In this document: piece after piece, positions 1 to 35,529 of the stretch
How positions within the stretch are numbered: position 1 is the stretch's first letter
Layout: every line of letters begins with the position of its first letter
DNA from: Bacillus sp. ISL-55
Lineage (GTDB): Bacteria; Bacillota; Bacilli; Bacillales; Cytobacillaceae
Assembly: GCF_018613155.1 (NCBI RefSeq)
Contig: NZ_JAGGQU010000017.1
Coordinates: 1 to 35,529 of the forward strand
Length of the DNA stretch: 35,529 bases
Reading direction: 5' to 3'
Translations under genes and position numbers: made by a program
The notes under the pieces: model-generated
Told to the model about the DNA's origin: nothing
What the model saw: only the letters and a program-made list of their open reading frames with translations
Database searches by the model: none

Positions 1-49
1 TCACCCCCTCCTACTCGATTCTGGAATATTAAGTTTTGCCTGCTGAGAA

Positions 50-79
50 TTGGTTATGCTAAGATGAAAATATTATAAT
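50..79 (+). promoter_or_regulatory. Putative sigma-A promoter of folE
   Basis: A perfect -10 hexamer TATAAT lies at 74-79. A weak -35 (TTGGTT, 50-55) sits 18 bp upstream. It is 63 bp ahead of the folE start and is the only good -10 in the upstream stretch. The -35 matches only three of six bases, so the call rests mainly on the -10. Confidence 0.45.
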
Positions 80-141
80 CAATTAGTTGCTTAACTATGC
101 AGGATTGTAATGAGATTGTCGGATCATAGGAGGAAACGCAG

Positions 142-708
142 ATGTCAAACGTCAATCGTGCCCAAATCGAAGAAGCGGTGCGTTTAATATTAGAGGCAGT
201 CGGTGAAGACCCAAACAGGGAAGGTTTGCTGGATACTCCCAAGCGGGTCGCGAAGATGTATGAGGAAGTTTTTTCGGGATTGAACCAGGATCCTAAAGAA
301 TATTTTGAAACCATATTCGGAGAGGACCATGAGGAACTCGTCCTGGTTAAGGATATCCCATTCTATTCAATGTGTGAACACCACCTGGTACCTTTCTTCG
401 GCAAGGCACATGTAGCATACATTCCACGCGGAGGCAAAGTTACAGGACTCAGCAAGCTTGCAAGAGCTGTGGAAGCAGTAGCGAAAAGACCTCAGTTACA
501 GGAAAGGATCACTTCTACTATTGCTAATTCCATAATGGAAAAGCTTGATCCCCATGGTGTCATGGTAGTGGTAGAAGCGGAACATATGTGCATGACAATG
601 AGAGGAGTCAAGAAACCAGGCTCGAAAACAGTTACATCTGCTGTAAGAGGAACTCTAGCAGAGGATGTAAACGCAAGAGCTGAAATTCTCTCATTGATAA
701 AAAGCTAA
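142..708 (+). CDS. folE: GTP cyclohydrolase I (FolE/MtrA)
   Basis: Converts GTP to 7,8-dihydroneopterin triphosphate, the first step of tetrahydrofolate synthesis, in the cytoplasm as a homo-oligomer. The 188-aa product has the usual length for the family. The zinc site is visible as Cys78 and His81 in [10 protein letters not shown] and Cys150 in EHMCMTMRG, with GKV(T)GLSKLAR between them. The start is supported by TAGGAGG (127-133) eight bases ahead of the ATG. In B. subtilis this gene (mtrA) precedes mtrB; here 278 bp with a terminator and a repeat separate the two, so mtrB probably has its own promoter. The assignment is based on strong family resemblance across the whole protein. Confidence 0.97.
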
Positions 709-757
709 AGAACTTTGGCAATAAAATCTTTCGTAAAGTACCATTCAAGTTTTCGAA

Positions 758-784
758 GGCTGAAAGAAATTCTTTTAGCCTTTT
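758..784 (+). terminator. Probable intrinsic terminator after folE
   Basis: GGCTGAAAG (from 758) pairs with CTTTTAGCC (to 780), including one G-T pair, followed by TTTTG. It starts 50 bp after the folE stop. The U-tract is short, so termination may be partial. Confidence 0.55.
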
Positions 785-798
785 GCTATATTATAAGG

Positions 799-880
799 AA
801 AGCGTAAGCGCCTTGGTCAGCCCCGACAAGCGCTGGAAGGACCGAAGCGACTCGAGGGGCTAGGCGCTGGAGCTCGACAA
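799..880 (+). repeat. Dispersed palindromic repeat, copy 1 (core-deleted form)
   Basis: This 82-bp intergenic element begins AAAGCGTAAGCGCC and ends GGCGCTGGAGCTCGACAA. Its outer segments AGCGCC..AGCCCC and GGGGCT.GGCGCT are inverted with respect to each other, so a transcript would fold into a hairpin. The same arms recur in reverse orientation at 35229-35469, where they enclose about 150 bp more sequence, and in minimal form at 4899-4932. No protein is encoded. This looks like a mobile or formerly mobile small palindromic repeat. Confidence 0.75.
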
Positions 881-903
881 TTTTCGAAGTGAAATATTAT
901 ACT
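874..903 (+). promoter_or_regulatory. Putative promoter of mtrB, -35 inside the repeat
   Basis: TCGACA (874-879, five of six matches to TTGACA) and TATACT (898-903, five of six to TATAAT) are separated by 18 bp and lie 84 bp upstream of mtrB. The -35 is the last part of the dispersed repeat at 799-880. This is inferred from consensus matching only. Confidence 0.4.
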
Positions 904-986
904 TTTTAATCACATGAAAAAACATATCTACAACTCAACGGGTACGCCCCGGGCTCGACATATTCTTTCCTGTAAGGGGGATAATA

Positions 987-1223
987 ATGGATAAGAAACA
1001 AGGTGTTAATACGGACTATGTTGTCATCAAGGCTATTGAAGATGGTGTGAACGTGATTGGGCTTACTAGAGGAACAGACACTCGGTTCCACCACTCAGAG
1101 AAGCTTGATCAGGGAGAAGTTATGATTGCCCAGTTCACAGAACATACATCAGCCATTAAAATCAGGGGACATGCAAAAATTGTCACACCATTCGGTGAAA
1201 TAGTGAGTGAGAAAAAGCAATAA
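987..1223 (+). CDS. mtrB: trp RNA-binding attenuation protein (TRAP)
   Basis: TRAP forms an 11-subunit ring that binds tryptophan and then wraps target RNA containing (G/U)AG triplets, terminating trp operon transcription or blocking translation. The 78-aa product is close to the 75-aa B. subtilis protein and shares long identical blocks (for example [20 protein letters not shown] and [11 protein letters not shown]). The RNA-contacting residues correspond to Lys39, Lys58 and Arg60, all present. The start follows AAGGGGG at a good distance. The gene's usual main target, trpEDCFBA, is not in its usual place between aroH and hisC in this window, so the target must be elsewhere or be another gene. 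The C-terminal strand ([18 protein letters not shown]) diverges modestly from B. subtilis. Confidence 0.97.
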
Positions 1224-1297
1224 ATTCAAAAACCAACTATTTTGTTACAAAATCAAGCTCAATTCATCGCAAATAGTGTTTAATTTATAATATCTCG

Positions 1298-1325
1298 TTC
1301 ATGTTTTCACTATTTGTGATATAAT
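1298..1325 (+). promoter_or_regulatory. Putative extended -10 promoter of hepS
   Basis: TATAAT (1320-1325) is preceded by TGA, giving an extended -10 (TGnTATAAT), with a weak -35-like TTCATG at 1298-1303. It lies in the 244-bp mtrB-hepS gap, about 140 bp before the hepS start. The rest of that gap holds a T-run (1377-1384) and a small CCAGC/GCTGG inverted repeat, and no gene. Confidence 0.5.
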
Positions 1326-1467
1326 TGTCACTGCCTTGGAATGTTCGGTACAACTGCAAACTAGATATTTAGGCGCTTTTTTTATGTCTGTTTAGAGATG
1401 ACCAGCTAACTGCATTTTGCTGGCTTTCCTTACTGCCGGCAATCCAACATAAATAAGGGGAACAAGG

Positions 1468-2304
1468 GTGATTTATTTGCTAGATTTACAAAACAAATTA
1501 GACGGCACCAGAGAGCTTCTTCTCGAAAAACTTTCACATCCTTATTTGCGGGAGCATGTAGAATCTCCTTTTATAGATGAAAACCGGCTTTTGTTGCTTA
1601 CATACATGCTCGAACAGCAGGAAGTAGACCAGGATAGAGCAAAGAATTACACTGTGACCGCAATGCTCCTGCAAATTGCCCTTGATACCCATGAGCATGT
1701 ACACAATTCACAACCAGGTGAAGAGGATGAAACCCATAAGCGCCGACAGTTGACAGTTCTAGCTGGGATTTATTTCAGCGGACTATATTACAAGCTGCTG
1801 GCTGATATGGAAGATATAGAAATGATCAAGCGATTGGCTTCAGGTGTAAAAGAAGTCAATGAGCATAAAATATCGCTGTATCAAAAAGAAACCGAAGCGA
1901 TTGATAAATTAATGGAAAGTGTAAAATTAATCGAGTCGGCTCTTTTAGGCAAGGTTGCTGATCATTTTGATGCGGCAGAGTGGTTTGAATTCGCTTCTAA
2001 TTGGCTTTTTGTCAAAAGGATGCTATCTGAAGAAACGAAGTTCATTAAAAATGGCAGTTCGCTGGTTTTCAATGCGTTGAAAAAAGTTGCTTTACCAAAA
2101 ATAGACCAGAGCACAACTGAAATTTCTTCTGAACAGCAAAAATACCTTTTAACAATTTGCACACGATATATTGAATTTTCAATGACGAAGATTAATGGGG
2201 CGTTAAAGAAGCTGCCAGAGATGAACAGCTTGCTGATGGAACAGTTAGACCTGATCTCCGGGCAGCACCAGACCATGTCTAAAAATTTCGCGGAAGAAGG
2301 GTAA
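1468..2304 (+). CDS. hepS: Heptaprenyl diphosphate synthase component 1
   Basis: Small regulatory subunit of the two-component heptaprenyl diphosphate synthase. With HepT it makes the C35 side chain of menaquinone-7. The 278-aa protein has the family's helical character and no DDxxD motifs, as expected because catalysis resides in HepT. The start is GTG with AAGGGG seven to eight bases upstream, encoding [11 protein letters not shown]. The stop is five bases before the menG start, so the two are translationally close. The hepS-menG-hepT order is the standard Bacillus arrangement and is strong support; sequence identity of this subunit across species is usually low. Confidence 0.9.
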
Positions 2305-2308
2305 TGCA

Positions 2309-3010
2309 ATGCAGCAATCGAAAGAACAACGTGTTCATGGAGTCTTTGAAAAAATCTATGAAAATTATGACCAGATGAATTCTGTCATCAGTTTTCAGCA
2401 GCATATTAAATGGCGCAATGACACAATGAAGAAGATGAATGTCCCAAAAGGAGCCAAAGCACTTGATGTTTGCTGTGGTACCGCTGATTGGACAATTGCG
2501 CTTGCAGAAGCTGCTGGAAAAGATGGCGAAGTGGTGGGACTGGATTTCAGCAAAAATATGCTGAAGATTGGCGAAGAGAAATTGCAGGCCCGCAACTTGG
2601 AGCAGGCAGCGCTAATCCATGGTAACGCAATGGAGCTCCCTTTTGAGGATAATAGCTTTGACTATGTCACAATTGGTTTTGGATTGAGGAATGTCCCGGA
2701 TTACAATAAGGTGCTTCGTGAAATGTACAGAGTCCTAAAGCCTGGCGGTATGGCAGTATGCCTGGAAACTTCCCAGCCTACAATGCCAGGTTTTAAACAG
2801 GCTTACAGAGTGTACTTCAGGTTTATCATGCCAATGTTCGGGAAACTGTTCGCGAAGAGCTATGACGAGTATTCCTGGCTCCAGGAATCTGCAAAGGATT
2901 TTCCAGGCATGAAAGAACTAGCGAAAATGTTCTCTGAGGCAGGGTTCGTAAACGTTGAATATAAACCGTATAGCGGTGGAGTAGCAGCCGTGCATATCGG
3001 CCGCAAATAA
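2309..3010 (+). CDS. menG: Demethylmenaquinone methyltransferase (MenG/UbiE)
   Basis: S-adenosylmethionine-dependent C-methyltransferase that converts demethylmenaquinone to menaquinone, the last step of the pathway. The 233-aa protein is typical in length. Motif I is [11 protein letters not shown] (about residues 48-58), followed by GLDFSKNML, by FGLRNVPD (a UbiE signature region) and by [14 protein letters not shown]. The start is preceded by GAAGAAGGG. It is flanked by the genes for the two subunits that make the prenyl tail, which fits a menaquinone operon feeding the qcr complex further along. Confidence 0.96.
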
Positions 3011-3397
3011 GAAAAGTGCTAGCTTACTGGTAAACCTTGATCGGCTTCTCCTGATATTCGAAGCCGTCTCTAGGTCGAAGGCTGGCAATGCGCTGGAGCT
3101 GGACCATTCTTTCAGGTGATTGTACATTCTGATACTATATTCAATAGGCAATGGCTGCCCTTTTCTTTTTCGCTCGGCAAGGAAGGTCAGCCTGTTTTAA
3201 TTTAGTGTTGCCGCTTCGTTGCCGATTAACGGCGATCTGGATTTAGGTTGGTTCCAAAAGAAAGTAATCAATTAGCTGGGCAGGATGGAAAGCTCCAAGC
3301 ATATAAGAAATCTCCTGATTGCATTGAGGCTGCGGGAATGGAAAATGCAGCAGTTAGATCAATGGATATCGAGGATGTAAAAGCTGGGTGGATAAAT
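3011..3397. other. 387-bp menG-hepT intergenic region with repeat remnant
   Basis: This gap is long for a pair usually close together. It holds a 7-bp hairpin (CGGCTTC 3042-3048 with GAAGCCG 3060-3066) without a U-tract, and a remnant of the dispersed repeat's right arm (GCGCTGGAGCTGGAC, 3090-3104). The reading frame of hepT stays open upstream to 3248, so part of the 3' half may be coding (see hepT). I saw no convincing promoter. Confidence 0.5.
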
Positions 3398-4360
3398 ATG
3401 AAGATGAAGCTATTATATACATATTTGAATTCTGATTTGACATTGATTGAAAGAGAGCTGGAAGAAGCAATCCAGGCGGATTCCCAGCTGCTCAGACAGG
3501 CTAGTCTTCATTTGCTTAAGGCTGGCGGGAAACGGATCAGGCCCGTTTTTGTTCTCCTTGGCGGTAAATTCGGAAATTATGATATTGAAATCATCAAGGA
3601 TGTCGCAGTCTCCCTGGAGCTTATCCATATGGCTTCCCTTGTACACGATGATGTCATCGACGATGCTGAATTGCGTAGAGGGCAGGCGACAATCAAAGCG
3701 AAATGGGATAACAGGATTGCGATGTATACCGGGGATTACATTTTTGCCAGGGCACTGGAGCTAATGACAGATATTGAAAATCCAAAAGCACACCAGATTC
3801 TCTCTGATACTATAGTCGAACTAAGTGTGGGGGAAATCGAACAAATAAAAGATAAATATAATTTCGATCAAAATCTGCGTAATTATTTACTGCGGATCAA
3901 GCGGAAGACGGCTCTTCTTATTGCCGCGAGCTGCCAGCTTGGTGCCGTGGTGGCCGGTGTTCCGGAGCAGGACCATCATAAATTGTATAAGTTTGGCTAC
4001 TATGTCGGCATGTCCTTCCAGATTACTGATGATGTGCTGGATTTCACGGGTACAGAAAAGGAGCTTGGAAAGCCGGCTGGCGGAGATCTTCTCCAGGGAA
4101 ATATAACTCTCCCAGTTCTGTATGCAATGCAGGATGAGTATATTAAAAGCCGGATCAGGACTGTGCATGAAGGTATGCAAAGAGAAGAACTAAATGAAAT
4201 CCTGAAGCTCGTACAGGAGTCAGGAGCGATTGAAAAGTCACTGGCGATCAGTGACCGCTATCTGGATAAAGCTCTTGAAATCCTTGAAGAGCTCCCATCT
4301 AATAAAGCAAAGAAGTCATTGCGGGACATTGCCAAATTCATTGGAAAACGCAAGTATTAG
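3398..4360 (+). CDS. hepT: Heptaprenyl diphosphate synthase component 2
   Basis: Catalytic subunit, a trans-polyprenyl diphosphate synthase that extends farnesyl diphosphate to C35 for menaquinone. The first aspartate-rich motif is in LVHDDVIDDAELRRG, the second in QITDDVLDFTGTEKELGKP, and the GGKRIRP substrate motif is near the N-terminus. I chose ATG 3398 because GGGTGG lies seven bases upstream, giving 320 aa. The frame is open back to TTG 3248, and ATGs at 3338 and 3362 would add 20 or 12 residues; the sequence AGWINMKMK resembles the N-terminal region of the longer B. subtilis form, so a slightly earlier start is possible. It works with hepS and menG. Confidence 0.94.
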   Translation: MKMKLLYTYLNSDLTLIERELEEAIQADSQLLRQASLHLLKAGGKRIRPVFVLLGGKFGNYDIEIIKDVAVSLELIHMASLVHDDVIDDAELRRGQATIKAKWDNRIAMYTGDYIFARALELMTDIENPKAHQILSDTIVELSVGEIEQIKDKYNFDQNLRNYLLRIKRKTALLIAASCQLGAVVAGVPEQDHHKLYKFGYYVGMSFQITDDVLDFTGTEKELGKPAGGDLLQGNITLPVLYAMQDEYIKSRIRTVHEGMQREELNEILKLVQESGAIEKSLAISDRYLDKALEILEELPSNKAKKSLRDIAKFIGKRKY

Positions 4361-4451
4361 CAAGTTGCGAATTTTTCAAAAAAATGATACTATTTCTAAG
4401 GATTGCTTTTGTAAGCGGTTCACATACATATAAGAAATAGGAGTGGAACTC

Positions 4452-4898
4452 ATGGAAAAGACTTATTTGATGGTCAAGCCTGACGGAGTACAACGCAACC
4501 TGATCGGTGAAGTTGTAGCTCGTTTCGAAAAGAAAGGCTTCCAGCTAGTTGGCGCAAAACTTATGAACATCCCAAGAGAACTTGCTGAAGAGCATTATGG
4601 CGAACATAAAGAGCGTCCATTCTTCGGTGAATTGGTAGACTTCATCACTTCAGGACCAGTATTTGCTATGGTATGGCAGGGCGAGAATGTAATTGCTACT
4701 GCACGCCAGATGATGGGTGCTACTAACCCTAAAGATGCAGCTCCAGGAACAATCCGCGGTGAATACGGCGTGACTGTTGGCAAGAACGTCATTCACGGAT
4801 CTGACTCACCAGAAAGCGCTGAGCGTGAAATCGGACTATTCTTCAAACAAGAAGAACTGGCTGAATACAGCAAATTAATCAACGAGTGGGTTTACTAA
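4452..4898 (+). CDS. ndk: Nucleoside diphosphate kinase
   Basis: Transfers the gamma-phosphate of ATP to nucleoside diphosphates through a phosphohistidine, balancing (d)NTP pools. The 148-aa protein is the normal length. The active site is His115 in [10 protein letters not shown], and the N-terminus [12 protein letters not shown] is the family signature. I chose ATG 4452, behind GGAGTGG, over the in-frame GTG at 4443. It ends at a strong terminator region, closing the menaquinone/ndk block. Codon use appears more biased than in neighbours, consistent with high expression. Confidence 0.97.
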
Positions 4899-4932
4899 GA
4901 AAGCGTAAGCGGCTAGGCGCTGGACCTGGACA
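4899..4932 (+). repeat. Dispersed palindromic repeat, minimal copy
   Basis: Immediately after the ndk stop the left arm AAAGCGTAAGCG is fused directly to the right arm GCTAGGCGCTGGACC and TGGACAA. This is the shortest form of the family seen at 799-880 and 35229-35469. A second left-arm fragment (AAAAGCGTAAGCGGC) follows at 4936-4950. Confidence 0.65.
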
Positions 4933-4970
4933 AAGAAAAGCGTAAGCGGCTTATCTTTTAAATAAACTCC

Positions 4971-5003
4971 GGACACTTGTGAAAAGCAAGTGTCCTTTTT
5001 CTT
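4971..5003 (+). terminator. Intrinsic terminator after ndk
   Basis: GGACACTTG (4971-4979) and CAAGTGTCC (4987-4995) form a perfect 9-bp stem with a 7-base loop, followed by TTTTTCTTTT. A strong rho-independent terminator. Confidence 0.93.
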
Positions 5004-5039
5004 TTGGCTTTGTTAGAGCTAAATGTTGTTTTTAACTCC

Positions 5040-5290
5040 TGTTGATTGTAGTGGAAGGCGCGAAGACTCCTCCAAAAATGCTTACGCATTTCCATCGTGC
5101 GTGGGAAGGTTCGAGGAAGCTCTTCAAAGTCCTGCGGGATGAGCAAGTCACGGGAGACCCCACAGGCGCTTGAAGCGCCGAGGAGGCTCCCGGACTGCAA
5201 GGAAGAATTTGATCTTTGAAAAATCCGGCATTAGGGATTTTTCATAATTCTTCCCCGCGGAAAGCGAAGCGCCTGGAACGAAAATCAACA
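5040..5290 (+). repeat. 251-bp Bacillaceae-type dispersed repeat with nested hairpin
   Basis: The element is bounded by TGTTGATT (5040-5047) and its inverted copy AATCAACA (5283-5290). It contains the blocks CTGCGGGATGAGC, GGGAGACCCCACAGG, GAGGAGGCTCCCGGACTGC and CCGCGGAAAGCGAAGCGCC, which I recognise from memory as common in intergenic regions of Bacillus relatives. Internal hairpins include AAATGC/GCATTT and GGCGCT/AGCGCC. Between GGACTGC and CCCGCGG lies an extra hairpin (5201-5254). It encodes no protein; its function is unknown. Confidence 0.75.
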
Positions 5291-5305
5291 GACCTTTTTA
5301 ACTAA

Positions 5306-6202
<897 letters not shown>

Positions 6203-6205
6203 ATG

Positions 6206-6242
6206 GAGGAGCCGGGATTCCGTGCTCCTTCTTGCTTTTTTT
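6206..6242 (+). terminator. Intrinsic terminator after cheR
   Basis: GGAGC (6208-6212) pairs with GCTCC (6224-6228), and CGG pairs with CCG inside after one mismatch. It is followed by TTCTTGCTTTTTTT. It begins a few bases after the cheR stop. Confidence 0.8.
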
Positions 6243-6306
6243 CCCGAAAGTAGGGGATTCAATTTCTGCAGGCAAAGTTTAAGGCTTGAGTAACGGAAGA
6301 TTGTTT

Positions 6307-6335
6307 TTGCGAGTCAACATGCTTCATGATAAAAT
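6307..6335 (+). promoter_or_regulatory. Putative sigma-A promoter of the aro operon
   Basis: TTGCGA (6307-6312, four of six) and TAAAAT (6330-6335, five of six) are spaced by 17 bp, with TGA just before the -10 (extended -10). It lies 112 bp before aroC and after the cheR terminator. A second extended -10 (TGATATAGT, 6401-6409) is nearer the gene but lacks a good -35. Confidence 0.6.
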
Positions 6336-6446
6336 GACTTCATTCTTGAAAAGGAATGATACATATTTCGAAATTTTTAATTTATTTCTGTTGAACTGTA
6401 TGATATAGTAAAACAAATCCTTTAGCGAGTTGAAGGGAGAAAGTAT

Positions 6447-7619
6447 ATGAGATATTTAACAGCGGGAGAATCACATGGACCGCAGCTAACAACCATTATT
6501 GAGGGGATGCCAGCAGGCATGCCGCTAGTAGCAGAAGATATAAACATGGAGCTGGCGCGCCGGCAGAAAGGCTATGGCCGCGGAAGAAGGATGCAAATCG
6601 AAAAGGATCAGGTGCAGATCACCTCAGGAATTCGGCACGGAAAGACATTAGGTTCGCCGATAGCTTTGGTTGTTGAAAATAATGATTGGAAGCATTGGAC
6701 CGGGATTATGGGTCAGGAACCGCTTGATGACCAATCCGCTGATGAAGTGAAAAGGGTCATTTCCCGTCCCCGTCCTGGTCATGCAGACTTAAATGGCGCG
6801 ATTAAATATGGACATCGAGATATGAGAAATGTTCTTGAACGTTCATCTGCCCGAGAAACGACAGTCAGAGTCGCAGCAGGTGCTGCCGCAAAGAAACTGC
6901 TGTCACTGCTGGGTATCGAGTTAGTTGCTCATGTGGTTGAAATAGGCGGAGTAAAAGCAGAAAAGCAAGACTTCACATCACTCGAACAGCTTAAAGAAAC
7001 AACAGAAGCTTCTCCAGTCAGATGCTTCGATTCAGATGCAGCAGCGAAAATGATGGCAGCAATTGATGACGCTAAGCAAAATGGAGACTCTATTGGCGGT
7101 GTTGTCGAGGTGATTGCAGAGGGAATGCCTGCTGGAGTGGGCAGCTATGTACATTATGACCGCAAGCTTGATGGGAAGCTTGCTGGTGCCATTATGAGCA
7201 TCAATGCTTTCAAGGGAGTTGAGATTGGGATCGGTTTCGAAGCTGCCAGCAGGCCTGGCAGCCAGGTCCATGATGAGATAGCCTGGGAAGAGGAACGCGG
7301 ATACTATCGGAAAACGAACCGGCTAGGGGGTCTTGAAGGCGGGATGACAACGGGTATGCCAATTGTTGTCCGAGGGGTAATGAAACCAATCCCGACTCTT
7401 TACAAGCCATTGATGAGTGTCGATATCGAGTCAAAGGAACCTTTTGCCGCGAGCATTGAACGCTCTGATGCATGTGCTGTCCCTGCAGCAGCAGTGGTTG
7501 CCGAAAGCGTTGTTGCCTGGGAGCTTGCTTCTGCTATCGTCGATCAATTTTATGCCGACAGATTTGACACACTGAAAGCATCGATTGAGGAGCAAAGAAG
7601 GACTGCGAGGGATTTTTAA
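6447..7619 (+). CDS. aroC: Chorismate synthase
   Basis: Converts 5-enolpyruvylshikimate 3-phosphate to chorismate, using reduced FMN, the last common step of aromatic synthesis. The 390-aa protein matches the Gram-positive form (called AroF in B. subtilis). Signatures are the N-terminal [42 protein letters not shown] and [19 protein letters not shown], and [17 protein letters not shown]. The start follows GAAGGGAGAAA. It is the first gene of a packed run aroC-aroB-aroH with gaps of two and one bases, clearly one transcript. Confidence 0.98.
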
Positions 7620-7621
7620 AG

Positions 7622-8707
7622 ATGCAGCAAGTGAATATCCATACAAGCACAAAATCCTATCCAGTACTCATCGGAAAAGGTGCTATACGGCAATTAAGCG
7701 ATATTATTCAAGGCACTGAAGACAGTTACACATCTATCTTGGTCATTACAGATGAAACTGTGGCAAAGCATCATCTTGATTCATTTTATGAACGTACTGC
7801 TCTGGAAGGGATTTTTGAGAAGATTGTCCCATCAGGAGAACATGCGAAAACTTTCGATGTATATAAAGACTGCCTTTCTTCAGCGCTTGAAAATAAACTT
7901 GACAGGAAATCGCTGATTATCTCCTTCGGTGGAGGGGCAGTAGGAGATTTAGCAGGATTTGTCGCCGCTACCTATATGAGAGGGATTCGTTTCATACAAG
8001 TCCCGACCACTATACTTGCCCATGACAGTGCGGTTGGAGGGAAAGTAGCGGTCAACCATCCATTAGGCAAGAACATGATTGGAGCATTTCATCAACCTGA
8101 AGCGGTCATTTATGACATAGATTTTCTCCAGACACTTCCTGAACATGAAGTCCGATCTGGCTTTGCTGAAGTAATCAAGCACTCGTTGATAAGTGATGAA
8201 AACTTCTATTGCTGGCTTAGAGAAGAAATTCAGACTTTGGATAAAATAAATGACTCACAGTTGCTTGAGTTTTTGACAAAAGGAATTCAAGTGAAAGGTT
8301 CTGTTATTGCAGAGGATGAAAGAGAAACCGGAATCCGTGCTTTTTTGAATTTTGGGCACACTCTTGGCCACGCAATTGAAGCCGAAGCAGGATATGGTAA
8401 GGTGACTCATGGAGAGGCTGTAGCCATTGGCATGCTATTTGCCCTTCAATTAAGCACACAATTGCTTGGGCTTGATTTTAATATAGAAGCATTCAAAATC
8501 TGGCTTAAGGATCTTGGATACGAAACTTCGATCCCAGCCGGCCTTTCTCATGTGCAGCTGATCGAGAGAATGAAACAGGATAAAAAAGCTGTAAATAATT
8601 CAATTCGTTTCGTTTTACTAGAGAGAATTGGAGTTCCTGCACTCATTGAAATAGAGGAAAAAGTATTGATGATGAACCTGAAGAAGTTTGTAGAAAAGGG
8701 GGAGTAA
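7622..8707 (+). CDS. aroB: 3-dehydroquinate synthase
   Basis: Converts DAHP to 3-dehydroquinate, the second step of the shikimate pathway, with NAD and a divalent metal. The 361-aa protein shows the NAD-binding GGGAVGDLAGFVAATYMRG, the substrate loop VPTTILAHDSAVGGK and the metal ligands in FAEVIKHS (Glu), FGHTLGHAIE (His) and THGEAVAIG (His). It starts two bases after the aroC stop. It shares the transcript with aroC and aroH. Confidence 0.98.
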   Translation: MQQVNIHTSTKSYPVLIGKGAIRQLSDIIQGTEDSYTSILVITDETVAKHHLDSFYERTALEGIFEKIVPSGEHAKTFDVYKDCLSSALENKLDRKSLIISFGGGAVGDLAGFVAATYMRGIRFIQVPTTILAHDSAVGGKVAVNHPLGKNMIGAFHQPEAVIYDIDFLQTLPEHEVRSGFAEVIKHSLISDENFYCWLREEIQTLDKINDSQLLEFLTKGIQVKGSVIAEDERETGIRAFLNFGHTLGHAIEAEAGYGKVTHGEAVAIGMLFALQLSTQLLGLDFNIEAFKIWLKDLGYETSIPAGLSHVQLIERMKQDKKAVNNSIRFVLLERIGVPALIEIEEKVLMMNLKKFVEKGE

Positions 8708-8708
8708 G

Positions 8709-9065
8709 ATGATTAGGGGAGTAAGAGGAGCTATTACAGTAAACGAGAATGATGAGCAGGAAATCATTTCTGCGACTGAAAGGCTTTTAAAAGAAGCTAT
8801 CGTTTCTAATAATATCGCTCCGGATGAAGTTGCTTCAATCTTCATTTCAGCAACCGATGATGTTGATACAGCCTTTCCGGCAAGGGCCTTAAGGAATTTG
8901 GCAGGCTGGACCTATGTTCCAGTTATGTGCATGCAAGAATTATCCGTCCCCGGCTCGCTACAGAAGTGTATCAGAATCATGATCCATTTCAACACTGAAA
9001 TAACACAGGAAGAGGTCAAGCACATTTATCTTGAGGGTGCTTCTGGACTTAGACCTGATCTGTAA
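8709..9065 (+). CDS. aroH: Chorismate mutase, AroH type
   Basis: Monofunctional chorismate mutase of the trimeric AroH fold, converting chorismate to prephenate for tyrosine and phenylalanine. The 118-aa protein has the family start MIRGVRGAIT, with Arg6 equivalent to the catalytic Arg7 of B. subtilis AroH. The active-site segments VPVMCMQE (Glu) and KCIRIM (Arg) are present. The extreme C-terminal tail after LRPDL is about nine residues shorter than in B. subtilis; that tail is a mobile lid, so this may be a normal variant. A good ribosome site (AAGGGGGAG) precedes the ATG. In B. subtilis trpE comes next; here hisC follows after 104 bp. Confidence 0.96.
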   Translation: MIRGVRGAITVNENDEQEIISATERLLKEAIVSNNIAPDEVASIFISATDDVDTAFPARALRNLAGWTYVPVMCMQELSVPGSLQKCIRIMIHFNTEITQEEVKHIYLEGASGLRPDL

Positions 9066-9132
9066 TTTTATACTTTTTTCTGAGCGTCAAACAGTGTATG
9101 ATAAATATATGTTCTTTATCGCTTTAATTAGA

Positions 9133-9174
9133 TAGAGTATTAAAGAGTAGAATAGTCGAGGTGGATAAGATGAG
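9133..9174 (+). promoter_or_regulatory. Phased NAG triplets over the hisC ribosome site (possible TRAP target)
   Basis: TAG at 9148 and 9153 and GAG at 9158 repeat at exactly 5-nt steps. AAG at 9143 and TAG at 9133 are in the same phase, with one non-matching triplet at 9138. A second phase has AAG 9167 and GAG 9172, the latter inside the start region. The hisC ribosome binding site GAGGTGG (9158-9164) is part of the series. TRAP sites are (G/U)AG triplets spaced by 2-3 nt, so this resembles the B. subtilis trpG type of site that blocks translation. There are fewer perfect triplets than in characterised strong sites, and purine-rich leaders produce such triplets by chance. Confidence 0.3.
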
Positions 9175-10273
9175 ATGGAAAGAGCAGCTTTTAAAGCTAA
9201 AACCATACCAGCCTGGTAAATCTATTTCAGAAGTGAAAAGGCAGTATGGTTTATCAGAGATTGTTAAATTGGCTTCAAATGAGAATCCGTTTGGATCTTC
9301 GGAAAAAGTAAAGAACGAAATCAGGGACTATGCTGGCAAATTCTCAATATATCCAGATGGATATGCGACAGAACTTCGTACCCATCTGGCAGACCATCTG
9401 GGGGTAAAAGAAGGGGAGATCATTCTTGGCAACGGATCAGATGAAATTATCCAGATGATTGCCAGGGGTCTGCTCACACCTGGGACGAAAACTGTGATGG
9501 CTGCACCAACTTTTCCTCAGTATAGACACAATGGTATTATCGAGGGCTGTGAAATAATAGAAATCCCATTGATAGATGGCGCACATGATCTGGATAGGAT
9601 GGCTGCTGCTATTGATGATCGGACCACAGTTGTCTGGCTGTGCTCTCCGAATAATCCAACAGGGGTTTATATAACCGAAGAACAGTTGACAGCGTTTATG
9701 GCACGTGTGCCAAGTCATGTGCTTGTCGTACTGGATGAAGCCTATTTCGAATATGTGACCGCGGAAGATTTTCATGATTCTTTGAGATTGCTTAGGCAAT
9801 ACCAAAACTTAATTATCCTAAGAACTTTTTCAAAAATATATGGGCTTGCCAGCTTCAGGGTTGGTTATGGAGTTGCCCATGTGGACACTATTTCAGCACT
9901 TGAGCCTGTCAGGGAGCCATTCAATGTAAACTCATTGGCACAAGCTGCCGCCATTGCAGCACTTGAAGACCAGGATTTTGTTGAAAAATGCAAAAGAGAA
10001 AACCAAACTGGTTTAGAGCAATTTTACCAATTTTGTGATGGTGCTGGATTGAGTTATTATCCGTCACAGGGGAATTTCATCTTGATTGATTTTAAAAGGG
10101 ACGGTCAGGAGGTATTTCAATTCCTGCTTGAAAGAGGTTATATCGTCCGTTCCGGTACAGCGCTCGGATTCCCTACTTGTGTAAGGATTACAATTGGCTC
10201 AAAGGAGCAAAACCTGGGTGTAATTGAGATCATTAAAGAATTTTTGAATGTTGATACTGTAATATCTAAATAA
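9170..10273 (+). CDS. hisC: Histidinol-phosphate aminotransferase (also aromatic aminotransferase)
   Basis: PLP-dependent class II aminotransferase. It makes histidinol phosphate in histidine synthesis and, in Bacillus, also serves in tyrosine and phenylalanine synthesis, which explains its place beside tyrA. Motifs visible are LASNENPFG, GNGSDEIIQM, CSPNNPTGVY, DEAYFEY, the PLP lysine in RTFSKIYGLASFRVGYG and the C-terminal RITIG. I place the start at ATG 9170, five bases after GAGGTGG; an in-frame GTG at 9161 lies inside that ribosome site and is unlikely. The product is 367 aa. The gap to tyrA is 13 bp. A -10-like TATGAT lies at 9097-9102, without a good -35. Confidence 0.96.
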   Translation: MRWKEQLLKLKPYQPGKSISEVKRQYGLSEIVKLASNENPFGSSEKVKNEIRDYAGKFSIYPDGYATELRTHLADHLGVKEGEIILGNGSDEIIQMIARGLLTPGTKTVMAAPTFPQYRHNGIIEGCEIIEIPLIDGAHDLDRMAAAIDDRTTVVWLCSPNNPTGVYITEEQLTAFMARVPSHVLVVLDEAYFEYVTAEDFHDSLRLLRQYQNLIILRTFSKIYGLASFRVGYGVAHVDTISALEPVREPFNVNSLAQAAAIAALEDQDFVEKCKRENQTGLEQFYQFCDGAGLSYYPSQGNFILIDFKRDGQEVFQFLLERGYIVRSGTALGFPTCVRITIGSKEQNLGVIEIIKEFLNVDTVISK

Positions 10274-10286
10274 GGGTGTGGAACTT

Positions 10287-11393
10287 ATGGAAGGCCGCGT
10301 ATTGATCATTGGTCTTGGTTTAATTGGCGGCTCTCTGGCGATGTGTATTAAATCTCAGCATCCTGGGGCAGAGCTCATCGGCTTTGATGCTGATGGAGAT
10401 CAAATGGACCTGGCCATGATGCTGGGTGTCATTGATCGGGCAGCTGGAAGTATTGAAATGGAAGCTCCGAAGGCGGATTTAATCATTATAGCGACTCCGG
10501 TATTAACCACCGGAAGCGTCATTGAATCATTAGCTTCATTGAAACTGAAAGAGGAAGTCATTGTTACCGACACAGGCAGTACGAAGGGGTCCACTGCAAT
10601 GAAAGCATCCTGCTTGAGAGAAAAAGGAGTTGCATTCATTGGCGGGCATCCAATGGCTGGGTCTCATAAAAGTGGTGTAGCTGCAGCGAAGAAAATCCTG
10701 TTTGAAAATGCATTCTATCTTCTGACAGCAGATACAATGATCAGAAAAGAAACGGTGGACCGACTAAAAGCATGGCTTGCTGGAACGAGGGCCAAATTCC
10801 TCGATGTGTCTCCTGAAGAGCATGATTATCTTACAGGTGTGGTCAGCCATTTCCCGCATATCATAGCTGCTTCCCTTGTTCACCAGGCATCAAGGGCGGA
10901 GGACGGGAATCCCCTCATCAACCGCCTGGCGGCTGGCGGTTTCAGGGATATCACACGAATCGCTTCAAGCAGTCCGCGGATGTGGAGAGATATTCTTCTT
11001 CAGAACCGTGATGTCCTTATCTCTCTGTTAACTGACTGGCAGGGTGAAATGGGGCGCGTAAAAGAATTATTGGTTACTAATGATAGTGATAGCATCTATG
11101 AATTCTTTGAATCAGCAAAAACATACCGGGATGGTCTTCCTGTAAGCGACAAAGGAGCTATTCCTAGTTTTTATGACCTTTTCGTAGATGTTCCTGACTA
11201 TCCAGGGGTGATTTCTGAAATCACAGGGTACCTGGCTGTTGAAAATATCAGTATCACAAATATAAGAATCATAGAAACTCGTGAAGATATATATGGCGTC
11301 CTGGTGATCAGCTTCCAGACACCTGAGGACCGTGCCAGGGCCAAGGAATGCATCGAAAAAAATACAGACTATGATATGTCTCTTGGAAAGTAG
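10287..11393 (+). CDS. tyrA: Prephenate dehydrogenase with ACT domain
   Basis: Oxidatively decarboxylates prephenate to 4-hydroxyphenylpyruvate for tyrosine, using NAD. The 368-aa protein has an N-terminal Rossmann motif (LIIGLGLIGGSLAM), catalytic-region segments IIATPV, DTGSTKGS and GGHPMAGSHKSGV, and the helical part SHFPHIIAASLVHQ with GGFRDITRIASSSP. A C-terminal ACT domain from about residue 295 (DVPDYPGVISEITGYL) suggests feedback control by tyrosine. ATG 10287 is chosen over GTG 10278 because AAGGGTGTGG fits it better. hisC, tyrA and aroA are closely spaced. Confidence 0.96.
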   Translation: MEGRVLIIGLGLIGGSLAMCIKSQHPGAELIGFDADGDQMDLAMMLGVIDRAAGSIEMEAPKADLIIIATPVLTTGSVIESLASLKLKEEVIVTDTGSTKGSTAMKASCLREKGVAFIGGHPMAGSHKSGVAAAKKILFENAFYLLTADTMIRKETVDRLKAWLAGTRAKFLDVSPEEHDYLTGVVSHFPHIIAASLVHQASRAEDGNPLINRLAAGGFRDITRIASSSPRMWRDILLQNRDVLISLLTDWQGEMGRVKELLVTNDSDSIYEFFESAKTYRDGLPVSDKGAIPSFYDLFVDVPDYPGVISEITGYLAVENISITNIRIIETREDIYGVLVISFQTPEDRARAKECIEKNTDYDMSLGK

Positions 11394-11410
11394 ACTGAAG
11401 GAGCAGAAAT

Positions 11411-12703
11411 ATGTCCGTAAAAACACTTTTGACAAATAGAACCACATTGGAAGGTCAGGTTAAAGTACCTGGCGATAAATCAATATCGCACAGAGCAGTC
11501 ATGTTCGGCTCCATTGCCAATGGAATAACCCGTATCGAAAACTTCCTGCCAGGAGAGGACTGTTTAAGCACGATTTCCTGCTTCCGCCAGCTTGGTGTTG
11601 ATATTGTCCGGGATGGGAGCAATGTAACGGTAACCGGAAAAGGTGCGGACGGGTTGAATCAGCCTGAGAATAAACTGTACGTTGGAAATTCCGGAACAAC
11701 CATCAGGCTGATGATGGGAATCCTTTCGGGATTGCCATTCACCTCAACCCTTGAAGGTGATGAATCCATTGCCAGAAGGCCGATGACTAGAGTGACCCTT
11801 CCTCTCGGCAAAATGGGTGCAAGTATTATGGGAAGGAATAATGGCGAATTCACTCCGCTGACGGTGCAAGGCCAAAAACTGCACGGAATTACATATGAAC
11901 TGCCTGTTGCAAGCGCACAGGTGAAGTCGGCGATCCTCCTTGCCGGATTGCAGGCTGAAGGTGAGACAATCGTTATTGAGCCAGTGAAAACAAGGGATCA
12001 TACAGAGCGCATGATCAATCAGTTTGACGGCAATGTAGAACGTGATGGCGATGCTGTAAAGGTAACTGGCGGACAAATGCTGAAGGGAACACATATAAAT
12101 GTACCTGGTGACATTTCATCTGCTGCCTTTTTTCTTGTGGCTGCCGCAATCGTTCCCGGGAGTGACATTATACTCCGGAATGTCGGTTTAAACCCGACAA
12201 GAACGGGAATAGTCGATGTGCTTAGCGCAATGGGAGCAGATTTCATTATTGAACCATACGAAAGTGAAGCAGCTGAACCTGCTGGGGATATTAGAATTAA
12301 ATATTCTAAGCTGAATAGTACAATTGTAGAAGGTGATCTGATTCCTAGATTAATCGATGAAATCCCGGTCATTGCTTTGCTGGCAACGCAAGCAGAGGGA
12401 ACTACGATCATTAAGGATGCAGGGGAATTAAAGGTAAAGGAAACAAATCGAATTGATACTGTTGTGAATGAACTCAAGAAACTTGGAGCCAACATCGAGG
12501 CTACGGATGATGGAATGGTTATACATGGGAAACAAAGCCTCGAAGGAGGAACTGTATCAGCACATGGCGACCACCGGATTGGAATGATGCTGTCCATCGC
12601 TGCCCTGCTTTGCAAAAGGGATGTCACACTTGAACAAAGCGAAGCGATTGCTGTTTCTTACCCTGGTTTTTTTGATGACTTGTATTCGCTGGTAAAAAAA
12701 TAA
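11411..12703 (+). CDS. aroA: 3-phosphoshikimate 1-carboxyvinyltransferase (EPSP synthase)
   Basis: Joins phosphoenolpyruvate to shikimate 3-phosphate to give EPSP, the substrate of chorismate synthase encoded upstream. The 430-aa protein (named AroE in B. subtilis) shows [36 protein letters not shown], the lysine/arginine motif [11 protein letters not shown] and [16 protein letters not shown] (11397-11402) sets the ATG start. It closes the aromatic operon; a stem-loop follows the stop. Confidence 0.98.
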
Positions 12704-12718
12704 ATTAAGTATTGCTTT

Positions 12719-12758
12719 GAAGGCCAACCATGATAAATGGATGGCCTTCTGTCTATTA
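12719..12758 (+). terminator. Probable terminator after aroA
   Basis: GAAGGCCA (12719-12726) pairs with TGGCCTTC (12742-12749), and three more pairs form inside after one mismatch. The following TGTCTATTAAT is only weakly U-rich, so termination may be partial. Confidence 0.6.
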
Positions 12759-12850
12759 ATAATGTTGCCTACGCTATAAAAAGGACTGCTGTCGTTATAT
12801 TCTCGGAATTTCTGCATAGTTTGTCATAAGACTGATAAAGGAGTGGTTTT

Positions 12851-13756
12851 ATGGCTTACATTATAGATAATGTCCATCTCTTGAAGGGACAAGCTTTCAC
12901 TGATACAAGTTTGCTGGTGGAGGACCAAAGAATCATATCGACAACATCCAAATTTGAACGATATAACTACATGAGGATGGACGCTGACAACTATATAATG
13001 ACCCCAACCCATGTCCTCTTTGATACGAACCTCCCTATAAAAGAATCTTTTAAAGAGAGAAAAGAATATTACCTGAATAATTTCATTCTAAAGGGCAGCA
13101 CCGTTGTATTCACAGCAGTAAAGATCCAATTTGAACGGCAGCTCGTAGAAAAGCTTAAGCAGGCGAAAAGTGATTTGTTAGATAGCCCTATCGATTTTGT
13201 TCTGGGCGTCAGCATTCCGCCCCGGTTGCTGAATCCCGGATTCATCCGGAAGTGTAAGAAGATGAAAGTCCCAGCGATTTTTCTGGAGATTGACGAGATG
13301 AACACTCTGGATACGATGCCATGGGGATGGATCAAGGAAGCGCTGTTTCCTTATAACTGTCCAATCATTCCAATCTTTCCTGAAAGCAAGCATAAAAAAG
13401 GGAGGCAGCTGCAGCTCAATGTCTGGAACGAATTGATGAAAAAAGAGAAGGTTCCTGCTGTGTATGAAGATTTAGCGAATCCAGGCCCTGTGTCGAGGTC
13501 GATTTTAAAGAAGACCGGAATCTTCCCGGAAAAATCAAATCTGCATAATGGCGGAGAACTCAGCTATAATCTCTATACCAGAAGCCCCGAAACAAAATAC
13601 CGTGATGAGCACGGGTTATTTTTTCAATCGAAGCATCTGGCGGTGACTGTGGACAAGGGCAAGGTCATTCGTGCGGGTGCCGAGGTTTATTATCGGCCAG
13701 GAAAGGGAGAGAATGTTATAATTAGGACACCAGGATTTTTTACAGACAATTACTAA
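12851..13756 (+). CDS. Degenerate amidohydrolase-like protein, metal ligands absent
   Basis: I do not recognise this 301-aa protein as a named gene. Its first 60 residues follow the start of metal-dependent amidohydrolases (dihydroorotase/imidazolonepropionase style): a short strand (YIIDNVHLLKG), LLVEDQRIIS, then NYIMTPTHVLFDTNLP where active members have PGfiDxHxH. The two histidines of HxH are lost: only one His (residue 54) remains, and Asp58 is followed by TNLP. The C-terminus (about 262-298, LAVTVDKGKVIRAGAEVYYRPGKG) resembles the closing beta-sandwich of the same superfamily. The central region is short for a TIM barrel. It is preceded by AAAGGAGTGG and lies between aroA and ypiA, where B. 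subtilis has no gene. A non-catalytic or binding role is inferred. Confidence 0.7.
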   Translation: MAYIIDNVHLLKGQAFTDTSLLVEDQRIISTTSKFERYNYMRMDADNYIMTPTHVLFDTNLPIKESFKERKEYYLNNFILKGSTVVFTAVKIQFERQLVEKLKQAKSDLLDSPIDFVLGVSIPPRLLNPGFIRKCKKMKVPAIFLEIDEMNTLDTMPWGWIKEALFPYNCPIIPIFPESKHKKGRQLQLNVWNELMKKEKVPAVYEDLANPGPVSRSILKKTGIFPEKSNLHNGGELSYNLYTRSPETKYRDEHGLFFQSKHLAVTVDKGKVIRAGAEVYYRPGKGENVIIRTPGFFTDNY

Positions 13757-13777
13757 TAACTCTTCAGGCATTGCTGG

Positions 13778-13804
13778 TTTGACAGCTGTATGTAAACTGT
13801 CAAA
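13778..13804 (+). promoter_or_regulatory. Perfect inverted repeat containing a -35-like TTGACA, upstream of ypiA
   Basis: TTTGACAG (13778-13785) and CTGTCAAA (13797-13804) form a perfect 8-bp inverted repeat with an 11-bp centre, 28 bp before ypiA. The left arm contains the consensus -35 TTGACA (13779-13784). A -10 is uncertain: the nearest candidates are TCAAAT (15-bp spacing) and TATAGA (20-bp spacing). No U-tract follows, so a terminator is unlikely; a protein operator over a promoter is possible. Confidence 0.4.
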
Positions 13805-13831
13805 TATAGATTAGCCTAAGGTAAGGATAGG

Positions 13832-15106
13832 ATGATAGAGATGGTCGCAGTAGAAGAAATTACAAATTATATCGAAAATGGACAGCTTGAAAAAGCAATG
13901 GCTGCTTATCAAAGAATTCTCGAAAATGGCAGCGACGAAGAAAAATTCCTGCTCTCTGAGGAGTTTTTCCGCTTTGGTTTCATGGAAGAAACGGAGGCAT
14001 TAATCGAGAGTTTATTGAAGAATTATCCGAATGAAGGCGAACTCCATGTTTTGCTCGCTGAAACCCGGATCGAGATGGGCAAAGAGGAAGAGGCAATGCT
14101 TTCGCTTGAAAAAGTTGACGAAGAAGACCCTTCTTTTCCTCAGGCACTGCTTCTATTGGCTGACTTGTATCAGATGGAAGGTCTGTTTGAAGTGAGTGAA
14201 AAAAAGCTGCTTCAAGCTAAAAAGCTTTTACCGGATGAGCCTGTCATCGATTTTGCTCTTGGTGAGCTGTACGCTTCCCAGGGAAAACTTGTTGAAGCAA
14301 TCCAGTATTACGAAACGGTTCTTAAGTCACATGAAGAGATTGGCGGAGTGAACATTAACCAGCGAATGGCCGAAGCGTTAAGTGCAGGCGGATCGTTTGA
14401 GGAAGCACTCCGATTTTACGAAGTAGCACTTGAGCAAAAACTGGAAATTAATACATTGTTCGGCTTTGCTTTTACAGCCTTGCAGGCAGGCTATAATAAA
14501 ACAGCAATCGATAAGTTTGAGGAACTAAAAGCTCTTGACCCTGAATACCACTCCCTTTACCTCTATCTTGCCAAAGCTTATGAGCGGGAAGAACTAGTCG
14601 AAGAGGCATTCGATGCAGTGAAGCAGGGAATCGAGCAGGATGAGTTCAATAAGGATTTATACTTTTATGGCGGGAAAATAGCACTCAAAATTCCCGATGA
14701 AGAAGCTGCCGAAAAATTGCTTCGTGAAGCAATCGCTCTTGATCCAGGATTCATGGAAGGAGTCCTTGTCCTGAACAAACTTCTGCTCAAGCAGGAACGC
14801 TATGAAGATGTACTTGAGCTAGTGCGGGCAGCTGACATCCACGAAGAAGAAGAAGAACCACAAATTCTTTGGGACGAGGCAGTTGCTTACCAGCAAATTG
14901 AAGATTTTTCACAGTCATTAAACAAATACCAACTCGCATATACTTTCTTTAAAGACAACAAAGAATTTTTGACAGACTATGGTTATTTTTTAATTGAAGA
15001 AGGAAAAATGGCCGACGCCGCCGAAATTTTTAGTAAGCTAGTTGAAAAAGAACCTGGCAATGAAGAATACCGTGAATTGTTAGAACGCATGACGGAGAAT
15101 CAGTAA
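13832..15106 (+). CDS. ypiA: Tetratricopeptide repeat protein YpiA
   Basis: This 424-aa acidic, soluble protein is built of helical tetratricopeptide repeats along most of its length. Examples are QLEKAMAAYQRILENG near the N-terminus, KLVEAIQYYETVLKSHEEI, FEEALRFYEVALEQ, LVEEAFDAVKQGIEQ and AAEKLLREAIALDPGF. No signal peptide or membrane segment is seen. Such repeats usually mediate protein-protein contacts; the specific partner is unknown. Position between aroA and ypiB matches B. subtilis ypiA. ATG 13832 is used; ATG 13841, three codons later, is also plausible because both have only weak ribosome sites. Confidence 0.9.
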   Translation: MIEMVAVEEITNYIENGQLEKAMAAYQRILENGSDEEKFLLSEEFFRFGFMEETEALIESLLKNYPNEGELHVLLAETRIEMGKEEEAMLSLEKVDEEDPSFPQALLLLADLYQMEGLFEVSEKKLLQAKKLLPDEPVIDFALGELYASQGKLVEAIQYYETVLKSHEEIGGVNINQRMAEALSAGGSFEEALRFYEVALEQKLEINTLFGFAFTALQAGYNKTAIDKFEELKALDPEYHSLYLYLAKAYEREELVEEAFDAVKQGIEQDEFNKDLYFYGGKIALKIPDEEAAEKLLREAIALDPGFMEGVLVLNKLLLKQERYEDVLELVRAADIHEEEEEPQILWDEAVAYQQIEDFSQSLNKYQLAYTFFKDNKEFLTDYGYFLIEEGKMADAAEIFSKLVEKEPGNEEYRELLERMTENQ

Positions 15107-15147
15107 CCTAACAAAAAATTTGAGTTATGCAGAGGAGGGATTCAAAA

Positions 15148-15702
15148 ATGACAACCCCTGTATCTGTCAACGAGAAAAAGGATTTTATCCGCTGGTTTTT
15201 AAACCATTACCAGCTTAAAAGGCGGGAATGCGTTTGGATCCTTAACTACTTGATGAGCCATGACCAGCTGATGGAAAAAGTGCACTTTGTGGAAAATGCA
15301 CAATATTGTCCAAGGGGATTAGTGATGTCGACCCATTGCGTGGATGAAGTACCTTTCCGGTTCTTCAAAGAAAACGTGATGACGACAGATGCTGAAAAGT
15401 CTTTCCACGACATTCGCTTGAACAGGGAAGAAGAAATTTACATCCAATTGAATTTCCACGCTTCAAACAAAGCCCACCAGTTTGCGGCCGTCCTGGAAGA
15501 AAACCCTTATGTTCCAGGCCAGCTCCAAATCAGTGAAAGTGACAAGATGGTAGCAGAGAGATTCCTTGAAGAGAGCATTCAAAAATTCCAAAAAGACAAA
15601 CTGCTTACCATGATTGATGAAGCACTGGACAGCCAGGACCAGGAAGCCTTCGAACATCTCACAGAACAATTAAAAAGATTGGGCGCAGTCAATTCGTTAT
15701 AG
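15148..15702 (+). CDS. ypiB: YpiB family protein (UPF0302)
   Basis: This 184-aa cytoplasmic protein of unknown biochemical function matches the YpiB/UPF0302 family in length and sequence pattern. Recognisable segments are [26 protein letters not shown], the central [13 protein letters not shown] and the C-terminal helical region [27 protein letters not shown] (15133-15139), eight bases before ATG 15148, is a near-perfect ribosome site, so the in-frame ATG at 15127 is rejected. It follows ypiA by 41 bp, presumably co-transcribed, and its stop codon lies inside the stem of a terminator. Confidence 0.92.
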
Positions 15703-15730
15703 CTTGCTTTTGATAGCAGGCTTTTTATTT
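15701..15730 (+). terminator. Intrinsic terminator overlapping the ypiB stop
   Basis: AGCTTGCT (15701-15708) pairs with AGCAGGCT (15715-15722), including one G-T pair, with a 6-base loop. It is followed by TTTTTATTTT. The first two stem bases are the last two of the TAG stop codon. Confidence 0.88.
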
Positions 15731-15823
15731 TGCCTGTTATTAGCACTTGTGTCGCTGATTTGAGCAAAATTATGCTCTTTTGGACAAGGACAGTACGGGC
15801 TGGCGAAAAGGATTGAAACCATG

Positions 15824-16500
15824 CTTCGGACAAAGCAAGAGTGAAGATCCGTCGAAATGTCCGAACTTGATCCTACTTCAGACAAAACTCAAGGGAAGGT
15901 CCGTTGAAATGGTCGAACCTTATGCAACTTCGGACAAAACTCAAGCGAAGGTCTATTGAAATGGTCGAACTTGATCCTACTTCGAACAAAACTGAAGGGA
16001 AAGTTCGTTGAAATGGTCGAACCTTATGCAACTTCAGACAAAACTCAAAGGAAGGTCCATTGAAATGTCCGAACCAGGTCCTACTTCAGACAAAACTGAA
16101 GGGAAGGTCCATTGAAATGGTTGAACCTGAACCTACTTCGGACAAAACTCAAAGGAAGGTCTGTTGAAATGGTCGAACCTGAACCTACTTCGGACAAAAC
16201 TCAAGGGAAGGTCTGTTGAAATGGTCAAACTTGATTCTACTTCGGACAAAACTCAAGAGAAGGTCCGTTGAAATGGTCGAACCTGAACCTACTTCGGACA
16301 AAACTCAAAGGAAGATCCGTTGAAATGTTCGAACCCGGTCCTGCTTCGGACAAAGTTACAAGGAAGAATCGCAGAAGTGTCTGAACTTGCCCTCACTTCG
16401 GCCAAAACCACCAGGGAGTGACCATTGAAATGTCCGAACCAACCCTTACTCAGGATAAAACGCAATGGAGCGGCCCGGAAAAGTCCAAACCTGACAAACC
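15824..16500. repeat. Noncoding tandem array of thirteen 52-bp units
   Basis: Units begin with CTTCGGACAAAAC at 15824, 15876, 15928, 15980, 16032, 16084, 16136, 16188, 16240, 16292, 16344 and 16396, exactly 52 bp apart, with a decayed thirteenth at 16449 (53-bp step). Each unit contains TTCGGACAAAACTC, then GGAAGGTCCGTTGAAATG, then GTCGAACC and a variable 10-bp tail. Middle units (16136-16291) are nearly identical and edge units diverge. Because 52 is not a multiple of three, the array cannot encode a repeated peptide, and no long frame crosses it. The motifs GGAC and GTCC allow hairpins in each unit. It fills most of the 914-bp gap between ypiB and ypiF. Units are contiguous without spacers, so it is not a CRISPR. 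Confidence 0.95.
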
Positions 16501-16502
16501 AT

Positions 16503-16531
16503 TCGAAAACGCTTATTAATCGTGATATTAT
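16503..16531 (+). promoter_or_regulatory. Putative promoter of ypiF
   Basis: TCGAAA (16503-16508, four of six) and TATTAT (16526-16531, five of six) are 17 bp apart, and TGA precedes the -10 (extended -10). It starts just at the end of the tandem array and is the first plausible promoter after the ypiB terminator. Confidence 0.5.
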
Positions 16532-16616
16532 AGGTAAGGATTGAATGGCGGGCTTTCAGTCGTAGAGTATCCTATGTTAAATGACCGGGGCCTAATAGAA
16601 TGATGGAGTTGGTTTT

Positions 16617-17072
16617 ATGAGATGGGTATCAGCAGATGTAGAGATGTACCAGAATGCAGCAGAATATGTAGACACGGCCATCGTGTCGCTATTGCCAGTT
16701 TCTTTTGGTGAAAATATGAAACAAAATGCTTCGATGGCGGAATTTATTTCAATACTTACATCGCAACTGGAGAAGCAGTTTCGGGGCCGAATCTTCCTTT
16801 TGCCCGATTTTGTATACATAAAGGAAAATGAGGGAAGCTTGAATGCATTAAAGGATTGGGAGAACACTCTTTTGGACAAGCAATTCAAACATATTTTTTA
16901 TGTGACTTCCGACAGCCGCTGGAGGCAGCAGGAAAAAGAATTGAGTGGAAACGTTCTGTGGCTGCCGTCCTTGTCTCTGGAGCATATGCAGGAGCAGCAA
17001 AAAGTTGCCATAGTGGGTGATCAGGTAAAGCAATTATTATCTTTGTTTACAGAGAAATGGGAAGAAGAATAA
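16617..17072 (+). CDS. ypiF: YpiF family protein (DUF2487)
   Basis: This 151-aa protein of unknown function matches the YpiF/DUF2487 family, which sits next to the qcr operon in Bacillus. The N-terminal MRWVSADVEMYQNAAEYVDT and the following IVSLLPVSF are characteristic. No signal peptide, membrane span or catalytic motif is evident. GGAGTT (16604-16609) gives a reasonable ribosome site. The neighbourhood suggests a link to the cytochrome bc complex, but nothing in the sequence shows what it does. Confidence 0.88.
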   Translation: MRWVSADVEMYQNAAEYVDTAIVSLLPVSFGENMKQNASMAEFISILTSQLEKQFRGRIFLLPDFVYIKENEGSLNALKDWENTLLDKQFKHIFYVTSDSRWRQQEKELSGNVLWLPSLSLEHMQEQQKVAIVGDQVKQLLSLFTEKWEEE

Positions 17073-17122
17073 TTCAGTGTTATTTTTATCACTGAGAAAA
17101 ATGTTTTCAACATAGTATTATA

Positions 17123-17151
17123 TTGATTTTGTAATCAGATTGATATATCAT
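17123..17151 (+). promoter_or_regulatory. Putative promoter of qcrABC
   Basis: TTGATT (17123-17128, four of six) and TATCAT (17146-17151, five of six) are spaced by 17 bp. The leader to the qcrA GTG is about 70 nt. The AT-rich flanks would suit regulators such as ResD, but no defined operator was recognised. Confidence 0.5.
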
Positions 17152-17227
17152 GGTTATGTCCTAGTTTTAAAATGTGTTTAAATTATGTCCGTTGGGGACT
17201 TAACTTGGGAATAGAGGGGGGAATAGC

Positions 17228-17734
17228 GTGAGTAAGCATCGAGTTTCAAGACGTCAATTCTTAAACTATACTCTAACAGGTGTAGGCGGTTTCATGGCTG
17301 CAGGGATGCTGATGCCAATGGTCCGATTTGCCGTTGATCCTGTACTTAAGGGTGAAGATGCGGGAGATTTTATCGCGACTCCATTGAAAATCGCAGATAT
17401 TACAAATGAACCGCAAAAAGTAAACTTTAGCTTCACACAAAAAGATGCGTGGTATGAATCTGAAGAAACTGGAACTGCTTGGGTATTCAAGAACGAAGGC
17501 GGGGAGATTATTGCCCTGTCACCAGTGTGTAAGCACCTTGGTTGTGTTGTAGACTGGAATACTGATAAGCAAAATGAAAACAGATTTTTCTGTCCTTGCC
17601 ACTACGGCCTTTACGAAAAGGATGGAACAAACGTAAAGGGCACACCGCCGTTGGCACCATTGGATGTATATCCAACAAAAGAAAAAGACGGGTTCCTTTA
17701 TGTAGGAAAAGCCGAACCACGAAAGGGGGCGTAA
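17228..17734 (+). CDS. qcrA: Menaquinol:cytochrome c reductase iron-sulfur subunit (Rieske)
   Basis: Rieske 2Fe-2S subunit of the cytochrome bc complex that passes electrons from menaquinol to cytochrome c. The 168-aa protein begins with a twin-arginine-type SRRQFLN motif and a hydrophobic segment (residues 15-32) that anchors it in the membrane. The cluster ligands are visible: Cys101 and His103 in CKHLGC, and Cys122 and His125 in FCPCHYGLY, with Cys106 and Cys124 forming the disulfide. The start is GTG, after AGAGGGGGG. The qcrA-qcrB-qcrC order is standard, with gaps of 3 and 68 bp. Confidence 0.98.
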   Translation: MSKHRVSRRQFLNYTLTGVGGFMAAGMLMPMVRFAVDPVLKGEDAGDFIATPLKIADITNEPQKVNFSFTQKDAWYESEETGTAWVFKNEGGEIIALSPVCKHLGCVVDWNTDKQNENRFFCPCHYGLYEKDGTNVKGTPPLAPLDVYPTKEKDGFLYVGKAEPRKGA

Positions 17735-17737
17735 TCT

Positions 17738-18412
17738 TTGTTAAACAAAATTTACGATTGGGTAGATGAGCGTTTAGATATTACGCCTTTGTGGCGCGAT
17801 ATCGCAGACCATGAGGTTCCTGAGCACGTTAACCCGGCGCATCACTTTTCTGCGTTCGTGTATTGCTTTGGCGGTCTGACGTTTTTCATCACTGTCATTC
17901 AGATTCTTTCCGGAATGTTCCTGACAATGTATTATGTGCCGGACATCAAGAATGCATGGGAATCTGTTTATTATCTTCAAAACCAGGTAGCGTTTGGACA
18001 AATTGTCCGCGGTATGCATCACTGGGGAGCGAGTCTTGTCATCGTTATGATGTTCTTACATACGCTTCGCGTGTTCTTCCAGGGCGCTTATAAGAAACCT
18101 CGTGAATTGAACTGGGTTGTCGGAGTATTAATTTTCTTCGTAATGTTAGCTCTTGGATTGACTGGATACTTGCTTCCATGGGATATGAAAGCATTATTCG
18201 CAACAAAGGTTACATTGCAGATTGCAGATGCTGTCCCATTGATTGGGCCATACATTAAAATATTGCTTTCTGGACACTCAACGATCGTTGGTGCTCAAAC
18301 CTTGACACGTTTCTTCGCGATTCACGTATTCTTCCTGCCTGCTGCATTATTAGGCTTAATGGGAGCTCACTTCCTGATGATTCGTAAGCAAGGTATTTCT
18401 GGTCCATTGTAA
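17738..18412 (+). CDS. qcrB: Menaquinol:cytochrome c reductase cytochrome b subunit
   Basis: Cytochrome b6-type subunit with four predicted membrane helices carrying two haems b and part of the quinone sites. The 224-aa protein has the paired haem histidines in IVRGMHHWGAS and MFLHTLRVF (second helix) and FFAIHVFFLPAALLGLMGAHF (fourth helix), and GYLLPWDMKALFAT near the quinol site. The start is TTG, which is unusual but is supported by GAAAGGGGG eight bases upstream and the conserved N-terminus LNKIYDWVDERLDITP. It is translated right after qcrA. Confidence 0.98.
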   Translation: MLNKIYDWVDERLDITPLWRDIADHEVPEHVNPAHHFSAFVYCFGGLTFFITVIQILSGMFLTMYYVPDIKNAWESVYYLQNQVAFGQIVRGMHHWGASLVIVMMFLHTLRVFFQGAYKKPRELNWVVGVLIFFVMLALGLTGYLLPWDMKALFATKVTLQIADAVPLIGPYIKILLSGHSTIVGAQTLTRFFAIHVFFLPAALLGLMGAHFLMIRKQGISGPL

Positions 18413-18480
18413 AATTCGAATGAAAAGATTGTGCGAATTGAGTTTCGCCCAATGATACGGAAAAAGGAGGGGATTGCTCG

Positions 18481-19239
18481 ATGCATCGTGGTAAAGGTAT
18501 GAAGTTCGTGGGTGACTCACGTGTCCCTGCAGAACGTAAGCCTAATATTCCGAAGGACTACTCGGAATACCCTGGCAAAACGGAAGCGTTTTGGCCTAAC
18601 TTCCTGTTAAAGGAATGGATGGTTGGTGCGGTCTTCCTAATCGGATACTTGAGCTTGACAATAGCTCACCCATCTCCGCTTGAGAGGATTGCCGATCCTA
18701 CAGATACAGCGTATATTCCATTGCCAGACTGGTATTTCTTATTCTTATATCAATTGCTTAAATATTCTTATGCTTCTGGTCCATATACCGTAATTGGGGC
18801 TATGGTTATCCCAGGACTTGCATTCGGTGCCTTATTGCTTGCGCCATTTATAGACCGCGGACCAGAACGCCGTCCATCAAAGCGTCCGCTTGCGACTGCT
18901 TTTATGCTTTTGTCGCTTGCTTCAGTTTTCTACCTTACTTGGGAATCTGTTGCCCATCATGACTGGGAAGCAGCTAAGAAGCAGGGACAGATTGTGGATG
19001 TCGAAATCGACAAGAACTCTGATGGATACAAACTTGCACAGGCGCAAACTTGTACTTCCTGCCATGGCGGCGAACTAGCCAGTGGTGCTACAGCGCCAAG
19101 TTTGTTAGATACAAAAATGAATGCTGAAGAAATTGCTGATGTTGCCAAGAATGGTAAAGGAAACATGCCTGCAGTCTTCAAAGGAACCGACGAGGAACTT
19201 CAGACTCTTGCTGAATTCATCGACGGTCTTAGCGAGTAA
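18481..19239 (+). CDS. qcrC: Menaquinol:cytochrome c reductase subunit IV-cytochrome c fusion
   Basis: The Bacillus-type QcrC fuses the subunit IV part of cytochrome b6f (three membrane helices, about residues 45-62, 103-122 and 138-153, with PLPDWYFLFLYQLLKY, the PDWY/PEWY Qo motif) to a C-terminal cytochrome c domain. The haem c motif is CTSCH (Cys191, Cys194, His195) with Met229 in NMPA as the likely second ligand. Length 252 aa is as expected. AAGGAGGGG precedes the ATG. The c domain makes attachment by the System II machinery necessary; those genes are not in this window. Confidence 0.98.
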   Translation: MHRGKGMKFVGDSRVPAERKPNIPKDYSEYPGKTEAFWPNFLLKEWMVGAVFLIGYLSLTIAHPSPLERIADPTDTAYIPLPDWYFLFLYQLLKYSYASGPYTVIGAMVIPGLAFGALLLAPFIDRGPERRPSKRPLATAFMLLSLASVFYLTWESVAHHDWEAAKKQGQIVDVEIDKNSDGYKLAQAQTCTSCHGGELASGATAPSLLDTKMNAEEIADVAKNGKGNMPAVFKGTDEELQTLAEFIDGLSE

Positions 19240-19248
19240 TATGTCAAA

Positions 19249-19280
19249 GAACCTGTAAGGAAACTTGCAGGTTCTTTTTT
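19249..19280 (+). terminator. Intrinsic terminator after qcrC
   Basis: GAACCTGTAAG (19249-19259) and CTTGCAGGTTC (19264-19274) form an 11-bp stem with a GAAA loop, followed by six Ts. It ends the qcr operon. Confidence 0.95.
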
Positions 19281-19429
19281 GTGCTTATCCAGCAGTTTAC
19301 ATGCTGGACCTTGAACGTACATATGCAAATGTGTTTTTGCAAGATAACCACTCCACAGGGAAGGGAAAATGAAAATCATTAAAGTGAAAACTTTTGAATA
19401 ACACCTCTGTAAAATCAGGCAAGGAAAAC

Positions 19430-19458
19430 TTGGCTTATTTTCTATAAACTGTAATAAT
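19430..19458 (+). promoter_or_regulatory. Putative promoter of ypjA
   Basis: TTGGCT (19430-19435, four of six) and AATAAT (19453-19458, five of six) are spaced by 17 bp, with TGT giving an extended -10. It lies 33 bp upstream of the chosen ypjA start. Confidence 0.5.
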
Positions 19459-19491
19459 AGTGATAGAAAACTTGGATTGGAGATCGTCAAA

Positions 19492-20091
19492 ATGATTAAA
19501 ATATTATACCCTTTACTTGGGAATAGAACTGTATTATGGCTGTTATTTTGGGTGAATGTTTTGGGGACTGCTTACGGGTATTATTGGTACAAGTGGCAGC
19601 TTGTCGATACGCCACCGCAATTTCTTCTTTTCGTACCGGATAGCCCGACTGCAAGCTTGTTCTTCGTCTTCGTTTTAGGGGCATTCCTGATGGGGAAAAA
19701 CTGGGCGCTTATGGAAGCATTGGCTATCGTTAGCCTGGTCAAGTATGGCCTTTGGGCGGTAGTGATGAATTTAATGGTATTCTTTGTTTCTGGTCAGCTT
19801 GATTGGATTGGTCTTATGCTGATGGCATCCCATTTTGCGATGGCGGTGGAAGGAGTCTTATATGCTCCTTTTTATCGAATAAAACCATGGCATTTGATTG
19901 TAGCTGCAGTTGTACTTCTTCATAATGAAATCATTGATTATGTTTTTGAAATGATGCCAAGGTACCATACACTAGATTTGTATATGGACCAGATCGGGTA
20001 CTTTACATTTTGGTTAAGTATGTTCTCAATCGCCGTTGGCTATTACTTCGCCCTTAGGCCAGACCGATTCACACTTTCACTAAAAAGGTAA
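19492..20091 (+). CDS. ypjA: YpjA family membrane protein (DUF1405)
   Basis: This 199-aa integral membrane protein of unknown function has about six hydrophobic helices, beginning with VLWLLFWVNVLGTAYGYYW. The segments SLFFVFVLGAFLMG, ALAIVSLVKYGLWAVVMNLM and MASHFAMAVEGVLYAPFYRI match the DUF1405 pattern, and HNEIIDYVFEMMPRYH lies near the C-terminus. ATG 19492, nine bases after GGAG (19479-19482), is preferred over an in-frame TTG at 19477. It sits between qcrC and ypjB as in B. subtilis. Confidence 0.88.
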   Translation: MIKILYPLLGNRTVLWLLFWVNVLGTAYGYYWYKWQLVDTPPQFLLFVPDSPTASLFFVFVLGAFLMGKNWALMEALAIVSLVKYGLWAVVMNLMVFFVSGQLDWIGLMLMASHFAMAVEGVLYAPFYRIKPWHLIVAAVVLLHNEIIDYVFEMMPRYHTLDLYMDQIGYFTFWLSMFSIAVGYYFALRPDRFTLSLKR

Positions 20092-20166
20092 AGATAACCC
20101 CTGAATTTTGGTCTAACCTTGTCCACCTTCTCATACATTTTAATAGTATTTAGAGGGGGGACAGGA

Positions 20167-20964
20167 ATGAGAGCAAAATATCTTATATTCATTTCGGTGC
20201 TTTTTTTATTGATTGCGCCGTTTGCAGCATACGCAGAAACACAGTCGCCTGTTGAAGAGCTGGACAATATATCAGACCAAGCACTGCAGATGGTGAAGCT
20301 GCACCGTTATGATGATGCTAACAGATTGCTGAATCATTTTTCAGAAGAATTCTTGCTGGTAACAGGAGATGGACGGCCATTCACTATGGATGAACTGCGG
20401 ATTATTACTGTAGCACATGATGAAGCAGTTGAGGCGGTAGCAAACGCAGATCTGGGACATGCTGAAAGGATGAACAGAGTTACAAAGTTCAGGCTTATAA
20501 TTGACGCAATTGCTTCTACACACCAGCCATTATGGACAGAGATGGAAGGGCCCATCATGACTGTTTTCAATGATATGAAGACTGCTGCGTATGAGGGAGA
20601 CAATGACCAATTTCATGCGAACCTTAATTCATTCCTTTCTTTATACAATGTGATATATCCCAGCCTGAAGATTGACATCAACCCGGAAAGAGTCCAGAAA
20701 GTTGATGCTAGAGTCAGCTTTATCGATCAGTACCGCCCTCAGGTATTGCAAGAGGCTTCCAGCCAGGAAGAACTTGAAGGGCTTGAGTCGGACTTGCAAA
20801 ACATCTTTGACGAAATGACGGAGGATGAAGCAGACCCATCTCTGTGGTGGGTAATGATTTCTACTGGAAGTATCATCATCCTTACATTGTCCTACGTAGG
20901 CTGGAGAAAATATAAAGGCGATCATGATAAAAAGAAAAATGTCCAAAAAGAACATAAGAATTGA
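20167..20964 (+). CDS. ypjB: Sporulation protein YpjB, secreted and membrane-anchored
   Basis: This 265-aa protein starts with a signal peptide (KYLIFISVLFLLIAPFAAYA, likely cleaved after AYA near residue 22). It has an extracytoplasmic helical domain and ends with one membrane helix (WVMISTGSIIILTLSYVGW) and a lysine-rich tail. This layout and the position fit YpjB, annotated as a sporulation protein in Bacillus; its biochemical role is not known to me. GAGGGGGG (20153-20160) identifies ATG 20167; the frame is open upstream to 20119 but that part lacks a ribosome site and would hide the signal peptide. Confidence 0.88.
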   Translation: MRAKYLIFISVLFLLIAPFAAYAETQSPVEELDNISDQALQMVKLHRYDDANRLLNHFSEEFLLVTGDGRPFTMDELRIITVAHDEAVEAVANADLGHAERMNRVTKFRLIIDAIASTHQPLWTEMEGPIMTVFNDMKTAAYEGDNDQFHANLNSFLSLYNVIYPSLKIDINPERVQKVDARVSFIDQYRPQVLQEASSQEELEGLESDLQNIFDEMTEDEADPSLWWVMISTGSIIILTLSYVGWRKYKGDHDKKKNVQKEHKN

Positions 20965-21025
20965 CACCTTATTCTAGTATTTATAAAATAGTGATAACAT
21001 CATGAGATGTAAGGGGAGGTACTAG

Positions 21026-21703
21026 ATGTCTATAATAATCTATTTTGCGTTAATTATTTTGATCCCGCTATGGGCTCAATTGAAGGTAAAAGGGGCATAC
21101 AAGAAATATTCGCAGGTGGCTTCTTCGTCCCATATGACGGGTGCAGAGGTGGCTCGTAAAATTCTTGATGATAACGGTTTGTACAATGTTGGTGTCGAAG
21201 AAACCAGAGGTTATTTAAGTGACCACTACGACCCTCGTTCAAAGGTTGTACGTTTGTCTTCAGATAACTTTTTTGGCCATTCAGTCGCAGCCGCTGCAAT
21301 TGCTGCTCACGAAGTAGGCCATGCAATTCAGGATGCTGAGGACTATTCCTTCCTTAGATTCCGCCATGCGCTTGTTCCAGTGGCAAGCTTGGGTTCAAAC
21401 TTTTCCTGGATTCTGATCCTGATTGGGATTTTTGCTCAATTAAGCGGATTGCTTTTACTAGGTATCCTGTTCATGGCTTCGGCTGTTGTATTCCAATTGG
21501 TAACTTTGCCGGTTGAATTCAATGCATCGAACCGTGCAATGGAACAGGTGGTTTCAGCTGGGATCATTAGGAATGATGAAGAAAGAGAAACGAAGAAAGT
21601 ATTGAATGCCGCAGCTTTGACCTATGTAGCTGCAGCTGCTGTTGCGGTACTTGAACTGGTGCGTTTAGTAATGATTTACACAGGCATGACGAGTGAAGAA
21701 TAA
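21026..21703 (+). CDS. Neutral zinc metallopeptidase, YugP type
   Basis: Membrane-embedded metallopeptidase of 225 aa. The zinc motif is HEVGHAIQ (HExxH, about residues 96-103), following SVAAAAIAAHE. The N-terminal helix (IIIYFALIILIPLWAQL) and later helices (NFSWILILIGIFAQL, LLLLGILFMASAVVFQLVTLP, ALTYVAAAAVAVLELVRLV) give a topology with the active site facing the membrane or cytoplasm. The downstream LPVEFNASNRAMEQ may supply the third ligand Glu. The family is that of B. subtilis YugP, which lies elsewhere in that genome, so the symbol is left blank. Substrate unknown. AAGGGGAGG precedes the ATG. Confidence 0.92.
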   Translation: MSIIIYFALIILIPLWAQLKVKGAYKKYSQVASSSHMTGAEVARKILDDNGLYNVGVEETRGYLSDHYDPRSKVVRLSSDNFFGHSVAAAAIAAHEVGHAIQDAEDYSFLRFRHALVPVASLGSNFSWILILIGIFAQLSGLLLLGILFMASAVVFQLVTLPVEFNASNRAMEQVVSAGIIRNDEERETKKVLNAAALTYVAAAAVAVLELVRLVMIYTGMTSEE

Positions 21704-21736
21704 AAAAAAATCCGGACATATCCGGATTTTTTTTTT
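21702..21736. terminator. Bidirectional terminator between the metallopeptidase gene and ypjC
   Basis: An A-run, TCCGGA (21711-21716), CATA, TCCGGA (21721-21726) and a T-run of ten form a symmetric hairpin. It serves both converging genes; it overlaps the last codon of ypjC on the minus strand by two bases. Confidence 0.95.
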
Positions 21737-22607
21737 ATCTTTCCAAAGGAAGTTTATTTTCATCAAGCGTAAATCCTTCACCCAGTACATCGTGGACTAC
21801 TGTGACCGAAACAAATGCATGTGGGTCTACTGAATTAATGACACTTTTCAATCGGACGATTTCATTCTTGGCGACCACGCAGTATAAAACATCTCTTTCT
21901 GATTTAGTATAAGAGCCTATAGCTTTTAGGCTGGTGACCCCGCGGTCCATTTCCTTCATGATTTTGGCTGCGATATCCTCGTTTTTCTCTGAGATGATCA
22001 TAGCTCCTCTGGCAGCGTATGAACCTTCCTGCATAAAATCGATCACCCTTGCCCCTACAAAGACGACGACAAGAGTATACATGGCCTCCCTGTAATCCAA
22101 ATATGTAATAAGTGAAAGTGTTATGACGCCAAAGTCAAACATGAACATTGTCCGTCCCATTGTCCACCCGAAATACTTCTGTGCAAGTCTGGCGATTATA
22201 TCGACTCCGCCCGTCGTTCCTCCGTAACGGAATATGATACCAAGACCAATACCAATGAACACACCTGCAAATAAGGCCGCTAAAAACAAGTCTTCATATA
22301 ATGGCATCTCGATTTGATATTTTTGGAATATGCCAAGAAAAATAGAGACGGCTACTGTGCCTATGATTGTATAAATAAAGACACTCCGGCCAAGCAGCTT
22401 CCAGCCTATGAAAAAGAGCGGCAAGTTCAATAATAAGTTAGTAATGGAAGGAGACCACCCAAATACGAAGTAAAGCAAAAGGGTAATTCCGGTGAAACCA
22501 CCTTCTGCGAGGTTATTCTGCATATTGAAATGAACAAGGCCGAATGAGAAAATAGCCGCACCGAGTAAAATGAAAAAGATGTTTTTGATTTTTAAGCTGT
22601 TAAGCAC
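21735..22607 (-). CDS. ypjC: YitT family membrane protein YpjC (DUF161/DUF2179)
   Basis: This 290-aa protein has five or six membrane helices in the first 175 residues (for example IFFILLGAAIFSFGLVHF and FLAALFAGVFIGIGLGIIF) with the family hallmarks NNLAEGGFTGI and RYGGTTGGVDIIAR. A C-terminal cytoplasmic DUF2179 domain follows (DRGVTSLKAIGSYTKSERDVLYCVV). The role is unknown; members have been proposed as transporters. The start is GTG with GGAGG eight bases upstream. It is the only minus-strand gene here and sits between ypjB and ypjD, as expected for ypjC. Confidence 0.9.
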   Translation of the reverse strand: MLNSLKIKNIFFILLGAAIFSFGLVHFNMQNNLAEGGFTGITLLLYFVFGWSPSITNLLLNLPLFFIGWKLLGRSVFIYTIIGTVAVSIFLGIFQKYQIEMPLYEDLFLAALFAGVFIGIGLGIIFRYGGTTGGVDIIARLAQKYFGWTMGRTMFMFDFGVITLSLITYLDYREAMYTLVVVFVGARVIDFMQEGSYAARGAMIISEKNEDIAAKIMKEMDRGVTSLKAIGSYTKSERDVLYCVVAKNEIVRLKSVINSVDPHAFVSVTVVHDVLGEGFTLDENKLPLER

Positions 22608-22658
22608 AATTAATGCCTCCTAATTAGTACGACTAAAATTACCTGATAAAGCGCTTAT

Positions 22659-22687
22659 ATTATATAAAATATAACCAACAAGGGCAA
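22659..22687 (-). promoter_or_regulatory. Putative sigma-A promoter of ypjC
   Basis: On the minus strand TTGCCC (22687-22682, four of six) and a perfect TATAAT (22664-22659) are spaced by 17 bp, 52 bp upstream of the ypjC GTG. Confidence 0.65.
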
Positions 22688-22810
22688 TCTTTTACAGGAG
22701 GGGCATAAAGAGTCGCAATTTTCTATGTTTCAAGTCCTGAATTGTGATGAGGATATTAGCTTAAAAAGCTTTATTAGTGATTGCCTATAATTAGTTTGAA
22801 ATAAAAATAT

Positions 22811-22839
22811 TTGTCAAAGTACCTCCATTAAGCTAACAT
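22811..22839 (+). promoter_or_regulatory. Putative sigma-A promoter of the ypjD-dapB operon
   Basis: TTGTCA (22811-22816, five of six) and TAACAT (22834-22839, four of six) are spaced by 17 bp, 41 bp before the chosen ypjD start. It stands between the divergent ypjC and the long + strand operon. Confidence 0.55.
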
Positions 22840-22879
22840 CGATATAGATAAACATACATAAAAAGGTTGGGTGAGTTTC

Positions 22880-23212
22880 TTGAGTGGAAAAAAAACGATG
22901 AAAGAACTCCAGCAGGAAGTGGATACCTATATAAGCCAATTTAAAGAAGGTTACTTTAGTCCGCTTGCACTGACTGCACGCATGACCGAGGAACTCGGGG
23001 AGCTGGCTCGTGAGGTCAACCATTATTACGGCGAAAAGCCAAAGAAGAACGATGAAAAAGAAAAGACAATTGAAGAAGAGCTTGGAGATATGCTTTTTGT
23101 GATGATTTGTTTTGCCAACTCTTTAAATATAGACCTGGAAGAAGCACATAACATGGTTATGGAAAAGTTCAATACAAGGGACAAAGACCGCTGGACGAGA
23201 AAAGACAGCTAA
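22880..23212 (+). CDS. ypjD: MazG-like nucleotide pyrophosphohydrolase YpjD
   Basis: All-alpha nucleoside triphosphate pyrophosphohydrolase of the MazG/dUTPase-like superfamily, expected to hydrolyse noncanonical or surplus nucleotides. The 110-aa protein has the [10 protein letters not shown] metal motif (ExxE) and the second acidic motif [18 protein letters not shown] (ExxD), ending with FNTRDKDRW(T)RK typical of this subfamily. I start at TTG 22880 ([14 protein letters not shown]), because this aligns with the B. subtilis N-terminus; GTG 22871 and ATG 22898 are alternatives. It is the first gene of the dapB operon, 14 bp ahead of dapB. Confidence 0.9.
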
Positions 23213-23226
23213 AGGAGACTAAATAT

Positions 23227-24027
23227 ATGGATAAAGTAAAGATTGTTATTGCAGGACCAAGAGGAAGAATGGGTAAAGAGGCTGTCAATCTGGTGGTCGG
23301 TACGGATACATATGAACTCGCAGGAGTAGTTGACAGAAAATATGAAGGAATGAAGATTGGGGAGCTCGAGGGCTTTCCAGAGAGTGATGCCTTAATTTAT
23401 ACGGATTTCGAGAAATGTCTCCAGGATGTTGAGCCAGATGTTCTGATTGACCTGACAACACCTGAAGTAGGCATGTTCCATACAAAGACCGCATTGAAAT
23501 ATAAAGTTCGTCCAGTGGTAGGTACTACAGGGTTCAGTAAGGAGGATCTTGAAGAACTTGAACAGCTGTGCGCAGAACAGGAAACAGGCTGTATCATCGC
23601 TCCAAACTTTGCAGTCGGGGCCGTTTTGATGATGAAATTCTCGCAAATGGCTGCCAAGTATTTCAATGATGTTGAAATCATTGAGCTGCACCACGACCAG
23701 AAGCTCGATGCGCCTTCTGGTACAGCAGTAAAAACAGCACAAATGATATCTGATGTACGTGAACCGAAAACACAGGGACATACTGACGAAAAGGAAACAA
23801 TTCAAGGTGCCCGAGGTGCGGATTATGAAGGTATGCACATACATTCAGTAAGGCTTCCTGGACTGATTGCCCACCAGCAGGTTTTATTCGGTGCTGACGG
23901 ACAGACATTGACCATCCGCCATGATTCTTACAATCGAAGCTCCTTTATGTCTGGAGTCAAGCTTGCAGTGGATACAGTCATGAAAATGGATGCTTTTGTT
24001 TACGGATTAGAGAATATCATAGAATAG
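23227..24027 (+). CDS. dapB: 4-hydroxy-tetrahydrodipicolinate reductase
   Basis: Reduces the cyclic product of DapA with NAD(P)H to tetrahydrodipicolinate, for lysine and meso-diaminopimelate, and upstream of spore dipicolinate. The 266-aa protein has the nucleotide fold motif [13 protein letters not shown] at the N-terminus, [12 protein letters not shown], and the catalytic [15 protein letters not shown] (His-His and Lys) near residue 155. The start follows AAAGGAGAC. It is 10 bp from mgsA. Confidence 0.98.
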
Positions 24028-24037
24028 GGGAGAAACC

Positions 24038-24469
24038 ATGAACATTGCCTTAATTGCACATGATAAAAAGAAAGATGATCTGGTGGGTTTCGCTGTCGCT
24101 TATAAGGAGATTTTTGAAGAGCATACGATATTTGCAACAGGGACAACAGGGTTGAGGATCATTGAAGCAACGGGTTTGGAAGTGACAAGGTTTCAATCGG
24201 GTCCTCTTGGCGGTGACCAGGAGATTGGCGCACGGATCGCCAATAACCTTATAGATGCGGTGTTTTTTTTCAGGGATCCATTGACTGCTCAGCCGCATGA
24301 ACCTGATGTGACTGCTCTCGTTAGCTTATGTGATGTATATTCTGTTCCGCTGGCGACCAATATGGGAACAGCTGAGATTCTTGTAAAAGGAATTGAAAGA
24401 GGAGATCTTGATTGGCGAAATATAGTGAAAGAAGAAACTGGTGATGAAAATGGAAGCAATGAAGCTTGA
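24038..24469 (+). CDS. mgsA: Methylglyoxal synthase
   Basis: Converts dihydroxyacetone phosphate to methylglyoxal and phosphate, a bypass that relieves sugar-phosphate stress. The 143-aa protein shows [19 protein letters not shown], the catalytic-aspartate loop [11 protein letters not shown] and [15 protein letters not shown]. The last codons overlap the start of bshB1. Its place next to the bacillithiol genes is functionally sensible, because bacillithiol takes part in methylglyoxal detoxification. Confidence 0.97.
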
Positions 24470-25166
24470 TATACTGGCGTTTGGTGCCCATGCTGATGAT
24501 GTTGAAATCGGAATGGGCGGGACAATCGCAAAATTTGCTGCTGAAGGAAAATCTATCGGGATTTGTGATTTGACAAAAGCAGAGATGTCTTCAAACGGAA
24601 CAGTAGAGATCAGGAGCCGTGAAGCAAAAGAAGCGGCCGGCATTCTTGGAGTGAAGATGAGGGAAGAACTGGACTTGCCGGACAGAGGCTTATTTTTAAA
24701 GGAAGAATACATAAGGAAAATTGTTAGAGTGATCAGGCGGAATACTCCGGATATAGTTTTTGCACCCTATTTTGATGACCGTCATCCTGACCATGGCAGC
24801 TGTGCACGCCTTGTTGAGGAGGCGGTCTTTTCGGCAGCAGTAAGAAAATATGATGAAGACGGCGGACTAAAGCCACACAGGGCAAAAGCTTTATATTTTT
24901 ATATGATCAATGGGTTCCATAAACCAGATTTTCTAGTTGATGTATCGGATTATATCCATCTTAAAATCAATGCCCTGAATGCTTATGAAAGCCAATTCAT
25001 GAAAGGGGCAGGCACTTTTGACACCCCGCTTGTGAACGGCTACATTGAAACAGTTGAAGCACGAGAGAAATTATTCGGCAAGGAAGCCGGCGTTGCATAT
25101 GCTGAAGGCTTTATGTCCAAAAAACCATTGTTAATCCACAAGGATTTGTTAGGGGAAGGAAAATGA
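24450..25166 (+). CDS. bshB1: Bacillithiol biosynthesis deacetylase BshB1
   Basis: Zinc-dependent deacetylase that converts GlcNAc-malate to GlcN-malate, the second step of bacillithiol synthesis. The 238-aa protein has the LmbE/PIG-L motif [11 protein letters not shown] (His14, Asp16, Asp17; usually AHPDD) and DRHPDHGS for the metal site. ATG 24450 follows GGTG, and ATG 24459 gives MKLDILAFG; both overlap mgsA and either is possible. Its stop overlaps the bshA start in an ATGA, so the two are translationally coupled. Confidence 0.96.
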
Positions 25167-26302
25167 AGAAACTTAAAATAGGCATCACTTGCTACCCGAC
25201 TGTAGGTGGTTCCGGTGTTGTCGCAACTGAACTAGGCAAGCTGCTGGCGGAAAAAGGTCATGAGATTCACTTCATTTCCTCGAGCCTTCCCTTTCGCCTG
25301 AAAAAAATGTACCGAAATATTTATTCTCATGAGGTTGAGGTCAATCAATATTCAGTCTTTCAATACCCACCATATGATATTGCTTTGGCCAGCAAGATTG
25401 CAGAAGTCGCAGTTTTGGAAAATTTAGATGTACTTCACGTCCATTATGCCATTCCTCATGCTGTATGTGCTATACTGGCTCGCCAGATGAGCGGGAGGGA
25501 TCTGAAGATTGTCACAACGCTTCACGGTACAGATATTACTGTACTTGGATACGATCTGTCACTCACTGATGCCATACGGTTCGGGATTGAAAAATCGGAT
25601 TACGTTACAGCGGTGTCCAATTCGCTTATCCAGCAGACTTATGACTTGATCAAACCCGATAAGGAAATTGGCTGTGTGTACAACTTCATTGACACTCGTA
25701 TCAATAAACGGACAGATTCCTCACAACTAAGGAAGGAATATGGAATCCTTCCTGAAGAAAAAGTGGTCATCCATGTATCCAATTTCCGCCCTGTTAAAAG
25801 AGTTCAGGATGTAATCAAAACATTCGCGGGCATCGCAGAAAAAATGCCGGCCAAGCTCTTGCTTGTTGGAGATGGACCAGAAATGAAAAATGTATGCAAT
25901 CTCGCCAGTGAGCTGGGGATTCGCGACAAAGTCCTGCTCCTTGGAAAACAGGAGAGGGTAGAGGAACTATACTCATTAAGTGATTTGATGCTTCTTCTCT
26001 CAGAAAAGGAAAGCTTCGGATTGGTAGCACTAGAAGCAATGGCTTGCGGGGTACCATGTATCGGTACAAATGTAGGAGGGATTCCGGAAGTTATTGTGGA
26101 CGGAGAGACTGGTTACATATGCGAATTAGGAAATATCGAAGAGATAACGGAAAAAGCTGTTGATATACTTTCAAGCCCTGAAAGCCACAAGCGTTTTGCT
26201 GAGAAATCGGTAGAAAGGGCAGAAAAAAGCTTCAGTGCTGAACAAATCGTATCTGAATACGAAAGCATCTACTATAATATCGTTGGGCAGGATCAACAAT
26301 GA
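25163..26302 (+). CDS. bshA: Bacillithiol glycosyltransferase BshA
   Basis: GT-B family 4 glycosyltransferase that joins N-acetylglucosamine from UDP-GlcNAc to L-malate, starting bacillithiol synthesis. The 379-aa protein begins [21 protein letters not shown] with the donor-loop glycines, includes [13 protein letters not shown], and has the C-terminal E(x7)E motif in [16 protein letters not shown]. The ATG overlaps the bshB1 stop, and its own stop overlaps the cca start, again by ATGA. Confidence 0.98.
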
Positions 26303-27507
26303 TAGGCCAGCCTTTCATGCAGGCAGTGCCTGTCCTTAAATTAATAGAGAATGCGGGGTATGAAGCATATTTTGTCGGCGGCTCTGTCAGGGATCATATC
26401 CTCGGCCGTGAAATATCCGATGTTGATATCGCAACCTCAGCGTTACCTGAAGAGTTAAAACGGATCTTCCCTAAAACCACTGATGTGGGAATTGAACATG
26501 GAACAATTCTCGCCCATTATAAAGGCGAACATTATGAAATAACGACATTCCGTTCGGAAGAAAACTACACAGATTTCCGCAGGCCAGATAAGGTTTCTTT
26601 CATTCGGTCATTAAATGAGGATCTGCAGCGTCGTGATTTCACTATGAACGCAATGGCTATGGACAAAGAAGGGAATATTATCGATCCCTTTGCGGGCAAA
26701 GAAGCGATAAACAAAAAAGAAATTGTGACAGTAGGCAATCCCGATGAACGTTTCGGTGAAGATGCATTGAGGATGCTTAGGGCTGTTAGATTCCAGTCGC
26801 AATTATCTTTTTCGATCGGAAAACAGACTTTAGAATCGCTTACTAATTACTGTCACCTGCTGGAGAACATAGCGGTGGAACGCAAAACTGTTGAATTTGA
26901 AAAATTGCTTAAGGGGCCTGGCCGGAGCGAAGCAGTCCAGTTGCTGGGGAATAGTGGCATGATTCAATTTTTGCCAGGATTGAAAGGTCATTGCGATGAA
27001 GTAATACGCTTTTCAAGACATCTAAAAGAGGATTTCCAATTGCAGGAATCATGGGTCCTGCTGGTGTTTGAATTAGGTTTGAAAGATAAAAAAATTGAAG
27101 ATTTTCTTAGAGAGTGGAAGCTTCCAGTCCAAAGGATTAAACGAATTAAACAAATTCATGCGCTGTTATTGCATCGACTTGAAAATGAATGGGACCTGGA
27201 AGCGGTTTATAAAGCAGGGTTGGAAAATGCAATTAGCGCTGAAATAGTGTTTGCGTCCCTGCAAGATATTGTTGGCAGCACCGATGAAATCAGGGAATTG
27301 CATGAGCGGCTTCCGATCAAGCATCGAAAAGAATTGAACGTAACTGGGAATGATGTTATGGGTTGGTTGGATAAACAGCCTGGTCCCTGGCTGCGCGAAT
27401 TTCTCGAGGAAATCGAACGTTCTGTCATCTATGGCATCGTGCCAAATGAGAAGGAGAAAATAAAGGAATGGCTGAACGCGTCCAATCTGAGATCAGAAAA
27501 AAATTGA
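26299..27507 (+). CDS. cca: CCA-adding tRNA nucleotidyltransferase
   Basis: Adds or repairs the 3' CCA of tRNAs without a template. The 402-aa protein belongs to the class II nucleotidyltransferases; the head domain shows [14 protein letters not shown] with catalytic Asp41 and Asp43 in SDVDIATSA. Downstream are [12 protein letters not shown] and [16 protein letters not shown] (neck, nucleotide choice). It overlaps bshA by four bases and its 3' end overlaps birA by 40 bp. Confidence 0.97.
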
Positions 27508-28463
27508 TCGATGCCTTTACGAGGAATGAAACTGAATATCTATCAGGCCAACATCTGGCTGACATTGCGGGCTGCACACGTACGGCGGTGTGGAAGCATA
27601 TCGAGGAGCTTCGCAAAGAAGGCTTTGAATTTGAGGCGGTCAGAAGAAAAGGATACAAAATTATTTCAATCCCTGACAATATGTCTGCAGATAAAATAAC
27701 CCTTGGTTTAAACACAAAATTTCTTGGCAGGAATTTGCACTATCATGACAGCGTAGAATCCACTCAAAAAATTGCATATAAACTAGCTTATGATAATGCT
27801 GATGAGGGAACTGTGGTGATTGCCGAAGAGCAAACTGCGGGAAGAGGAAGGATGGACCGCAAATGGCATTCTCCCAAATATTCAGGAATATGGATGAGCA
27901 TCATCCTCAGGCCGAAGATTCCTATCCCGAAGGCTCCGCAGCTGACTTTGATCACTGCGGTCGGCGTTGTGCAGGCAATAGAGGAAGTAACAGGCTTATT
28001 GCCTGAAATAAAATGGCCGAATGATATTCTCATCAACGATAAGAAAATTACTGGTATTCTTACCGAGCTCCAGGCTGAATCAGATCGGATTAATTCGATC
28101 ATCATTGGAATCGGCATCAATGTCAATACAGGCATTGAAGATTTTCCTGAAGATATCCGGACAATCGCTTCGTCGCTCGCCATTGAATCTGAAAAAATCA
28201 TAGACAGGGAAAAGTTGATCAGGACGATACTTGAAAAATTAGAAAAATTGTATTTACTTTATCTCGAAAAAGGCTTTTTTCCGATAAAGCTCATGTGGGA
28301 AAGCTACGCTATAAGCATCGGTAAACAGATCACTGCAAGGACCCTGACTGGAGAGATCAAAGGGAAAGCCACCGGGATTACTGAAGACGGAGTTCTTTTG
28401 ATTGAGGATTCAGCAGGGGAAATTCATAACATATATTCCGCGGATATCCATATTGAAGGTTAA
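27468..28463 (+). CDS. birA: Biotin-protein ligase and biotin operon repressor
   Basis: Bifunctional BirA of 331 aa. The N-terminal winged helix (about residues 8-65, with GQHLADIAGCTRTAVWKHIEELR) binds biotin operators. The central ligase domain has GRGRMDRKWHSP (about 125-136, biotinyl-AMP loop), WPNDILINDKKITGILTE and IIGIGINVN, and a small C-terminal domain follows. It biotinylates acetyl-CoA and pyruvate carboxylases and represses biotin genes when biotin is ample. The start ATG is inside the end of cca with AAAGGA just upstream. Confidence 0.97.
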   Translation: MAERVQSEIRKKLIDAFTRNETEYLSGQHLADIAGCTRTAVWKHIEELRKEGFEFEAVRRKGYKIISIPDNMSADKITLGLNTKFLGRNLHYHDSVESTQKIAYKLAYDNADEGTVVIAEEQTAGRGRMDRKWHSPKYSGIWMSIILRPKIPIPKAPQLTLITAVGVVQAIEEVTGLLPEIKWPNDILINDKKITGILTELQAESDRINSIIIGIGINVNTGIEDFPEDIRTIASSLAIESEKIIDREKLIRTILEKLEKLYLLYLEKGFFPIKLMWESYAISIGKQITARTLTGEIKGKATGITEDGVLLIEDSAGEIHNIYSADIHIEG

Positions 28464-28473
28464 TTCAGTAATG

Positions 28474-28502
28474 TAGCCAAAAAAGCAGTCATTTGCTATA
28501 AT
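28474..28502 (+). promoter_or_regulatory. Putative sigma-A promoter of panBCD
   Basis: TAGCCA (28474-28479, four of six) and a perfect TATAAT (28497-28502) are spaced by 17 bp. Transcription would begin near 28509, giving a leader of about 200 nt before panB. Confidence 0.65.
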
Positions 28503-28508
28503 CAATCT

Positions 28509-28649
28509 GGGCGGTATCGAGAGAACTGCACCTTGTTGATTTAAATAATAAAAAAATAGTTCTGCCTGGATCCGGTAGCGGACTGGGACAGAGGGATGAA
28601 ACAAGTACAGGCTTCAAAGGGTCCTTCTGGCATAGATGGGCCCTTTTTT
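28509..28649 (+). ncRNA. panB leader RNA, candidate pan motif with terminator
   Basis: The leader can pair AGAAC (28522-28526) with GTTCT (28559-28563), extended by GGC (28510-28512) with GCC (28564-28566) around a one-sided bulge. TCCG/CGGA with a GTAG loop follows (28571-28582). The pan motif is known as a simple hairpin RNA in 5' leaders of pantothenate genes, including in Bacillus subtilis. Position supports that assignment; I could not confirm the conserved bulged adenines by eye, so the identity is provisional. Confidence 0.5.
28616..28649 (+). terminator. Intrinsic terminator (attenuator) in the panB leader
   Basis: AAAGGGTCC (28616-28624) pairs with GGGCCCTTT (28638-28646), one G-T pair, 13-base loop, and a run of Ts to 28649. 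It lies 57 bp before panB and downstream of the candidate promoter, so it could end transcripts before the operon. GGATCC at 28568-28573 can pair with its left arm. Confidence 0.8.
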
Positions 28650-28706
28650 AGTGTCTGGCATTGATGGATTGTTTTATCTCCTCTTCAGAAAAAGGGAGGA
28701 ACGAAA

Positions 28707-29543
28707 ATGAAACAAACAACTGATTTCTTGAAAATGAAGCAAACAGGCAACAAGATCGTCATGGTGACAGCCTATGATTATCCTTCAGCCAAGCATGCAG
28801 AACAGGCTGAGGCTGATATGATCCTCGTTGGTGATTCCCTTGGAATGGTCGTGCTCGGTTATGACTCGACTATACCAGTGACCATGGAGGACATGATCCA
28901 CCATTCGAAAGCTGTTAAGCGAGGAGCAGGCAATACATTCATTGTTGTCGATTTGCCATTTATGAGTTATCATCTGTCAATCAAGGACACTCTTATAAAC
29001 AGTGCGAGAATCATGCAGGAAACAGGGGCGAATGCTGTCAAATTAGAGGGTGCTGATGAGGTCCTTGACCATATAAACGCACTGACTAAGGCAGGAGTTC
29101 CTGTAGTAGCGCATCTTGGTCTCACTCCGCAGTCTGTCGGGGTAATCGGTGGATATAAAGTACAGGGGAAGAGCGCCGATGCGGCAAAAAAACTGATTGA
29201 TGACGCAAAAAAATGCGAAGAGGCAGGCGCCTTTGCTGTTGTGCTTGAATGCGTTCCTAAACAGCTTGCTGAACAGGTCAGCCAGTCCCTCACAATCCCG
29301 ACGATAGGGATCGGGGCTGGAGCGGAGGTTGACGGACAGGTACTTGTATACCACGATATCATCACATATGGTGTGGACAGGGTACCAAAATTCGTGAAAC
29401 AATATACCAATGTAAATGAATTGATCTCTTCCGGGCTCAGTGCCTATGTTTCAGAAGTAAGACATAAGGCTTTCCCGGAAGATAAACATAGCTTTACTAT
29501 GAAAGAAGAAGAATTGAAGGCATTGTACGGGGGAAAAGAATGA
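28707..29543 (+). CDS. panB: Ketopantoate hydroxymethyltransferase
   Basis: Transfers a hydroxymethyl group from methylene-tetrahydrofolate to 2-ketoisovalerate, the first committed step to pantothenate. The 278-aa protein has [29 protein letters not shown] with the Mg-binding Asp and Ser, [11 protein letters not shown] and [28 protein letters not shown] precedes the ATG. Its stop overlaps the panC start (ATGA). It follows the structured leader. Confidence 0.98.
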
Positions 29544-30394
29544 AAATCATTAGAACAATCACCGAGATGCAGGAACAGATGCAAAAATTAATATCTGAAG
29601 GTAAATCCCTTGGATATGTGCCAACGATGGGGTTCCTGCATGAAGGCCATATATCATTGATGAAGAGGGCGCGTACGGAGAATGATGTTGTTGTCCTGAG
29701 CATTTTCGTGAACCCGCTCCAATTTGGTCCTACAGAGGACCTGGATGCCTATCCACGTGATTTTGAACGCGACCATAAAATTGCGGAGGAACAGGGAGTC
29801 GATTATATTTTCTATCCTTCTGCTGAAGAAATGTATCCAGATAATGCTTCGGTAAAAGTATCTGTTGTTGACCGGACAGATGTCCTTTGCGGCAAATCAA
29901 GGCCTGGGCATTTTGATGGTGTAGCAACTGTCTTAATCAAGCTGTTTAATATCATCCAGCCTGCGAGGGCATATTTTGGCCTCAAGGATGCCCAGCAGGT
30001 CGCAGTGGTCGATGGCCTGATCAAGGATTTCAATTTTCCGATCGAATTGATTCCAGTTGAAACAGTACGTGAAGAAGATGGGCTTGCGAAAAGTTCGAGA
30101 AATGTCTATTTAAGCGAAGAAGAAAGACAGCAGGCAATTGAACTTAACAGCAGTCTGGAGATGGCAAGACGCGCCATTGAGAGAGGCGAAAGAAATCCGG
30201 ATGAAATTGCTGGAATGATGAGACATCATATCCATGAGAAAACGACAGGTAAAGTTGATTATGTAGAGATCTATTCCTACCCAGAGCTGGAGGAATTGGA
30301 TACTTTGAAGGGGAAAGTCATCATTGCCCTTGCGGTGAAATTCTCGAAAGCAAGACTGATTGACAATACCATCATAGATTTAGAGGTAAAATAA
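29540..30394 (+). CDS. panC: Pantothenate synthetase
   Basis: ATP-dependent condensation of pantoate and beta-alanine to pantothenate. The 284-aa protein has the HIGH-like nucleotide motif [44 protein letters not shown], and YFGLKDAQQ and DGLAKSSRN(V)YL (KMSKS-like). Translational coupling to panB is likely through the ATGA overlap. panD, which makes beta-alanine, follows after 23 bp. Confidence 0.98.
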
Positions 30395-30417
30395 CTTATA
30401 TAGGGGGATTATATTCC

Positions 30418-30804
30418 ATGTTCCGCACCATGATGAATGCTAAAATACATCGAGCTAGAGTAACTGAAGCCAATTTGAACTATGTCGGCAGCATCACAAT
30501 TGACAGCGATATTCTGGACGCAGTTGGTATGGTTGCCAATGAAAAGGTCCAAATCGTCAATAATAATAATGGCGCGCGTTTTGAAACTTATATAATTGCG
30601 GGGGAAAGAGGGAGCGGAGTAGTGTGCCTGAATGGTGCCGCAGCCCGTCTAGTCCATGAGGGGGATGTTGTAATCATCATTTCCTATGCACTTGTCCCTG
30701 AAGAGAAGGTTCCGTCCCACCAGCCGAAAGTAGCGTTGATGGATGAGAATAACCGTATAGTAGAAATGCTTCATGCTGAACCTGAAAGAACGGTATTCCT
30801 ATAA
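30418..30804 (+). CDS. panD: Aspartate 1-decarboxylase proenzyme
   Basis: Decarboxylates aspartate to beta-alanine for PanC. The 128-aa proenzyme is expected to cleave itself between Gly24 and Ser25 (YVGSITID), producing the pyruvoyl cofactor on the alpha chain. LLxAV-type segments [27 protein letters not shown] and [17 protein letters not shown] are characteristic. AGGGGG is upstream of the ATG. It ends the panBCD operon at a strong terminator. Confidence 0.98.
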
Positions 30805-30810
30805 AACAAG

Positions 30811-30838
30811 AAAACTCCCGTACTGTCGGGAGTTTTTT
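30811..30838 (+). terminator. Intrinsic terminator after panD
   Basis: AAAACTCCCG (30811-30820) and CGGGAGTTTT (30827-30836) form a perfect 10-bp stem with a 6-base loop, ending in six Ts. It closes panBCD. Confidence 0.95.
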
Positions 30839-30840
30839 CA

Positions 30841-31197
30841 TATCGTTACTTTGTAAACTCTTTTCCATGTCCTTAAAGGGAAATTGGTGAGATTTTCAGA
30901 AATCATCCAAGAAGAATTACATACAGCGGGATGACAGGATTTTTTGCCTGGCAAGGTTGAAAAGTAAAATCTAATTGTATTTGATTTGGTCATAATAGGA
31001 CTACACTGTTAGATAGGGACTTTGAATGTGGATGCATAACGTTCCATTGGAAGCTATTGACCATTAAATTGAATGTCCAGAGGGAAAAAGTGTACCAATG
31101 GATGCTGTGGGATATCGCTAAGACACTATCCCGCTTTCACTTTCACAATTTTTATGATACGTTTTTGTTTGACTGAATGTTAGAGGTGTATTGAAGA
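30841..31197. other. 357-bp panD-dinG gap with two inverted repeats
   Basis: No gene is seen. CCATTGG (31044-31050) has a perfect inverted copy CCAATGG (31095-31101), and next to it GTGGGATA (31107-31114) pairs with TATCCCGC (31127-31134, one G-T pair), giving a possible two-hairpin RNA. CATAAT (30992-30997) and TATGAT (31153-31158) are -10-like, but neither has a good -35. I found no LexA-type operator, although dinG is SOS-regulated in E. coli. Confidence 0.45.
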
Positions 31198-33993
31198 ATG
31201 AGCCAAAAATTTGTGGTTGTAGATTTAGAAACAACGGGCAATTCCCCTAAAAAGGGTGACCGTATTATACAATTTGGAGCAGTGATCATTGAGGATGGCA
31301 AGATTACTGGCCGGTTTTCCTCGCTTGTCAATCCATTGCAGGAGATCCCTGCATTCATTGAAGAGCTGACAGGAATTTCTGATTCGATGGTAAAGGATGC
31401 TCCATTATTTGAAGAGATCGCTCCGCAGGTTTCTGATATGCTTGAAGATGCTTATTTTGTGGCTCATAATGTTTTATTTGATCTTTCCTTTTTACAAGAA
31501 GAATTATTAAATTCAGGTCAGGAAGGATTTTATGGTCCTGTTATAGATACTGTGGAAATGGCAAGAATTCTGTATCCGACTGCTGACAGTTATAAACTGA
31601 CTGATTTGGCAGCAAGGGAGGGTTTGCATCATGACCGCCCTCACCAGGCAGATAGTGATGCCCAAGTGACTGCAGAGTTGCTCCTGATCATGCTTAAGGA
31701 TATAAAAGCGCTGCCCATGGTCACAGTCAAGGAACTGGCAAAGCTTTCGGAGGGACTTAAGAGTGACCTTCACTTAATTTTTGATGAAGTTTTGAGTGTG
31801 AAGGAGAGCAGTCTGGAGATTTTACCTGAACATCTTGAGGTTTACCGTGGGATTGCCTTGAAAAAGAGAGCGGTGATCCGCAAAATGAACCAAGGTGCTA
31901 TTGCGTATCCTGAATCAGTGGAGAAAAAGATGTCTTTACTCCAAAAGGCATTTTCAGGCTATGAGATCAGGCATGGACAGTTCGAGATGATGGACTGCGT
32001 TCGTGAAGCATTCTCAAAAGATGGCCATGCTTTGATCGAAGCGGGAACGGGTGTAGGAAAGTCCCTTGGTTATTTGATTCCAGCAGCAATTTTTTCATTG
32101 GAGAGTAATAATCCGGTAGTAATCAGTACCTACACAACACAGCTTCAGGAACAGCTTTTATTCAATGACATCCCAAAACTGGGACAGGTTTTGGGAACAA
32201 CCATAAATGCATCGTTGATTAAAGGCAGGAACAACTATATAAGCATGGCCCGGTTTGAGCATTCCCTGAGGGAGGTAGAGGAGAATTACGATACAGCCCT
32301 TACAAAAATGCAGATCCTTGTTTGGCTTACGCAAACAGAAACGGGAGACTATGATGAACTCAATTTGTCTAGTGGGGGCATGCTCTTCTGGAGTAAAGTG
32401 AAAAATGAACGCGCGCTTTTCCTCAAGACGAAGCACTGGGAGGATTATGATTTTTATCAAAGGGCAATCGAAAAAGCCCATAATGCGGATATTTTGATCA
32501 CTAACCATTCAATGCTTCTGGCTGACCTTGTTTCAGAGAAGGGTCCGCTTCCGGCTTATGACTATGTTGTACTTGATGAAGGTCATCAATTCGAAAAGGC
32601 CGCAGGAAAGTATTTTGGCAAGTCACTGGATTATCTGGCTGTCAGGCTAGTGCTTAATCAGCTTGGTTTATATGACCAAAACCAGTTGTTCTATAAGTTG
32701 GAGACAGTCCTTAACAATAATAACGGCGACTTGGGAAGCAGCAGGCTACATACGTTTGAAATCAATCAGTTGATATCTGATTTGGTATATGAAGCAGAAG
32801 AACTGTTCAAGCTTGCAGGAACTTATGCAAGAAAAGCGCTGAGGAATAAATCGTATGGAAGCAAATTGAATGCAAGCATGGTTCCGGACAGAGATAACCG
32901 GATATGGACTGCATTGAAAACAACCGCAGAAAGATTTTATTTTCACTTAAAGGATTTAATCACCGCTTTGGAAGGAAGGCTGGATGAGGCGGGAAAAAGC
33001 CCTCATCGCTATACAGGCGTGCAGCAATCAATCCTTGAAGAGGTTGTTTCGATTACAGAAGATTTGGAAAAAATCCGGATTACGGCTCGAACCCTTTTTA
33101 TGGACGAAAGCGGTTATGTGAGATGGATTGAGGCAGATACGAGGGCTTTGCAAAATTCAACAACAATTTTTTCCCGCCCTGTTTATGTATCAGATTATTT
33201 GGCTGAACAATTTTTTGCGAAAAAAAGAAGTGTAGTTGTTACATCAGCAACTCTCTCTGTTAATAATTCCTTCACGTTTATCAAAAAGGAATTGGGACTG
33301 CGAACTATACTGATGGAAAAGCAAATTCCATCGCCATTTTCCTATGAGTCTCAGGTCAAGCTCATTGTGCCTGATGACTTGCCGGATATTAAGTCTGTAT
33401 CTAATGATGACTATGTCGCGGCCATTACGGAACATATCATCTCGATTGCAGAAGCAACTAAAGGCCGGATGCTGATTTTGTTCACATCGCATGAGATGTT
33501 GAAAAAGGCTTATGAATTAATAAAGGAGAGCGGCCTCCTTGAAGAGTTTATTTTGATAGCCCAGGGGATTACTGCAGGCAGCAGGACAAGACTGACAAGG
33601 AACTTCAAACGGTTCGATAAAGCGATTCTATTCGGGACCAGCAGTTTCTGGGAAGGTGTTGATATTCCGGGTGAGGATCTATCATGCTTGATAATCGTGA
33701 GACTTCCATTCACACCACCAGATGAACCTATAACAGCTGCAAAGTGTGCTTTGATCAAGGAAAACGGTGGCAGCCCATTCTCTGAATTGTCCCTCCCTGA
33801 AGCCGTCCTGAGATTTAAACAAGGGTTTGGAAGACTAATCCGTACATCCAACGATAGAGGCCTGATTCTAATCTTTGACCGCAGGCTTGTTACCACATCA
33901 TACGGAAGTGCCTTTTTACAATCGGTACCTGACGTTCCGGTGGAAAAAGGATCCATAACAGAAATAGTCGATATGATTCATGATTGGCTTTAG
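31198..33993 (+). CDS. dinG: DinG family exonuclease/helicase-like protein
   Basis: Gram-positive type DinG: an N-terminal DEDDh 3'-5' exonuclease domain (Asp9 and Glu11 in VVDLETTG, then VAHNVLFDLSFL, and HQADSDAQVT) fused to an XPD/DinG-like superfamily 2 helicase region. Walker A is EAGTGVGKSLGYL (about residues 281-293), the DEAH-like box is DEGH (460-463), and the C-terminal motifs include FGTSSFWEGVDIPG and GFGRLIRTSNDRG. No cysteine cluster lies between motifs I and II, so the iron-sulfur domain of E. coli DinG is absent; related proteins act mainly as exonucleases. Length is 931 aa, as in B. subtilis. GAGGTG is upstream. Confidence 0.96.
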   Translation: MSQKFVVVDLETTGNSPKKGDRIIQFGAVIIEDGKITGRFSSLVNPLQEIPAFIEELTGISDSMVKDAPLFEEIAPQVSDMLEDAYFVAHNVLFDLSFLQEELLNSGQEGFYGPVIDTVEMARILYPTADSYKLTDLAAREGLHHDRPHQADSDAQVTAELLLIMLKDIKALPMVTVKELAKLSEGLKSDLHLIFDEVLSVKESSLEILPEHLEVYRGIALKKRAVIRKMNQGAIAYPESVEKKMSLLQKAFSGYEIRHGQFEMMDCVREAFSKDGHALIEAGTGVGKSLGYLIPAAIFSLESNNPVVISTYTTQLQEQLLFNDIPKLGQVLGTTINASLIKGRNNYISMARFEHSLREVEENYDTALTKMQILVWLTQTETGDYDELNLSSGGMLFWSKVKNERALFLKTKHWEDYDFYQRAIEKAHNADILITNHSMLLADLVSEKGPLPAYDYVVLDEGHQFEKAAGKYFGKSLDYLAVRLVLNQLGLYDQNQLFYKLETVLNNNNGDLGSSRLHTFEINQLISDLVYEAEELFKLAGTYARKALRNKSYGSKLNASMVPDRDNRIWTALKTTAERFYFHLKDLITALEGRLDEAGKSPHRYTGVQQSILEEVVSITEDLEKIRITARTLFMDESGYVRWIEADTRALQNSTTIFSRPVYVSDYLAEQFFAKKRSVVVTSATLSVNNSFTFIKKELGLRTILMEKQIPSPFSYESQVKLIVPDDLPDIKSVSNDDYVAAITEHIISIAEATKGRMLILFTSHEMLKKAYELIKESGLLEEFILIAQGITAGSRTRLTRNFKRFDKAILFGTSSFWEGVDIPGEDLSCLIIVRLPFTPPDEPITAAKCALIKENGGSPFSELSLPEAVLRFKQGFGRLIRTSNDRGLILIFDRRLVTTSYGSAFLQSVPDVPVEKGSITEIVDMIHDWL

Positions 33994-34034
33994 TACTGTT
34001 ACGCGAAAGGCCAACTTTGAACATATTTTTTTAC

Positions 34035-34128
34035 GCTCTTTTCTCAAACTTTGTTGCTATTGAAAACAAAATTGAATTGAATCACCTATATCCCTTCCTA
34101 AAGTTGACGCTTCTTATGAGAAAAGAGC
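34035..34128. repeat. 12-bp perfect inverted repeat with 70-bp loop
   Basis: GCTCTTTTCTCA (34035-34046) and TGAGAAAAGAGC (34117-34128) are perfect inverted copies in the 296-bp gap between dinG and the next gene. There is no U-tract right after the right arm. The gap has no supported gene; the small open frame across it has no ribosome site. I have a general impression that similar sequence occurs elsewhere in Bacillus genomes, but cannot verify it. Confidence 0.6.
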
Positions 34129-34289
34129 ATGCAAACTTAGTACCGACCTGCAAAACGGCTTATTATTACGTTAAAATCGGCTTTAGGATTTTAACAACAA
34201 TCTATACGAAAACAGCGTTTTTAAAAAAGCTTTTTATAATTTCAGCTAAATGACGCACTCTAAAGCTAGAAGTAATTGGAGGAGTGTAC

Positions 34290-35120
34290 ATGAAGCTGTT
34301 ATTGGCAATTCTGGCATTTATGAATTGGTATTATTTCCCGTATGAATCTCCTTCTGCTCCCGTTGAGGTTGAAGGTGTAGATGTCAATCTGAAAAGAAAC
34401 GAATTGGCTTTCACATTCTTAGCATTAAGCGATGGAGAGGCAGCACTGATTCAGCATGCTAATGGCGAGAATATACTTGTGAATACTGGTGGCAGTGGCA
34501 CAATCAAAGAGCTTGAGCGGCTGCTTGCTCTTTTCCATGTGAATGATTTATCGACAATTATTTTGACTGCGAATGCCGGCCAGGAAAACCTTGATCAATT
34601 AATCCAGAAATATAATGTCCGCAGGATATTTACAGGGAAAGCTGGTAATCAGGTTCTGGCAGGAGCCTCAATCCCGACTGAAGTGAAAATCCAAAGCTGG
34701 AAGCAGGGAGAATTGTTAAAGCTAATGCCAGGATTGACTGCAGAAGTCATTTTCGATGGCAGTGAAGAGAACGAAGGCACAGATATTTCTTTTCAATTTT
34801 TTCATCATCAAATTTTTTATATTAGTTCAGCTAGTCATGCTTCTGAACAAGCATTTCTTGCAGAACCTTTGAAGAATGTCAATATTGTCAAATTGCCGTT
34901 TTTTGCTGCAAAAGGATCTTTTTCAGATTTGCTGATCGAGCATCTTGATCCTCAGCTAGCAGTAATCTTCAAATCAAATTCAGTTAAACCTGATCCGGAT
35001 TTAGTGGAGATGCTGAATGAAGCCTGGATTGATGTTTATTTCACAAAGCAGCATGGTACTGTTACAATTAAGCTTACCGATTCAACCTATGATGTCATTA
35101 CAATCTTGAGTGAAGAGTAA
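34290..35120 (+). CDS. Metallo-beta-lactamase-fold protein (ComEC-like), metal ligands lost
   Basis: This 276-aa protein starts with a hydrophobic segment (residues 1-18, MKLLLAILAFMNWYYFPY), a signal peptide or anchor. The rest follows the C-terminal beta-lactamase-like domain of ComEC/Rec2: LALSDGEAALIQHANGENILVNTGG (usual form DVGQGDaxLI..G..iLiDtG), LSTIILTANAGQEN at 88-100 where active enzymes have LTHpHxDH, then KLPFFAAKGS in place of vgHHGS, DPQLAVIFKSNS, and DVYFTKQHGTVTIKLTD (usual form vyrTd.dGtitv). All zinc-binding histidines are replaced, so it is probably not a hydrolase. GGAGGAG five bases before ATG 34290 sets the start. It is not the usual neighbour of dinG in B. subtilis. 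Confidence 0.75.
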   Translation: MKLLLAILAFMNWYYFPYESPSAPVEVEGVDVNLKRNELAFTFLALSDGEAALIQHANGENILVNTGGSGTIKELERLLALFHVNDLSTIILTANAGQENLDQLIQKYNVRRIFTGKAGNQVLAGASIPTEVKIQSWKQGELLKLMPGLTAEVIFDGSEENEGTDISFQFFHHQIFYISSASHASEQAFLAEPLKNVNIVKLPFFAAKGSFSDLLIEHLDPQLAVIFKSNSVKPDPDLVEMLNEAWIDVYFTKQHGTVTIKLTDSTYDVITILSEE

Positions 35121-35169
35121 TCATTAATTGAATGGAGGTACCGAAATCATAAAAAGGGCTAAAGAAAAA

Positions 35170-35196
35170 CTGCGCATATTCTGCGCAGCCATTTTA
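35170..35196 (+). terminator. Probable terminator after the ComEC-like gene
   Basis: CTGCGCA (35170-35176) and TGCGCAG (35182-35188) form a perfect 7-bp stem with a 5-base loop, followed by CCATTTTAG. The U-tract is short and separated by three bases. Confidence 0.6.
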
Positions 35197-35228
35197 GTTA
35201 TGTAAGAAATAAAATAGCACTTTGAGAA

Positions 35229-35469
35229 TTGTCCAGCTACAGCGCCTAGCCCCTCGAGTCGCTTGTCTAGTTTCGCCTCCTAGAAACTCCGAAACTTCAA
35301 CTCCGCCGGCAGAAGCAAAAAGCGCTTCTTTGTCGGAGTCTCCAGTTTCTGCGTTTCTGGGCAGTCGGCTATACTTTTCGATTTCGGTCCTGCCAATGAA
35401 GTCAAAGAACGACTTCACTGTCAGGCCCTCCAGCGCTTGTCGGGGCTGACCAAGGCGCTTGCGCTTTTT
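35229..35469 (-). repeat. Dispersed palindromic repeat, long copy
   Basis: In minus orientation it begins AAAAGCGCAAGCGCCTTGG and ends AGGCGCTGTAGCTGGACAA, the same arms as the copy at 799-880. Between the arms are about 150 bp absent from that copy, including GAAGTC/GACTTC and AGAAAC..GTTTCT inverted repeats. Small open frames on both strands here are by-products of the repeat. No transposase is present. The last 60 bp of the window hold nothing I recognise. Confidence 0.75.
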
Positions 35470-35529
35470 GTTAAAATAACTTGATTTTTCAGAAATTTCA
35501 CTCTAAAATAGAACTAACATACCAACCGG

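Follow-up and report, generated by a model that had tools for sequence, protein, structure and literature searches.

Repeats of 51–53 nt have been described in Bacillus by Subirana and Messeguer (2021; PMC8161180), who counted 1,886 of them in 176 genomes and termed them enigmatic; an earlier paper on bacterial tandem repeats by the same authors is cited there (PMC6749651). The accessible part of the 2021 article proposes a polymerizing protein, a role in the nucleoid, or an RNA as explanations of the 52-nt repeats, and it notes that nothing points to a Cas-like partner. According to the same text, the repeats have a period of 51–53 nt and a variable sequence, are non-coding, occur as several families per genome, and contain conserved short words together with their reverse within one unit. 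All of these properties are also found in the array that is analyzed here. Among the parts of PMC8161180 that were available, the tables include the half-site pair TTCGGACA/TGTCCGAA and list B. selenatarsenatis, B. subtilis 168 is given without any 51–53-nt repeat, and the consensus of B. oceanisediminis and B. alkalitelluris in Table 1 of that article contains TTCGGAC and TGTCYGAA. The array class is already published, and what we regard as new is the gene–array system. As far as the accessible text of PMC8161180 goes, no protein partner of the 52-nt repeats is reported, and the words "NERD" and "nuclease" have no occurrence in its main text; the NERD gene 5' of the array, the half-sites particular to each paralog, the dyad common to them, and the periods of 41, 52, and 62 bp in different clades come from the present analysis and not from that part of the article. 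A published report of a NERD gene–array system was not found in the literature searched, which lay mostly outside subscription journals. Now that a protein family has been linked to the arrays and half-sites have been assigned to it, the function of the satellites has become testable.

In the REP/BIME elements with RAYT (REPtrons), a chromosomal gene for a nucleic-acid enzyme lies beside its own palindromic repeats, further copies of which are dispersed, and RAYT/REP pairs are thought to be self-maintaining. Dispersed palindromic repeats and a linked chromosomal enzyme gene are present here as well, but RAYT is a Y1 HUH transposase, whereas the protein described below combines NERD/PD-(D/E)XK with a zinc-ribbon-like pattern, and regular tandem arrays as well as several paralogs per genome set the present system apart from REP/RAYT. 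CRISPR loci are similar in that a regular array is formed in which a partly palindromic conserved part alternates with a variable part. However, CRISPR spacers are unique, whereas the interiors are near-copies within an array in our case. Among the gene clusters neighboring 93 arrays, viewed without annotation, none was recognized as cas. For the STAR elements of staphylococci, we know of no linked gene, and their motif and spacing differ from those of the 52-bp arrays. The likeness lies in their being interspersed intergenic direct repeats (cf. PMC3532100).

The window, i.e., the whole stretch of DNA that was analyzed, comprises 35,529 nucleotides (contig NZ_JAGGQU010000017.1 of Bacillus sp. 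ISL-55), and the features around the array are given in Table 1. The host appears to be a Mesobacillus-type bacterium. ReoY, after which the family of the upstream gene is named, is presumably identical to YpiB, and the name ypiF has been taken over from an earlier note on this DNA. The next three genes downstream of ypiF are of the Rieske, cytochrome b6, and cytochrome c types, as identified by NCBIfam matches.

Table 1. Features at the array and its two flanking genes (positions in the window)
Feature	Position	Strand	Evidence
ReoY-family gene (ypiB/reoY), upstream of the array	15127..15702	+	NCBIfam NF002965 "ReoY family proteolytic degradation factor", E 7e-93
Hairpin followed by a T tail (terminator-like), 3' of ypiB	15701..15722	+	Consensus scan, 1 match vs. 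mean 1.1 in shuffles
Tandem array, 13 units x 52 bp, pattern TTCGGACA-N25-TGTCCGAA-N11	15824..16500	.	TRF, unit list, half-site counts
Promoter-like site ahead of ypiF	16503..16531	+	Consensus scan, 1 match vs. mean 1.3 in shuffles
ypiF, first gene past the array	16617..17072	+	ORF; matched in 21/21 genus genomes; no NCBIfam match

The earlier note had described thirteen 52-bp units of constant length, and this description holds. TRF found a single array in the whole window (15824–16354, period 52, 10.2 copies, 83% matches, 0% indels), and thirteen units result when the stretch listed in Table 1 is cut every 52 bases. The first ten units agree with the consensus of the window array at 42–50 of 52 positions and the last three at 33, 29, and 24, and it is in these last three that a one-base shift enters. 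The self-match at lag 52 amounts to 0.749, which is far above the mean of 0.26 (maximum 0.302) in 500 shuffles. Unit types alternate in several arrays (e.g., L006 and L009), suggesting a 104-bp superperiod, and in the window array the self-match at lag 104 is slightly higher (0.764). As there are 7–9 stops in each of the six frames, the array is not coding, as had been noted earlier. The left half-site TTCRGACA is present in 10 of the 13 units. The right half-site has mostly drifted (TGGTCGAA in 5 of 13 units, TGTCYGAA in frame in 3 of 13) and is intact in only 3–4 of the 13, and the window array may therefore be partly decayed.

Such regularity had been considered uncommon in bacterial intergenic DNA, but 25 matches to the array DNA were found in the genome of the host, the one in the window included. 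Related genomes also contain the unit: 17 of the 21 genus genomes gave matches, compared to none of 20 genomes from outside the genus, and the copy number varies at the slot between ypiB and ypiF. In arrays placed side by side, the period is 52 almost throughout, with few steps of 51 or 53. Two inverted words are constant, forming the pattern given in Table 1, and the interiors differ between many arrays and are near-identical within one array. Sites of the TTCGGACA, CATAAGGG, and TATCGGACA types are all present in the host genome, with 93 and 95 exact TTCGGACA-pattern matches on its two strands. The third of these families, TATCGGACA-N25-TGTCCGATA, has sites in 17 of the 21 genus genomes, at several places each among the matches listed.

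Genome contigs were scanned with both gaps left free, i.e., with 441 combinations, which yielded at least 108 stretches; N25/N11 was the commonest spacing in 81 of the 108 stretches listed. Among the matches listed, at least 620 triplets had this spacing, compared to 18 for the next one, and it was seen in 60 of the 80 titled stretches. These 60 belong to Bacillales genera, including Mesobacillus, Neobacillus, Cytobacillus, Evansella, and Texcoconibacillus, with the exception of five rows labeled "Chryseobacterium sp. ISL-80". This label is probably wrong, as the genome agrees in the length of a contig with G013, a Bacillus-type member of the genus. A Macrococcus locus has N35/N12 and a period of 63. 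The exact three-word TTCGGACA pattern is distributed patchily in the order (23 of 397 genomes and 11 of 135 genera), and a reversed-pattern control gave 0 matches throughout the 397 genomes.

Clustering of the genes around 93 arrays revealed one small cluster that directly adjoins the arrays, at distances of 19, 52, and 63 bp, in three genera including Macrococcus. The linked protein has about 302 residues and contains a NERD domain (PF08378, E 7e-13 to 2e-14), with scores of 49.6, 54.7, and 50.4 bits for the three linked proteins against a curated cut-off of 22.1. All 59 proteins of at least 280 residues have E42, D74, D/E87, and K89 of the PD-(D/E)XK motif as well as four invariant cysteines. 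Judged from sequence, the four cysteines have a zinc-ribbon-like pattern, with weak Pfam zinc-ribbon matches. The AlphaFold model of the protein is poor overall (pLDDT 56), and residues 211–290 are helical in it (pLDDT 67–85). In our reading of the model, this C-terminal part would be a helix-turn-helix; none of the Pfam helix-turn-helix families matched the linked proteins. A Y1 (HUH) transposase was also searched for in the three linked proteins and gave no match up to E 0.1.

The six single-contig genomes of the genus have 5–7 full copies of the family each, and 20 of the 21 genus genomes have 5–13 matches each when distant NERD genes are counted in. We sampled 60 loci by hand, mostly from complete chromosomes with uncut flanks, 40 of them from the genus (from a listing of about 100 matches with at least 39% identity) and 20 from other genera. 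At 57 of these 60 family genes, a 51–53-bp array or its double follows 3', 9–210 bp past the protein match; only periods of 50–54 and 102–106 bp were taken into this count, whereas all periods were shown in the class-wide set below. An array within 300 bp 5' of the gene was found at none of the 60 loci. Of the three array-less cases, two are pieces of genes, and the third is a gene with an interruption, the second piece of which is followed by an array. The NERD domain is what these proteins have in common with other NERD proteins, and the array-linked branch adds the four-cysteine pattern, the C-terminal helical part, and the arrays; no arrays were found at 20 hand-picked loci with distant NERD genes of the genus.

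When the whole class was searched with the Macrococcus protein, 30 loci were obtained (L357–L359 belong to the same genus, with L359 and L299 being one gene), 26 of which have a 3' array. The four loci without an array all belong to the Macrococcus family, one of them at a contig edge, and show one or two palindromes by eye. One contig of this set (L366, genome G634) carries a pair of family genes at a distance of about 3 kb, the first of which is flanked on either side by arrays of a single type. In the genome of the window, the likely cognate gene is G000:C63:13755-14660, which is followed 3' by an array of the TTCGGACA type. This adjoining array is absent from the 25 places matched by the window array, whereas another array of the same genome is 73% identical to the window array over 563 bp, which is a hint of copying between sites.

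The arrays 3' of the family genes have different words, namely TTCGGACA, TGACAG, TATCGGACA, CATAAGGG, ATTGGTGACC, GATCGTGCCC, and others, and these half-sites differ between the paralog branches. When one unit is taken per protein cluster, a shared dyad core, G-M-C-M, is found 10–13 bp from the axis, and the varying stretch lies inside this core. With 23 protein clusters, the core reaches 6.52 bits, compared to 2.53 ± 0.25 in shuffles (maximum 3.28 of 60), and with 16 clusters it reaches 6.30 bits, compared to 3.50 ± 0.30. Unit similarity climbs with protein identity only above about 50–60%, a trend that is expected from shared descent alone because gene and array are linked. The period is 51–53 bp at loci from Bacillales and in another two families of the class, 61–63 bp at 6 of the 10 Macrococcus-family loci (the other four being those without a TRF array), and 41 bp in both genomes of another family of the class. 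These values are near four, five, and six helical turns, in three clades only. Phased binding of a protein had been suggested in the earlier note on the grounds that 52 bp are close to five helical turns, and the fixed-spacing inverted half-sites, the linked NERD family, and the periods of the clades now support this suggestion well at the sequence level.

The number of CATAAGGG sites tracks the cognate gene. All 14 genus genomes with a match to this gene (E <= 1e-100) have 19–146 sites, the gene-linked array included, and two of the 14 genes contain an internal stop. The seven genus genomes without a gene match have 0, 0, 0, 1, 1, 4, and 54 sites; one of the zeros comes from a genome that is 66% complete (G010), and the 54 sites are those of G012, which holds a broken gene copy. 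For the TTCGGACA family, exceptions exist. A family match with E <= 1e-20 is present in 23 of 23 genomes with exact TTCGGACA arrays and in 124 of 374 others, which does not translate into a probability because the genomes are related. With a hand count of close relatives (E <= 1e-97), exact TTCGGACA arrays were found in 20 of the 34 genomes having such a relative, compared to 3 of 363 others, and the remaining 14 of the 34 have none. G016 and G018 have many TTCGGACA sites, and their best relatives of P0001 are 69 and 68% identical and carry a TGACAG-type array, indicating that an array may be present where no cognate gene is evident. In G002, where 132 sites remain on each strand, the gene copy next to a TTCGGACA array is broken, and the identity of the best relative is 64%. 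A gene with 75% identity is present in G012, which has no match to the window array.

The slot between ypiB and ypiF was compared at 21 loci, 19 of which are from genus members with both genes and two of which have one gene only. Some species of the genus have TTCGGACA arrays or their remnants at this position, and G009, G017, and G019 have a CATAAGGG array with a period of 53, so that one intergenic slot is able to host different satellite families. No array is present in 7 of the 19 genus members, such as G011 and G020. As the promoter-like sequence before ypiF is kept in some of these relatives, including the two named, the array seems to be dispensable for ypiF, as far as sequences can tell. 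The earlier note had placed the array between a terminator of ypiB and a promoter of ypiF; both sites are single consensus matches, as many as are obtained in shuffles, and the promoter-like sequence recurs in relatives.

Linkage, paralog-specific words, the shared dyad, and the period, taken together, make it very likely that the arrays serve as a binding platform of the cognate NERD-family protein. We consider it probable that the window array represents a dispersed satellite of a two-part element that consists of a NERD-family gene and a 3' palindromic array. The first part would be the gene for a NERD protein with the four-cysteine zinc-ribbon-like pattern and the C-terminal helical part, and the second part would be the tandem palindromic units just 3' of this gene, with arrays of the same family, the window array among them, residing elsewhere. 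Each unit would bind a protein dimer via its two inverted half-sites, and, with a period of five turns, consecutive dimers would lie on the same face of the DNA, which would permit cooperative assembly. More speculatively, the NERD domain could nick or cut the DNA within bound units or next to them and thereby drive unequal exchange and gene conversion, processes that would keep the arrays long and homogeneous and would occasionally seed new ones. In this way, the gene–array pair would maintain itself like the RAYT/REP pairs. Whether nuclease-driven upkeep is the main role appears doubtful, although it is a serious candidate. In a more general and tentative form, Bacilli may carry an unnamed class of two-part elements, each made of a zinc-ribbon NERD nuclease and a private satellite. 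The paralogs would differ in half-site but retain the dyad geometry and the whole-turn period, and every paralog would maintain its own arrays and spread them through the chromosome. If true, such elements would be the bacterial equivalent of satellites that promote themselves by means of a nuclease of their own. Maintenance of the arrays by the nuclease would mean that bacterial chromosomes can carry self-maintaining satellite DNA in a novel manner, and if there is no such upkeep, the proteins would be a new family of array-binding chromosome proteins.

Alternatively, the NERD-family proteins could be structural components of the nucleoid that use the nuclease fold for DNA binding, with the arrays as anchors at which the chromosome is folded or stiffened. 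The regular helical period would fit such a role, as would the occurrence of arrays at many places along complete chromosomes, among the matches listed, and a polymerizing protein and a nucleoid role have been suggested in general terms in the accessible text of PMC8161180. However, catalytic residues that are invariant in 59 of 59 proteins would be odd for a purely structural job, and an essential role is difficult to reconcile with the patchy presence (11 of 135 genera), the broken genes, the several unrelated families per genome, and the exchange of families within one slot. We therefore regard a nucleoid architecture function as unlikely. The invariant catalytic residues, the patchiness, the broken genes, and the changing families, read from the sequences, lead us to favor a self-maintaining element over an essential structure.

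A defense system, in which foreign DNA is the target of the nuclease and the arrays serve to store this enzyme or to mark self, would be compatible with the nuclease-like domain and the diversification of paralogs. It is nevertheless improbable, because the sites sit in the host's own chromosome and no confident match to a defense model was obtained (best PADLOC E 0.004; NCBIfam MADS6 with E 7e-6 and 24.8 bits against a cut-off of 460). In addition, searches with P0001 among 72,556 plasmid records (E <= 1e-10) and 50,697 phage records (E <= 1e-5) gave no match.

The arrays could also be neutral relics that expanded by slippage and are passively kept, and the drifted right half-sites of the window array and the persistence of arrays beside broken genes are what one would expect in this case. 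The earlier note had named an accidental expansion of variable period as the finding that would speak against a function; copy number and even family indeed vary at the ypiB–ypiF slot, whereas the period hardly does. As half-sites and spacing are conserved across genera despite differing interiors, and as the arrays are linked to the gene and site counts track it, a purely neutral origin is quite improbable.

That the arrays act as transcribed small RNAs or sponges has very little probability. Inverted half-sites can form hairpins, and 52-nt arrays of B. coagulans are transcribed according to the accessible part of Subirana and Messeguer (2021; PMC8161180). Folding of the window array, however, was little better than that of 20 shuffles (z -1.2 for the plus strand and -2.1 for the minus strand), Rfam covariance models gave 0 matches up to E 1 in positions 15000–17200 of the window, and RNA loops need neither the fixed N25/N11 spacing nor whole-turn periods. 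Insulation or regulation of the respiratory ypiF–qcr operon, an idea of the earlier note that the position between the terminator-like and promoter-like sites might suggest, can practically be dismissed, as seven relatives have no array at the slot, some of them keeping the promoter-like sequence, and three have another family there.

Several arrays and family genes are located at contig ends (e.g., L003, L004, and L005). Assemblies are probably interrupted by such repeats, so that the real number of copies may be higher; the arrays may explain contig breaks in the genomes that bear them. As a further side aspect, 34 viral contigs (L156–L189), nearly all of high G+C content, contain clusters of the 8-base words TTCGGACA/TGTCCGAA with spacings of mostly 9 and 17–18, and these clusters resemble a conserved phage operator that has no relation to the arrays.
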